Position numbers and translations under genes: made by a program | Part shown: piece by piece, positions 1-50,406 of the stretch | Position numbering within the stretch: position 1 is the stretch's first letter | How the letters are laid out: each line of letters opens with the position of its first letter | Notes under the pieces: generated by a model | Told to the model about the DNA's origin: nothing | What the model saw: only the letters and a program-made list of their open reading frames with translations | Database searches by the model: none | Assembly (NCBI GenBank): GCA_035998445.1 | Contig: DASYHQ010000064.1 | Coordinates: forward strand, 1-50,406 | Source of the DNA: Tepidisphaeraceae bacterium | GTDB taxonomy: Bacteria > Planctomycetota > Phycisphaerae > Tepidisphaerales > Tepidisphaeraceae | DNA length: 50,406 nt | Direction: 5' to 3'

Positions 1-107
1 CTCCCGCGTACTCGCCCCTGAGGGCTAGGGAGGGGGCCTTCTTGGCGACTCCGAACGGGTAGACCCCCACCCTAGCCCTCCCCCGGCGCAGGCGGGAGAG
101 GGGACCA
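1..107. repeat. Family G inverted repeat, left arm cut by window edge
   Basis: The first ~37 bases and bases 65-107 form two opposed arms. The right arm reads CACCCTAGCCCTCCCCC and ends in a GGCGGGAGAGGGGACC-type hairpin. The same family recurs at 9183-9405, 20794-21003, 24731-24850, 25711-25874 and 43776-43900. It lies downstream of rpiB. Confidence 0.7.
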
Positions 108-168
108 GACCGCAGGCGTGCGTCAAGTATGTGAATGCCCAGGAATGTCCGTCCCACTAGAAAGATAG

Positions 169-247
169 GAGACAGGAAGAGACACAGAAGAGAGGCAGAG
201 GAATACGGGGGGGGAGAGACAGGCAGGAATGCCTGTCCTACAGAAGA
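169..247. repeat. Family A REP-like hairpin (GTAG type)
   Basis: Bases 218-237 form an 8-bp stem with a 4-nt loop (GACAGGCA-GGAA-TGCCTGTC), followed by CTAC. Read on the minus strand this is a GTAG-headed hairpin like E. coli REPs. A G-rich tract precedes it. The same unit flanks the RAYT gene at 27.6-28.2 kb. Confidence 0.8.
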
Positions 248-278
248 AGATGCCGCTAGAGGCGGGACGCGGACGAAA

Positions 279-722
279 TTACTCCGCCGCTTCGATCGCG
301 GCGATTTTCTCGACGCGGCGGACGTGGCGGCCTTCCGATAGCTCGGCGGTCAGGAAGGTCTCGACGATCTTCTTCACGTTCTCCTCGCTCAGCAGATCGG
401 TGCCGAGGCAGACGACGTTGCAGTGGTTGTGCTCGCGCGCGATGCGGGCCGTCACCTCGTCGTGGGCCAGCGCGGCGCGAACGCCTTTGATCTTGTTGGC
501 CACCACCGACATGCCGATGCCGCTGCCGTCGAGCAGGATGCCGACGTCGTACTCACCGCTGGCCACGGCCTTGGAGACCGGGGCGGCGATGTCTGGATAA
601 TCGACCGCGGCGGTGCTGTCGCAGCCGAGGTCCTGCACCGTGTGCCCGGACTTCAGCAGAATCGGCAGCAGCTTGCGCTTCGCATCGTAGCCACGATGGT
701 CGCACGCGATCGCAATCTTCAT
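279..722 (-). CDS. rpiB: Ribose-5-phosphate isomerase B (RpiB/LacAB family)
   Basis: Predicted cytosolic enzyme that interconverts ribose-5-phosphate and ribulose-5-phosphate in the pentose phosphate pathway. The protein of 147 aa starts MKIAIACDHRG, the classic RpiB N-terminus, so the ATG at 722 is chosen over an upstream in-frame codon at 767. The family signature DGSGIGMSVVANK spans residues 65-77, and EHNHCNVVCLG follows near residue 98. Oddity: the position of the catalytic cysteine of E. coli RpiB (ICGTGIG) is Asp65 here. It lies 72 bp downstream of the YrdC-like/phosphatase fusion on the same strand. The order Sua5-phosphatase-RpiB resembles the ywlC-ywlE-ywlF neighbourhood of Bacillus, so co-transcription is likely. 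Confidence 0.93.
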   Translation of the reverse strand: MKIAIACDHRGYDAKRKLLPILLKSGHTVQDLGCDSTAAVDYPDIAAPVSKAVASGEYDVGILLDGSGIGMSVVANKIKGVRAALAHDEVTARIAREHNHCNVVCLGTDLLSEENVKKIVETFLTAELSEGRHVRRVEKIAAIEAAE

Positions 723-794
723 GGGGCGTTCCCTCTCGGCCGCGCGGGTTGGAGCGCGGCCACTCAATTCAGTCTGGTACTTCCGTGGCCAGAG

Positions 795-1910
795 CTACGA
801 AATGTTCAACTCGTCCAGCCGCTTTTCGATTATACCCTTTAGCGAGCCGGCGAGGCTGGTGTAAAGCGCCTGGTCGCCACCGATCGGGTCCTCAATGTCA
901 CCGCTCGGGTCCAGCGTGGTCACCTTATCGCGCGCCGACGGCACGAGCGACAGCACCGCGCCCGCATGCGCCCGGCCCATGGTGAAGATGGCGTCGGCCT
1001 GGTGGATCAATTCGACCGTCAACGCCCGCGACCGGTGGCCCGACAAATCGCCGCCGAGCCCCTTTACCGCTTCCACCGCCTGCGGTGTCGCCCGCGCGCC
1101 GGCCATGGCGAAGCTGCCGGCCGAGATGATGCTGATGCCGCGCTTCTCCAGCGCCATGTCCTCGCCGCCCAGCTTCTTCACCAGGATGGACCGCGCCAGC
1201 GCCTCGGCCATGGGGCTGCGGCAGGTGTTGCCACTGCAGACGAACAAAATCGTGGTCTTCAGCATCTTCTCGATGATGCGCTCGTCGTAGACGCCCTGGC
1301 GGACGATCTCGTAGCGCGAGCCGTTCACGCGAAGCAGCGTCGACGGCTTGTTGTACCGCGTATGGCCGGCATCGAAGATCAAATCGACCTTGCCGTCCAG
1401 CTCCGTCGCCAGCCCGTCGGCCCGCAGCGCGGCGCCCCCGACGGCCGTCAGCACGATCGGGCCACCGGCCTCACCGATCACGTCGGTCGCGATGTTGTCG
1501 TCCGGGCAGCGCAGGACGATGCCACCACCGTCGTACAGGTCGGCCTCGTTCAGGTTCAGCGCCTTGGCCGCCTCGGCGCGCCGGTCGGCAGGCACGTCGA
1601 ACCACAGCCCAACCGGGCCCGGCCATAGCTTCTTCATCATCCGCCGGCCGAGCTCGCTGACCTCGCCGAGGTACTGCATCGCGTCTTCGCGCTTGGCGAG
1701 GTGGATCGTGAACGGCTTGCCCGCCGACGCCTCACCGCGCAGCGCCGCGAGCTTCGCGCGGGCCTCGGCGATGTCCAACCGGCCGGCGGCGCCGTAGACG
1801 GTCTCGGTGGGCAGCACGACAAGGCCACCACTGGTCAGCGTCTGCACGCCGCGGCGCACCTCGGCCTCGTAGTCGCGCACGTCGAGAATGGGAATGACAG
1901 GTACTGGCAT
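795..1910 (-). CDS. YrdC/Sua5-like domain fused to low-molecular-weight protein tyrosine phosphatase
   Basis: Two-domain protein of 371 aa. Residues 1-215 resemble the YrdC/Sua5/TsaC fold that makes threonylcarbamoyl-AMP for tRNA t6A: PTETVYG at 34-40, LWPGPVGL near 95 and RCPDDN near 134. Residues 216-371 are a low-molecular-weight phosphatase with the P-loop CSGNTCRS (Cys225, Arg231) and the acid motif LDPSGDIEDP near the C-terminus. In Bacillus the equivalent genes ywlC and ywlE are separate neighbours next to rpiB, so the fusion fits that conserved order. The YrdC part lacks a clear KxR and the usual SxN (GPIVLTAVGG is found instead), so t6A synthesis is uncertain. The phosphatase domain could act on phosphotyrosine or phosphoarginine. 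The fusion is certain from the open frame. Confidence 0.88.
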   Translation of the reverse strand: MPVPVIPILDVRDYEAEVRRGVQTLTSGGLVVLPTETVYGAAGRLDIAEARAKLAALRGEASAGKPFTIHLAKREDAMQYLGEVSELGRRMMKKLWPGPVGLWFDVPADRRAEAAKALNLNEADLYDGGGIVLRCPDDNIATDVIGEAGGPIVLTAVGGAALRADGLATELDGKVDLIFDAGHTRYNKPSTLLRVNGSRYEIVRQGVYDERIIEKMLKTTILFVCSGNTCRSPMAEALARSILVKKLGGEDMALEKRGISIISAGSFAMAGARATPQAVEAVKGLGGDLSGHRSRALTVELIHQADAIFTMGRAHAGAVLSLVPSARDKVTTLDPSGDIEDPIGGDQALYTSLAGSLKGIIEKRLDELNIS

Positions 1911-1980
1911 CAGGCTTACCCCGTATAAGAGGCGACCCGGCCAGATGTGTCAAGATGGAGAGAGCGTGGGGGCGGGGGAG

Positions 1981-2130
1981 GACATTGCGAATGACCAATG
2001 TCCAAACCCGAATGACCAATCAAATCCCAATAACCAATGACCAAAAGTCCCGCTCGTCTTCATTGGCCATTGGAACTTGGACATTCATTGGTCATTCGGG
2101 TTTGGTCATTGGTCATTGGTCATTCCTTCC
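1981..2130. repeat. Family L inverted repeat (TGACCAATGACC type)
   Basis: The left half is built from ATGACCAATG / CCAAACCCGAATGACC units and the right half from the complement (CATTCGGGTTTGGTCATTGG). Together they can fold into a long imperfect hairpin between the 5' end of the fusion gene and the 3' end of the PA14/PKD gene. A second copy lies at 17436-17562. Confidence 0.8.
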
Positions 2131-2138
2131 GCTTTCCC

Positions 2139-4163
2139 TCATTGGCTCAACGGATCTTCCGGATACTTCTCCTTCAACCGCTGGCGCAGCGCCTTGCTCT
2201 TCTCCGCGTCCGACTTCTCCAACAGCCTCGCGGCGCGGTCGAGCAGCGTGGGGGCGTACGGTGAGTTCGGCACGGCACCGGCGAACGCCTCGGCGACCTT
2301 GGCGGCGGGGACGGGGTGGCCGCTGCGCTCGATGAGCTGCACCTTCAGCACCGCCGGGTAGCCGCTGAGGAAATCGGTCGGAAAGCGGGTCATCCAGTCG
2401 TCCCAAGAGGCGTTGCCGGATTCCCAGTCGTCGTCCTGCAGAAACGCCTCGATCGTCCGCGCCATCGCGCCACTGATCGCGGCCCGCTTTGCGGGCTCAT
2501 CCTTTACATCGACCGCCTCCAGCAGCTTGGCGCCATCGTCCACCCGGCCAGCCAGCACGTAAGCCTGGCCCAGCCGCACGCGGTCGAGCGGCTGGCCCTT
2601 ATCTTTGAACGGTTCAAGCACCGTCACCGCCTTGGCGAAATCACCGGCCGTCCACAACAGCAGCTCGGCCAGTTCCTGGGCGGCGGTGGGTTGAAGGTCG
2701 GAATCGGCCGGCACGCGCTCCCAGAGCGCCACCTTGGCCGCGGCGTCACCGGGCGCTTCGCGCAGGACATCGAGCACCGCGGCACGGTCGGCGTGCTTCT
2801 TTTCCGTCGCGATGCGCACGGCCACCGCGCGGGCGGCGTCGGGCTTGCCCCCTTCGCTCAGCAGGTCGGCGGCGGGCGCGAGCCAGTTCAACGGCATCTT
2901 GCCCACGTCGTACTCCGCCACGATTTCCGCAAACACGCTCGCCGCCTCCGACGGTGGCGCCAGCGGGTTACCGCGGAATGCGTCGTAGTCGCGGGCGACG
3001 TGGAACTGCGTGGTCTGGGCATCGCTGTTGTTGCCGATGCGGGCCGTCACGCGCACGGGGTAGACGCCCTGCGTGACGTAGACGTGGTCGACCGTTGCGC
3101 CGGTGGCCGTCTGGCCATCGCCAAAGTCCCACGCGAATTTCGCGCCCGACATTCCTGCGGGCAGTCGGCCGGTGAACTTGTAGCGATGGGCGTAGTTGCC
3201 GGCCGTCCAGCTCTCGCTGACGTGGTCGGCCGTGAAGTCGGCCACCAGCGGCTTCTTCTGCTGTTCCAGTGGCCCGGCGACCGCGCCGAACGCGGCGCCG
3301 GTCTCGGCCCGGCCGATCACGTCGTACTTGGTGGCGGTGGGGGGCTTCCAGGCGAGCGTGAACCGCGTGTCGCCACCGTAGTCGACGTGATAGAAGAGCA
3401 GATCGTGCCGGCCGCGCGTCAGCTTGACCTTGCCGTGGTGCCGCGCGTCGCCCGGGCCGATGCGCGCAAACACTAGCGGTTTGCCGGCGACGTACAGCGC
3501 GCCCACATCATCCACGCTGATCGCAAATTCATACTCGCCATCGACGGCGGCAAAGATCGCGCCGGATAGCTTGGAAACGACCTGTTGCTGCTCGCCGAAC
3601 GGGTTGTACCCGAGCATGCCCGAGCCCAGGTACTTGCTGCCGATGTGGTCGCCACCTTTGTCCCACGCGGCCTCGATGGCGTCGAACCCGCCCACCTGCC
3701 CGCCCTTGTGGATGCGGCTTTCCATCAGCAGCGCCGCCCGCGCCTTCAGCGGTTCGGGCTTCTTGTCGTCCAGCTTCTTGTTGCCGAAGTAGGCGTAAAA
3801 CTTCTGCTCCCCCTGCGGCATGGCGAACGCCACGCGCACCACATCGCCCGGCCCGGCGAACAGCACACGGCTCGGCACCAGCTTGCCGTCATCGGTGGCG
3901 ATGCGCAAGTCGCGGCCCTTGGCGTCGGCGTGACCGGCGGTGTAGATGTCGGCCCAGCCCACGTCTTCGCCGGTCGGCCGATTCGCGTCCCACTTCACCT
4001 CTAAGGCCCGCCGATACGGCCACGCGGCGTCGAACCAGGCGGCGGTTGCGATCTGGGGCAAACACAGCAGGACGAAGACAAAACAACCACAAAGGCACGA
4101 CGCCACGAAGCGGTTGCCGGCCGTTCGAGAGGCGCATCGGGGTTGCACGTCTGCGTGGTTCAT
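2139..4163 (-). CDS. Exported PA14/PKD/TPR-type protein
   Basis: Predicted exported protein of 674 aa, function unknown. The ATG at 4163 is chosen because an open frame further upstream would overlap the divergent HAD gene. Residues ~20-42 form a signal peptide (FVASCLCGCFVFVLLCLPQI, then TATAAW-like cleavage region). Next comes a DUF2341-like segment (AWPYRRALEVKWD, then FYAYFGN) and a PA14-like beta region (DGEYEFAISVDDVGALYV). A PKD domain follows with the hallmark WDFGDGQTATG. The C-terminal third is helical TPR-like repeats. Such architecture suggests a cell-surface or periplasmic binding role. The start lies 25 bp from the start of the divergent HAD gene, so the two promoters must overlap. 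Confidence 0.82.
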   Translation of the reverse strand: MNHADVQPRCASRTAGNRFVASCLCGCFVFVLLCLPQIATAAWFDAAWPYRRALEVKWDANRPTGEDVGWADIYTAGHADAKGRDLRIATDDGKLVPSRVLFAGPGDVVRVAFAMPQGEQKFYAYFGNKKLDDKKPEPLKARAALLMESRIHKGGQVGGFDAIEAAWDKGGDHIGSKYLGSGMLGYNPFGEQQQVVSKLSGAIFAAVDGEYEFAISVDDVGALYVAGKPLVFARIGPGDARHHGKVKLTRGRHDLLFYHVDYGGDTRFTLAWKPPTATKYDVIGRAETGAAFGAVAGPLEQQKKPLVADFTADHVSESWTAGNYAHRYKFTGRLPAGMSGAKFAWDFGDGQTATGATVDHVYVTQGVYPVRVTARIGNNSDAQTTQFHVARDYDAFRGNPLAPPSEAASVFAEIVAEYDVGKMPLNWLAPAADLLSEGGKPDAARAVAVRIATEKKHADRAAVLDVLREAPGDAAAKVALWERVPADSDLQPTAAQELAELLLWTAGDFAKAVTVLEPFKDKGQPLDRVRLGQAYVLAGRVDDGAKLLEAVDVKDEPAKRAAISGAMARTIEAFLQDDDWESGNASWDDWMTRFPTDFLSGYPAVLKVQLIERSGHPVPAAKVAEAFAGAVPNSPYAPTLLDRAARLLEKSDAEKSKALRQRLKEKYPEDPLSQ

Positions 4164-4188
4164 CAGTTGTGTTACAGTCCGCCGCACG

Positions 4189-4788
4189 ATGACGTTGATG
4201 GTACCGCAAGCGATTCTATTCGACATGGATGGCACGCTGACCCGGCCGATGCTCGACTTCGACGCGATCAAGGCCGAGATGGGCATTGGCGATCGCGCGA
4301 TCCTGGAAGCGATGGACGAGATGTCGCCGGCGGACCGGCAGCGGTGCGAGATCATCCTCGATCGGCACGAGGAACTGGCCGCCGAGGGGTCGGAGTTGAA
4401 CGAGAACTGCATGCTGGTGCTGAACGACCTGCGCCGCCGGGGGCTGCGCATCGCGTTGATCACGCGCAACAGCGGGCGCAGCGTAGAGACGGTGCTGGCC
4501 AAGCACGGGCTATCGTTCGAGTGCGTGATCGCGCGCGAGACTTGCACGCCCAAGCCTGATCCGGCGCCGCTGTTCATGGCCTGCCAGATGCTGGGTGTGC
4601 CACCGGCAGGGGCTTGGATGATCGGGGATGGCCGGTACGATATCGAGGCGGGCCAGGCGGCGGGCATCAGCACGGTGTGGGTTAGCCACGGCAAGCCGCG
4701 TCGGTTCACCGCTGAGCCTACGATGGAGGTAAGCGACCTGTGCGAACTGCAGGCGCTGGTCCGCAACGTTTTTGAAGGAGCGAAATGA
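4189..4788 (+). CDS. HAD-superfamily hydrolase (phosphatase-like)
   Basis: Cytosolic HAD hydrolase of 199 aa, probably a small-molecule phosphatase. Motif I is FDMDGTLTRP near residue 10, with the nucleophile and acid aspartates DxD. Motif II is the Thr/Ser in ALITRNSGRS, and motif III/IV includes KPDP and MIGDGRYDIEAGQAAG near residues 145-155. The order and spacing fit a phosphoglycolate phosphatase/beta-phosphoglucomutase-like protein, but the substrate cannot be told. The start at 4189 is the first ATG; MVPQ at 4198 is an alternative. The stop codon overlaps the ATG of the downstream lipoprotein gene (ATGA at 4785-4788), so the two are translationally coupled. Confidence 0.88.
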   Translation: MTLMVPQAILFDMDGTLTRPMLDFDAIKAEMGIGDRAILEAMDEMSPADRQRCEIILDRHEELAAEGSELNENCMLVLNDLRRRGLRIALITRNSGRSVETVLAKHGLSFECVIARETCTPKPDPAPLFMACQMLGVPPAGAWMIGDGRYDIEAGQAAGISTVWVSHGKPRRFTAEPTMEVSDLCELQALVRNVFEGAK

Positions 4789-5654
4789 AATCGATCGTCC
4801 TCGGTATCGCGTTGATCACCGCCACCACCGTCGGCTGCGCCAACGGGCAGCCCGCCGAGCCCGCGGCGCCACAGCAACCGACGTTGTCGCCCCCGGCGCA
4901 ATCGCCGCAGGAGCCGCAGACGGGCGCCGCGAACACCGAACCCGCCGCCGCGGCGGCCGTCCCGGCGGCGAATCAGCCGGCGTCGGTGGATGAGGCGCTG
5001 GACCGTCTCGATGCGCTCGGCAAAGCCCTGAAGGATTTCAAGGCGGCCGTCACGCTGACCGAGATCGACAACACCAGCGGCAGCGACACTGCCCGCAACG
5101 GCAACGTGATCTACCAGACCACCCCCGACGGCAACTCGCGCATCCGCGTGTCGTTCTTAACCAAGGACGAAGGCACGAAACGCTTCGACGAGCGCATCGA
5201 ATACGTCCTGCAGAACGGCGTGCTGATCGACCGCAACTACGAGACGAAGACCGAGGTTCGCCGGCAGGTGTTGAAGCCGGGCGAGAAGGCCAACCTGCTG
5301 AAGCTGGGCGAGGGCCCGTTCCCGCTGCCGATTGGCCAGGACAAGGCCGAGGTGCATCGCCTGTTCGAGGTGACGCAGATCCCGCTGACGCCCGACGACC
5401 CGCAGAACAGCGTGCACCTGAAGTTGACGCCAAGGCCCGACACGCAGTTCGCGACCAAGTTCACCGCCATCGACGTGTGGGTGGACGACCAGACCGACTT
5501 CCCCGTCCGCATCGACGCCGAGGATGCCAACCAGACCAGCGTGCGCAAGACCGAGTTTTCCGACGTCCAAACGAACAGCGGCGCTGCCGACAACGATTTT
5601 AAGCTGGAAGAAGTCGAAAACTGGAACATGCGCACGGAGGAGTTTGCGGAGTAA
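4785..5654 (+). CDS. Lipoprotein, DUF1571-like
   Basis: Predicted lipoprotein of 289 aa. The N-terminus MKSIVLGIALITATTVGCAN is a lipoprotein signal with the lipobox cysteine at residue 18. A Pro/Ala/Gln-rich linker (residues 20-65) precedes a beta-rich domain of about 200 residues. That domain, including LDALGKALKDFKAAVTLTEID and RIRVSFLTKDEG, looks like the planctomycete DUF1571 family, which is related in fold to LolA-type lipid-binding proteins. The family name is from memory of the pattern and is moderately sure. The role may be outer-membrane or lipoprotein handling. It is coupled to the HAD gene by a 4-bp overlap. Confidence 0.82.
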   Translation: MKSIVLGIALITATTVGCANGQPAEPAAPQQPTLSPPAQSPQEPQTGAANTEPAAAAAVPAANQPASVDEALDRLDALGKALKDFKAAVTLTEIDNTSGSDTARNGNVIYQTTPDGNSRIRVSFLTKDEGTKRFDERIEYVLQNGVLIDRNYETKTEVRRQVLKPGEKANLLKLGEGPFPLPIGQDKAEVHRLFEVTQIPLTPDDPQNSVHLKLTPRPDTQFATKFTAIDVWVDDQTDFPVRIDAEDANQTSVRKTEFSDVQTNSGAADNDFKLEEVENWNMRTEEFAE

Positions 5655-5685
5655 TGGAGCGAATCGCCGACGGAGAGAGCCGCTC

Positions 5686-5780
5686 TTCTGTAGGACAGGC
5701 ATTCCTGCCTGTCTCTCCCCCTGTTCTTTCTCCCCCCGTATTCTCTCTTCCGTGGCACAGACATTCTTGTCTGTGTCTTC
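5686..5780. repeat. Two family A hairpins, GTAG and GTGG subtypes
   Basis: At 5694-5713 the GTAG-headed hairpin GACAGGCA-TTCC-TGCCTGTC appears, then a C-rich tract. At 5757-5776 a second hairpin CACAGACA-TTCT-TGTCTGTG is headed by GTGG. The base changes between the two stems are paired, so both stems are preserved. Confidence 0.85.
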
Positions 5781-5814
5781 CCCCGGCTTCCCTTCTTTCG
5801 CCTGCAATGATTCA

Positions 5815-6933
5815 ATGAATAGCCAGATGCAGACCCTCAACATCGGCATTATCGGCGCCGGCGCGATCGCACTGGCCAACCACGTCCCCGGCTTCGCGCT
5901 CTGCGACGATGTCCGCGTCACCGCGCTCTGCGACAGCAACGCGCAGACGCTGGCGCAGGCGGCCCAGAAGTACGGCGTCAGCAAAACGTTCGAGCGGTGG
6001 GAAGATTTACTGGCTCAGGAGGACGTGCACGCGGTGGTGGTGGCGACGCCGAACTTCCTGCACGCGCCGATCACGATCGCCGCCGCCCGCGCGGGCAAGC
6101 ACGTGTTGTGCGAGAAGCCGATCGCGATGAATGTTGCAGAGGCGGTCGCGATGGCGCGGGCCTGCGACGTTGCTGGCGTTCGTCACATGACGGCGTTCAC
6201 ATACCGCTTCGTGCCGGCGATGCGGTACATGACGCACCTCGTCCGCCGGGGGGATATTGGCCAGCCGTACCATTTTCGGGCGCAGCGGTTTCAGGACTGG
6301 GGCGATCGCAATCTTGGCTGGCGGCAGGTGAAGAAGCTGGCCGGCTCCGGTGAACTGGGCGACATGCTCACGCACCGCATCGACTACGGCCACCTGCTCG
6401 TCGGGCCGATCGAACGGCTCGTCTCCGACCAACAGCGCTTCCTCGACACGCGCGCCGGCAACACGCCGTCGGACCTGGACGATTGGGTCGCAATCATGGC
6501 CCGCTTCACCACCGGCGCCACCGGCATGCTGGAGAGCACCAAACTCGCCACCGGTCGCGGCGAGGGACACTACGGCCTGGACCTGGCCGAGGTGAACGGC
6601 CCCGGCGGCACGCTCGCGTTCACAACGCAGAAGCCGCTCGAACTGAAGATCGGCCGCCCCGGCGCGAAGGACCTGGAAACCGTGATGGTGCCGGCCGAGT
6701 TCCTCGTCTACCCCGGCTCGAATCGCGACCCCAAGCAGGGCGACCCCGTGGCGACGTTCCGGTACGATCAGAACGTCGAGTTCATCAACGCCATCCGCGA
6801 CGGCCGCGATTGCAGTCCTAATTTGTGGGACGGCGCCGCGGTTCAGGCCGTGATGGACGCCGCGATTCAGTCGGCCGATGAACGCCGCTGGGTGGATGTG
6901 CCGCGGGTGGCAAGATCAATCGCTTCGCCATAG
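5815..6933 (+). CDS. Gfo/Idh/MocA-family oxidoreductase
   Basis: NAD(P)-dependent dehydrogenase of 372 aa. The Rossmann motif is GIIGAGAIA near residue 11, and the family EKP motif (HVLCEKPIAMN) lies near residue 100. The C-terminal half is the alpha/beta substrate domain, with DMLTHRIDYGHLL supplying the usual Asp/His region. Substrates in this family are sugars, inositols or related alcohols; nothing here fixes which. I place the start at the ATG at 5815; MQTLN at 5827 is equally possible. Any longer reading frame upstream would run through the repeat at 5686-5780 and is not credible. It is a single-gene unit between repeats. Confidence 0.9.
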   Translation: MNSQMQTLNIGIIGAGAIALANHVPGFALCDDVRVTALCDSNAQTLAQAAQKYGVSKTFERWEDLLAQEDVHAVVVATPNFLHAPITIAAARAGKHVLCEKPIAMNVAEAVAMARACDVAGVRHMTAFTYRFVPAMRYMTHLVRRGDIGQPYHFRAQRFQDWGDRNLGWRQVKKLAGSGELGDMLTHRIDYGHLLVGPIERLVSDQQRFLDTRAGNTPSDLDDWVAIMARFTTGATGMLESTKLATGRGEGHYGLDLAEVNGPGGTLAFTTQKPLELKIGRPGAKDLETVMVPAEFLVYPGSNRDPKQGDPVATFRYDQNVEFINAIRDGRDCSPNLWDGAAVQAVMDAAIQSADERRWVDVPRVARSIASP

Positions 6934-7006
6934 TAGGGTGCGACCGGCGGCTTGCCCGCTCATGCCTACCGGGATTTTCGATCGGACAACGGCTTACTCG
7001 CACCTC

Positions 7007-7088
7007 GTCATCCTGAGGTACTCCGAAGGATCTCCCCCCGTATTCACACGTGGGACGGAAGAGATCCTTCGGAGTACCTTAGGATGAC
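7007..7088. repeat. Family I inverted repeat
   Basis: Arms 7007-7033 (GTCATCCTGAGGTACTCCGA...) and 7062-7088 are near-perfect inverted copies around a 28-base spacer that contains CCCCCGTATTCACACG. A second full copy lies at 19632-19714. Half copies lie at 18197-18220 and around the nested element at 11.0-11.2 kb. Confidence 0.85.
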
Positions 7089-7115
7089 GGACTTTTGACT
7101 TGGAACGCACTCACT

Positions 7116-7835
7116 ATGAACAAATCCTCAATCGTAACCGGCGCAGGCAGTGGCGTGGGCCGTGCCGTGGCATTACGCATGGCCAGCGAAGGTTGGACGG
7201 TCGCGCTCGTCGGCCGGACTGCGGCATCGCTTGATGAGACGAAGCAATTGGCCGCCGGCAACAGCGACCGCCTGCACGTCTACCCCTGCGACATCGCCGA
7301 CGCCACCGCGGTGGACGGTGTGGTCGCGGCGGTCGTGAAGCAGTTCGGCACGATCGCGGCCCTGATCAACTGCGCCGGCACGAACATCGGCAAGCGGTCG
7401 TTGGAAGTCGTCAACAGCGCCGACTTCCAGCAGGTGATCGACACGAACCTCGGCGGCACGTTCCACTTCGTGCGGGCCGTGCTGCCAGGCATGCGGTCGG
7501 CCAACAGTGGCACGATCGTCAATATCGTCTCCGACGCCGGCCTGATCGCCAACGCCAAGGCGGGCCCGGCTTACGTGGCCAGCAAATTCGCGGTGACAGG
7601 GCTGACGCAGTCGATTAACACCGAGGAACGCGCCCGCGGCATCCGCGCCTGCGCCATCTTCCCCGGCGACATCGCCACGCCGTTGCTCGACAAGCGCCCC
7701 GTGCCACCCCCGGCCGAGGCGCGGGTGAAGATGCTGCAGCCGGATGATCTGGCCGACTGCGTGATGCTCTGCGTGAACCTGCCGGCGCGGGCACTGGTGG
7801 AACAACTGGTGATCCGGCCGACGGTGGGGGGGTAG
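7116..7835 (+). CDS. Short-chain dehydrogenase/reductase (SDR)
   Basis: Classical SDR of 239 aa. The cofactor-binding glycine motif TGAGSGVG starts near residue 7, and NCAG lies near residue 86. The catalytic YVASK motif is near residue 152, with the preceding NIVSDAG segment supplying the serine. C-terminal residues IFPGDIATPLL fit the family. The start MNKSSIVTG (7116) puts the first beta strand at the usual place; a 7-residue longer frame begins at 7095 but adds nothing family-like. The substrate is unknown. The gene lies just 27 bp after a family I repeat and is followed by a nested repeat. Confidence 0.9.
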   Translation: MNKSSIVTGAGSGVGRAVALRMASEGWTVALVGRTAASLDETKQLAAGNSDRLHVYPCDIADATAVDGVVAAVVKQFGTIAALINCAGTNIGKRSLEVVNSADFQQVIDTNLGGTFHFVRAVLPGMRSANSGTIVNIVSDAGLIANAKAGPAYVASKFAVTGLTQSINTEERARGIRACAIFPGDIATPLLDKRPVPPPAEARVKMLQPDDLADCVMLCVNLPARALVEQLVIRPTVGG

Positions 7836-7847
7836 AAAGCGGGAATT

Positions 7848-8215
7848 TACCGCGGAGACGCGGAGGACGCGGAGGACGCGGAGGACGCGGAGATGGGGGG
7901 AGAGAAGCGGGCGAGCGGAGCGTAAAAGCGTGTGAAAGATTGCGGCCGCGTCCCGCTCCGACCGTGGCATGGGCGTCTCGCCCATGCTCGTAGTAAGGCC
8001 GGAAGGCGGGATTCATAGCAGCGGCTTGGTCAGCGCAGTGCTCAGTAAATTGTGCTCCCCGTTCCAGTCTACACGCATGGGCGAGACGCCCATGCCACGG
8101 TGAAGACCGGACCGGCCGGTGCACTTTCAGAATGACGAGTGCTCTCCGTGCGGCCCATTCGTCTCTTCTCCCTCCCTCTCCGCGTCCTCCGCGTCTTTAC
8201 GGTTCACCCTCTTTA
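7848..8215. repeat. Nested repeat: family J' arms enclosing E-like and B elements
   Basis: The outer left arm (7848-7885) is a run of CGGAGGACG units and the outer right arm (8176-8215) is its complement, ending TTTACGGTTCACCCTCTTT. Inside are degenerate family E ends. At the centre, 7962-8101, are two GTGG-headed hairpins (CATGGGCG-TCT-CGCCCATG) facing each other. The order of layers matches that at 10978-11362. Confidence 0.8.
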
Positions 8216-8261
8216 CATCTCGGGCCTTCCCATCGTCCCCCCTCGCGGTTGAAATGCGGCC

Positions 8262-9143
8262 ATGCCGCAACGCCCGGATCCCAATCGCCCGCGACCCGCC
8301 AAGTTCACGCGACCGGCGCGGCCCGCGCCGGCCAAGCAATCCAAGCCAAGCGGCATGACCCACTGGGCGGGCGTGGCCGACTGGTACGACAAACTCGTCG
8401 GTGACGAGGGCAGCGAATATCAGCGCGAGGTCGTGCTGCCCGGGGCGATGCGCCTGCTGGGGTTGAAGTCGGGCGACCGCTGTGCGGACATCGCCTGCGG
8501 GCAGGGGGTCTTCTGCCGGATGCTCGCCGACCGTGGCGTGGCCGTGCTGGGGATCGACGCCGCGGCCCCGCTCATCCACGCCGCCACGGCACGGCAGAAG
8601 AACGACGCCAGCGGGTCGAACACGCAGATCGACTACCGCGTCGCCGACGCGCGCGAGCTGGGCATTTTGGACGCCGAGGGTTTCGACGGGGCCGCCTGTC
8701 TGCTGGCGATTCAGAACATCAACCCGATCGCGCCGGTGTTTACGGGCGTCGCGCGGGCGTTGAAGCCGTGGGGCCGGTTCGTGCTGGCGATGATGCACCC
8801 GTGTTTCCGCAGCCCGAAGGAGACCGGCTGGGGCTGGGACGAGCAGGCCGGCGTGCAGTTCCGGCGGGTCGATCGCTACCTGCTGCCGCGCAAGTCGCCG
8901 ATCGTCACGCATCCCGGCAAAGACCCCGACACTTACACCTGGACCTTCCACAAGCCCATCGAGGCCTACGCCCGCGCCCTGCGCAACGCCGGCCTGCTGA
9001 TCGACGCGATCGAGGAATGGCCCAGCCACAAGCTCAGCGACAGCGGCCCCCGCGCCGCCGCCGAGAACACGGCCAAGAAGGAGATCCCGATGTTCCTGGC
9101 GATCCGGGCGATCAAGGTGCCGGGAATGGCTGGCGCAACCTGA
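8262..9143 (+). CDS. Class I SAM-dependent methyltransferase
   Basis: Predicted methyltransferase of 293 aa. Residues 1-31 are a basic, Pro-rich extension, and the fold begins at MTHWAGVADWYDKLVG. Motif I is CADIACGQGVF near residue 78, with the acidic end of beta-2 in VLGIDAA. AACLLAIQNINPI corresponds to motif IV and the FVLAMMHPC strand follows. The family (Methyltransf_11/25-like) acts on small molecules, lipids or quinones; the substrate is not visible. The ATG at 8262 could be replaced by the internal ATG before THWAG (near 8355), which would remove the unusual extension. The gene sits alone between repeats. Confidence 0.85.
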   Translation: MPQRPDPNRPRPAKFTRPARPAPAKQSKPSGMTHWAGVADWYDKLVGDEGSEYQREVVLPGAMRLLGLKSGDRCADIACGQGVFCRMLADRGVAVLGIDAAAPLIHAATARQKNDASGSNTQIDYRVADARELGILDAEGFDGAACLLAIQNINPIAPVFTGVARALKPWGRFVLAMMHPCFRSPKETGWGWDEQAGVQFRRVDRYLLPRKSPIVTHPGKDPDTYTWTFHKPIEAYARALRNAGLLIDAIEEWPSHKLSDSGPRAAAENTAKKEIPMFLAIRAIKVPGMAGAT

Positions 9144-9182
9144 ATCGCCCGGAAGGTCTGATGGAGCGGGGCGAGGTCATCT

Positions 9183-9405
9183 GGTCCCTCTCCCGGTACT
9201 CCGGGAGAGGCTAGGTGAGGGTGACTTGGAACCGAAGACGGCCCACGAATGGCCACGAATCAACGCGAAAAAAAGCGCAATTGCATGCTGCTCTTACTCG
9301 TGTTCCTTAGTGCCCCTTCGTGGGCAACGCTTCGGTCACAACGCACGGTGCAGACCGAATCACCCTCACCTAGTCTCTCCCATGACTACATGGGAGAGGG
9401 ACCGG
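9183..9405. repeat. Nested repeat: family G arms enclosing family H
   Basis: Outer arms 9183-9225 and 9358-9405 each hold a hairpin beginning CTCTCCC plus a GGTGAGGGTGA flank. The right hairpin is CTCTCCCATG-ACTA-CATGGGAGAG and the left CTCTCCCGG-TACT-CCGGGAGAG, so stem changes are compensated. The inner arms near 9238-9265 and 9295-9333 carry CACGAATGGCCACGAA and its partner. The same nesting occurs at 20794-21003. Confidence 0.8.
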
Positions 9406-9470
9406 ACATAATACACGCGCTTCGGGAAACCCCCGACAGCTCCGTTCGATTTTCCGACTTGCGACCAAGG

Positions 9471-9556
9471 CCCCGAATCCCTATCTTCCGCCCCGGGTGC
9501 GGGCCGGCGTGGGCCGGGCCGCAGGTTTCGGGGTGATGGGGTCGTCACCTCACGTG
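9471..9556 (+). promoter_or_regulatory. Possible structured leader of the antiporter mRNA
   Basis: A 7-bp stem CCCCGAA/TTCGGGG (9471-9477 with 9527-9533) encloses GC-rich inner pairings, and GGTGA/TCACC (9531-9549) may form a second hairpin. It lies ~85-165 bp upstream of the cation antiporter start, where ion-sensing riboswitches often occur, but I recognise no named class. It might be only another repeat. Confidence 0.25.
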
Positions 9557-9638
9557 GTTTACTCGCGGTGGCACGCGCGCGTCTGGATGGTTTCCGTCTG
9601 ACGTACAGGTGCGTCCGCGACAGACACGGAGGTGCATC

Positions 9639-10967
9639 GTGCGCAAGGTTCTGCTCTACTCCGGCCTGCTCGTCGTCGGGCTCATCATTTCACAGTTCAT
9701 GGGCAACGCGCCCGCGGCCGTCACGGGGACGATCACGTTCCTCACGATGCTCGCGCTGTCGTTCATCATGATCCACGTCGGCTACGAGTTCGAGATCGAC
9801 AAGTCTCGCCCGCGGCAGTACGTCTGGGACTACGTCGTCGCCGGCACGGCGGCGGCGTTCCCGTGGATCATGGTCGCGATGTACTTCGTCTACGTCATGG
9901 CCCCGCGCGAGCTCTGGGGCCACGGCGACCTGTGGCGCGAATCGCTGCTGGAAGCCCGCTTTGCGTCCCCCACGTCGGCGGGCGTGCTGTTTTCCATGCT
10001 GGCGGCGGCGGGGCTGGCGGCAACGTGGGTGTTTAAGAAGGCCCGCATCCTCGCGATCTTCGACGACCTCGACACCATCCTGCTCATGATCCCCCTCAAG
10101 ATCATGATGGTCGGCTTCAAGTGGCAGCTGATGCTGATCGTGCTCTTCATCGCCGTCCTGCTCGTGCTGGCGTGGCGATACCTGCACGTCGTGCGCCTGC
10201 CGGTGACCTGGCCGTACGTGCTGGCGTACGCGCTGGGCATCACCGTGGTCTCCGAGATCATCTACTTCGCCAGCATGCAGATCGATGCCGAGGTGCCGAT
10301 CCACCTGGAAGTGCTGCTGCCCGCCTTCGTGCTCGGCAGCATGCTGGCCCGGCCGGCCGGCGCCGACCCGCACGCGAACGATGCGCTCGAGGGCACCGCA
10401 CACGGCCCGGTAGCGGCCAATGAACAGCGGGTGTCGACGATCGTGTCGGTCTGCTTCATGGTGCTGGTGGGCCTGTCGATGCCCCCGATCGGGGGGACCG
10501 CCGAGCCACTGCAGGCCAACGTGCCGACCGAGGTCGCGCCCACCGTCGCCGGTGAGCAACCGACCGAGGCGCCGGTGACGGCCGCGCCCGCCAAGAAAAA
10601 GGCCTTGTCGTACGAGGGCGTGCCCACCGAGGTGATGGCGGAGAAGGATCGCTTCCCGGGCTGGGGCGTCATCGCCGGCCACGTGCTGATGATCACGTTC
10701 CTGTCGAACCTGGGCAAGATGTTCCCGGTCTTCTGCTACCGCCGCGAGGCGACGATCCGCGAGCGGCTGGCGGTCTCGGTCGCCATGTTCCCCCGCGGCG
10801 AGGTGGGCGCGGGCGTGCTGGTCGTCTCGCTCAGCTACGGCCTGGGTGGCCCGGCCCTCACGGTCGCGGTCCTCTCGCTGGCGCTGAACCTCGTCTGCAC
10901 GGGCATCTTCATCATCATCGTGAAGAAGCTTCTGGCCGGCGACGAACCACGGCCGGCGCTGGCGTAA
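9639..10967 (+). CDS. Cation:proton antiporter-like membrane protein
   Basis: Integral inner-membrane protein of 442 aa with about ten hydrophobic segments, resembling CPA-type Na+/H+ (or K+/H+) exchangers. A first helix (LLYSGLLVVGLIISQFMG) is followed by helices at roughly 30-50, 70-90, 125-140 and 165-220. A hydrophilic insertion at ~290-340, rich in Pro/Thr/Glu/Ala, separates the last helix bundle (GWGVIAGHVLMITFLSNLGK; MFPRGEVGAGVLVVSLSYG). MFPRGEVG resembles the conserved re-entrant/acidic region of the family. The GTG start at 9639 is chosen because GGAGG lies 6 nt upstream; a longer frame from 9609 has no such site. Ion specificity cannot be read from the sequence. Confidence 0.82.
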   Translation: MRKVLLYSGLLVVGLIISQFMGNAPAAVTGTITFLTMLALSFIMIHVGYEFEIDKSRPRQYVWDYVVAGTAAAFPWIMVAMYFVYVMAPRELWGHGDLWRESLLEARFASPTSAGVLFSMLAAAGLAATWVFKKARILAIFDDLDTILLMIPLKIMMVGFKWQLMLIVLFIAVLLVLAWRYLHVVRLPVTWPYVLAYALGITVVSEIIYFASMQIDAEVPIHLEVLLPAFVLGSMLARPAGADPHANDALEGTAHGPVAANEQRVSTIVSVCFMVLVGLSMPPIGGTAEPLQANVPTEVAPTVAGEQPTEAPVTAAPAKKKALSYEGVPTEVMAEKDRFPGWGVIAGHVLMITFLSNLGKMFPVFCYRREATIRERLAVSVAMFPRGEVGAGVLVVSLSYGLGGPALTVAVLSLALNLVCTGIFIIIVKKLLAGDEPRPALA

Positions 10968-10977
10968 CGGTGTGAGA

Positions 10978-11362
10978 AAGGCGAACCGCCAAGGACGCCA
11001 AGAGCGCCAATCGCCTTCGCAGTACCTTAGAGGGTGTTAAAGAACGACGCCGCGTCCGCTTCGACCGTGGCATGGGCGCCAGAGCCCATGCGTGTGTTAG
11101 GGCCGGAAGAGAGAATTGGTTGCAGCGACTCGGTCGGCGCAGCAGCCAATAAATGAAATTTCTCATTCCAATCCACTGGCATGGGCTCTGGCGCCCATGC
11201 CACGGCCAAGGCAGCCGCGACCGTGTTCTTTAACACCCTCTCAGAGTGACGATGTTGTATGGCTCGGCAGCCCCTTGCCTTTCGCAGTCCCCTCCATCCT
11301 CCATCTTCCACCCTCGCTTTCTCTTTCTTCCCTCGGCGTCCTTGGCGGTTCAACCCTCTTTC
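10978..11362. repeat. Four-layer nested inverted repeat (J > I > E > B)
   Basis: Outermost arms are ACCGCCAAGGACGCCAAG (about 10985) and its complement ending GGCGGTTCAACCC (near 11355). Next is a split family I half (CTTCGCAGTACCT ... CAGAGTGACGATG). Then come family E arms TTAGAGGGTGTTAAAGAAC (11027-11045) and the inverse at 11222-11243. The core is a family B pair of GTGG-headed hairpins (about 11064-11205). The whole lies between the antiporter and fumarase genes. Confidence 0.8.
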
Positions 11363-11435
11363 GCATCGCGGCACAATCCCCGCTAAAATGCATGCTCGCG
11401 ATCCACGCCCGACATTACCCGAGGAGACCGCACCC

Positions 11436-13040
11436 GTGCCGCAATTTGTGTATGAGCCGACGATTCAATTAGGGGAAGACGACACCGATTACCGCCTGCT
11501 CAGCAGCGAGGGCGTCTCCACGATCGACGTCGGCGGGCGCACGCTGCTGAAGGTCGAACCGTCGGCGTTGCGCAACCTCGCCCGTCAGGCGTTCATCGAC
11601 ATCAACTTCCTGTTCCGCCCCAAGCATCTGCAGAAGCTGGCCGACGAGGTGAGCGACCCCGACGCCAGCGACAACGACCGCTTCGTCATCTACACGCATT
11701 TACAGAACGCCGTGGTGTCCGCCGCCGGGCAGTTGCCGAGCTGCCAGGACACTGGGACGGCCGTCATCGTGGGGAAGAAGGGCCAGTACGTCTTAACCGA
11801 CTGCGACGATGCCGCGGCGCTGTCCGAAGGCATCTTCGACACGTATCAGCAGAACAACCTGCGCTACTCGCAACTGGCGCCGTTGGAGATGTTCAAGGAG
11901 AAGAACACCGCCAGCAACTTGCCCGCGCAGATCGACATTTCGGCTGAGACCGGCGACGCCTACAAGCTGCTCTTCATGGCCAAGGGGGGCGGCAGCGCCA
12001 ACAAGATGTACTTCTATCAAAGCACGCCCGCGGTGCTGAACGAGAAGGACTTGGAAACGTTCATCCGCAGCAAGCTGAAGGAGATCGGCACCAGTGCCTG
12101 TCCGCCGTACCATTTTGCGGTGGTCATTGGTGGCACCAGCGCCGAAACGACGATGAAGACGCTGAAACTCGCCACCGCCAAGTACCTCGACAATCTGCCC
12201 ACAACCGGCAGCGAGGGCGGCAGGGCGTTTCGCGATACCGCGTGGGAAGAGCGCATCTTGAACATCACCCGCGAGAGCAAGATCGGCGCGCAGTTCGGCG
12301 GGAAGTATTTCGCGCACGACGTGCGCGTCATAAGGCTGCCGCGCCACGCCGCCAGCATGCCCATCGGCATCGGCGTGTCGTGCTCGGCCGACCGGCAGAT
12401 CAAAGCGAAGATCACCCACGACGGCGTCTTCCTGGAAGCCTTGGAACGCGACCCCGGCAAATACCTGCCCGCCGAGCAACCGAAGCTCGCGGCGCCGGTG
12501 AAGATCGACCTCTCGATCGGCATGGACCGCGTGCGGAAAATCCTGAGCCAGTTCCCCGTCAAAACGCGAGTGGAGCTGACCGGCACGCTCATCGTCGCCC
12601 GCGACGCCGCCCACGCACGGCTGCGGCAAATGCTGGAGGCCGGCCAACCGATGCCGCAGTACTTCAAGGACTACCCGATCTACTACGCCGGCCCCGCCAA
12701 GACCCCGCTCGGCATGGCCAGCGGCAGCTTCGGCCCCACGACCGCCGGCCGGATGGACGCCTTCGTCGACCTCTTCCAATCCCACGGCGGCTCCATGGTC
12801 ATGATCGCCAAAGGCAACCGCAGCAAACCCGTCACCGACGCCTGCAAGAAGTGGGGCGGCTTCTACCTCGGCTCCATCGGCGGCCCCGCAGCGCTATTGG
12901 CGCAGTCGAACATCAAGAAGGTGGAACTGATCGACTTCGAAGACCTGGGGATGGAAGCGATTCGAAAGATTGAAGTGGTCGACTTCCCGACGTTCATCGT
13001 GGTGGACGATAAGGGGAACGATTTCTTTGAGGGGTTATAG
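11436..13040 (+). CDS. fumA: Class I fumarate hydratase (iron-sulfur fumarase)
   Basis: Cytosolic [4Fe-4S] fumarase of 534 aa, converting fumarate and malate in the TCA cycle. The protein is a fused alpha-beta type, like E. coli FumA (548 aa). The three cluster cysteines are at 103 (PSCQDTG), 222 (SACPPYHF) and 316 (GVSCSADRQ), matching the spacing of FumA C105/C224/C318. [12 protein letters not shown] marks the C-terminal domain. I choose the GTG at 11436: GAGGAG lies 9 nt upstream, and any earlier start would add residues read through repeat DNA. Gene symbol is by homology; fumB-type naming is equivalent. Confidence 0.93.
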
Positions 13041-13133
13041 AGCCGTCGTGAATCGCGCTGCTACTGCAAGGCCATTCCCGCGACGGCTGGCGTGAGACGC
13101 CCGTGCGTCCTATAGCGTCCGAGCGAGCCTTAT

Positions 13134-13652
13134 ATGACTTCACCAAGTCCGAAGCGAAAATGGCAACAGGTTGAAAACCCCGAACTCCAAGGGGAATCGA
13201 TCTTTAGCACGCTCCTGTTCCGCGTCATCATCGGCGGCGGGATCTTTGGCGGAATGGCCTTGGCGGCCGTGCTGTTCCCCGAGGCGCCGCAGGCGAAGTT
13301 CGCAGTTGCGGGGCTGGTCGGCGGGATGGTGGGATACGTGTTGCATTGGGCAATCGAACGCTGGCGTGGGGACGAAAGCCCGCTGTTCGACCGTCAGCTG
13401 CGGGCCCATTGGATGCTCCTCGTGGGGATCGCGCTGGCGTTTGGGTTATCAGTCACGGTGCTAATTGCGAGCGTCACGGACGCAGCCAGGCAGGCGGAAG
13501 CCGAAAGGGTGTCTAAGCAGGAACGGGACGCGTACTACGAGAAGCTTCGCTCGCCTGAGGTGAAACGAGGTATGGAAGCGTACGGGGAGATCAAGGCCGC
13601 CCGCGAGAGGGCAAAACGAGTCGCGCCCGCGACACTGCCGACTGGTCCGTGA
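13134..13652 (+). CDS. Hypothetical membrane protein
   Basis: Unrecognised protein of 172 aa. It has a hydrophilic N-terminus (residues 1-28), two close hydrophobic helices (about 29-48 and 54-72), a third at ~93-115 (MLLVGIALAFGLSVTVLIASV) and a charged, probably helical C-terminal tail of ~55 residues. No motif is recognised. The downstream gene on the opposite strand converges 17 bp away, and it too encodes a membrane protein of unknown function. Confidence 0.72.
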   Translation: MTSPSPKRKWQQVENPELQGESIFSTLLFRVIIGGGIFGGMALAAVLFPEAPQAKFAVAGLVGGMVGYVLHWAIERWRGDESPLFDRQLRAHWMLLVGIALAFGLSVTVLIASVTDAARQAEAERVSKQERDAYYEKLRSPEVKRGMEAYGEIKAARERAKRVAPATLPTGP

Positions 13653-13669
13653 GTCGGGCAGACCGCGCT

Positions 13670-14500
13670 TTAGGTCAGACGGTACAGGCCCGGATTGGCA
13701 TCGCTCAGTTCCTCAAGGGCGCTCTCCAATGCGTCCCATTCTTCCTGCGGAACCGAGGCGTCAATACGGGCAGTGTCGGCAACATTGCGGGTGACGGTAA
13801 CGACGAGCGTGGGAGAGAAGCCCTGCCACGAACCGTTCTTCGGTGGACCCGAGTAGTACGCCACCGCCGTGAGGCGTTCACCCACCTTGGGTCGGCCGCC
13901 CGGTGCGTGTACGAGGTTGCCTGCATTCATCACGTAGATGGCTGGATGGCTGCTGCCATGTTCGGTCGACAGGTCGGTGTAGACTGCGACTCGGTAGGGC
14001 GCGTCTTTGATTACCACCGCCGGGCAGACGTTTCCGCTTGCCATCTGCTTTTTCTGTTCCGATAGCTGTGTCCAGATGATTATCGGTAGCATGAGAAGCG
14101 GCACCCACCAAAGCCATTGATATTTCTCGAAGAAGAGCATGCCGACCGAACATAGGCTCATCGCGATGGCGACGAAGCCTATCACGAACATATGGCAGCG
14201 AAGGTACTGGCCGGTCTCGATGTAGAGTTGTGCCGGGTTAGACGCGCGCGAGGACCCATCCGACCGAACCGGCACCTGCCGACCGCCCCCGATGGCGGCT
14301 CCCGGGGAATGCCGGGCAACGCTCTGCGTCCGGGGCGGATCGGAACCGGCCAAGTCATAGTCACCAAGTGCCGTCGGTTCACCTTTGGCCGCGGGGACGC
14401 TCATCGGTTGCTTGCACGCCTTGCATGCCACCCGTCGGCCGGCGAACGAATCGTCGACCTGGTACCGCTTGCCGCACCTACACTGAAATGAAATACTCAT
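13670..14500 (-). CDS. Membrane protein with N-terminal zinc-ribbon-like motif
   Basis: Protein of 276 aa. The N-terminus carries paired cysteines CRCGKRYQV and CKACKQPMSVP (residues 7-35), a small zinc-ribbon-like knuckle common in planctomycete proteins. A linker precedes two hydrophobic segments near 95-115 and 120-140. The C-terminal half is a soluble region including AVYTDLSTEHGSSHPAIYVM and ends in SDANPGLYRLT. This second half resembles uncharacterised DUF3239/3592-like proteins, but this is a weak match. Start ATG at 14500 (MSISFQCRCGKRY). Function unknown. Confidence 0.75.
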   Translation of the reverse strand: MSISFQCRCGKRYQVDDSFAGRRVACKACKQPMSVPAAKGEPTALGDYDLAGSDPPRTQSVARHSPGAAIGGGRQVPVRSDGSSRASNPAQLYIETGQYLRCHMFVIGFVAIAMSLCSVGMLFFEKYQWLWWVPLLMLPIIIWTQLSEQKKQMASGNVCPAVVIKDAPYRVAVYTDLSTEHGSSHPAIYVMNAGNLVHAPGGRPKVGERLTAVAYYSGPPKNGSWQGFSPTLVVTVTRNVADTARIDASVPQEEWDALESALEELSDANPGLYRLT

Positions 14501-14845
14501 CAGATTTCTCTTCCGTATAACGCTAGTGAGTCCGCCGCATGCAAAACGGTGATTGTAGTCGCGCGCAGAGGCGCGACAAACCTGCCGCTAAAGGCCTTCC
14601 ACAGAGGACAGCGATGACACCGTGAACGGTTCGAACAACTGCTGGCGGACGTGAAGGACCTCTAAACCCCGCATTTTTCCGCCGACAAACGTGTTCTGGC
14701 GGGCAATAATTCACCTTGGGCAGACCGCAGTGTGCGGGGTGCCGGGGCCGCGTTTTTGCGCGGTTCAATCGTGTCGGGACCGGGTGCGCCGGCCTGTTCA
14801 AGGCTGGCCGGGGTCGCGGGAATCCTACCGAAGAAGGAGGGAATC
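14501..14845. other. Intergenic region with a short hairpin only
   Basis: No gene supported. GTCGCGC...GCGCGAC near 14557-14573 forms a 7-bp hairpin. The last 15 bases hold a strong ribosome-binding site (AAGGAGG at 14834-14840) for the next gene. Divergent promoters for the two flanking genes probably lie here but no convincing -35/-10 pair was seen. Confidence 0.5.
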
Positions 14846-16801
14846 ATGCTGGGTGCAAATCGGGTGCATGCGCGTGGCGATGTGGTGGCGAATGATAGAG
14901 TCGCCGTAGACGGAACTGCCGGTTTGGCAGGTGGGGCGATGGTGCAAAATGGTGCAGAATGGTGCACGAAATCGGGAAATGCCTTGCCCAGTTCGCCGGG
15001 CTCGCCGTATTCGCCGCGTGAAAATGAGCGGCCGGCGGTCCCGCGGTTGACGGAGCGGCAGCGGACGGCGGTGGCGCTGCTGTTGGTGGGGGAGAACGAT
15101 TCGGTGGTCGCCGGGCGGTTGGGCGTGCATCGAAACACGATCTCGCGGTGGCGCAGTCAGAACCCGGTCTTCATCGCCGAACTGCATCGCAGGCAGCACG
15201 AGATGTTCGAGGCGCTGGTGGGGCGGGTACGCAAGCTTGCGATGAAGTCGATGCAGACGATCGACACCGCGCTGTCGGACAATGGCGCGGCGTACGACCC
15301 GGCGGCGCAGCGGCTGGCGGTCAGCGTGCTGCGCGGCACCGGCGCGTTCAAACAGGCGCAGCCGAGCGGCGCGCAGGACCTGTCGGCGGTCCTAAACGCC
15401 CAGGTGCGCGCAACGCGTGCGCCAGCGCAACGCAACGAGCCGGTGACCGACGACGAGCGCGATGCGATCCTGGCGCCATGGCTGGCCGACCCGGAAGCAG
15501 GTGACGCCATCGATGCGATCGCGCCGACCGCGCCAACGGAAACCATCCTGCGGCCGGCGTACGACCCGGCGCCACCGAAGCGCGATTGCAGCGAGGCGGT
15601 GGACGGTCGTACCATGGTGCCCATGACGACCCCGAACCCCGCCGTCGCGCCAGCAACGCCTGAGGAACCAACGAACTACGACGAGGCGAAGGTGCCGCAA
15701 TACGAGCTGCCCGATGCGCTGCGCGCGAAGGACGGTTCGGCCGTCACGTCGCCGGCGGCTTGGCCGAAGCGGCGCGAGGAGATCTTGGAGCTGTTTCGCA
15801 CGCACATGTTCGGGCGATCGTCCGGGCGGCCAGCGGAACTGCGGTTCGAGGTGATCGAGACGAACGAGCAGGCGATGGACGGTGCCGCGACGCTGCGCCG
15901 GGTGGCGATCCATTGTCGCAACGGGGATCGGCAGCACACGTCGCGACTCACGCTCTTCCTGCCCAACGCGCTGCGGGGCAGGCGCGCGCCGGTGCTGCTG
16001 CTGATCAACAATCGCAAGGCCATGCACATCGATCCCACGCGCGCGACTCGCTCGGGCTTCTGGCCAGCCGAGGAGATGATCGCGCGCGGTTACGGGGCGG
16101 CGGCGTTCCAGTACGGAGACGTGGCGCCGGACGATGCGGCCACCTACCGCGACGGGGTGATGCAGCTCTTCGACGACCTGAACCAACCGCGCGCCGGTGA
16201 TGGCTGGGGCGCAATTGGCGCTTGGGCCTGGGGCGCCAGCCGGGCGCTGGACTACCTGCAGACCGACGATCGCGTGGACGGCCAGCGCGTGGCGGTCATC
16301 GGGCACTCGCGCGGGGGCAAGACCGCGCTCTGGGCCGCGGCGCAGGACGAACGGTTCGCAGCGGCGTACTCCAACGAGTCCGGCTGTGGTGGGGCGGCCA
16401 TCAGCCGGCGCATGTTCGGCGAGACGATCGCGAAGATCACCGCCAACTTTCCCCACTGGTTCGCGCCGAACCTGAACGCCTATCGCGGGCGCGATGGTGA
16501 GATGCCGTTCGACCAGCACATGCTGCTGGACCTGCTGGCCCCACGACTGCTGTACGTCGCCAGCGCCAGCGACGACGGGTGGGCCGACCCGAAGGGGGAA
16601 TTCCTGGGGCTGGCCCACACGTCGCCCGTGTACGGCCTGTGGGGCGAGCCGGCGATCGCGGCGCACGAGTGGCCCGCGCCGGAACGGCCCCTGGTTCGCG
16701 GGCGGCGCGGCTATCACGTGCGCACCGGGGGACACGGGATGGAGCCGTACGACTGGGGATGTTTCATGGATTTCCTGGACCGACAGGAGGGGTGGCGGTG
16801 A
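14846..16801 (+). CDS. HTH domain joined to CE15-type esterase (fusion or lost stop)
   Basis: One open frame of 651 aa. Residues ~65-150 hold a homeodomain-like helix-turn-helix (LTERQRTAVALLLVGEND, then VVAGRLGVHRNTISRWR), as in small DNA-binding or terminase-like proteins. From ~260 on, the protein matches the glucuronoyl esterase (CE15) alpha/beta hydrolase family: YDEAKVPQYELPDAL, nucleophile motif GHSRGGK (Ser ~487), ESGCGGAA, and a C-terminal GGHGMEPYD with the likely catalytic His ~630. Glucuronoyl esterases cleave lignin-glucuronoxylan esters and are usually exported; no signal peptide is visible. Start ATG 14846 has AAGGAGG 5 nt upstream. A separate esterase could instead start at ATG 15614 or 15623, in the same frame. 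Whether this is a true fusion or two genes is open. Confidence 0.7.
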   Translation: MLGANRVHARGDVVANDRVAVDGTAGLAGGAMVQNGAEWCTKSGNALPSSPGSPYSPRENERPAVPRLTERQRTAVALLLVGENDSVVAGRLGVHRNTISRWRSQNPVFIAELHRRQHEMFEALVGRVRKLAMKSMQTIDTALSDNGAAYDPAAQRLAVSVLRGTGAFKQAQPSGAQDLSAVLNAQVRATRAPAQRNEPVTDDERDAILAPWLADPEAGDAIDAIAPTAPTETILRPAYDPAPPKRDCSEAVDGRTMVPMTTPNPAVAPATPEEPTNYDEAKVPQYELPDALRAKDGSAVTSPAAWPKRREEILELFRTHMFGRSSGRPAELRFEVIETNEQAMDGAATLRRVAIHCRNGDRQHTSRLTLFLPNALRGRRAPVLLLINNRKAMHIDPTRATRSGFWPAEEMIARGYGAAAFQYGDVAPDDAATYRDGVMQLFDDLNQPRAGDGWGAIGAWAWGASRALDYLQTDDRVDGQRVAVIGHSRGGKTALWAAAQDERFAAAYSNESGCGGAAISRRMFGETIAKITANFPHWFAPNLNAYRGRDGEMPFDQHMLLDLLAPRLLYVASASDDGWADPKGEFLGLAHTSPVYGLWGEPAIAAHEWPAPERPLVRGRRGYHVRTGGHGMEPYDWGCFMDFLDRQEGWR

Positions 16802-16805
16802 AGGT

Positions 16806-16953
16806 TAGAGCAGGGCGCATCTTGCTGTAGCGTTCGGGTGGCACGGTCTGGTACTCCAGGCCGTGTCTTCTCTACCCCAGAAAGACACGGCCTGGCGTAC
16901 CAGACCGTGCCACCAAGAGAGCAAGCCGCTACACGAGAGGGTCCGTTGCTCTA
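16806..16953. repeat. Family E element enclosing family D
   Basis: Outer ends TTAGAGCAGG (from 16805) and TTGCTCTAG (to 16954), with TGTAGCG/CGCTACA inside, surround two GTGG-headed hairpins (CACGGTCTGG-TACT-CCAGGCCGTG) at 16837-16914. TA dinucleotides border the element at 16806-16807 and 16952-16953. It starts 5 bp after the esterase stop codon. Confidence 0.8.
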
Positions 16954-17097
16954 GTCGGAAAGACCCTCCTCGCGCGACCAACATGACAAGTGGGAGCGGC
17001 GCGAGAGGGTTCTGTCCGGTAGCGCAAAGGCGCAGCGAAGAACCTTCTCACTCAAGTGGTAAGGCCGAAAGGCCGCTCGGGACTACTGTGTGTCGGG

Positions 17098-17385
17098 CTA
17101 TGTGGTGGGCGCGGGGGTCGTCACCGGGGTGGACTCGATCTCCACGCGCGTGTTGTCGTCTAGGTTCAGGGTGATCAGCTCGCCGTCGTCTTTGCGAAGC
17201 GTGAGGCGGTCGAGCCAGAGCTTGTCGTTCTTGGAATGGGCGAACCAGCTGCCGGTGGTCTTCTGCTCGTACTCGACGATCGTGCCGCGGATGTCGCTGG
17301 CCATCGTGTAATCGCGGGCCGCGATCTGCTGGGTCACCTTCACCTTCGTGCCGACCGTGAACTGCTTGCGGATCGAGTCGTCCAT
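17098..17385 (-). CDS. Hypothetical small protein
   Basis: Protein of 95 aa, MDDSIRKQFTVGTKVKVTQQ at the N-terminus. It is predicted beta-rich and polar, without membrane segment or signal. A short Thr/Pro-rich tail ends the protein. No family recognised; the beginning resembles small SH3-like barrel proteins, but this is only an impression. The ATG at 17385 is chosen; a longer frame would be read through the family L repeat at 17436-17562. It could be co-transcribed with the MarC-like gene upstream. Confidence 0.65.
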   Translation of the reverse strand: MDDSIRKQFTVGTKVKVTQQIAARDYTMASDIRGTIVEYEQKTTGSWFAHSKNDKLWLDRLTLRKDDGELITLNLDDNTRVEIESTPVTTPAPTT

Positions 17386-17435
17386 ACGGCGCAAAGGGTA
17401 TGAGAGATGGGGGGAAAGGTCAAAGAGGGGCGGGG

Positions 17436-17562
17436 AATGGAATGACCAATGACCAAACCTGAATGACCAATGAAGTCCCAATGACCAGTGCCCAACATCG
17501 TCTCAGGATTGGTCATTGGTATTTGGGCATTCATTGGTCTTCGGGTTTGGTCATTGGGGCTT
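17436..17562. repeat. Family L inverted repeat, second copy
   Basis: GAATGACCAATGACCAAACC at the left and GGTTTGGTCATTGG-type complement at the right can fold into a long hairpin. The closing arm ends just before the stop of the MarC-like gene. Confidence 0.8.
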
Positions 17563-17566
17563 TCCC

Positions 17567-18142
17567 CTAATCCACCACCCCCTCGATCCCTCGCCGGATC
17601 AGGTTCACCGCGATGGCGGCCAGCAGGACCATCACGAGCTTGCTGAAGGCCTTCAGCGTGTTGCTGCCAACAAGCCGGGCGATCCGGTCGGCCGACAGCA
17701 GGATCGCAAGCAGCAGGGCGAAGTTGACAGCCAAGCTGAGGGCGGTCATCGCATGACCGTGGTGGGCGCTGAGGACCAGCACGTTGGTCAGCGTCGCGGG
17801 GCCGGCGATCAGGGGCATGGCCAGTGGGACGATGCCGACCATCTCGCTTTCGAACACCGCCGGCTTGCCGGGCATCACGAGGTCCATGACGGCCAGCACG
17901 AGCAGGATCAGCCCACCGGCGATCATGAAGTCGTCGGTCGAGATGCCGAGCAGCCCGAAGATGGCGGTGCCCAGAAACATGAAGCCCAGGCAGATGATCG
18001 TCGCCGCCAGCACCGCCTCGAAGCTGATCGCCCGGCGTTGCTTGCGCGATAGCTGAGCCGTGAATGCCAGGAACAGCGGCACCAACCCGAAGGCGTCGAT
18101 GCTGACGAACAGCGGGACGAAGGTTTCGAGGAAGGAGCGCAT
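17567..18142 (-). CDS. MarC family membrane protein
   Basis: Integral inner-membrane protein of 191 aa with six hydrophobic helices, matching the MarC/UPF0056 family. The N-terminal FVPLFVSIDAFGLVPLFLAF and SIDAFG region are typical, and MPLIAGPATLTNVLVL is the conserved PGP/GPATLT motif of the second repeat. Some family members were linked to amino-acid export or multidrug resistance, but this is weakly supported in general. Start ATG 18142 fits the family N-terminus. It is followed upstream by a composite repeat and a short family I half. Confidence 0.87.
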   Translation of the reverse strand: MRSFLETFVPLFVSIDAFGLVPLFLAFTAQLSRKQRRAISFEAVLAATIICLGFMFLGTAIFGLLGISTDDFMIAGGLILLVLAVMDLVMPGKPAVFESEMVGIVPLAMPLIAGPATLTNVLVLSAHHGHAMTALSLAVNFALLLAILLSADRIARLVGSNTLKAFSKLVMVLLAAIAVNLIRRGIEGVVD

Positions 18143-18256
18143 GGAGAGAAGGGGGTTAGGAGATCGGAGTCAGGGGTTAGACGATAGAATGCCGAGGTTC
18201 GGAGTACCTCAGGATGACGATACGATTGGGATATCGCATCGTAAACCCCCAACGCT

Positions 18257-18428
18257 TAGAGCGGTTCAACTTCGGGTGTAGCGTCTGGCCGCAACCCTGT
18301 CATCCCGAGCGGGAGCGGTAGCGACCCGAGGGATCGCCACTGTCGAGCGACGTCCGTCACGTGAGATCCCTCAGGTCGCTACCGCTCCCTTCGGGATGAC
18401 ACGCTACACCTGAGGTAGAGCCGCTCTA
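18257..18428. repeat. Composite family E + C element (copy 1, 168 bp)
   Basis: The element lies between TA dinucleotides at 18257-18258 and 18427-18428. Its ends are GAGCGGTTCAACTTCGGGTG and the inverse CACCTGAGGTAGAGCCGCTC. Inside is a family C pair (TGTCATCCCGAGCGGGAG to CTCCCTTCGGGATGACA). A second copy of 169 bp lies in opposite orientation at 42458-42626. The right end supplies the TAG stop codon of the HIT gene. Confidence 0.85.
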
Positions 18429-18932
18429 GCCCCTAACTCCCTCCACGCCCGCCATCAGTTCGTCGTACAGCTGAGTCATCGCCTGCGGGACGATGCGGAC
18501 CTCGCCGACGACGCTGATGAAGTTGGTGTCGCCGGCCCAGCGGGGGACGACATGCTGGTGAAGGTGCCCCGGCACGCCAGCGCCGGCGACGCGGCCGACG
18601 TTGATGCCGATGTTGAAGCCCTGGGCCGACACCGCCCGCTTCAGCAGGCGCACGGCTCCTGCGGTCTGCTGGTGGATGTCGAGCAGGACCGGCTCGCTTA
18701 GCGCGTCGAACTCGGCGGTGTGGGTGAGCGGCGCGACGAGGATGTGGCCGTTCGTGTACGGGTAACGGTTCATCATCACGACGACCGACTCCGTGCGCCA
18801 CAAGATCAGCCGTTGGCGGAATTCCTCAGGCGGGCAGGTCGCGGCCTCGCAGAGGAAGCAGCCGGTGTCGGGCTTGTCGATCGCGCGGATGTAGTCCATC
18901 CGCCAGGGGGCGTAAAGCGGGGGGTTGGCCAT
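18426..18932 (-). CDS. HIT family protein (nucleotide hydrolase/transferase)
   Basis: Histidine-triad protein of 168 aa. The hallmark HLHQHVVPRW is near residue 122, and the zinc-binding cysteines are CFLCEAATCPPEE near residue 22. The family includes bacterial Ap4A phosphorylase-like and GalT-like enzymes. The N-terminal MANPPLYAPWRMDYI is a typical HIT start, so ATG 18932 is used rather than the longer frame running through repeat DNA. Cytosolic, monomer or dimer. Its stop codon TAG (18426-18428) lies at the edge of a repeat element. Confidence 0.88.
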   Translation of the reverse strand: MANPPLYAPWRMDYIRAIDKPDTGCFLCEAATCPPEEFRQRLILWRTESVVVMMNRYPYTNGHILVAPLTHTAEFDALSEPVLLDIHQQTAGAVRLLKRAVSAQGFNIGINVGRVAGAGVPGHLHQHVVPRWAGDTNFISVVGEVRIVPQAMTQLYDELMAGVEGVRG

Positions 18933-18997
18933 GGATGCATCGTAGCAACGGCAGGCGGGAAGGGGGAAGGACGCCTTCCTTCGTGCTTCGACGCCGG

Positions 18998-19085
18998 GGG
19001 GAGACACAGGCAAGAATGCCTGTGCCACAGCAGAGAAGCAGACGGGGGGAGAGACAGGCAGGAATGCCTGTCCTACAGAAGACGG
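18998..19085. repeat. Two family A hairpins in tandem
   Basis: Hairpins at 19005-19024 (CACAGGCA-AGAA-TGCCTGTG, followed by CCAC) and 19053-19072 (GACAGGCA-GGAA-TGCCTGTC, followed by CTAC) lie in the same orientation, each preceded by a G-rich tract. The changed first stem base and the changed tetranucleotide (GTGG versus GTAG when read on the other strand) go together. Confidence 0.85.
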
Positions 19086-19109
19086 AAGACGGAAGCGGCC
19101 GGGGGCGAG

Positions 19110-19577
19110 TTAGGACGACGCCGCTGCGGGGTCGGTCGCGAGGCGTTCGCGTACGGTGTCGCGGACCTTCCAGGCGTCCTGTTGGCGGGCGATGGCGCGC
19201 CGCCAGATGGTACGGCGCAACAGCGCCATCATGATCGCCGCCAGCGTGGCGCCGGCGACGTCGGCGATCCAGTCGCGCACGTCGGCCTTGCGCCCGACCA
19301 GCGTCTGCAGCATCTCGTCGGCGGCGCCGTAACACATCGCCACGGCGATCACGAACAGCGCCGGGTAGCGGAAGTGCGGCCGATAGGCCCACAGCGTGGC
19401 GTACAACAGCGTCGCCAGGCCCGCGTACCCCACGAAGTGCTCGATCTTGTCGCTGACGTTCACGTGCGGGACGTGCCGGGGCGGCAGGTGCGTGATCGTG
19501 AAGATCACGGCCCAGTAACAGAGCAGCATCGAAGCGAGGATGACACGCCAATGACGAAGCATGAGACGATGGATCAA
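19110..19577 (-). CDS. VanZ-like family protein
   Basis: Membrane protein of 155 aa with four helices, VanZ-like (domain found in teicoplanin-resistance VanZ and many uncharacterised proteins). Conserved features are THLPP (residues ~29-33) and the SDKIEHFVGYAGLATLLY segment. The final helices are GAADEMLQTLVGRKADVRDWIADVAG, in which EMLQ...GR...D..D is the family signature. A cytoplasmic basic tail follows. ATG 19577 (MIHRLML) or the internal ATG at 19562 could be the start. Function unknown. It neighbours HIT but there is no reason to think of resistance. Confidence 0.82.
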   Translation of the reverse strand: MIHRLMLRHWRVILASMLLCYWAVIFTITHLPPRHVPHVNVSDKIEHFVGYAGLATLLYATLWAYRPHFRYPALFVIAVAMCYGAADEMLQTLVGRKADVRDWIADVAGATLAAIMMALLRRTIWRRAIARQQDAWKVRDTVRERLATDPAAASS

Positions 19578-19631
19578 CAGAACGAAGGGGCCCGAGCGTC
19601 CCTATCCGGGACTCAACAAAAGTCCGACGTT

Positions 19632-19714
19632 CGTAATCCTGAGGTACTCCGAAGGATTTCCCCCCGTATTCGTACGTGGGACGGAAGAGATCCTTTGAAG
19701 TACCTCGGGATGAC
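19632..19714. repeat. Family I inverted repeat, second copy
   Basis: Arms 19632-19657 (TAATCCTGAGGTACTCCGAA...) and 19689-19714 face each other around a spacer that includes CCCCCGTATTCGTACGTGGG. It lies upstream of the VanZ-like gene and downstream of parA. Confidence 0.85.
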
Positions 19715-19757
19715 CAGGTCGGGGTTACGACACGTGCGCCAGCCAGCGTCACGAATA

Positions 19758-20648
19758 TCAGGCGGCCACTTCGGGCTTGGCGCCACCCGCAACTTTGTTC
19801 GCTGCCAGCTTGTTGACGTCGATGTCGTTGTTCACGGTCACCGTCACGCTGGGCGTGCCGGCGTCCATCGCGATCACCTCGCGGGCCAGCGCGCGGTAGT
19901 CGGCAGCGCCGTTGCTGTTGGGCTCGTAATCGATGATTGTCTTGCCAAAGCTCGGGCTCTCGGCCAGCTTGATGTTCCGGCGGATCTTCGTGTTGAACAC
20001 CTTCGCGCCCGCCCACGGCAACGGCTTGCCCTGGGCCGCCTCGATGAAGCCGTTCAACTCGGCCACCACTTCCATGCTGAGCTTGGTTTGGGCATCGAAC
20101 ATGGTCAGCGCGATGCCCGACACCTTCAGCTTCGGGTTCATGCGCTTGTTGACCAGCTGCACCGTCTCCAGCAGCTTGGCCACGCCCTGCAGCGCCAGGA
20201 AGTGCGGCTGCATGGGGATGATGACCTCCGTCGCGGCCGCCAGCGCGTTGATCGTCAGCAAGCCCAGCGATGGCGGGCAGTCGAACAGGATGAAGTCAAA
20301 GTCGTGCTGCGCGCTCTCCAGCTTCTTGCGCATCAGCAGCTCGCGGCCCAGCACGCTCACCAGTTCGATCTCGGCGGCGGCCAGGTCGATGCTGCTGGGG
20401 ATCAGCGCGATGTTCTTACCGACCGATTGCACGGCCTCCAGGATGCTGCGGTCCTCCACCAGCACGTGGTACAGCGAGACGACGTCGGGCGACGGGTCGA
20501 TGCCGTAGTTGATCGTCAGGTGGGCCTGCGGGTCCAGATCGATCAGGCAGACGCGCTTGCCGGCCTCGGCCAGCGCGGCGCCCAGGTTCACCGTGGTCGT
20601 CGTCTTGCCGACGCCACCCTTTTGATTCATCAACGCAATCGTACGCAT
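19758..20648 (-). CDS. ParA family ATPase (Soj-like)
   Basis: Cytosolic ATPase of 296 aa. The deviant Walker A is KGGVGKTTT (residues 10-18), A' is LIDLDPQAH, and the Walker B-like strand is FILFDCPPSLG. This is the MinD/ParA fold used in chromosome or plasmid partition. The C-terminus has about 40 extra residues beyond a typical Soj. No parB or smc-like gene lies nearby, so its partner is elsewhere or it works in another cargo-positioning role. ATG 20648 with an AAGGTGG ribosome-binding site upstream. Regulation not visible. Confidence 0.9.
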   Translation of the reverse strand: MRTIALMNQKGGVGKTTTTVNLGAALAEAGKRVCLIDLDPQAHLTINYGIDPSPDVVSLYHVLVEDRSILEAVQSVGKNIALIPSSIDLAAAEIELVSVLGRELLMRKKLESAQHDFDFILFDCPPSLGLLTINALAAATEVIIPMQPHFLALQGVAKLLETVQLVNKRMNPKLKVSGIALTMFDAQTKLSMEVVAELNGFIEAAQGKPLPWAGAKVFNTKIRRNIKLAESPSFGKTIIDYEPNSNGAADYRALAREVIAMDAGTPSVTVTVNNDIDVNKLAANKVAGGAKPEVAA

Positions 20649-20793
20649 GTTCTGCCACCTTCCCGCAGGGCCCGCCGGCCCATCCGTGGGTCCCTCGTCC
20701 CCGTTCGAACTACGCGGGCGATTATCGCGGGGTTCGGGGGAGATACAAGGAATGGCGGGGGAAGATTACCGATTGCGAAGCGGATGGCGGCTC

Positions 20794-21003
20794 TGGTCCC
20801 TCTCCCGGTACGCTGGGAGAGGTTAGGTGAGGGTGATGCGCGTTGCGGACGGCCCACGAATGGGCACGAAAGGACACGAATAAGAGAGGCGCATCATTGC
20901 GTAGTTTTTATTCGTGCCCATTCGTGGGCATGTGTTCCATCGCGAAGCGTGAGGCAGTTCGCATCACCCTCACCAGGCCTCTCCCGCTGCTGCGGGAGAA
21001 GGG
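20794..21003. repeat. Nested repeat: family G arms enclosing family H
   Basis: Outer arms are TCCCTCTCCCGG...GTGAGGGTGA (20794-20837) and CATCACCCTCACCAGGCCTC to 21003, with hairpins whose stems differ by paired changes. Inner arms are ACGAATGGGCACGAAAGG (20858) and TTCGTGCCCATTCGTGGGCA (to 20930). The right arm supplies the C-terminal tail and stop of truA. Confidence 0.8.
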
Positions 21004-21821
21004 TCGAAGCGGCGCTCACTCCGCGCTCGAGGCCCCCCATGTTTCACCCACTGCAAATACAACCCATGCGGCGGCGCCGTCGGCCCTGCGGCATCGCGAT
21101 GGCGGGCGGCGAGCATCGCCGGAATGGCATCGGCCGGCGTGCGACCGAGGCCGACCTGCACCAGCGTGCCGACCATGATGCGCACCGTGTGCCACAGGAA
21201 CCCCGTCCCCGCCACGCCGATCACCAGCCGTGGGCCGCGCCAGGCAACGTCGCAGCCGAGGATCGTGCGCACCGTGTTCTCCCGGCCATGCCCGGGCCGC
21301 GCGAAGCTGTTCAGGTCGTGCGTGCCCACGAAGTGCGCCGCAGCCACGCTCATCGCGGCCAGGTCCAGCGGCTGCCACCGATGCCACATCAGGTCGGCGG
21401 CAAACAACGGCCGCTCGGTCGCGGTCCAGATCACGTACTGGTAGCGCTTGCTGACCGTGCCGGTGATCGCGTCGAAATCGGGCCCGACCGGTTCGATGCT
21501 GCGGATGATCACGTCGTCCGGGAGCCGGGCGTTGGTCGCCCGGCGAAGGCCCTCGATCGGGATCTGCGTCATGTGCGTGTCGAAGTGGGCCACCTGCCCC
21601 TTGGCATGCACGCACGCATCGGTCCGCGACGACCCGACGAGGTTGATCGGGTGCCCGACGATGCCCATCAGTGTCCGCCGCAAAGTTTCCTGAACGGTCG
21701 GTAATCCCTGCCCCTCAGGCGGCGCCGCGCCGGCCCACGTCGCCGGCACCGACTGCGTCTGCCACCCGTGATACGCGGTGCCGCGGTAGGCGATCGTGAG
21801 CTTGTAGCGTTGGGTGGGCAT
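20970..21821 (-). CDS. truA: tRNA pseudouridine synthase A
   Basis: Cytosolic enzyme of 283 aa making pseudouridine at tRNA positions 38-40. The catalytic Asp68 sits in SSRTDACVHAKG; the family motif is normally RTDAGVHA, so the residue after Ala is Cys instead of Gly. Further TruA features are KRYQYVIW, RPLFA, and NSFARPG...ENTVRTI. The ending (SERRFDPSPAAAGEAW) is read into the repeat at 20970-21003, so the last ~16 residues are repeat-derived. ATG 21821 (MPTQRYKLTI) fits the family start. The PEP-CTERM gene is divergent 117 bp away. Confidence 0.92.
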   Translation of the reverse strand: MPTQRYKLTIAYRGTAYHGWQTQSVPATWAGAAPPEGQGLPTVQETLRRTLMGIVGHPINLVGSSRTDACVHAKGQVAHFDTHMTQIPIEGLRRATNARLPDDVIIRSIEPVGPDFDAITGTVSKRYQYVIWTATERPLFAADLMWHRWQPLDLAAMSVAAAHFVGTHDLNSFARPGHGRENTVRTILGCDVAWRGPRLVIGVAGTGFLWHTVRIMVGTLVQVGLGRTPADAIPAMLAARHRDAAGPTAPPHGLYLQWVKHGGPRARSERRFDPSPAAAGEAW

Positions 21822-21938
21822 AAGTTGGACGGGGCGCGATGGCCGCTTGGTCACGAAATGTAACTTTGCTAACAGATATTTCTTGCAGCCAGCGAACTCT
21901 ACCAGTAGCTTGGCCACGGAACTACGAGGGAGAGCACA

Positions 21939-22745
21939 TTGCCTAAGTTATTTATATTCACTGTCTTATCGTGCGCCGGAGCGCTGCTGGCTTTGACCGC
22001 TGGCCAGAGTGTAGCCGCTCCCATCACTGCGGTGAACGAGCCGGTCCTGATCGACTTTACAGGGTTCAACGGCTCGGGCTTCAATGCCGTTTATACCCCG
22101 GGAACGAACGGCCGATTTGTCTCCCCTGATATCAAGATCATCGGGTTTGATTACGGCACGCTCAACTACAACGGCGACCAGTACGACCTACGCGAAGATT
22201 TCGCCCGTGGCAACTTCAGCTCGGGTGTGAGCACTAGTGGCATCTACGGGTTCAATGTGGGCACCGGTAGCGTGACCGATCCCACGTTGGGATGGCAGCC
22301 TGGGAACTCCGACATGACGCCCGGTACGTTCACGTTCCGCTATCAGAACCTCACCGGTGTCACGCTGCACGCGTTCGACGTCAGCTACGAGGTTTGGGTA
22401 CGCAACGATCAAGCTTCCTCCTATGCGGTCAACATGGCGTACGCCGGCGAGGCTGCAGCGTTCACGACCGTCGGCGACCTCGCCGTGATCACACCGGGCA
22501 GGGCTGATTCATCACCGGCCTTCGTGCGGACGCTGCGGGAGACGACCGTAAACGCGACCGTTTTGCCGAACGAGTACTTCTACCTTCAGTTCCAGGGCGA
22601 CGACGCCTCTGGCACCGGCTCGCGAGACGAGATTGCGCTCGACGATATCTCCGTCACCGCCCACACGCCCGAACCCGGCACCGCAACGACGATGCTGGCG
22701 CTCGGCGCAGCCGCCGCGCTGCGACGTCGCCGGCGCAGCGCGTAA
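21939..22745 (+). CDS. PEP-CTERM sorting-domain protein
   Basis: Secreted protein of 268 aa, function unknown. The N-terminus has a signal peptide (MPKLFIFTVLSCAGALLALTAGQSVAAP; cleavage likely after AA). The body is beta-rich and polar with many Asn/Gly/Thr. The C-terminus has PEP, a hydrophobic stretch TATTMLALGAAAAL and a basic end RRRRRS, the PEP-CTERM pattern recognised by exosortase for processing and surface display. The start is a TTG at 21939 preceded by GAGGGAGAG. The exosortase is not in this window. It is followed by a transposase remnant. Confidence 0.85.
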   Translation: MPKLFIFTVLSCAGALLALTAGQSVAAPITAVNEPVLIDFTGFNGSGFNAVYTPGTNGRFVSPDIKIIGFDYGTLNYNGDQYDLREDFARGNFSSGVSTSGIYGFNVGTGSVTDPTLGWQPGNSDMTPGTFTFRYQNLTGVTLHAFDVSYEVWVRNDQASSYAVNMAYAGEAAAFTTVGDLAVITPGRADSSPAFVRTLRETTVNATVLPNEYFYLQFQGDDASGTGSRDEIALDDISVTAHTPEPGTATTMLALGAAAALRRRRRSA

Positions 22746-22779
22746 GGGTTGTCGGGGGTCGGCCGCTGTCGCTTCGGTA

Positions 22780-22815
22780 CCACGGGCGGCTCGCCCATGC
22801 CACGCGGTGGCCGCC
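22780..22815. repeat. Single family B-like hairpin
   Basis: The minus strand reads GTGGCATGGGCGAGCCGCCC, a GTGG-headed hairpin with an AGC loop. It has no opposed partner. It sits between the PEP-CTERM gene and the IS remnant. Confidence 0.6.
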
Positions 22816-22833
22816 GACGCCCGGTCCAGCGGC

Positions 22834-23040
22834 ATGGAACTGGTGGTGGTCGGTATGAAGGAGGCCCGTCGCGGGTTCGTACTTTTGCCCAAACGGTGGG
22901 TGATCGAGCGGACGAACGCCTGGGCCGCCCGGTTCCGCCGACTCGCCCGCGATCACGAACGACTACCGGACGTTTTCGCCGGCCTGCACTACGCCGCGTT
23001 CGTCGTCCTCATGCTCGGACAACTACTCCGACTCAATTAA
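22834..23040 (+). pseudogene. IS5-family transposase C-terminal remnant
   Basis: A 68-codon fragment with FVLLPKRWVIERTNAWAARF then RRLARDHE, the conserved last domain of IS5-type (DDE) transposases (consensus VLPRRWVVERTFAW...RRL). It ends LLRLN and a TAA. The N-terminal catalytic domain and terminal inverted repeats are absent, so it is not functional. Frame and family are clear; the subgroup is not. Confidence 0.8.
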
Positions 23041-23338
23041 AGTGGGGAACAGCCTCTAGGCCCCACCTGCAGATGGCGGCACGATTCCGTCATAATCGCG
23101 AAATCGGCGGCAGAGTGTCCGCGGAATTCAATCCAAACTCCCGGGAGGTCGTAACGAACTCGCGGGAGTTTAGTTTGGGTCAAACTCCGTGAAGTTCGGG
23201 GCCAGAACCGCGAGCGTTGGGCCGCCGGGATTGGGGTTGACTGCATTGCTCTGACGCGAGAAGAACCAGTAAAGGGATGGCGGTCGGGGCAGCCCGGAGG
23301 CTGTGTGTTTCCTGCCAAGCTCCGATATCCTTCGTCGC

Positions 23339-23839
23339 GTGAGACGCCGCCTGTTCAACGTGCTGGCCTGGCTGTCGCTCGTTGTGGGCGTGGTATCGTG
23401 CGTGATGTGGTTGCGTAGCTATTTTGTCGAGGAGGTGGTTACTGTCCGATTCGGCCGTCAGCGCATCGGCGTTGCATCACAGCCCGGCCGCGTGGCGTTC
23501 TTTCGAGGATTTGGAATTTCGACGAACAGTGGCGGCGTCAGTTACGCAAGGCGGTTCCCAGATTTCTACGTGCGCCCGAACACGCTTGGCTTCAGCGCCT
23601 ATCGCCTATCGAAAGGCGGCGTGCTCATCACAATTCCATACTGGATGCTGATGTTGCTCTCGACCGTTGCGCCTCTCATCCGTTGGCGCAGGTCGCGACT
23701 CCATGCCAACGGCCTGTGCCGCGCCTGCGGCTACGATCTGCGTGCCACCCCTGACCGCTGCCCCGAATGCGGTGCTGTGCCTGAAGCTGTAAGCACTGGT
23801 GCTGATTGGCCCCGCGACCGGGGGCACGGCAATCCGTAG
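23339..23839 (+). CDS. Small membrane protein with C-terminal zinc ribbon
   Basis: Protein of 166 aa of a family that is very common in planctomycetes. An N-terminal helix (LFNVLAWLSLVVGVVSCVMW) is followed by a soluble beta region. A second helix is at ~100-118. The C-terminus has the zinc ribbon CRACGYDLRATPDRCPECG, with the CxxC pairs that are typical of many planctomycete paralogues. Start GTG 23339 (MRRRLFNVLA) is taken from the family pattern; an in-frame upstream codon at 23303 is less likely. Function unknown. Confidence 0.78.
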   Translation: MRRRLFNVLAWLSLVVGVVSCVMWLRSYFVEEVVTVRFGRQRIGVASQPGRVAFFRGFGISTNSGGVSYARRFPDFYVRPNTLGFSAYRLSKGGVLITIPYWMLMLLSTVAPLIRWRRSRLHANGLCRACGYDLRATPDRCPECGAVPEAVSTGADWPRDRGHGNP

Positions 23840-23870
23840 TCGCGACGCGGGCGTCGCTATTGCGGGCTCT

Positions 23871-24605
23871 CTACACCGTGATCGATTCCGGGATGTCGGC
23901 GTTGTGGGAGACGGTTTGCACGTCGTCGTTGTCGTCGAGGGTGGCGATGAGCTTCAGCACCTTTTGGGCCGTCTCGCCTTCCACGGCCACGGTGGTGGTG
24001 GGGACGTGGGTGATGGTGGAGGCCTCGATCGCGATTTTGGCGGCCTTCAGGGCTTCCTTCACCTTGTGGAACGCTGCCGGGGCGGTGACGACGACGTAGA
24101 CCTCGACTTCGTTCTTCACGTCGTCGGCGCCGGCGTCGAGCGCCAGTTCCATCAACGCGTCTTCCTCGATCGCGTCGGCCTTCACGGTGATCAGGCCCTG
24201 CTTGTTGAACTGGAACGCGACCGCGCCGTTGGTGGCCAGGTTGCCGCCGGCCCGCTCGAAGATGGCGCGAAGGTCGGGGGCGGTTCGGGAGCGGTTGTTG
24301 GTAAGGGCCTCGACGAAGATCGCCACGCCACCGGGACCGTAGCCCTCGTATGTGGCGTCCTGATAGTCCTCGGTGCCCAACTCGCCGGTGCCTTTCTTGA
24401 TGGCGTTCTCGATGGTGGCGCGGGGCATGTTGGCCTCTTTGGCCTCGTCGACCACGTAGCGCAGCGCCAGGTTGTCGCGCGGGTCGCCCCCGTTCTTGGC
24501 AGCGATGATGATCTGGCGGGCGATCTTGCTCCAGATCTTGCCCCGGCGGGCATCGTTAGCACCCTTGGCACGCTTAATCGTGGACCAGTGACTATGGCCT
24601 GCCAT
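23871..24605 (-). CDS. YebC/PmpR (TACO1) family regulator
   Basis: Protein of 244 aa of the YebC family, cytosolic, three-domain. The N-terminus MAGHSHWSTIKRAKGANDA is the strongly conserved YebC start, and the ATG at 24605 is therefore firm. EGYGPGGVAIFVEALTNNR lies in the middle domain, and TITHVPTTTVAVEGE lies in the C-terminal domain. Members act as DNA-binding transcription regulators or, as recently argued, translation factors that relieve ribosome stalling at proline stretches. No ruvC next to it, unlike in many bacteria. Confidence 0.93.
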   Translation of the reverse strand: MAGHSHWSTIKRAKGANDARRGKIWSKIARQIIIAAKNGGDPRDNLALRYVVDEAKEANMPRATIENAIKKGTGELGTEDYQDATYEGYGPGGVAIFVEALTNNRSRTAPDLRAIFERAGGNLATNGAVAFQFNKQGLITVKADAIEEDALMELALDAGADDVKNEVEVYVVVTAPAAFHKVKEALKAAKIAIEASTITHVPTTTVAVEGETAQKVLKLIATLDDNDDVQTVSHNADIPESITV

Positions 24606-24730
24606 TGAACGGTCTCCCGAAAGGTAAGGCGTCGAGCGAACGCCCGATTGTAGCGGATGAGCGAGCGGGTGAAAACGGGGAAGGGGGCTGAGGAGTGACT
24701 GTGAATGTTGGAACAGGGAGGCCTCATCCT

Positions 24731-24850
24731 GCCCCTCTCCCGGTACTCCGGGAGAGGCTGGGTGAGGGTGATTGGTTCTTTCGAGAGCCGTCAGCAGCTC
24801 AAAATCACCCTCACCCTAACCCTCTCCCGGAGTACCGGGAGAGGGGACCG
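24731..24850. repeat. Family G inverted repeat (complete)
   Basis: Arms CCCTCTCCCGGTACTCCGGG (from 24733) with GGTGAGGGTGATT and, in reverse, AATCACCCTCACCCTAACCC followed by TCTCCCGGAGTACCGGGAGA. There is no nested element; the spacer is about 35 bases. Confidence 0.85.
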
Positions 24851-24913
24851 GATCGCACGTATTCCGATCCACCTTGCCCCGGCGTGGCCTGCGTGTAGAG
24901 TATCGCGACCTTT

Positions 24914-25384
24914 ATGCCCGAAGCTCGTCGCGCGTCTCAACTTCCGCCACCTGTCGTTGCCTTGGCCGCCTGGCTGTTGCCGGGGTTGGGCCATTCGCTC
25001 GTGGGCGAGCGCGTCCGCGGGATCGCGATTGGCGTGACGGTCGTCAGCATGTACGTCGGTGGCTTGCTGATCGGCGGCGTGCGGGTGATCGAGGTGCCGG
25101 GGTACGACAACGATGGGCGGAAGATCGCCAACACGTCGACCCTGAACGAGGTGCGCATCAAGCCGTGGTCGATCGCGCAGGTGATGGCTGGCCCGCTGGG
25201 CATCGCCAGCGCCGCGGCATCCATCTGGGCGGCGGGGCCGGACGCGTCGGGCGAGCCGCGCGGGGCGCGGTCGCACGTGCGCGTGAACGAGATCGGCACG
25301 CTCTACACCGCCGTCGCCGGCATGCTGAACCTGCTGGCGATCCTGGACTGCACCGGCCGGGCCGGCCGGGAGGCGGAGAAGTGA
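24914..25384 (+). CDS. Hypothetical membrane protein (DUF6677-like)
   Basis: Membrane protein of 156 aa. Hydrophobic helices: 14-31 (VVALAAWLLPGLGHSLVG), 38-56, ~95-110 and ~135-147. The N-terminal P(x)AWLLPGLGH motif is common in planctomycete proteins that I associate with DUF6677, with moderate certainty. The stop overlaps the GTG of the next gene (GTGA at 25381-25384), so the two are coupled. Function unknown. Confidence 0.72.
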   Translation: MPEARRASQLPPPVVALAAWLLPGLGHSLVGERVRGIAIGVTVVSMYVGGLLIGGVRVIEVPGYDNDGRKIANTSTLNEVRIKPWSIAQVMAGPLGIASAAASIWAAGPDASGEPRGARSHVRVNEIGTLYTAVAGMLNLLAILDCTGRAGREAEK

Positions 25385-25641
25385 ACCTCCCGCCGCTCGC
25401 GCTACCGTCGATGTTTCCGCTAGCCCAGTACGTGCCGTTCCTGCGTCCACTGCCGATCTGGGACTACTGGTACCTGCTGCTATTCCCCCTCTGCATCGGC
25501 GTGGCAGTGGTCTACAAGTGCATCAAGACACCCGACGTCCGGCGGATTCCGTGGGAATCGCTCGTCATCTCGCTCTGGATCATTCTGGGCATGTGCGGGG
25601 CGGCACTGGCGCTGGCGATTGTCGTGCGCATCTTCAGTTGA
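25381..25641 (+). CDS. Small hypothetical membrane protein
   Basis: Protein of 86 aa beginning with GTG at 25381, overlapping the upstream gene by 4 bp. Two helices (YWYLLLFPLCIGVAVVYKCI, and VISLWIILGMCGAALALAI at the end) make it a short integral membrane protein. The overlap and the shared location suggest a two-gene membrane unit. No family recognised. Confidence 0.68.
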   Translation: MNLPPLALPSMFPLAQYVPFLRPLPIWDYWYLLLFPLCIGVAVVYKCIKTPDVRRIPWESLVISLWIILGMCGAALALAIVVRIFS

Positions 25642-25710
25642 TCGTTCGTCACCCGTTGCCGCGGACGGAAACTACGAGAATTCTGAAGGTGTCGCGGAGG
25701 CGAGCAACTT

Positions 25711-25874
25711 CTCCCTCTCCCTCCGGGAGAGGGCAGGGGTGAGGGCCCGACGATGCGGACGGTTAGGCCCGCGCTACCCGTGTGATAATGCTCAGATCGC
25801 GTGGCAGGTTCGTCGCAAGTCATTCGCATGACGAGCCCTCACCCTAACCCTCTCCCGGAGGGAGAGGGGACCGG
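25711..25874. repeat. Family G inverted repeat (short-stem version)
   Basis: Left hairpin CTCTCCC-TCC-GGGAGAG with GGCAGGGGTGAGGG, right arm CCCTCACCCTAACCCTCTCC then CGGAGGGAGAGGGGACCGG. The spacer of ~75 bases between the arms shows no gene. It lies between the small membrane genes and the end of murJ. Confidence 0.8.
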
Positions 25875-25896
25875 AAAGGCAAGCACCACCGCCGCT

Positions 25897-27591
25897 TTAT
25901 CGCCGCCAGCGTTTCGGCAGGAACTGCTTCATCACGTCCACCCCCAGCACGAAGCACGCCCCGAAGTAGACCGCGGCGCCGACGCTCATCAGCAGCAGCA
26001 ACTGGGTCGCCCAGGTGAGGCGCGTTTCATCAGTCGGGTAGATCGGCGACAGCTTGATCGCGTAGCAGGCCAGCCCCATCAGCAAGGTCGCCAGCAGCAT
26101 CTTCATCACCGGCACCGCCAACGACCGTAACCCCAGCCCGCCGAGCCGGCGGTCGAGCAGCCAGAGCATGATGGCGGCCTGGATCGCGAAGCTGACCAGC
26201 GTGCCGACCGCCATGGCGCTTTCGCCCAAAGGCGTCCAGAGCAGCGGGATCTCGATCACCAGGTTCAGCAAGATGTTGACGACCGACATCACCAACGGTG
26301 TGACCGTGTCGTGGATCGCGTAGTACGCCCGGTTGACGATCTGCAGCAACGAGAACGCCCAGATCGCCCCGGCATACCAGCGCGTAGATTGCGCGATCAG
26401 AAGCGCATCATGCTCGCTGATCTGCCCGTGTTGAAACAGCAGCCGTGCGGTGGGCTCGGCGACGAGGATCAGGCCAAGGCTGGCGGGCAGGCCTTCCCAG
26501 ATCGTGGCTTCCACCCCTTGCCGCAACGTGCCGCGGAAGGCGTCGCGGTCCTTATCGAGGGCGTCGGCGCTCAGGCCGGGGAAGATCGCGGTCGCCAGCG
26601 CGATCGCGAAGACGCCGAGCGGAAACTGGTAGAGGAACTGCGCCAGCTCTAAACGCCGCGGTGCGCCTAATTCGAGCGGCAGGCGGATCGATTGGCCGAG
26701 GATCGTCACATGCGTGACGAGCTGATGCGCCTCGTCGAGCGTCTGCATGAGGAAGTACGAGATGCCGCGATCGAGCAGCACCGACAGCTGCAGCACACCG
26801 GCTCCCATCGCCACCGGCACCGATAGCAATAGCATCTTGCGCACCAGTGGCGTGCGGATCTTGGCGCGCAGATCAAACGTGAACCCGGCGGCCTTCAGTC
26901 CCGGCAGCAGTACCGCCACCTGCAGCACGCCAGCCACCAGCACGAAGCCCGAGAGCCAATAGGCCAGGATCGCCTGCAGGCGGATCGTCTCCAGGGTATC
27001 GTCGGCGGCCTTCAGGTGCAGGACCTTGGCGCCGATGAACAGCACGCCGATATGGCAAAGATTCAGGATGATCGGCGCCGCCGCGGGCGCGCCGAACCGG
27101 CGGTGGACCTGCAGGATGCCCGCAAGGAACGCGCCGCCGCAGATCAGCAGCACGTAGGGCAGCATGATCGCGACGAAGTGCAGCGTCATCACGCGGTCGG
27201 GCAGCAGGTCGTCGTTGAACCGCAGGATGCCGAAGATGACGAGTTCACCGACGATCGTGATCGCCAGCAGGATGACCGCCAGCAAGTTCACACTGGCGGC
27301 CGCGAAGGCGTTGGCGTTTTCCTTAGTGTCGTGCTTGTTCGCCTGCGCGTACAGCGGGATGAACGCCGCCGACAGCGCCCCTTCACCGAACAGCTTTCGG
27401 AACAGGTTCGGAATGGTGAATGCGACGGAAAACGCCGTGGCGACGAGCCCGGTGCCCAGGTAATGCCCGCTGACCATTTCGCGCGCCAGCCCGACGAACC
27501 GGCTGACGAGCGTGAGCCCGCCGACGATCTTCGCGTACGCAAGGAACGAGCGGGCCGGCGGGGGTTGGGTGGGGGGTGCGGTTGGGGCCAT
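25897..27591 (-). CDS. murJ: Lipid II flippase MurJ (MviN family)
   Basis: Integral membrane protein of 564 aa with about 14 helices, moving lipid-linked peptidoglycan precursors across the inner membrane. N-terminal GLTLVSRFVGLAREMVSGHY and AFTIPNLFRKLFGEGALSAA are highly typical of MurJ, including the conserved Arg and the cavity-facing polar residues. Two hydrophobic repeats follow. The C-terminus FLPKRWRR is basic. Start ATG 27591 (MAPTAPPTQP). MurJ points to a cell wall, which Phycisphaerae have. Single gene. The 40 bases upstream are followed by a family A hairpin. Confidence 0.93.
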   Translation of the reverse strand: MAPTAPPTQPPPARSFLAYAKIVGGLTLVSRFVGLAREMVSGHYLGTGLVATAFSVAFTIPNLFRKLFGEGALSAAFIPLYAQANKHDTKENANAFAAASVNLLAVILLAITIVGELVIFGILRFNDDLLPDRVMTLHFVAIMLPYVLLICGGAFLAGILQVHRRFGAPAAAPIILNLCHIGVLFIGAKVLHLKAADDTLETIRLQAILAYWLSGFVLVAGVLQVAVLLPGLKAAGFTFDLRAKIRTPLVRKMLLLSVPVAMGAGVLQLSVLLDRGISYFLMQTLDEAHQLVTHVTILGQSIRLPLELGAPRRLELAQFLYQFPLGVFAIALATAIFPGLSADALDKDRDAFRGTLRQGVEATIWEGLPASLGLILVAEPTARLLFQHGQISEHDALLIAQSTRWYAGAIWAFSLLQIVNRAYYAIHDTVTPLVMSVVNILLNLVIEIPLLWTPLGESAMAVGTLVSFAIQAAIMLWLLDRRLGGLGLRSLAVPVMKMLLATLLMGLACYAIKLSPIYPTDETRLTWATQLLLLMSVGAAVYFGACFVLGVDVMKQFLPKRWRR

Positions 27592-27630
27592 CCGTGGCTT
27601 GCAAGTAGTAGCAATCTACGCGTCGTCGAT

Positions 27631-28234
27631 TTCTTCTGTAGGACAGGCATTCCTGCCTGTCTCTCCCCCCGTCTTCCTCTCCCCCCGTCTTCCTCTCCCC
27701 CCGTATTCGCCTCACACCTTCCGATCCAGAATAAACAACTCGGGATACATCCAAGGATCGTCCACGAGCCCCTTCGTCATCGCGTTGTGCAATACGTACT
27801 GCAACTTCTCTTCGAACTCTCGCCGGTCGCGAATAACGCGATCGAACGTCTCGTCCTGCCACACCTGACCGGCTTGCTTTCGATGTTCGTTGACGAGCTT
27901 GGCCGAGACGCCCTTCGTGCCCTTGCCGATGTCCGACAGACTGTAGTCGTTCATCGGCCGTACGAGCATGTGAACGTGATCGGGCATGACGACGGCAGCA
28001 AATAGCCGGTAGAAGCGACCGTGGCCACGCAGAACGTGGTCGTAAACGAGGTGTCGTTCCCTGGCGGATAGACGGCCACCAGCCAAGCGGAAGGTGAGGA
28101 AGTAAGTGACGTCTCCGATGTCATAATGTGGGAGGTGGCGGCGGTGAACCGTTCCCTTTCCTGGGGGAAGAGAAGGCAATGCGGGGGGAGAGGCGGGGGG
28201 AGAGACAGGCAGGAATGCCTGTCCTACAGAAGAG
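27631..28234. mobile_element. RAYT module flanked by inverted family A REPs
   Basis: A module of about 600 bp. At 27632-27670 and 28195-28233 are near-perfect inverted copies: GTAG then the hairpin GACAGGCA-TTCC-TGCCTGTC (27642-27661) with a C-rich tract, and the mirror image at 28204-28223 ending CTAC. Between them lies a REP-associated tyrosine transposase frame (27712 to about 28179). Between hairpin and gene end are three CCCCCCGTCTTCCT-type units (27666-27705). This arrangement is a RAYT with its own REPs, sometimes called a REPtron. It lies at the 3' end of thiE. Confidence 0.82.
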
Positions 28235-29277
28235 GGGGATAAACGGCGCGTCATGTCACGCGCCGCAGCCCTCACGTCGTCGGCGCCCACCACCGCGGCG
28301 GTAACGGCGACCGCCTTTACGCCCGTCGCCAGAACTTCGTCGACGTTCTCCAGCGTAATCCCCGCGATCGCGATGGCGAAGATTTGGATCTCCGCGGCGA
28401 CGGCGCGGGCGAAGTCCAGGCCGGGCAGGAAGTCGCGGGGCTTCGTGCTGCTGGGGAAAACGGGGCCCACGCCGATGTAGTCCGCCCCGGCTTCTTCCGC
28501 GGCGCGGGCCTGCTCGATCGTGTGCGTGCTCACGCCGACAATCTTGCCGCGGCCCAGCAGTTGACGCACCGCGGCGATGGGCAGGTCGCCTTGGCCGACG
28601 TGGACGCCGTCGGCATCAGATAGGGCGGCAATGTCCGGGCGGTCGTTGATGATGCTGATCACGCCGTGCTCGCGGCACAGTGCCACGAAGTCCTTTGCCC
28701 GGCGGAGCAGTTCGCCCGATTCCATGTCTTTCTCGCGCAACTGCAGGCAATCGGCACCCCCCTCGATGGCTTGGCGGGCGGCGTCCAGCCAGTGGGTCTT
28801 GCACTGCGATTCGGTGATCAGCACGTACAGCCTCACCTCTGCGAAACCGCAGGCGGCGGGGCGAAGGGTCTCGGCAATCCGTTGCTCGATCGCGTAGAAG
28901 CGGTAACGGATTTGCTCGACTTGCTGGGACACATCCGCATCGATCGTCTTCAGGTATTCCTCGATCGCGCGCAGCGCTTCACCCATGCGTTTCCCCGCGG
29001 CCGTCACCACGTGGGCCAGGTCGTCGCGCCTTGCTTCTGCGGGCGTGCCGATCATCGTGCCGACGTCGCCGGGCGTATCGCGATGGGCGATGGCGGCGGC
29101 GACGTGGGGCGCAGTGGCGGCCGTTAAATCGTGCCGCAGGGTCTTCAGCGATTCGCTCAGGCCGGCGTCATCGCGAATGAAGCGGGCGTAGTCCTCCAGC
29201 ACCCGCAGCGCCTCGCGGGCGCGGTTGAAGTTGGCGTCGAGCAAACGCAATACGGAACTGTTGATGAATTGACCCAC
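27712..29277 (-). CDS. thiE: ThiDN-ThiE thiamine phosphate synthase whose frame continues into a RAYT
   Basis: Joined frame of 521 aa. Residues 1-145 are the ThiDN-like helical domain (LDANFNRAREALRVLEDYAR). The ThiE barrel follows with LQLREKDMESGELL, INDRPDIAALSDADGVHVGQ and GADYIGVGPVFPS, which condenses HMP-PP and THZ-P to thiamine phosphate. From ~343 the frame crosses a family A repeat (SVGQAFLPVSPP) and enters a REP-associated tyrosine transposase: VVMPDHVHMLV holds the HUH metal site and LQYVLHNAMTKGL the likely nucleophilic Tyr. The transposase could have its own start, a TTG at 28179, giving 155 aa. I choose GTG 29277 for ThiE, since the frame upstream lies in a repeat. Whether a fusion protein is made is unclear; the stop of thiE is probably lost. 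Confidence 0.8.
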   Translation of the reverse strand: MGQFINSSVLRLLDANFNRAREALRVLEDYARFIRDDAGLSESLKTLRHDLTAATAPHVAAAIAHRDTPGDVGTMIGTPAEARRDDLAHVVTAAGKRMGEALRAIEEYLKTIDADVSQQVEQIRYRFYAIEQRIAETLRPAACGFAEVRLYVLITESQCKTHWLDAARQAIEGGADCLQLREKDMESGELLRRAKDFVALCREHGVISIINDRPDIAALSDADGVHVGQGDLPIAAVRQLLGRGKIVGVSTHTIEQARAAEEAGADYIGVGPVFPSSTKPRDFLPGLDFARAVAAEIQIFAIAIAGITLENVDEVLATGVKAVAVTAAVVGADDVRAAARDMTRRLSPSSVGQAFLPVSPPASPPALPSLPPGKGTVHRRHLPHYDIGDVTYFLTFRLAGGRLSARERHLVYDHVLRGHGRFYRLFAAVVMPDHVHMLVRPMNDYSLSDIGKGTKGVSAKLVNEHRKQAGQVWQDETFDRVIRDRREFEEKLQYVLHNAMTKGLVDDPWMYPELFILDRKV

Positions 29278-29305
29278 AGCCCGCCGATTATAGGGCCAGA
29301 GGAAG

Positions 29306-29402
29306 GGATTGCCGATTTGCGATTTGCGATTGCCGATTGAAAGACAAGTGTGAGTAGGCCGCACCTCCAATCGCTAATCGGCAATCGCAAATCGCAAATT
29401 TT
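29306..29402. repeat. Family K inverted repeat
   Basis: GATTGCCGATTTGCGATTTG at the left and its complement, CAATCGCTAATCGGCAATCG followed by CAAATCGC, at the right. This short hairpin separates thiE from the divergent small gene at 29413. Confidence 0.8.
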
Positions 29403-29412
29403 GGATTTCCCC

Positions 29413-29523
29413 ATGCTCACTTTCGCCTTCATCCTGTTCGTCGTCATTACCGCAGGGTCGTTCGCTGCCAGCCTGATGCCGAGCGATTTCGCCACCTTTC
29501 ACCGATACGAGGCCGACGAATGA
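29413..29523 (+). CDS. Small hypothetical protein with one hydrophobic segment
   Basis: Reading frame of 36 aa, MLTFAFILFVVITAGSFAAS then LMPSDFATFHRYEADE. The first 20 residues form one membrane helix. It is too short for family assignment. The stop overlaps an ATG (29520) in another frame leading towards the methyltransferase gene. It may be real because the hydrophobic profile is clean, but there is no further evidence. Confidence 0.4.
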   Translation: MLTFAFILFVVITAGSFAASLMPSDFATFHRYEADE

Positions 29524-29639
29524 ATTCACGCAAACTCGCGTTCGAACTGGGGTTAAAGTCCATTAAGGGTCGGGCGGCGGTGTCGCGGGCGGCGGGTCCT
29601 GTTTGCGCCATCCGGCCCAGCCTCTACAATGGGGCCGGT

Positions 29640-30611
29640 ATGCCCGACGTAAACCAGATCATCCAAGGCGACAGCATCAAGATCCTCAACGACGGGCCGG
29701 AGGGCTGGGTCGATCTGGTCTTCGCCGACCCGCCGTTCAACATCGGCTACCTGTATCACGGGTACGACGACAAGAAGGACGTCGACGAGTACCTGAACTT
29801 CAGCCGTCAGTGGATGCAAGCGGTCTACCGCGCGCTCAAGCCCACGGGCAGCTTCTACCTGGCCATTGGCGACGAGTTCGCCGCCGACCTTTGCGTGATC
29901 GCCCGTCGCGAGATCGGCTTCAACATGCGCAACTGGATCGTGTGGCACTACACGTTCGGCCAGCAGACGAAGAAGAAGTTCGCCAAGAGCCACACGCACA
30001 TTTTGTACTTCAGCAAGACCGCGCCCGACGCCGGCCTGTCGAACATCACCTTCAACGCCGACGCCGTCCGCGTCGCCAGCGCGCGCCAGACGACGTACGC
30101 CGACCACCGCGCCAACCCCAAGGGCAAGCTGCCCGACGACGTCTGGTATTTGCGCCCGCAGGAAACGCCTGAGCCGTACTTCAACGCCGATAGCGACACG
30201 TGGAACGTCAGCCGCGTCTGCGGCACGTTCAAGGAGCGCGAGGGCTGGCACGGCTGTCAGATGCCCATCGGGGTGCTGAACCGCGTCATCCTCGCCAGCA
30301 GCAACCCCGGCGACGTCGTCCTCGACCCGTTCAACGGCAGCGGCACGACCGTGGTCAGCGCCGCCATGCTCGGCCGCAAGTACGTCGGCATCGACCAGAG
30401 CGAGGAGTACGTCAACTACGCCCGCAAGCGCCTCGAGCACGTGCTGGAGGCCGCCAAGACCGGTGACCCCAAGGCCGCCGGCGACGCCGCCGCCCCAATC
30501 GCGCTTTCGACGGCGACGAACCCGAAGCGCAGCAGCAAGGTGATGACCAAGACCGACGCCTTCGGCCGCCCCCGCGTCGCCCGCCGCCGCGCCGCGGCGA
30601 AGACGGCGTAA
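29640..30611 (+). CDS. Orphan DNA methyltransferase, N4/N6 beta class
   Basis: DNA modification enzyme of 323 aa. Motif IV (DLVFADPPFNIGY, DPPF at 30-33) precedes motif I (DPFNGSGTT, from residue 229), an order typical of beta-class adenine/cytosine-N4 methyltransferases such as M.HinfI/CcrM. SAM binding is via GRKYVGIDQSEEYVNYARK. The C-terminal ~45 residues are basic and Ala/Lys-rich. No restriction endonuclease gene lies beside it, so it is an orphan, perhaps a regulator. Start ATG 29640 (MPDVNQIIQGDSIKIL); a longer frame from 29520 gives 40 residues without family features. A terminator-like hairpin follows at 30643-30677. Confidence 0.88.
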   Translation: MPDVNQIIQGDSIKILNDGPEGWVDLVFADPPFNIGYLYHGYDDKKDVDEYLNFSRQWMQAVYRALKPTGSFYLAIGDEFAADLCVIARREIGFNMRNWIVWHYTFGQQTKKKFAKSHTHILYFSKTAPDAGLSNITFNADAVRVASARQTTYADHRANPKGKLPDDVWYLRPQETPEPYFNADSDTWNVSRVCGTFKEREGWHGCQMPIGVLNRVILASSNPGDVVLDPFNGSGTTVVSAAMLGRKYVGIDQSEEYVNYARKRLEHVLEAAKTGDPKAAGDAAAPIALSTATNPKRSSKVMTKTDAFGRPRVARRRAAAKTA

Positions 30612-30642
30612 GGGCCAGTTAGCATTTCAATCGCATTGCGCA

Positions 30643-30677
30643 AGAGACGGGCCATGGGGTCCGTCTCTTTCGTTTTA
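30643..30677 (+). terminator. Rho-independent terminator candidate
   Basis: AAGAGACGG (30643-30651) pairs with CCGTCTCTT (30662-30670) across a 10-nt loop and is followed by TCGTTTT. It ends the methyltransferase transcript; the mazG-like gene on the opposite strand also ends close by. Confidence 0.65.
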
Positions 30678-30694
30678 CAGAGGCGTTCCCTGGG

Positions 30695-30982
30695 TCACTT
30701 CGGCGTCGTCTTGGAACCTTCGCTGAGGTATTTCCGCCGGATGACGGTTTCCATGTCGACGTCGTTGATGTTCGCGAGCGTGCAGAGCCAGGCGAAGACG
30801 TCGGCGAATTCCTCTTCGAGGTTGGCGCGGTTGTCGCCGCGGGCCAGGGCGCGGGCGAGCTCACCGATTTCTTCGGAGAACCACAGCCACGTTCCCGCGG
30901 TGCCGCGTGCGCGGTCGGCGGTGGAGTAGAGCTTGTCGATGTGCTGCTGGAACTCGGCGATGGTGAGGGGGGATGGGGTCAT
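30695..30982 (-). CDS. MazG-like nucleotide pyrophosphohydrolase
   Basis: Small protein of 95 aa, matching the all-alpha MazG family that hydrolyses nucleoside triphosphates to monophosphate and pyrophosphate. Key features are WLWFSEEIGELARAL (EExxE metal-binding) and LEEEFADVFAWLCTLAN (ExxD). Family members of this length act as dimers or tetramers, for example on dCTP or damaged nucleotides. Start ATG 30982 (MTPSPLTIAEFQQHIDKLY). Not linked with a toxin in this window. Confidence 0.87.
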   Translation of the reverse strand: MTPSPLTIAEFQQHIDKLYSTADRARGTAGTWLWFSEEIGELARALARGDNRANLEEEFADVFAWLCTLANINDVDMETVIRRKYLSEGSKTTPK

Positions 30983-31047
30983 ATTCGGTTTCCGTCTCCC
31001 GGCGCGAGGGAGCTAGGGTGATTGAGTACCGACACTAGGCGCACACT

Positions 31048-31150
31048 TGTCACCCCGATGGGAGCCTTGGCGACCTGAGGGATCTTCCAAGGCGGGCGTC
31101 GTGAGACACATGAGATCCCTCAGGTCGCTACCGCTCCCTTCGGGATGACA
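31048..31150. repeat. Family C inverted repeat
   Basis: Left arm TTGTCACCCCGATGGGAGCC then TTGGCGACCTGAGGGATC, right arm GATCCCTCAGGTCGCTACCG then CTCCCTTCGGGATGACA. Each arm carries an inner stem TCCC...GGGA. Also at 18299-18401, 36499-36602, 42481-42586 (inside a family E element) and 45692-45795. Confidence 0.85.
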
Positions 31151-31208
31151 TTCTGCGCGATGGCCGCATTCAACCTGCGAAGCGTGTTCATCGTCGCAAT
31201 CCGACGCG

Positions 31209-33767
31209 TCACTCCTGCTCCGGCTTCTCCGCCGGCGATAACCGTTCCATTGCGGCGATCGAGCGGTTCTGGCGTTCCACCGTCTTTTCGTCGCCGGCCT
31301 TCTCGGCGATCTCCCGCAGCAGCTTGTGCGCGTCGAGGTCGTACGGGTTCACGTAGACGCTTTCCAACGCGAACTTTTGGGCCTCCGGCAGCTTGTCGGT
31401 ATCGCGGTATATGCGGGCGATACGTTTGGCGTAGCGGTTGTCCTTCAGTTCCACCTGGTGCAGCGCCAGGAAGTGCTCGACCGCCTTCTCGGGTTGGTTC
31501 ACGGCCTTGCTGACAAATAAACCCGCCAACCGTTGGTGCGGCAGGGCGTCCATCGGGCGCAGCGCCGCGATCTCTTCCCACACCGGCACGGCGGCGGCGT
31601 ACTGCTTGGCCTTGATCAGCGCTTCACCCTCGGCCCGCAAAACGTCGACCTTGGCCGACGTCTTCTCGTCGTAGCCCCATGTGCTGGTCTGCTGCTGCGC
31701 CCAGCTGCGGAAGTCTTCGAAGAACTGCGACATGCTGCGGCCGGTGAGGCGCGGGAAGACGTCTTCCTGCCGCTCGGCGTTGCGGAAGGCCTCGAGCATC
31801 TTCAGGATCGTGTCGTGGCCGTACTTCTCTTGAATGTACTGACACACCCAGAACGACTGCGCGTACGCCTGCTGGCGGTCGCTGGGCTTCTTCGGGCGCA
31901 CGAAGCCCCACGTCAGCTCGTCCATGCGGAACAGCGTGTCGTTCTGCACGGCGGCGTAGAGCATGGGCACCCATTCCCAGCGCAGCGGCACGTTCTCTTC
32001 CAGCACCGCCAGGCCCTCGGTCATCCAATGCTGAATGCGGTTGTCGGTCGCGGCCAAGGTCACCGTGTGCGTGAACTCGTGCCGTAGCACGCCCGCCCAG
32101 TTGAACGGGCCCATCGTCTTCTCACCCTTGCGCGGCGAGACCATCGCGATCACCCGCCCAGTGCTAGCGCCCACCGTGCCAATCCACGGCGAGCCCGTCG
32201 TGCGCACCGAGAAGCCGTCGTGCGTCGGGAAGACCTCGATGATCGTCTTGTCCTTCGGCTCGTGCTGGAAGTTGCCGGTGACTTCCTTGTAGATGCTTTC
32301 GAGATAATCGCCGAAGTACTCGGGGATGATCGGGTCGGCCTTGGCATCGTACATGATGATGAAGTGCGGCGTCTCCTTGACCGCGTAGCCTTCCATCTCA
32401 TCGAGCAGGCGCAGGTAGTTCGTCGTGCGCGCGTTGAACGGGTCGAGCGCGCGCGCGCCTTCCAGCACCCGGCGGGCGTCGTCCTCATCGCCGCTCTGCG
32501 TGTACAACAGGCCGAGGCCGTTGCGCGGATCGGTCCAGTTCGGCGCACGCTCGATCGCGATCTCGTACATCGCGGCGGCCCGCGGGTACTGACGCATGGC
32601 GCCAAGCTGGTCGGCCACCTCGAGATAGGCGGTGGCGTTGTCGGGATCGATTTGCTCGACCTCCTTCAACGTCGTTGTCATCTGGGCCTCTTCCAGGCGC
32701 AACGCGTACGTCGCGGCGAGCAGCCCCATCGCTTCCAAGTTCCGCGGCTTGGCGGCCAGCACCCGGCGAATGGGCACTTCGGCTTCCTTCGGGCGACGCT
32801 GCTGCAGCAGGTTGCGTGATTCAAGCAGGTCGGCGGTGGCGGAGGCGTCGTTTACGTCGCGCAGGCGCAGGATCATGGCGTCGGCGGCGTCGAAGTTGAA
32901 GACGCTGACGGCCAGGCGGCCCATCAGGTTCAGCGAGGCGGGGTCGTTGGGGTTGGCCTCCATCGCCGTCTGCAGCAGTTGCTGGGCCTCGCCGTCCTCG
33001 TCATGGCTCATCGCGTACGCCGCCGCCGCGACGCGCGCGGGTGTGTAGGTGCGGTCGATGACGTCGTAGGCGCGCGTGAACATGTCGTAGATCTGCCCGT
33101 GCAGGCCGACGTTGTCGCGGTAGGCCCCGCTGAGCGCCGCCCAGCGGTCGATCGCGCTCGTGATGACGGTCAGTTCCTCGGCGTCCTCGAACGCATCCGG
33201 ATTGCCGGCGAACTTGTTCAGATAGTCCTGTGGCGGCTGGGTGAACCAGGCGTACGACCTCAACGCCGCGTCAAGGTCACCGATGGCCTCGTGCGCGTTG
33301 CCCAGCACGGCGTGCAGCCGTGGGGCGGTGGGATGTTTGGCGATTGCCGCAGTTGCGATCTCGACGGCGTCGCGCGGCTGGCCGAGATCGATCAGGATCA
33401 TCGCGCGCAGCGCGATCGCGGCCGGCGGTGAATCGTTGCCGATGGCATCCAGCGACGCCAGCGCTTCGGCGTGTCTTCCCAGTGCCGACAGCGCCTTGGC
33501 CCGCACGGTCGCCATCGTGGCGGGTTCCACATCGCCCGCGCCGCGCAACGTGACCAGCACACGCCGGTACTGCCCGGCCGCCAGCTGCGCCTTGGCCTTG
33601 TCGAGCGCATCGTAGTACTCGCGATACTCCGGCTCGGCGGCGGCCTCGGGCATCAGGGGCTCGACCCACTTGTACGGCAGCGTCTGGCGACTGATCGGGT
33701 CGGCCGCGAACGCGGACGACGGCAACGCAGTGACGGCGGCGATGAGCAACGCGATTCTTCGATCCAT
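31209..33767 (-). CDS. Secreted TPR protein with MA-type metallopeptidase motif
   Basis: Predicted exported protein of 852 aa. An N-terminal signal peptide (RIALLIAAVTALPSSAFAAD, residues 4-22) leads into ~12 helical TPR-like repeats (residues 60-480). Then comes a peptidase-MA-like domain with the zinc motif HEFTH (about residue 562), followed by MTEGLAVLEE and further TPRs to the end. The HExxH/E arrangement fits gluzincin-type metallopeptidases; DUF1570-like proteins of planctomycetes look similar. The target substrate is unknown; TPRs may hold a protein partner. ATG 33767 has AGGTGA 6 nt upstream; a GTG at 33776 is less likely. Confidence 0.84.
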   Translation of the reverse strand: MDRRIALLIAAVTALPSSAFAADPISRQTLPYKWVEPLMPEAAAEPEYREYYDALDKAKAQLAAGQYRRVLVTLRGAGDVEPATMATVRAKALSALGRHAEALASLDAIGNDSPPAAIALRAMILIDLGQPRDAVEIATAAIAKHPTAPRLHAVLGNAHEAIGDLDAALRSYAWFTQPPQDYLNKFAGNPDAFEDAEELTVITSAIDRWAALSGAYRDNVGLHGQIYDMFTRAYDVIDRTYTPARVAAAAYAMSHDEDGEAQQLLQTAMEANPNDPASLNLMGRLAVSVFNFDAADAMILRLRDVNDASATADLLESRNLLQQRRPKEAEVPIRRVLAAKPRNLEAMGLLAATYALRLEEAQMTTTLKEVEQIDPDNATAYLEVADQLGAMRQYPRAAAMYEIAIERAPNWTDPRNGLGLLYTQSGDEDDARRVLEGARALDPFNARTTNYLRLLDEMEGYAVKETPHFIIMYDAKADPIIPEYFGDYLESIYKEVTGNFQHEPKDKTIIEVFPTHDGFSVRTTGSPWIGTVGASTGRVIAMVSPRKGEKTMGPFNWAGVLRHEFTHTVTLAATDNRIQHWMTEGLAVLEENVPLRWEWVPMLYAAVQNDTLFRMDELTWGFVRPKKPSDRQQAYAQSFWVCQYIQEKYGHDTILKMLEAFRNAERQEDVFPRLTGRSMSQFFEDFRSWAQQQTSTWGYDEKTSAKVDVLRAEGEALIKAKQYAAAVPVWEEIAALRPMDALPHQRLAGLFVSKAVNQPEKAVEHFLALHQVELKDNRYAKRIARIYRDTDKLPEAQKFALESVYVNPYDLDAHKLLREIAEKAGDEKTVERQNRSIAAMERLSPAEKPEQE

Positions 33768-33891
33768 GCGGGTCACCTGTACGAGCGAGACAAAACCGGC
33801 CGGGCGAACACGCCGGGATTATAAGCCGCTTAAACCACCGCGGCGAACTGGGCCGTTTGAAGAGTTAATCGCGATATTGGGGAAGAGGGGG

Positions 33892-33935
33892 AATTGAACC
33901 ACAGAGAACACAGAGAGCACAGAGGCAGACACGGA
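33892..33935. repeat. Half copy of a CACAGAG-type repeat
   Basis: A run of CACAGAG and related units, TTGAACCACAGAGAACACAG then AGAGCACAGAGG. Related to the family J arms (GAACCGCCAAGGACGCC). No opposed arm in this gap. Confidence 0.5.
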
Positions 33936-34019
33936 GAGTTTGCGGTCCCTACTATTGGGATTTGGTTCTTGGCGCATTGTTTGGCATTGGGGCTTGGGAT
34001 TTCGCGTAAGCGATGCTGG

Positions 34020-34967
34020 CTACTTGCGGAACAGCATCACGTACGCGAGCACCGCGGCGGCGTTGACGAAGGTGACGATCGCCGCCTTGCCTAGCAGGTC
34101 GCGGAACGAGTCAGGGGCGGCCGCCAGCGGGGCGTTCAGCCATTCCAGCGGGCGCAGGATCAACGGCAGCGGGGCCTCGTCGTCGGCTGCGCTGGTCGGG
34201 GGTTCACTTGCGGTGGCGACACTGGTGGCGAGGCCGGCCAGGCCCAGGCCGGCCCGTTCCTGCATCGCTTCGATCGCGTCTGCCTCGGCCGCGGGGGCAG
34301 TCGTCGTCGAAGCCATGGGCGATAAAGTCGATGGCACGGCCACCGGGGTCGCGGGGGCCCCGGCGACGGGAGAGGTGGTCGGTGTGTCGGTGATCGGGGG
34401 CGCGTCGGACGCCGCGGTGGTGGCGGTGGGTTCCTCGGCCGTCAGCTGCTTGAAGAGGTCGTCGATCTCCGCGCTCAAGGCGGCATTGTCGGTCGATGCG
34501 CCCGCAGCCGGTTCGGGGGGCGCGTTGGTGAACGTCTTCGTCGGCTGCGGCAGTTCCACCGGCGCGACCGGCTGATTCAGCTCCGCGAACAGGGCCTGCA
34601 GTTCAGCGTCGATGGATGATGCCGCGGCGGGCGCGGGAGACGCGATGGCGTTCAGCGGAGCTGGGTCGCTCGTCGCCAGTCGGCGCACATCGTTGGCGAT
34701 CGCGTTGGCGTCGAGCTGCACGGAATCCAGCAACTGCAACGCCTGATGCCCGGCGTCGGTGGGGGCGCCGGTAACGCGGCCGGTGGTGGCCAGGGCGTCG
34801 TCCAGTTCGCGCGCGGCATCGCTGGCCGTGGGGGCCTCGACGTCCGCCTCGGCCAGCAGGCGGTCAATCTCGTCGCCAGCTAATTGCGACAACAGATCGT
34901 CCGTGCCCGCCAGGGCCGGTGCAGGTGCGTTCAGTGGATCGGGCAGGCTGGTGTCGGCCTTGCCCAT
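34020..34967 (-). CDS. Low-complexity protein with C-terminal membrane anchor
   Basis: Protein of 315 aa, function unknown. It is very rich in Ala, Pro, Thr and Asp, with repeated acidic LDDAL/LLAEAD/DDLFKQL stretches (at ~25-60, 120-140 and 165-180). The C-terminus carries a single hydrophobic helix (AAIVTFVNAAAVLAYVMLF) followed by RK, so it is tail-anchored. Start ATG 34967 (MGKADTSLPDPLNAP) with GGGAGCT upstream. It shares no recognised domain. Its codon use is like that of the neighbours. Confidence 0.65.
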   Translation of the reverse strand: MGKADTSLPDPLNAPAPALAGTDDLLSQLAGDEIDRLLAEADVEAPTASDAARELDDALATTGRVTGAPTDAGHQALQLLDSVQLDANAIANDVRRLATSDPAPLNAIASPAPAAASSIDAELQALFAELNQPVAPVELPQPTKTFTNAPPEPAAGASTDNAALSAEIDDLFKQLTAEEPTATTAASDAPPITDTPTTSPVAGAPATPVAVPSTLSPMASTTTAPAAEADAIEAMQERAGLGLAGLATSVATASEPPTSAADDEAPLPLILRPLEWLNAPLAAAPDSFRDLLGKAAIVTFVNAAAVLAYVMLFRK

Positions 34968-35225
34968 GCGAGCTCCCTTCGCGTAAGTCGACAAGATCAA
35001 CATCGGCCACAACCGGGGGTGGCTCGCGTGATGCCTGCGGCGCGTCCTGCGCTCTTATCGGACGTGTTGCCCGCCGCGCATCGTAACGCGACGCCAAACC
35101 CCGGGCAAACCCCGCGGAAACCCGTTCCGCGGCAGCGCCGGTGGCCCTTCACACTACTGCCGTCACCCAATCGCGGTTCGCGAAACTTCGACCCGGCTCA
35201 TGCGTGTAACAAGCGATGGCGAAGA

Positions 35226-35355
35226 GAGAGTGGACAGTGAATAGTGGACAGTAAATGCATTGCAGCGAAATCACTGCCTTGCTGGCGGTGGGGACGACGG
35301 AGATCGCGAGTGCCTTCTTCACGGCCCACTATCCACAGCCCATCGCCCACTCTTC
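35226..35355. repeat. Imperfect inverted repeat upstream of the dksA-like gene
   Basis: GAGAGAGTGGACAGTGAATA then GTGGACAGT at the left is mirrored by ACTATCCACAGCCCATCGCC then CACTCTTC at the right. It could fold into one long imperfect hairpin. The 230 bases before it hold nothing I recognise. Confidence 0.55.
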
Positions 35356-35387
35356 TTAACCCCTCATCGGCCGCAACTTTATGCCTC

Positions 35388-35417
35388 TTGACGGAAACCC
35401 TACTTTAAAAGTATACT
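35388..35417 (+). promoter_or_regulatory. Sigma-70-type promoter candidate
   Basis: TTGACG (35388-35393) and TATACT (35412-35417) are separated by 18 bases, an A/T-rich block in otherwise GC-rich DNA. It lies 86 bp upstream of the start of the dksA-like gene, leaving room for a short leader. Confidence 0.65.
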
Positions 35418-35502
35418 TTCCCGCCTTTTGTAAGGCCGGGCAGTAGGGGTTTGGGCGAGAGGCTGACAACGCGGTGAAGACCGCAAAGGAGCCGAGGGCA
35501 AC

Positions 35503-36408
35503 GTGGCCAAGACATCGAAAAACAGGACCGTCCCGTCATCCGGCAAGAGCAAGGGCAAATCACGCCCCGTCGCTGTTGCCAAACCCAAACTCAAAAAGGC
35601 CGCAGCCAAGCCCGCCAGTAAGCCCACGCCCGCCCGCAGTAAGGCCAAGCCCCTGGTAAAGTCGAAGCCGGCCACCAAGCCGGTGGCGAAGGCCACGACG
35701 AAGTCGGCCAAGGTGGCTAAGTCAGCCAAGCCCATGCTAGTGGTCCGCAAGGCGGTGACCGCCGTCACCGCTACGAAGCCGACCACCGGCGCAATCGTCA
35801 AAACCGTTACCGCCAGCAAGGTCGCCGTCGCGACCACCAAGGGCACGGCGATCATCGCGAAAGCGACCAAGGCCGTCATCGCCAAGGCCAGCGCGGTCGC
35901 CAAGCCGATCATCGCGCCACTGGTCGAGGCCAAGCCCGAGAAGGTCAAGAAAAAGCTGCCCCCCGAGCCGGCCTACCGCCCGCCGTTGCAGGAATCGGTG
36001 CCCACCAACGGCAAGCCGCGCAAGAACCAGGCCGGTCTGCTGACCAAGGAACTGGAACACTTCCGCGATTTGCTGATCGAGAAGCGCCGTGAGATCGTCG
36101 GCGACATGAGCAGCATGGAACGCGAGGCCCTGCGATCCGGTGGCGGTGGCCTGTCGTCACTGCCCGTCCACATGGCCGACATGGGCACCGACAACTACGA
36201 GCAGGAGTTCACGCTCGGCCTGGTCGAAAAGGACCGCAACCTCCTGCGCGAGATCAACGCCGCGCTGGCCAAGATTCAGAACGGCACCTACGGCCTGTGC
36301 GAAGGCACCGGCAACCCGATCAGCAAGGCCCGCCTTGAGGCCCAGCCGTGGGCGCGGTTCTCGATCGAACACGCCCGGCAGATGGAACGCCAGCGGGGCA
36401 TTCGGTAG
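35503..36408 (+). CDS. DksA/TraR-like protein with histone-H1-like basic N-terminus
   Basis: Protein of 301 aa. Residues 1-175 are Lys/Ala/Pro/Thr-rich, including repeats of the KPxxKPxxKAxxK type, like bacterial H1-like proteins that coat DNA. The last 125 residues form a DksA/TraR-like coiled-coil and zinc-finger region: LEHFRDLLIEKRREIVGDM, DRNLLREINAALAKIQNGTY, GLCEGTGNPISKARLEAQPW. Only the first Cys of the C4 zinc finger is kept (YGLCEGTG), so zinc binding is doubtful. GTG start at 35503 after AAAGGAG and under the promoter at 35388. lspA lies downstream, as in other bacteria. Probably regulates transcription through RNA polymerase or DNA. Confidence 0.83.
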   Translation: MAKTSKNRTVPSSGKSKGKSRPVAVAKPKLKKAAAKPASKPTPARSKAKPLVKSKPATKPVAKATTKSAKVAKSAKPMLVVRKAVTAVTATKPTTGAIVKTVTASKVAVATTKGTAIIAKATKAVIAKASAVAKPIIAPLVEAKPEKVKKKLPPEPAYRPPLQESVPTNGKPRKNQAGLLTKELEHFRDLLIEKRREIVGDMSSMEREALRSGGGGLSSLPVHMADMGTDNYEQEFTLGLVEKDRNLLREINAALAKIQNGTYGLCEGTGNPISKARLEAQPWARFSIEHARQMERQRGIR

Positions 36409-36498
36409 GGCGAGGCGCGGTCACGTGTGACGTGATCGGCCCGACGACTGGCGAGTTCCGTCGGCAGGGCAAGGCTAGTGCGCGAGCGCCGCGTCAGT

Positions 36499-36602
36499 TG
36501 TCATCCCGATGGGAGCCTTGGCGACCTGAGGGATCGCCCAAGGCCGAGAACCGTCCGTAGCTCGAGATCCCTCAGGTCGCCTTAGGCTTCCTTCGAGATG
36601 AC
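36499..36602. repeat. Family C inverted repeat
   Basis: Left arm TTGTCATCCCGATGGGAGCC then TTGGCGACCTGAGGGATC; right arm GATCCCTCAGGTCGCCTTAG then GCTTCCTTCGAGATGACC. It lies between the dksA-like gene and lspA. Confidence 0.85.
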
Positions 36603-36653
36603 CCTGTCGCGTTGATGACGCGGCCGCCCATTGGGGCTTTGCTCGCGACATAA

Positions 36654-36700
36654 GATCGCCCTCACCCAGCCGCTCTCAAAGCAGGCGGGAGAGGGGGCGG
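36654..36700. repeat. Half copy of family G
   Basis: One arm only: ATCGCCCTCACCCAGCCGCT then a hairpin ending GGCGGGAGAGGGGGCGG. No partner arm in this gap. Confidence 0.65.
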
Positions 36701-36722
36701 AAAGAACAATTCTCTGATCCAA

Positions 36723-37379
36723 ATGCACCCGTCCCTACGCGCTAATCTCTATTCGCCTGCCGCCTGGGCGCGGTTCTTGGTGACATGCGCGATCGGGCTG
36801 ACGATCGACCTGGTAACGAAGGTCTGGGCGTTTGGCCGGCTGGCGGAATCGGTGGTGTGGGACGAGACGGGCCGCGTGCACGTGTTTGCCCGCGATGCGA
36901 TCCAGTTCATCCCCGGCTGGCTGCACTTCGAGGCCGTCGCCAACCAGGGGGCGGTCTTCGGCATCGGGCAGGGGCAGCGCTGGCTGTTCCTGATCGTGTC
37001 GGCGGGCGCGATCGGGCTGCTGACCTACCTGTTCCTGCAAAGCGGCCGGGCGCGGTTCTACCAGATCGTGTTGGGCATGCTGCTGGCGGGCGTGCTGGGC
37101 AACATGTACGACCGCATGGTGCACGGCTTCGTGCGCGACATGTTCCACGTCTTCCCGGACATGCAATGGCCGGCGTTCGTGCAGAACGCGCTGTCGTTCA
37201 TCCCGTACTTCCGCGGGCCGATCTTCCCCTGGATCTTCAACGTCGCCGACAGTTTTCTGTGTGTGGGCGTGGCGATCTCGATCGTCTATAGCTTCCGCGC
37301 GCAGGGGACCGACGCGACCGAGCCCGGCGACGACCGCACGCAGGACGCCAAGGTTGCCGACGCCAAACCGCAGGCGTAA
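36723..37379 (+). CDS. lspA: Lipoprotein signal peptidase (signal peptidase II)
   Basis: Inner-membrane aspartyl protease of 218 aa, removing signal peptides from prolipoproteins after lipidation. Four hydrophobic helices (~17-38, ~70-92, ~96-108, ~112-130 and a last at ~170-192). The catalytic aspartates are Asp139 in GFVRDMF and Asp176 in NVADSF. The gap between them is about 18 residues longer than in typical LspA, through an insert including QWPAFVQNALSFIPYF. GNMYDRMVHG and FNVADSF are family signatures. The 6-bp gap to ribD suggests one transcript. Confidence 0.93.
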   Translation: MHPSLRANLYSPAAWARFLVTCAIGLTIDLVTKVWAFGRLAESVVWDETGRVHVFARDAIQFIPGWLHFEAVANQGAVFGIGQGQRWLFLIVSAGAIGLLTYLFLQSGRARFYQIVLGMLLAGVLGNMYDRMVHGFVRDMFHVFPDMQWPAFVQNALSFIPYFRGPIFPWIFNVADSFLCVGVAISIVYSFRAQGTDATEPGDDRTQDAKVADAKPQA

Positions 37380-37385
37380 CCTGCC

Positions 37386-38558
37386 GTGGCGATGACGCCT
37401 GATCCCAATCTCATCGATGCTGAATTCATCCGCCGGGCGATCGGCCTGGCGCAATCCGCGCGTGGGCGGGTCGAGCCCAACCCCATGGTGGGGTGCGTGA
37501 TCGTGAAGGATGGCCGGATCATCGGCCAAGGTTGCCACCAGCAGTACGGCGGCCCACACGCCGAGCCGAACGCGCTGGCGGCCTGCAGTGAATCCCCCAC
37601 CGGCGCGACGGCGTACGTGACGCTCGAACCTTGCTGTCACCTGAACAAGCAAACGCCACCGTGCGCGCCGCGCGTGATCGCCGCGGGCATTGCTCGCGTG
37701 GTCTACGGCTGTCTGGACCCGAACCCTGACGTGAACGGCCGCGGCGTTGCGATGATGCGCCACGCCGGTGTGCAGGTCGACGGACCGGTGCTGGAGGCCG
37801 CGTGCAAGCAGTTGATCGCCCCGTTCATCGCGCGGACGATGTTGCGGCGACCCTACGTAACGCTGAAGTGGGCCGAGACCGCCGACGGCCACGTGGCCGC
37901 CGCCACTGGCGAACCGCGGTTAAAGATCACCGGGCCGGTTGCGGATCGGGTCGTTCACGCGCTGCGGGCCCGCTGTGATGCGATCGCGGTCGGCACGAAT
38001 ACCGTGCTGGCCGACGACCCATTGCTGACCGCCCGCGACGTATCGCCAGCCCGACCGCTGTTGCGCGTGGTGCTGTCGAACACGTTGAAACTGCCGATCG
38101 AAAGCCGGCTGGTCGCGTCGGCGGGCGAGCATGCGGTGATCGTCTTCTGTGCCCAGTCCGCCGCCGACACCGCGCCGCGGACGGTCGCGGAACTGCAACA
38201 GCGGGGCGTCGAAGTCATCGCGTTACCAACGCGCGATGAGAACCGATTCTCGTTTGCCGATGTGCTGACGACGTTGCATGCCCGCCGGGTGACTCACTTG
38301 CTGATCGAGCCCGGCCCAACGCTCGCCCGCCACATGATTCCGCGGAACCAGGTGGACCGGATCTGGGTCTTCCGATCGCGCGCCGCGATGATTGAAACGC
38401 GCGGCCTGCCCGCCAGCCCGATACCGGCTGACTACGCGTTGACGGGCCAATGTGAGTTGGGCAGCGACCTGTTGAGCGAGTACCTGAACCCCCACAGCGC
38501 CGCGTTTTTCGCGGCCGATCCTTCCGCGGATTTGCGATTGGCTGGTGGCGAGGGGTGA
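37386..38558 (+). CDS. ribD: Bifunctional riboflavin biosynthesis deaminase/reductase RibD
   Basis: Cytosolic enzyme of 390 aa for the second and third steps of riboflavin synthesis. The deaminase half (residues 1-145) has HAE (58-60) and the zinc site EPCCHLNKQTPPC (81-93); this loop is one residue longer than the usual PCxHxGRTPPC. The reductase half (from ~155) has VTLKWAETADGHVAA and IAVGTNTVLADDPLLT, then LLIEPGPTLARHMI. ATG 37392 could be the start instead of GTG 37386. The end is followed by a family J repeat; the remaining rib genes are not in this window. Confidence 0.92.
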   Translation: MAMTPDPNLIDAEFIRRAIGLAQSARGRVEPNPMVGCVIVKDGRIIGQGCHQQYGGPHAEPNALAACSESPTGATAYVTLEPCCHLNKQTPPCAPRVIAAGIARVVYGCLDPNPDVNGRGVAMMRHAGVQVDGPVLEAACKQLIAPFIARTMLRRPYVTLKWAETADGHVAAATGEPRLKITGPVADRVVHALRARCDAIAVGTNTVLADDPLLTARDVSPARPLLRVVLSNTLKLPIESRLVASAGEHAVIVFCAQSAADTAPRTVAELQQRGVEVIALPTRDENRFSFADVLTTLHARRVTHLLIEPGPTLARHMIPRNQVDRIWVFRSRAAMIETRGLPASPIPADYALTGQCELGSDLLSEYLNPHSAAFFAADPSADLRLAGGEG

Positions 38559-38572
38559 GGATCATCCGTTCG

Positions 38573-38757
38573 TTCTGGCGCCAAGGACGCCAAGACGCCA
38601 AGGCCGCCAAGGAAGAAATGAGAGTTATAATTGCTGTAGCCGTGACGCCTGCGTCGCGGCTACGAACTGCGTATCCGTAGCGGCCTCAACACAACATCCG
38701 TCTTCCCCGCTTCATCCTCTTGGCGTTCTTGGCACCTTGGCGTCCTTGGCGCGAAAC
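38573..38757. repeat. Family J arms enclosing a small GTAG-headed hairpin
   Basis: Outer arms GGCGCCAAGGACGCCAAGAC (38577) and CCTTGGCGTCCTTGGCGCG (to 38754). Inside, 38636-38663 is a hairpin headed by GTAG: GTAGCCGTGACGCCTGCGTC then GCGGCTAC. No gene in this gap (38559-39026). Confidence 0.8.
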
Positions 38758-38889
38758 GAACTGCAAGAACTCAACCCCGTTGCGCCCATCCCACCTCAAT
38801 CGCGCAGCGCAACCGTAGAGATGGATAGCGTGCTCTTTGACAACCGAATAGGAGAGAAGCGGAACCCCATCCACTCCATCGCGATCAGG

Positions 38890-38930
38890 CGATGGTGCAG
38901 AATGGTGCATAATGGTGCACGATTTCGCGT
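38890..38930. repeat. Three 10-bp tandem units ATGGTGCANA
   Basis: The 10-bp units ATGGTGCAGA, ATGGTGCATA and ATGGTGCACG stand side by side. The same triple occurs at 14938-14972, inside the first codons of the HTH-esterase frame. Confidence 0.75.
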
Positions 38931-39026
38931 TTCCGCTTACCCAAACCGCCGCCGCGGCCTAGCGATTCGATCGACCGGCTTCTTCGCGGTCCTTCGCGTT
39001 CTCTTCCTCTTCAACCAGACGCGCAA

Positions 39027-39974
39027 CTACGGCTGCGCCACGTGCAGCACCGCCTTACCGACAAATTTCCGATCCGTCAGTGCCGCGGTGATCTCGCCGA
39101 CCTTTTCCCAGTTCTCCTCGATCTCGATCTGGGGTTTCAGCTTGCCCTGCGACACGAGCGTCGCCAGGCGGCGCAGGCCGTCGCCGGCGGTTTCGATGGC
39201 GAATTCTTTGAAGAGGATGAAGCCGTACAGCGACGCGCCACCGGTGCCGTAGAACTTCTGCGCGTTGATCGTCACGTCGCCACCCGCGGTCGTGCCGAAC
39301 GTGACGCAGGTGCCGGCCGGGGCCAGCATCGCCAGCACCTTGCCGAAGTGCGGGCCACCGACGGAATCGATGACCAGGTTGAACGGCCCATGCTCGGCCG
39401 CTGCCGACGGATCGCCACCGACGATCACGTGGTCGGCCCCGCTTCGCCGCACGACGGCCTCGCGATCGGCCCCACGCACGGTGGCGACGACGGTCGCGCC
39501 CGACAGCTTGGCGAGTTGGATCGTGAAGTCGCCAGTGCCACCGGTCGCGCCGGTCACGAGCACCTTCCGGGCCAAAATCGACCCACCCTTGCCCAGCGAC
39601 AACAACCCGGTCAACCCCGCGACCGGCAGCGTCGCCGCGGCCGCGAACGACACGTCATCTGGAATCTCCGCCAGCTGGTTCGTCGGCACCGCGACCCGCT
39701 CGCCCCACGAGCCCAACAGCAGCAACCCCACCACACGGCTGCCCACCTTCGGCCCGCTACCGTCGGCCGCGGCTTGTTCGACCACGCCCGCCAAGTCCCA
39801 CCCCGGCCGCCGGCCCGCGGGGGCGGTCATGCTGTATCGCACCTCGCCACGGTTGACGGAGAAAGCATGCACCCGCACCACCGCCTGGCTGGGCAACGGC
39901 TGGGGGTCTTCGACGGTCTTGATGACCAAACGTTCGGGGACGGCAGGATCGACGACGACGGCTCGATTGGACAT
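39027..39974 (-). CDS. Zinc-independent MDR-family quinone reductase-like enzyme
   Basis: Medium-chain dehydrogenase/reductase of 315 aa, NADPH-dependent quinone or enone reductase-like. An N-terminal GroES-like fold (VRVHAFSVNRGEVRY, GWDLAGVV) is followed by the Rossmann domain with VLVTGATGGTGDFTIQLAK (AxGGVG/GATGGTG motif) and ATVVATV. No Cys/His zinc-binding set is seen. ATG 39974 has GGAGGAG 8 nt upstream. Probably a stand-alone transcript between repeats. Substrate unknown. Confidence 0.88.
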   Translation of the reverse strand: MSNRAVVVDPAVPERLVIKTVEDPQPLPSQAVVRVHAFSVNRGEVRYSMTAPAGRRPGWDLAGVVEQAAADGSGPKVGSRVVGLLLLGSWGERVAVPTNQLAEIPDDVSFAAAATLPVAGLTGLLSLGKGGSILARKVLVTGATGGTGDFTIQLAKLSGATVVATVRGADREAVVRRSGADHVIVGGDPSAAAEHGPFNLVIDSVGGPHFGKVLAMLAPAGTCVTFGTTAGGDVTINAQKFYGTGGASLYGFILFKEFAIETAGDGLRRLATLVSQGKLKPQIEIEENWEKVGEITAALTDRKFVGKAVLHVAQP

Positions 39975-40019
39975 GACGTTTCTCCTCCGTGTATGCGAGA
40001 CGAAAGATCCCGCTGACGC

Positions 40020-41102
40020 CTACAGCACCTCGACCGCCCTCGGATAGCTCCCCAGCACCGTCAGCTGAAGGCAGTGTGCCTTGGCGGCGTTGATGGCCTT
40101 CTGCATGGCGGGGTCGTCGGCGTGGCCTTGGGCGTCGATGAAGAAGTAGTATTCCCAGTTTACCTTTTTGCTGGGGCGCTTCTCGATGTCGGTCAGGTTG
40201 ATGCCGCTGTCGCGAAAGACGTCCAGCACCTCGGCGAGCGCGCCGGGCTTGTGGGCGGTGGTGAACATAATGGCGGTCTTGTCGTCACCCGTTCGCCTCG
40301 CGGGCTCGCGGCTGATGATGAAGAAGCGCGTGACGTTGTCGGGGTTGTCCTCGATGTTCTCGAAGAGGATCGCCAGGCCGTGCACCTCGGCGGCCAGGCG
40401 GCTGCCGATCGCGGCGACGCCGGGCATGGTGGCGGCCATCTCGGCGGCACGGCCGGTGCTGGCGGCGGCTTGGGTGTCGCGGTCTTTCGCTGTCGCGCCC
40501 AGGAAGTTGCGGCACTGCGTGAAGGCCTCGGGCTTGCTGTAGATCGTCTTGATCTTCTCCCACGGGTCGCGCGCCAGCAGGTTGTGGTGGACGTTGATCA
40601 GGACCTCGGCGCAAATCTTCGCTGATGAAGACAGGAACGCGTCGAGCGTGTCGACGACGCCGCCATGGATGCTGTTCTCGACCGGCACCAGGCCGTAGTC
40701 GATGTGGCCGCGCATCACCTCTTCGAAGACGGCGGGGATGTCGGTCAGCGGCACGTAGTCGACGCTGTGACCGAACTTGCCCACGCTGGCCTCGTGGCTG
40801 AACGTGCCGTGCGGCCCGAGGAAGCCGATCTTCAACGGCCGCTCGAGCGCGAAGCTGCCGCTCATCAACTCGCGGTAGACCGCCTCCAGCGACCGGTTGC
40901 TCAGCGGGCCCTTGTTCAGCGACCGCACCTTTTCCAGCACCGCCTTCTCGCGGTCGGGCGCGTAGATGGGGGCGTTGCTCTGGGCCTTCACCTTGCCCAC
41001 CTCCACGACGACCTTGGCGCGCTCGTTCAGCAGGCGCACGATTTCGTTGTCGAGCTGGTCGATCTGCTGTCGCAGCGGCGCAAGGTCGGATTCGGCGGGC
41101 AT
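40020..41102 (-). CDS. pheA: Bifunctional chorismate mutase/prephenate dehydratase
   Basis: Enzyme of 360 aa for phenylalanine synthesis. Residues 1-90: chorismate mutase (LRQQIDQLDNEIVRLLNER, VGKVKAQSNAPIYAPDREKA). Residues ~95-275: prephenate dehydratase with GFLGPHGTFSHEA, VPVENSIHGGVVDTLD and the active NVTRFFIISRE (TRF). Residues ~280-360: ACT domain (AHKPGALAEVLDVFRDSGIN, then LTDIEKRPSK), which allows feedback control by phenylalanine. Start ATG 41102. A 300-base gap upstream holds repeats and three palindromes (41297-41350). No other aro genes nearby. Confidence 0.94.
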   Translation of the reverse strand: MPAESDLAPLRQQIDQLDNEIVRLLNERAKVVVEVGKVKAQSNAPIYAPDREKAVLEKVRSLNKGPLSNRSLEAVYRELMSGSFALERPLKIGFLGPHGTFSHEASVGKFGHSVDYVPLTDIPAVFEEVMRGHIDYGLVPVENSIHGGVVDTLDAFLSSSAKICAEVLINVHHNLLARDPWEKIKTIYSKPEAFTQCRNFLGATAKDRDTQAAASTGRAAEMAATMPGVAAIGSRLAAEVHGLAILFENIEDNPDNVTRFFIISREPARRTGDDKTAIMFTTAHKPGALAEVLDVFRDSGINLTDIEKRPSKKVNWEYYFFIDAQGHADDPAMQKAINAAKAHCLQLTVLGSYPRAVEVL

Positions 41103-41296
41103 AGCGGGCGGTTGTATCGGCGGGGTGGGGGCGTGTAAAGGCGGCGGGACCGACCGCTAACGCCATGCCCAACAGGCCTTCTTCGCAAGGCTGCCGCGGA
41201 CGATCCGGCCGTTGGTCGACAAATTGCCTCTCTTGATGGTGACCGGCGGCCACCCGTGGTCTTCACGTCCGCCGTCGTACTGGAAAAGGGCCGTTC

Positions 41297-41350
41297 GTTG
41301 CCGGCAACGCGTCCTTCGTTGCCGGCAACAGACGGCCCGTTTCCGGCAAC
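41297..41350. promoter_or_regulatory. Three palindromes GTTGCCGGCAAC with 21-bp period
   Basis: GTTGCCGGCAAC occurs at 41297-41308 and 41318-41329, and GTTTCCGGCAAC at 41339-41350. Start-to-start spacing is 21 bp twice, i.e. two helical turns, so bound proteins would face the same side. They lie 195-250 bp upstream of pheA and about 270-320 bp upstream of the gene at 41620. It could be an operator cluster or a repeat. Confidence 0.5.
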
Positions 41351-41361
41351 GCAAGGGGCCA

Positions 41362-41486
41362 CAGTGTTTGGTAGTGGGTCAGTTTCGACACCTTCCCCCG
41401 TGGCACGCGTTTTCAACCCGTGTCTTCGCCCCAGAACACGGGTTGGAAACCCGTGCCACTTCAAACTGACCCACTACCCAGTGTTT
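41362..41486. mobile_element. 109-bp MITE with 16-bp inverted repeats and 8-bp direct repeats
   Basis: CAGTGTTT occurs at 41362-41369 and again at 41479-41486. Between them lies a 109-bp element whose ends GGTAGTGGGTCAGTTT (41370-41385) and AAACTGACCCACTACC (41463-41478) are perfect inverse complements. Inside is a GTGG-headed hairpin pair (CACGGGTT-TCC-AACCCGTG type). The layout shows a non-autonomous transposon inserted with an 8-bp target duplication. No transposase of matching type is in the window. Confidence 0.85.
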
Positions 41487-41619
41487 CGCGAGACCGTCGA
41501 ACTTCAGGCGAATAACGCCATTTCATACCGCCCCCACGTCCGAAATTAACGCACTTATCCACAGCCTGCCGATAACGCGCATGAGGGCCGCTGTGGTTCT
41601 CGGAAAGCAATGACCTAAC

Positions 41620-42351
41620 ATGCCGACCTCACAAGCCAGTCCCCCGATCGTCACCCAGGCGGCCGCCACGCAGCCGGCTGCGGAGATGGTCACGTTGCCC
41701 GACCATTGGCCGGCGCAGATCGACATCCTCAAAGGGTGCGAGACGATGAGCACCGGCGCCGCCACGCTGCTGGTGATCGCCGGCATCGTCTACCTGCTGT
41801 ACGGGTTCGCGTTCTTCAAGTGGCTGGTGATGCTGAACGCCGCCGTGCTGGGGGCGCTGGTGGGGCTGAAGATCGGTCACGCCTACGACGCGGCCATCCC
41901 GTGCGCGATCGTCAGCGGCTTCCTGGCGGCGGCCATCACGTGGCACAGCATGAAGTACTCGGTCGCCATCATGGGCGGCATCTTCGGGGCCGTGCTGGGG
42001 GCCAGCCTGTGGCACGCGTTCGACTTAGACGCCCAGTACGCCTGGAGCGGGGCGGGCATGGGCTTAATCCTGTTCGGCCTGCTGGCGTTCATCGTCTTCC
42101 GCGAATCGCTGATGATGTACATGAGCCTGCAGGGCAGCGTGATGCTGGTCTTCGGCATCCTCGGGTTGATCTACAAGTTGAACGACGTCGGCCCGGTCAT
42201 CACCAACAAGGCGACCGTCACCCCGTTCCTGCTGCCGCTGGCGATCTTCATCCCGGCGATCGTCGGGATCATCTACCAACAGCAGACGACGCCGGTTGTC
42301 CCCGCGGGTGGAGCACCGCCACCGGGTGGAGTGCCAGCGGTGAAGAAGTAG
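41620..42351 (+). CDS. Multi-pass membrane protein (TMEM198/DUF4203-like)
   Basis: Membrane protein of 243 aa. A hydrophilic N-terminus of ~40 residues precedes seven hydrophobic helices (~45-63, 66-84, 90-106, 112-130, ~140-158, ~163-182, ~195-213). Repeated GALVGLKIGH- and GAVLGASLWH-like segments give the pattern of TMEM198/DUF4203 proteins. A Pro-rich tail ends the protein. The role is unknown. A strong terminator-like hairpin follows at 42392-42428. Confidence 0.72.
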   Translation: MPTSQASPPIVTQAAATQPAAEMVTLPDHWPAQIDILKGCETMSTGAATLLVIAGIVYLLYGFAFFKWLVMLNAAVLGALVGLKIGHAYDAAIPCAIVSGFLAAAITWHSMKYSVAIMGGIFGAVLGASLWHAFDLDAQYAWSGAGMGLILFGLLAFIVFRESLMMYMSLQGSVMLVFGILGLIYKLNDVGPVITNKATVTPFLLPLAIFIPAIVGIIYQQQTTPVVPAGGAPPPGGVPAVKK

Positions 42352-42391
42352 GCAACCGCGAAGACGCGGGGGCGCGAAGGTAAAGGAAGAG

Positions 42392-42428
42392 AAGGGAGCG
42401 ACCGGTGGGTCGCTCCCTTCGTTCGTTT
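42392..42428 (+). terminator. Rho-independent terminator candidate
   Basis: AAGGGAGCGACC (42392-42403) pairs exactly with GGTCGCTCCCTT (42408-42419) across the loop GGTG and is followed by CGTTCGTTT. It lies 40 bases after the membrane-protein stop. Confidence 0.75.
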
Positions 42429-42436
42429 CACACCGT

Positions 42437-42655
42437 GACATCCCGATGGGAGCCTTAGAGCGGCTCTCCCTCAGGTGTAGCGTGTCATCCCGATGGGAGC
42501 GGTAGCGACCTGAGGGATCTCGAATTAGAGACGGCTCTCGACAGTGGCGATCCCTCGGGTCGCTTCCGCTCCCGCTCGGGATGACAGGGTTGCGGGCCAG
42601 ACGCTACACCCGAAGTTGAGCCGCTCTAGCGACCTGAGGGATCTCGGTCGGCCAA
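42437..42655. mobile_element. Family C half copy split by composite E + C element (copy 2, 169 bp)
   Basis: A family C half, TGACATCCCGATGGGAGCCT followed by TA and GCGACCTGAGGGATC, is split at TA. The inserted 169 bp (42458-42626) begin GAGCGGCTCTCCCTCAGGTG and end CACCCGAAGTTGAGCCGCTC, and TA is present on both sides (42456-42457, 42627-42628). This is copy 1 (18259-18426) in opposite orientation. The TA duplication suggests transposition of the Tc1/IS630 kind, by inference. Confidence 0.85.
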
Positions 42656-42665
42656 ACAGCGTCTT

Positions 42666-43745
42666 TCACGACTTCTTCGACGCGAAATCCTTCATGAACT
42701 GCGCCAGCGCCTGACACCCTTCGACCGGCATCGCGTTGTAGATGCTGGCGCGGATACCGCCGACGGTGCGGTAGCCTTTCAGGCCGACCATGTCCTGCCT
42801 GGCGGCGGTCTTCACGAACTCGTCGGTCAGTTCCTCGCTGGGCAGGCGGTAGGTGACGTTCATGTGGCTGCGCTGGTCCCGCACGCTGACCGTGCCGGTG
42901 TAGAAGCCGTTGCTGTCGTCGATCGTGTCGTAGATCAACCCGGCCTTCTTCGCGTTCGTCTTCTCCATCGCCGCCAGCCCGCCTTGGGCTTCCAGCCAGC
43001 GGAAGACTTCCAGCAGGATGTAGACGCCGAAGGTGGGGGGCGTGTTGATCATGCTCTTGTTGTCGGCCTGGTCCTTGAAGCTCCAGAGCTTGCTCGGCAC
43101 CTTCTTCTGCGTGGCGTACAGGTCCTTCCGCACGATGGCGAGCACGAGGCCGCTGGGCCCGAGGTTCTTCTGTGCGCCGCCGTAAACCAAGGCGCAGTCG
43201 TTCACCGGGTGCGGGCGACTCATGAACTCGCTGCTGGCGTCGACGATGAGGTTCGGGTGCTTCGGCCAGGTCGGCAGGCGGTGGCCGTGCACGGTTTCGT
43301 TCGAACAGACGTGGAAGTAGTCGGCGTCGCTGGAAAGCTTCCACTCGCTTGGCAGCGGGCTGTGGTCGAAATTGCTCGCCTCGCTGCTGGCGACGTTGGT
43401 CACCTTGCCGAGGTCCTTGGCGGCGCCGATGGCCTTCTTGCTCCACTCGCCGCTGACGAGGTAGTCGGCGTTGGTGTTCAGGAAGTTCATCGGGATGAGC
43501 GTGAACAGCGCCGTCGCGCCGCCCTGCAGGAAGACGACGTCGTGCGCATCGCCCAGATTCAGCAGCTTCTTACAGCGGGCGATCGCCTCGTCCATCACGC
43601 CATCGAATTCCTTCCCACGATGGCTGACCTCGGCGATGCCGAATCCTTTACCCTGATAATCCAGCAACGCGGCGGCGGACTTTTCCAGCACCTCGGTAGG
43701 CAACATCGCGGGGCCGGCGGAGAAGTTGAAGATGCGGTGAGACAT
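42666..43745 (-). CDS. serC: Phosphoserine aminotransferase
   Basis: PLP enzyme of 359 aa making phosphoserine from 3-phosphohydroxypyruvate in serine synthesis. NFSAGPAMLPTEVLEKSA and LQGGATALFTLIPMNFL are conserved. The PLP lysine is Lys193 in YGGAQKNLGPSGL. SEFMSRP and MINTPPTFGVYILLEVFRWL also fit. ATG 43745. It uses a class V aminotransferase fold and is normally a homodimer. Other serine genes are not nearby. Confidence 0.94.
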   Translation of the reverse strand: MSHRIFNFSAGPAMLPTEVLEKSAAALLDYQGKGFGIAEVSHRGKEFDGVMDEAIARCKKLLNLGDAHDVVFLQGGATALFTLIPMNFLNTNADYLVSGEWSKKAIGAAKDLGKVTNVASSEASNFDHSPLPSEWKLSSDADYFHVCSNETVHGHRLPTWPKHPNLIVDASSEFMSRPHPVNDCALVYGGAQKNLGPSGLVLAIVRKDLYATQKKVPSKLWSFKDQADNKSMINTPPTFGVYILLEVFRWLEAQGGLAAMEKTNAKKAGLIYDTIDDSNGFYTGTVSVRDQRSHMNVTYRLPSEELTDEFVKTAARQDMVGLKGYRTVGGIRASIYNAMPVEGCQALAQFMKDFASKKS

Positions 43746-43775
43746 AGGGTTTGTTGTTTCGTAAAGAGTCGTGAT

Positions 43776-43900
43776 CCGGTCCCTCTCCCGGTACTCCGGG
43801 GGAGGCTAGGTGGGGGTGATTTCGAAATGGCTGCTGGCGTGTCGCGGCAGTTCGAAATCACCCCCACCCTAACCCTCCCCCGGCGTACCGGGAGAGGGGA
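43776..43900. repeat. Family G inverted repeat
   Basis: Arms TCCCTCTCCCGGTACTCCGG with GGGGGTGAT and, in reverse, AATCACCCCCACCCTAACCC then TCCCCCGGCGTACCGGGAGA. The spacer is ~35 bases; the right arm ends ~5 bases before the stop of the next gene. Confidence 0.85.
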
Positions 43901-43905
43901 CAATT

Positions 43906-44685
43906 CTAAGCCGCGGCCCATTCCTTGTTCAGGTAGGCGACGATCTTCGGAGCCGTCACATCAAAGTCGGGGATCGCGGCGCCTTCATAGCTTACGCGAC
44001 CCGCGTAGCCGCCTGCTTTCAAAACTTGGAAGAAGGGCTTGTAGTCCGACTTGCCCGACAGCCCCGGCGCCACGCGGCCTTCCTTGTCGGCGACGTGGAC
44101 GTGCTTGATCCACGGCATGGCGGCACGCAGGTTCTCCAGCGGTTCGTCCTCCAGCCAGAAGTGGTAGCTGTCGACCAAACACTGAAAGTTCGGGTGGTCC
44201 ACCTCGCGCACGTAGGTCATGCCCTCAGCGACGCTGTTGATGATGTTCGTTTCACCGCGGTTGAGCGGCTCAACCACGATCGTCACGTTGTGTTCCTTGG
44301 CGGCCGGCATGCCGTTGCGCAGGAAGCGGATGATCTGCTCGCGAGCGGTGTCGCGGCTGAAGCCATCCGGCACCATGCGGGCGGCGCCGGAACCGAAGAC
44401 GACCGTGCGGATGCCCAACTCGCCGCTGCGCTTTAGGACGGTGTCGAGGTACGACTTCAACGCCGCCGCGTCGGCCGAATCACCGACGATGGGCAGCGAA
44501 CCGGGCACGAGGCTGTTCATGGCCAGGATGGGCAACGCGGTGGTCGCTGCACGTTCGCGGCCGTTCCACTCGGCGTCGGGGGACTGGCCTTTCATTAACG
44601 ATTGGACGTTCTCTTCGATGTAGTCGAACCCGGCCGCCTTGGCGGCGGGGGACTTTTCGATGCTGGTGCAGATCCCGAATTCCAT
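43906..44685 (-). CDS. Sugar phosphate isomerase/epimerase-like TIM barrel
   Basis: Protein of 259 aa with a xylose-isomerase-like (AP endonuclease 2) TIM barrel. MEFGICTSIEKSPAAKAAGF and DYIEENVQSL start the barrel; EPLNRGETN is the catalytic Glu region and DSYHFWLEDE and KHVHVADKEG supply further metal ligands. Such proteins isomerise sugars or keto acids (hydroxypyruvate isomerase or tagatose epimerase kind). The precise substrate is unknown. ATG 44685 is the first start in the frame. Confidence 0.86.
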   Translation of the reverse strand: MEFGICTSIEKSPAAKAAGFDYIEENVQSLMKGQSPDAEWNGRERAATTALPILAMNSLVPGSLPIVGDSADAAALKSYLDTVLKRSGELGIRTVVFGSGAARMVPDGFSRDTAREQIIRFLRNGMPAAKEHNVTIVVEPLNRGETNIINSVAEGMTYVREVDHPNFQCLVDSYHFWLEDEPLENLRAAMPWIKHVHVADKEGRVAPGLSGKSDYKPFFQVLKAGGYAGRVSYEGAAIPDFDVTAPKIVAYLNKEWAAA

Positions 44686-44802
44686 GGCGGACCCTTTCGT
44701 CGCTGAGATCGTGAAGCGGCAAAAGATACGGCAAGCGTCCGGACGATGCCAGCGCGGTCCGGGCGCTGCCGGATGCGCATCGAAGTCGTACGATCAACGT
44801 CG

Positions 44803-45426
44803 ATGTCCGACCGACCTACGCTCGTCCTCTTCCCGGGCCTTGGCGCCAACGAACGCTTCTGGGACCGCCAGCGCGGCATCCCCGCCGACATCGTCGTGCC
44901 AAGGTGGATCAAGCCGGAACGCCGCGAGACGCTGGTGCACTACTGCGAGCGCATGGCCGAGTTCGTGCCGCGCGGCGTCGATCGGTTGTACGTGGGTGGA
45001 AGCTCGTTCGGTGGCATGGTGGCGCTGGAGGTCGCGCGGCTGGTGTCGCCGAGCGCCCTGCTGTTGATCGCCAGTTGCTATCGCGCCGCCGAGTGTCGCG
45101 GGCTGTGGATGGCGCCGATCGCGCCGTGGATTCCGAAGTTCGTCTTCGGCCTGATGCCGCTGATCCCCGTGCCGCCCGGGGCGTTGGGCAAGGTGCCACC
45201 GGAACTGATGCAGTGGGCACCCGGCGCGATTCGGCAATGGAACTTCGAGGGACATCTGAGCTGTCCCGTCCACCACATCCACGGCGAGTATGACTGGATG
45301 ATGCCACTGCGCCGGCTCAGCCGCAGGCCCGACACGATCATCCGCGGTGGGCACCTCATCCACCTGCTGCAGGCGGAAGAGATCAACACATTCCTCACGC
45401 GGCACGTGACCACGTCCCCCGGGTAG
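44803..45426 (+). CDS. Alpha/beta hydrolase
   Basis: Predicted hydrolase of 207 aa. The nucleophile elbow is GGSSFGG (Ser near residue 67, in YVGGSSFGGMVALEVARL), the acid Asp is in HGEYDWMMP and the His is in RGGHLIHLL near the end. The start MSDRPTLVLFPGLGANERFW (44803) contains the oxyanion-hole region. The substrate is unknown; esterase, thioesterase or lipase are all possible. A longer frame from 44746 is rejected as there is no family-like sequence. The isomerase-like gene on the opposite strand starts 117 bp away. Confidence 0.84.
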   Translation: MSDRPTLVLFPGLGANERFWDRQRGIPADIVVPRWIKPERRETLVHYCERMAEFVPRGVDRLYVGGSSFGGMVALEVARLVSPSALLLIASCYRAAECRGLWMAPIAPWIPKFVFGLMPLIPVPPGALGKVPPELMQWAPGAIRQWNFEGHLSCPVHHIHGEYDWMMPLRRLSRRPDTIIRGGHLIHLLQAEEINTFLTRHVTTSPG

Positions 45427-45615
45427 CACGGGCGGCTCGCCCGTGGAGCCCCGGTACTCCGGGGTGTCGGGCCGTACTCGGCCCGAGGTAAAGAGCGCAA
45501 GCGATCTTCTCTTTGGTCACCTCGGCAGTCCCTTCGCTTGCGCGATTGCTGATTCGGACGGAGTACCGTCCGATGTGTCGGCGTACCGACACCATGGGCG
45601 AGCCGCCCATGCTAT
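45425..45615. repeat. Multi-hairpin repeat with GTAG-headed arms
   Basis: Left arm GTAGCACGGGCGGCTCGCCC, right arm CATGGGCGAGCCGCCCATGC, with several smaller hairpins between them, such as CCCCGGTACTCCGGGG, CGGGCCGTACTCGGCCCG, and ACGGAGTACCGT. A family B relative. It starts right at the hydrolase stop. Confidence 0.7.
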
Positions 45616-45651
45616 GATGAAGACTGCGCGGGATCGCCAGCGTTGGGACGT

Positions 45652-45819
45652 TAGAGCATTTTCATTTCATCTGTAGCGGTCGAGAAACGTTGTCATCCCG
45701 AAGGGAGCGGTAGCGACCTGAGGGACCTCCCAACGACGAAGGTGTGTCCGTCGGTCTAGATCCCTCAGGTCGCTACCGCTCCCTTCGGGATGACACGCTA
45801 GAGCTGAAGTGAAAATGCT

Positions 45820-45822
<3 letters not shown>
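45652..45822. repeat. Family E element enclosing family C (third copy)
   Basis: Ends TAGAGCATTTTCATTTCA (45652) and GAAAATGCTCTA (to 45822) surround a family C pair (CATCCCGAAGGGAGCGG ... CCCTTCGGGATGACA). The insert of 167 bp is bounded by TA. The right TA supplies the TAG stop of clpB (45820-45822). Confidence 0.85.
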
Positions 45823-48441
<2,619 letters not shown>

Positions 48442-48475
48442 GTCGGGGTAAGAGCAACGGTCGTGCCAGAATGTC

Positions 48476-48495
48476 CTAGTCGCACACCGTGCTAA
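48476..48495 (-). promoter_or_regulatory. Imperfect palindrome upstream of clpB
   Basis: Read on the coding strand: TTAGCACGGTGTGCGACTAG, with the perfect core GCAC-3 nt-GTGC. It lies 35-54 bp upstream of the clpB start and recalls the CIRCE half-site TTAGCACTC, but the second half does not match the consensus. Only a weak candidate for heat-shock control. Confidence 0.25.
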
Positions 48496-48607
48496 TCGGG
48501 GGATGTACGGGCACTTACGGACGTGCGTTTGCGGGGCGGTCTGCGCTCGACTGCAAGAGTGGCAGTGGAGCGAAGGTTGGCGCAGAAAGTGGCAAACGAG
48601 TGGGCTC

Positions 48608-48751
48608 CAACCGTGGCATGGGCGTCTCGCCCATGCGTGTGATGGGGCTGGCGGATTTGATTTGCTAGCGGCTGCGCGGCCGGAGCGATCTGCCACTAAT
48701 CAAATCACTCTTGCTGTTCACACGCATGGGCGAGACGCCCATGCCACGGTA
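48608..48751. repeat. Family B repeat
   Basis: Two GTGG-headed hairpins in opposed orientation, CGTGGCATGGGCGTCTCGCC (48613) and GCATGGGCGAGACGCCCATG to 48748, about 85 bases apart. It lies upstream of clpB. Confidence 0.85.
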
Positions 48752-48765
48752 AATGCACGCTGCTC

Positions 48766-49506
48766 CTACGCCACCGGCGCTTGCTGGGCTTGGTCGACGG
48801 CGGCGGCGATGCCGTGGGTCCAGGGTTGGCCGTGGCCGGTGAGGACGATCTGGGCGTCGGTGGCGCGCAGGCGGTTCAGGCTGTGCTTCGCCTGATCGCT
48901 GTGGGCGGTGGCGCCGCGGGCGACCACGCGCGGGCCGGTGCGGCCGGTGTAGGGGTCCAGCAGCACGAACGCGTCGCCGGCGAACAGGACGTTACGGTCG
49001 GACAGGAACAGCGCGCTGTGCCCGATCGTGTGCCCGGGCGAGAAGACAACCTGCGGCCGGCCGGGCACGGAGAGCGTGTCGCCGTCCTTGTAGGCGTTGA
49101 TGCTCTTGATCGGCTCCGAGCTCAGCATGCCCCACCAGACGAACGACGCCATCGCCGCGCTGCACGCCGGCCGCCAGGCGTAGTAGAGGCGGCTCTTCTC
49201 GTGCTCGTAGCTCAGCGGGTGCTTGGTGATCGGCCGTTCTTCTTCATGCGCGTAGACCGGAATGCCGAGCTTGGTTCGGGCGCGCTCGGCGAAGCCCACA
49301 TGGTCGAAGTGCGCGTGCGTCAACACGATGGCTTTGATGTCCGACAGCGACCGCCCGAGTTGCGTCAAAGCCATCTGTAAAGAATCCCACGACGCCGGCA
49401 ACCCGGCATCCACGATCGTCAGGCCCTCGTCTTCCTCGACGATGTACCAGTTAACGTACGAGTCTTCGATCCGATGAACGCCGGGCGCTACGTTGGGGGT
49501 AAACAT
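48766..49506 (-). CDS. MBL-fold metallo-hydrolase
   Basis: Metallo-beta-lactamase fold protein of 246 aa. The metal site THAHFDHVG (HxHxDH) is near residue 61. Another ligand His is in SPGHTIGHSALF, an Asp in FAGDAFVLLD, and the last His in LTGHGQPW. Length and motif set fit glyoxalase II-like or small-molecule hydrolases rather than beta-lactamase. ATG 49506 is used. Substrate unknown. The C-terminus ends in AVDQAQQAPVA. Confidence 0.88.
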   Translation of the reverse strand: MFTPNVAPGVHRIEDSYVNWYIVEEDEGLTIVDAGLPASWDSLQMALTQLGRSLSDIKAIVLTHAHFDHVGFAERARTKLGIPVYAHEEERPITKHPLSYEHEKSRLYYAWRPACSAAMASFVWWGMLSSEPIKSINAYKDGDTLSVPGRPQVVFSPGHTIGHSALFLSDRNVLFAGDAFVLLDPYTGRTGPRVVARGATAHSDQAKHSLNRLRATDAQIVLTGHGQPWTHGIAAAVDQAQQAPVA

Positions 49507-49683
49507 GGTGCCCGTGGGCTTGCATGATGCGTGCCAGCGGGGTCGCGGTATTGGGTGTTCTGATGAGGCTGATTACGCGCCAAGAGCGCCAAGGCGCCAA
49601 GGACGCCAAGGTCGGAAAGAGAAGTTGAAGGGGATCTCTCTTGGCGCTCTTTCCTTGGCGCCTTGGCGTTCGTTCTGTTTTGT

Positions 49684-49846
49684 TAGAGCGTGTTAGGCAC
49701 TTTCGGGGTCAGTAACGCAGGCGTGCGACGCTGGGTGCCACGGTTTGGTACTCCAAGCCGTGCCGGTACACGCAGACACGGCTTGGAGTACCAAACCGTG
49801 GGCACCCAAGCCAGTTTCTGAGCTGGAAAGTGCATAACACGCTCTA
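49684..49846. repeat. Family E element enclosing family D
   Basis: Ends TTAGAGCGTGTTAGGCAC (from 49683) and GTGCATAACACGCTCTAG (to 49847), bounded by TA at 49684-49685 and 49845-49846. Inside are two opposed hairpins CACGGTTTGG-TACT-CCAAGCCGTG (49739-49802). Confidence 0.82.
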
Positions 49847-49892
49847 GAGGCTCTTAGCTTGTCCAAGCTGTGATGCGGTCGCGGCTGCCTTA

Positions 49893-50035
49893 CCGTGGCA
49901 TGGGCGTCTCGCCCATGCGTGTGGATTGGAATGGGAGGTTTTATTTGTGGCGTACCGCGCTGACCGAGGCGCTAAAACCAATCTTGTCGTCTGGCCTCAT
50001 CGCGAGCATGGGCGAGACGCCCATGCCACGGTTGG
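49893..50035. repeat. Family B repeat
   Basis: Opposed GTGG-headed hairpins at the two ends (CGTGGCATGGGCGTCTCGCC and GGGCGAGACGCCCATGCCAC) separated by ~90 bases. The centre resembles the inverted copies at 11092-11177 and 7990-8073. Confidence 0.85.
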
Positions 50036-50406
50036 AGTGGCCGCGGTCTCAACCTTCTAACGCTCTCTCGAGAACAATGAGCTGCGCGGCGTTCCATGGA
50101 GGCACAGGCCAAACTCTTGATTTCCTTGGCGCTCCTGGCCGCCTTGGAGGTCTTGGCGCGCATCACCGCGGCGCAGTCGGCTCTTCGCTATCGCAGGCGG
50201 GTCTTTAAAGCACGGCACCCCATCGGATGTCTCGCACGGCAGAGGAACGTCCGATGCAAGATGTGATACGAATCGTGATTAAACCGCGCGCTCGTCATCC
50301 TGAGAGGGTGTTTACTAAGTCGGCTGGGTCTGCTCCGGCCGTGGCATGGGCGTCTCGCCCATGCTGTCGGATTGGAACGAAGGCCATTATTTGGGCATGT
50401 TGCGCC

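Follow-up and report, generated by a model that had tools for sequence, protein, structure and literature searches.

RAYT domains in frame with ThiD2-ThiE and with other housekeeping proteins, mostly in Planctomycetota

The thiD2-thiE locus, its hairpins, and its RAYT

The window, by which we mean the whole stretch of DNA analyzed (50,406 nucleotides), is one entire contig of a 5.84-Mb Tepidisphaeraceae genome in 64 contigs (genome G000). On its minus strand, a single open frame of 552 residues as listed (27712..29370) comprises ThiD2, ThiE, a REP-encoded peptide, and a RAYT. In this frame, Pfam detects ThiD2 at residues 42-163, TMP-TENI at 181-360, and Y1_Tnp at 456-509, and the NCBIfam equivalog PRK02615 matches residues 37-378 above its cut-off, covering the ThiD2-ThiE part. 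That part occupies 28240..29253 (minus strand), with the ThiE profile matched completely (1-180 of 180), and the true start of the frame probably lies shortly upstream of the ThiD2 domain (29253). The end of ThiE (...DMTRRL) is followed by the hairpin, read as VGQAFLPV, then by a proline-rich linker and the RAYT (RRHLPHY...). A preliminary description of this DNA had treated the RAYT as an enclosed gene of its own and missed the fusion to thiE, which is apparent from the one frame carrying Pfam domains of both. The downstream neighbor (25897..27591, minus strand) was identified by reading its sequence as a lipid II flippase MurJ-like gene. Upstream of the thiD2-thiE coding part, we also noted a perfect 24-base inverted repeat (29315-29338 and 29376-29399, within 29308-29399).

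Two copies of one hairpin bracket the RAYT. The copy within the frame (28195..28233, minus strand) is partly translated as VGQAFLPVSPP and contains the exact family A 24-mer GTAGGACAGGCATTCCTGCCTGTC at 28204-28227. The second copy lies in inverted orientation 3' of the RAYT stop codon (27632..27671, plus strand; exact 24-mer at 27638-27661). Including TCTTCT before and TCTCCCCCCG after the 24-mer, the copies match at all 40 bases. The near-perfect inverted 39-bp GTAG hairpins of the preliminary description are therefore real, but they do not enclose the frame, which runs through the right-hand hairpin into thiE as far as 29370. As DNA, GTAGGACAGGCATTCCTGCCTGTC folds into an 8-bp stem with a TTCC loop (z = -5.2), and it has five exact matches in the window versus none expected by chance. 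CT stands immediately 5' of GTAG and again immediately 3' of the stem. E. coli TnpA-REP cuts at CT beside the REP (PMC8266576), and the CT positions here are in keeping with that, a fitting detail rather than a test. Tandem 16-base units, CCCGTCTTCCTCTCCC, adjoin the hairpin at 27668..27715 (plus strand).

The RAYT domain, of the TnpA-REP HUH/Y1 type, spans 27715..28161 on the minus strand. Among solved structures, TnpA-REP (4er8, E = 1.5e-12) is its best relative by sequence profile, and the domain has both the HUH motif DHVHM (27967-27981) and the tyrosine motif YVLHN (27784-27798), the latter the start of the YVLHNAMTKGL string noted previously. The identification of the frame as a RAYT with these two motifs, both on the minus strand, is thus borne out. 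The two His columns and the Tyr column are invariant in alignments A1 and A3. The Pfam Y1_Tnp score was 31.8 (cut-off, 23), and the NF047646 score was 72.5 (cut-off, 80). The domain sits on a long branch of the RAYT tree and does not have the usual NPVK after the tyrosine. A genome search found one copy, plus one distant relative with 38% identity. An IS200/IS605 insertion sequence was considered and rejected because the score against that family (NF033573, 25.6) falls far under the cut-off of 55 and the element is single copy. As in a REPtron, inverted copies of a GTAG hairpin abundant in the genome (187 copies) flank the RAYT, so the earlier view of a REPtron-like module stands; the RAYT is not a separate gene, unless the linker TTG described below serves as its start.

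That linker, ASPPALPSLPPGKGTV (28147..28194, minus strand), is predicted to be disordered along with the REP peptide. It contains one TTG (28177-28179), no ATG, and no GTG, and no Shine-Dalgarno-like stretch was found ahead of the TTG. Judged from its sequence, the RAYT appears to lack a well-supported start codon of its own. In a structure predicted from 61 sequences, pLDDT was mostly 87 to 98 in the RAYT and below 50 over residues 347-379, with the linker at 28 to 44; the top 50 Foldseek matches to this model were all ThiE structures. No intein or Hint Pfam family was detected in the window frame or in the scanned embedded frames described below. These features suggest that the RAYT would be produced at the C-terminal end of ThiD2-ThiE, as a domain of one unspliced chain.

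Hairpin families and the ThiE fusion in relatives

Allowing up to 2 mismatches, GTAGGACAGGCATTCCTGCCTGTC has 187 copies in the G000 genome, and a reversed control has none. The check proposed earlier, a search for the hairpin elsewhere in the genome, was thus positive. Within the window, dispersed family A copies lie at 218..241 (minus strand), 5690..5713 (plus strand), and 19053..19076 (minus strand). These correspond to three of the five dispersed copies listed previously (5690 had been given as 5694); the remaining two are hairpins of a second family, GTGGCACAGGCATTCTTGCCTGTG, located at 5752 (listed as 5757) and at 19005. At 5690/5752 and at 19005/19053, family A stands beside a hairpin of the GTGGCACAG family, resembling half of a nested bracket.

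Family A hairpins form 22 other close inverted pairs in G000. None of the seven such brackets that were read contained a RAYT, and the genome-wide RAYT search recovered only the close copy in the window. The brackets read contained nested hairpins and other cargo, and no Rfam family matched their contents. Among 100 family A places listed for G000, all 23 pairs of neighbors less than 1 kb apart were in inverted order with GTAG outward, spanning 128 to 742 bp (for example, L003 1501-2126, L007, L017, L019, and L027). When five brackets were compared, family A was outermost, followed by GTGGCACAGG and then GTGGGACGGAC, around a common core 73 to 80% identical.

ThiD2-ThiE with a C-terminal in-frame RAYT occurs in 4 of the 61 genomes searched (G000, G003, G013, and G022), which represent four genera of the same family; the remaining ThiE genes among the 61 genomes have normal ends. 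Each fusion genome has one ThiE locus. The REP linkers differ among the four, and the frame is open in all of them. In G013, inverted hairpins (930215+ and 930885-) bracket the RAYT at 930287-930718. Comparison of the locus between sister genomes, as had been proposed, revealed an occupied and an empty site: G022 carries the RAYT and its sister G001 (support, 100/99) does not. Their DNA is 88% identical on either side of the site, the downstream stretch being 105 bases, and the extra DNA in G022 amounts to several hundred bases, starting at the hairpin start. A single origin of the four fusions was tried and rejected: the ThiE tree does not accept them as a clade (AU P value tiny), most of its deep branches being weak, so that gain and loss are indistinguishable.

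Hairpins matching GTRGGRCAGRCATTCYTGYCTGYC were found in 4 of 4 ThiE-RAYT genomes versus 3 of 37 other relatives (Fisher P = 0.0003). An exception is G001, whose 89%-complete assembly contains 34 such hairpins but yielded no RAYT of the window type; loss of the RAYT or an assembly gap may account for this. The association between hairpin and RAYT across relatives is therefore strong but not perfect. The preliminary description had proposed the RAYT as source or driver of family A and had named relatives with the repeats and no RAYT as the case against it. G001 touches on this case. The distribution fits a RAYT that drives these hairpins and does not prove it.

RAYTs embedded in other host proteins

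The second RAYT of G000, on contig C58, was passed over in the preliminary description. A DinG/YoaA helicase hosts it in frame, with helicase parts on either side, and GTGGCATGGGCG hairpins flank it in inverted order. The insertion site, after the SATL motif, corresponds to the interval between residues 467 and 486 of E. coli DinG (6fwr) and is occupied by a RAYT in seven genera of the family. Hairpins of the type around DinG-RAYT, GTGGCATGGGCGTCTCGCCCATGC, also occur in the window as inverted pairs exactly 111 bp apart (7964/8075, 48613/48724, and 49895/50006) and as a single copy at 50341. Across the family, 13 of 21 RAYTs detected with the A1 profile are embedded: 4 in ThiE, 7 in DinG, and 2 in DUF1156 proteins.

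Embedding recurs well beyond this family. At class level the search took in 150 genomes and at phylum level about 390; a named genome collection was also searched. With the frames read, we collected 54 non-identical embedded RAYTs, mostly from Planctomycetota. Hosts were named mostly by Pfam, with LeuRS and a few others recognized by separate search or reading. The Pfam-named hosts include ValRS, IleRS, AlaRS, PurH, GcvP, RecG, DinG-like, DUF1156, Eco57I, MmeI, Type ISP, EcoEI R, and FabA-like proteins, and many of the embedded RAYTs have host domains on both sides. Outside Planctomycetota, cases were found in Thermodesulfobacteriota, including the isolate Desulfoferrobacter suflitae DRH4 (DUF1156), in other Deltaproteobacteria bins, and in Ignavibacteria/Kapaibacteria, where the RAYT is embedded in RecG. 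Within the host frame, the palindromic repeat reads as VGQAFLPV in the window and as VGQTFLSA-like peptides in relatives. The RAYTs that sit in frame in this way are of the LPHW group, whose stand-alone members occur in many phyla. On a quick RAYT tree with many weak branches, parsimony requires at least 19 switches between the stand-alone and embedded states, and 10 changes of the stand-alone label are unavoidable given the starred branches. Three further architectures were noted. In addition to its in-frame RAYT, a DUF1156 frame (L167 2834-6310) contains a GIY-YIG nuclease domain (E = 4.1e-15). An IleRS (L078 3861-8804) has more than 10 tandem GSIGVPPV peptides ahead of the RAYT. The ValRS of G000 itself (C61:125740-129081; 1137 residues) has an in-frame insert at a break in the model at positions 568-598, with no RAYT match.

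Comparison groups did not show this pattern. Among 101 IS200-type transposases listed from the same class sample, the longest frame had 386 residues. In another RAYT group, frames of the 52 best matches ranged from 178 to 274 residues except for two, of 454 and 561 residues, whose upstream parts were low complexity and contained no host by reading. The HUH and tyrosine motifs are intact in all 54 embedded RAYTs (two regex misses were checked by eye). An ATG within 40 codons upstream was present in 16 of 54 embedded versus 30 of 41 stand-alone RAYTs (P = 3e-5). In seven unsaturated pairs, dN/dS of the RAYT part was about 0.09 to 0.20, indicating purifying selection (L147/L160, L157/L169, L202/L169, L241/L249, L078/L162, L143/L144, and L184/L198, the host not being identified in the last two). 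Because dS is at or near saturation in the ThiE pairs, selection on the window RAYT is judged solely from its intact frame and motifs.

Several hosts are single copy. This is the case for ValRS in ten genomes, in which the insert always lies at TIGR00422 positions 365-377, directly ahead of residue 379 of Thermus ValRS (1gax); these cells must therefore live on the chimeric enzyme. The LeuRS and IleRS cases also seem to be single copy. An AlphaFold model of a ValRS-RAYT protein was poor overall (mean pLDDT, 54.7; 11 rows), with a confident RAYT segment. Different RAYT lineages occupy the ValRS site, and the L153 RAYT groups with a LeuRS RAYT (96*). In the ValRS pair L147/L160, the hosts are about 95% identical, but the N-terminal two-thirds of the RAYT are 55 to 73% identical and RAYT dS is 1.48. 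In L241/L249, similarity between the RAYTs greatly exceeds that between the distal host parts, and high identity reaches beyond the insert. Host and RAYT distances were not correlated (ValRS rho, 0.11; DinG rho, 0.07), which does not support long vertical descent. Together with the lineage changes at the ValRS site, this suggests that certain sites are preferred, with modules being replaced or inserted anew there.

Explanations for in-frame RAYTs and comparison with known systems

We consider it likely that REP-RAYT modules endure by riding as passengers, in frame and unspliced, at the ends of or inside housekeeping proteins, and that ThiE-RAYT is one such case. In the window, a module would have inserted at the extreme end of thiE and left one reading frame that passes from ThiE across the hairpin and on into the RAYT, with a disordered, hairpin-encoded linker joining the RAYT to ThiD2-ThiE. 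Insertion into permissive loops and ends may be frequent, and in needed genes only in-frame, stop-free inserts would survive. The host gene would provide promoter, ribosome site, and start codon, making expression free. When the insert lies within a protein that the cell needs, most deletions in it, and any frameshift or stop, would also break the host, which would shield the transposase gene from decay. The linked domain probably acts in trans, cutting and rejoining single-stranded GTAG hairpins elsewhere and so maintaining the repeat family. We infer this shielding, as well as DNA cleavage and the spread of family A by the window protein. The ThiE insert is terminal and its loss would not break ThiE, which makes the shielding argument weaker here than for ValRS or DinG; such cheap loss is in line with the patchy presence of the fusion. 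More tentatively, these modules may constitute a class of mobile elements lodged unspliced and in frame in single-copy essential proteins and swapped at fixed positions as they invade homologous genes, an intein ecology without splicing.

The simplest alternative is an ordinary REPtron downstream of thiE, in which the RAYT starts at the linker TTG or by reinitiation and the open frame arose by chance, since the hairpin is stop-free in most frames. In its favor are the TTG at 28177-28179 and the occurrence of stand-alone members of this RAYT group across many phyla. This TTG has no Shine-Dalgarno-like stretch, however, all four ThiE fusions are open despite different linkers, and inserts with host domains on both sides would be left unexplained; we regard this account as quite improbable. 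That the fusions are decaying remnants or assembly errors might be suspected from the divergence of the window RAYT and from most of the genomes being metagenome bins. Intact frames, retained motifs, low dN/dS, a ThiE fusion in the single-contig genome G013, and a DUF1156 case in the isolate DRH4 make this very hard to credit.

Two further accounts accept the chimeras as real. The host may have recruited the RAYT for an enzyme-linked task or DNA upkeep. Such domestication would agree with purifying selection on retained catalytic residues, with a DinG site common to seven genera, and with the housekeeping-gene-like behavior reported for RAYTs (Quentin 2018, PMC6006769). It seems doubtful given hosts as functionally unrelated as tRNA synthetases, PurH, GcvP, ThiE, and restriction enzymes, a patchy presence even between sisters, and the differing RAYT lineages at one ValRS site. 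The same change of lineages at a single site would be expected if RAYT modules invaded empty alleles as intein or intron endonucleases do, and the divergent RAYTs within the near-identical hosts of L147/L160 and the excess RAYT similarity in L241/L249 point the same way. In the latter pair, though, identity extends past the insert, so that ordinary transfer or recombination suffices, and no empty allele beside a filled one was seen moving; we therefore think homing unlikely. Passenger modules riding in frame with their hosts remain our preferred explanation. In-frame riding in indispensable genes would give, for the LPHW group, a direct and testable answer to the question of how RAYTs survive for long periods without visible self-spread. 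In-frame palindromic repeats would also gain a plausible enzyme, and many transposase and tRNA synthetase annotations discarded by pipelines as "too long" may be real chimeras.

REPtrons and in-frame REPs are known. What appears to be new is the transposase itself lying in frame within housekeeping proteins, which we did not find described: no earlier report was found in the open-access literature, with some key papers lying outside it. Long TnpA-Y1 proteins have been noticed and discarded without analysis (Quentin 2018, PMC6006769), and those set aside there may or may not be embedded RAYTs. IS200/IS605 TnpA shares the HUH/Y1 fold and chemistry, but the window protein falls far short of that family's cut-off and IS200-type transposases in our control were never in long frames. 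Inteins with homing endonucleases likewise place a selfish enzyme at conserved sites of conserved proteins; here, in contrast, the scanned frames hold no Hint family and the insert appears to remain in the mature protein. In-frame REPs and Rickettsia palindromic elements are known in repair genes and tRNA synthetases, where they are tolerated as extra peptide (Di Nocera 2013, PMC3733652). They resemble the present case as palindromic repeats in frame in protein genes, but they mostly add 20 to 30 residues and no enzyme, whereas here a transposase is carried. REPtrons (E. coli TnpA-REP and relatives) are alike in having an HUH/Y1 enzyme, inverted GTAG-headed hairpins, and one RAYT with many dispersed hairpins. 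In known REPtrons, tnpA-REP is a gene by itself; the transposase described here shares its frame with a housekeeping protein, and translation of that frame takes in the flanking REP.

Follow-up and report, generated by a model that had tools for sequence, protein, structure and literature searches.

A 109-bp intergenic element of a Tepidisphaeraceae bacterium, probably an IS1-related MITE with a REP doublet as its core

Introduction

A short element lying between two genes of a Tepidisphaeraceae bacterium is very probably, to judge by its sequence, an IS1-related MITE whose interior holds a REP doublet, either captured or inserted. Its ends match those of transposase-bearing elements from the same taxonomic family, its insertion duplicates 8 bp, and ends and core have spread jointly, reaching at least five sites as a unit. 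With its target duplications it occupies positions 41362-41486 of the window, by which we mean the whole stretch of 50,406 nucleotides that was analysed (contig DASYHQ010000064.1).

Results

Structure and setting of the element

An earlier note on this DNA had described a 109-bp element with perfect 16-bp ends and an 8-bp duplication, and both the sequence and a repeat search bear this out: the two inverted ends are 100% complementary and enclose 77 nt. The GTGG-headed hairpin pair that it placed inside was recovered as well, as a REP doublet (41400-41422 / 41437-41459). The repeat search gives this inner inverted pair as 41400-41423 / 41436-41459, 24 nt and 92% complementary. The parts of the element are as follows, with their basis in brackets.

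41362..41369, no strand: left 8-bp target duplication, CAGTGTTT (sequence)
41370..41385, + strand: terminal inverted repeat of 16 bp, GGTAGTGGGTCAGTTT (sequence, repeat search, end-pattern search)
41386..41399, + strand: 14-nt spacer, CGACACCTTCCCCC, with few changes in the other full copies (sequence, copy alignment)
41400..41422, + strand: first REP unit, GTGG head and hairpin, one mismatch against the genome unit GTGGCACGGGTTTNNAACCCGTG (unit-pattern search)
41423..41436, + strand: loop separating the two REP units (sequence, folding)
41437..41459, - strand: second REP unit, inverted, no mismatch against the unit pattern (unit-pattern search)
41460..41462, + strand: TTC, on the other strand GAA, which extends the conserved 19-bp end GGTAGTGGGTCAGTTTGAA (sequence, end comparison)
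41463..41478, - strand: terminal inverted repeat of 16 bp, exact inverse of GGTAGTGGGTCAGTTT (sequence, repeat search)
41479..41486, no strand: right 8-bp target duplication, CAGTGTTT (sequence)

The element thus shows the mark of a MITE, paired terminal inverted repeats without coding capacity. Mechanical ORF calling gives a minus-strand frame of 145 aa (41027-41464) that crosses the core into the flank; it is not transposase-sized and bears no sign of being a gene. Within the window no further copy of the 16-bp end was found at up to 3 mismatches. In shuffled windows the end matched 0.17 times on average, with at least two matches in 3 of 100 shuffles, and a rough, composition-based estimate puts at 4e-7 per window the expected number of perfect 16-bp inverted pairs that lie within 300 bp and have a perfect 8-bp direct repeat on their two sides. 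As a single strand the element is predicted to fold with -67.1 kcal/mol (z -12.5), a stability reached by none of 200 shuffles.

The element is intergenic and both neighbours point away from it:

40020..41102, - strand: chorismate mutase / prephenate dehydratase gene (Pfam CM_2, PDT, ACT)
41620..42351, + strand: membrane-protein ORF (weak TM7S3/TM198 match, below cut-off)

Its predicted hairpin might influence the transcripts of these two divergent genes. A search of Rfam with 40800-42000 gave no relevant match, only three weak ones outside the element and far below the gathering scores. Directly to the left of the element, in the same intergenic region (41282-41356), lie three CGTTGCCGGCAACGC-like palindromes with 21-bp spacing.

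Copies in the host genome

The host genome (64 contigs, 5.84 Mb, 95.5% complete) holds five full copies of 109 or 110 bp, 94-100% identical, and one right-half copy. These were picked by sequence and not by the presence of duplications. The five full copies can be aligned over their whole length, with the core, and have different flanks. A perfect 8-bp duplication borders three of the five, namely the window copy (CAGTGTTT/CAGTGTTT) and those on contigs C45 (GATTCTTT/GATTCTTT) and C61 (GGATTCCG/GGATTCCG); the duplication of the C28 copy matches at 7 of 8 positions (GGATGTTC/AGATGTTC), and the C39 copy has none (flanks AGACGCTC/GGAGCCGG). The earlier note had called the element a non-autonomous transposon, and the five full copies at unrelated sites, four of them with 8-bp duplications (one with a mismatch), support that description; the search for the 16-bp ends that it proposed found other copies, so that the outcome of "no other copies" is excluded. 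Position twelve of the end is A in both ends of two full copies, the window copy included, and C in one end of the other three; perfect ends are therefore not a family-wide property.

Further traces of the element were seen. The sequence at C56:24553 resembles a decayed copy. At two loci (L012 and L014) a single end with 2 mismatches adjoins a CCCTCTCCC repeat; these ends may be chance matches, since the reversed control gave 3 matches at up to 2 mismatches. A duplicate of the C61 copy's left end and of about 120 bp of its flank, which starts with another REP doublet, lies near C28:59975. The duplicated block measures 142 bp, is 99.3% identical (L117 2355-2496, L118 2015-2156) and is joined to different REP cores beyond, its identity ending 5 bases past the 16-bp end. 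The REP-MITE borders are breakpoints of such blocks, which fits a mosaic intergenic landscape and names no enzyme.

The REP doublet and the Y1 transposases

The unit pattern GTGGCACGGGTTTNNAACCCGTG has 30 matches in the host genome, 15 per strand, against 0 for the reversed control. They fall at 16 loci, and at 14 of these both units of the doublet were matched. The 16 loci comprise the five full MITEs, the half copy, the decayed copy and nine loci without these ends, which differ in loop and flanks. At four of these nine (L022, L023, L026 and L029) the doublet is enclosed by an inverted frame of another, unrelated kind, approximately GAGCGGATTGCAG...CATCGTAGCGG, near 1440-1620 of each locus. 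Within a single locus the left-right symmetry of this frame is weak, being reached by 14 to 134 of 500 shuffles; what speaks for the frame is the likeness between the loci. The same REP doublet thus occurs in two unrelated palindromic frames, of which the second is possibly a decayed MITE of another family.

Eight matches to the RAYT-type Y1 transposase (Y1_Tnp) were found in the host genome, seven of them above the curated cut-off. One Y1 transposase gene has on its flanks the REP that makes up the core beside the lone end at C28:59975; within the flanks fetched for the eight matches, no RAYT flanked by the REP family of the window element was found. Elsewhere in the window, 27632-28233 holds a Y1_Tnp match (27844-28008) in a 553-aa frame with GTAG-headed REP units (GTAGGACAGGCATTCCTGCCTGTC) on both sides, which may be what is left of a RAYT and its REPs.

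The REP-like core had been described earlier as cargo, and its presence at nine other host loci without these ends agrees with that. The word implies capture; the data fit either capture by IS ends or insertion of the doublet into a pre-existing palindromic MITE.

Transposase-bearing relatives

We searched 60 genomes of the same family and class, none of the same genus (61 with the host's own). The 16-bp end matched 61 times at up to 1 mismatch, with 14 of the 61 genomes positive (reversed control, 12 matches). Among the fetched stretches, three elements from the same family each hold a single transposase gene between similar ends (up to 3 mismatches in 16 bp) and are bordered by perfect 8-bp duplications:

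L101, 1866-6644: 4779 bp, duplication ACCCGCCG
L103, 1037-4277: 3241 bp, duplication GGCCTCCG
L119, 790-3183: 2394 bp, duplication GGGGATGG

The other two transposases share 63% and 65% identity with the first. The best library match of the three was the IS1 model NF033558 (E 5.5e-17 to 2.1e-15, below the curated cut-off); PF03400 was matched too, above its cut-off in two of three. In a wider search, where 80 loci were listed of 118 stretches, the matches listed include nine further transposase-bearing loci with these ends in other groups, for example in Nitrospira, Mycobacterium, Mesorhizobium and genomes of acidobacteria, and NF033558 was the first match of all nine transposases from other phyla. 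Over all 12 scanned transposases this model came first with E 4e-13 to 3e-17, at 50-63 bits against a cut-off of 100; IS6, IS481, IS1595, ISL3 and IS21 all scored below IS1 and were rejected as partner family. The list of 35 end pairs (three of which are one site) was pre-filtered for 8-bp duplications that differ at one position at most and is no evidence on duplications.

IS1 family ends follow the consensus GGnnnTG. This start is present in the window copy and the common end as GGTAGTG, and in one end of L119 as GGTACTG. Target duplications of the family measure 8-9 bp, a range that includes the 8 bp seen here. The three best plasmid relatives have 57-60% identity and carry the annotation "IS1 family transposase". 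Classical IS1 has two overlapping ORFs with a frameshift; none of the 12 transposases has this layout, each being a single ORF of about 285-365 aa, and we therefore speak of an IS1-related group and not of classical IS1. The ends, the 8-bp duplication, the transposase matches, the plasmid annotations and a likeness to ISAba3 (see Discussion) are the grounds for this name.

The earlier note had also proposed a search for an autonomous element with 8-bp duplications: relatives supply it, in L101, L103 and L119, and the host genome does not, with 0 matches to a transposase of the group at E <= 1e-10 in an assembly that is 95.5% complete.

Several elements with IS1-related ends contain passenger genes: an N6 DNA methylase and a PIN domain in L101, an AAA ATPase and a GNAT in L142, an HTH and an IrrE-like peptidase in L150 and L193, an HTH and DUF5753, without transposase, in L175, and a P63C domain in L191 and L200.

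Minimal forms of 33 bp

The smallest element seen consists of the end, one base and the inverse end, 33 bp in all, and was present at three sites among the fetched stretches. A 33-mer search of 396 genomes of one phylum at up to 3 mismatches, not selected for duplications, gave five sites in 4 genomes, one of them known before, whose 8-bp duplications carry 0, 2, 0, 0 and 1 mismatches. With L112 and L164 added there are seven distinct sites, all with 8-bp duplications at 0-2 mismatches. No 33-bp form was seen in the host genome, and viral contigs gave 0 exact matches. Either the 33-bp element itself transposes or it is what was left after a larger insertion lost its interior; the sequence would fit both.

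Recurrence of the enclosure in other bacteria

A genome of another genus of the same family (G001) contains 37 matches of a different palindromic core, against 0 for the reversed control. At 26 of the 30 core loci examined a recognisable end (up to 4 mismatches) lay within reach, against 4 of 159 control windows from the same loci. Duplications with up to 2 mismatches border only four of nine end pairs, and the majority of the elements in this genome are old. No transposase of the IS1-related group was found in it.

An acidobacterial MAG (G062) contains the 19-bp end 155 times at up to 2 mismatches. Its core, GGGGCACGGCTTTAGCCGTGCC, adjoins an end at 19 of 30 loci and stands without one at 11 (30 of 46 matches examined); several of these loci have a common flank and may represent one site. 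Five of the 11 end-free cores are preceded by TTTGAA and 4 more by CTTGAA. TTTGAA is the inner edge of the IS end, which reads GTTTGAA, and this suggests that a short-homology join may be one route by which such MITEs originate. In G061 the REP core was seen only within two MITEs. Other short elements with these ends contain tandem repeats or palindromes that are not REPs. In G062, G067, G069 and G070 the short elements form large bursts (43 to 155 matches of the 19-bp end), with several elements of 68 bp in G067. As far as sequence comparison goes, REP-like doublets lie repeatedly between IS1-related ends of this kind in bacteria that are unrelated to one another, and two sorts of mobile DNA that are as a rule considered separately appear to be joined.

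Discussion

For the movement of the element, an IS1-like transposase would bind both ends, carry the unit to a new site and duplicate 8 bp of target. Because no transposase of the group was found in the host genome, we infer that the element moved in trans or is stranded: the enzyme would act in trans, and its source element would now be absent from the genome or lie in the unsequenced few per cent. At the birth of the MITE a resident REP doublet could have taken the place of the interior, either through a short-homology join of an IS end with a REP border or because the doublet inserted where two ends abutted. The composite, which would be selfish DNA, would afterwards travel by the IS1-type route.

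How doublet and ends came together can be read in more than one way. Recombination or template switching may have joined the IS ends to a resident REP doublet through the short identity TTTGAA, a reading that we hold at somewhat under an even chance: it draws on the end-free cores of G062, preceded by TTTGAA at five of 11 loci and by CTTGAA at 4 more, but the motif precedes the REP at 0 of 9 end-free loci of the host genome. A nested insertion, which we regard as possible and give about one chance in three, would start from a short palindromic IS1-type MITE like the 33-bp form, into whose centre a RAYT-type REP doublet inserted, after which either system could move the composite. The seven 33-bp sites with their 8-bp duplications (0-2 mismatches) would supply the receiving palindrome, and seven of the eight RAYT-type Y1 matches of the host genome pass the cut-off. 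The same order of events is favoured by the second, unrelated inverted frame around four of nine other doublet loci, by a half element adjoining a different, RAYT-flanked REP core (L013) and by the REP dimers in palindromes of Anabaena variabilis, T. roseum and H. neapolitanus described in section 7 of PMC3733652. It fits less well with the host genome itself, where the 33-bp form was not seen and no RAYT was found flanked by the window REP family, and with the 14 extra nt that separate the core from one end in the window family.

It is unlikely that the standalone doublets are merely old MITEs with decayed ends, the REP doublet being no cargo at all. The decayed-looking copy at C56:24553 and the recognisable ends beside 26 of 30 cores in G001 are what such decay would leave, but at nine other host loci no trace of these ends is present and both loop and flanks are different, and four of those nine share another frame. 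We give almost no credence to a chance inverted repeat or an immobile regulatory hairpin (attenuator or terminator) of the prephenate dehydratase gene. The position between divergent genes and the strong hairpin would suit a regulatory role; yet copies are dispersed with different flanks and their own duplications, which refutes a fixed, immobile hairpin, and Rfam gave no relevant match in 40800-42000. A chance palindrome is ruled out by the shuffle counts and the expectation of 4e-7.

Several known systems resemble parts of this element. According to PMC6382973, ISAba3, of the IS1 family, has 24-bp ends (GGTGGTGTTTCA...) and 8-bp duplications around the composite insert that it bounds. Our group shares with ISAba3 and the IS1 family the 8-bp duplications, DDE transposases that match IS1 models first, and ends resembling those of ISAba3 (PMC6382973). 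Unlike the IS1 family, its transposase-bearing partners are single-ORF elements (about 285-365 aa) below the NF033558 cut-off, 2.1-4.8 kb long, several with passenger genes. Like bacterial MITEs such as MITEAba12 (PMC6382973), the window element is short and non-coding, with paired ends and target duplications and a transposase needed in trans; it departs from them in that its core is a host REP doublet and no matching transposase was found in the same genome. With REPINs and GTAG-type REP dimers, as PMC3116915 and PMC3733652 present them, it has in common a head tetranucleotide plus hairpin, an inverted doublet, many copies and RAYTs in the genome, but here the doublet lies within a DDE-transposon frame, the head is GTGG, and no RAYT was seen flanked by the REP family of the element. 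The palindromes of A. variabilis and H. neapolitanus likewise have a REP doublet midway; they are assigned to no transposon family in section 7 of PMC3733652, whereas ends, duplication and transposase partner are identified here. These REP dimers within palindromes are the closest precedent that we found for a REP/MITE combination (PMC3733652, section 7), and the open-licence literature yielded no report of the end sequence, of ISMhu11 or of IS1-related ends combined with a REP doublet.

As a MITE the element is ordinary. Less ordinary are the repeated enclosure of REP-like doublets across unrelated bacteria and the 33-bp minimal form, which falls below the size ranges quoted for MITEs, 50-600 bp and 70-300 bp, in PMC6382973 and PMC3733652, respectively. 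The 33-bp forms would be unusually small bacterial transposons and would offer a direct test of the minimum DNA needed between IS1-like ends.

Current views tie REP and REPIN families to a RAYT gene on their own chromosome, and how they are founded and spread is for that reason an open question. We put forward, as a speculative reading that we consider rather improbable, a cross-phylum chimaera of two systems: a minimal palindromic transposon, from 33 bp upward, would accept or capture the REP doublet of its host, and the composite would then be moved by a DDE transposase that acts on its ends and perhaps by a RAYT that acts on its core. If this were true, it would explain why REP doublets sometimes lie midway in longer palindromes, and DDE-transposon frames carrying host REP doublets would be a second route for the spread of REP families.
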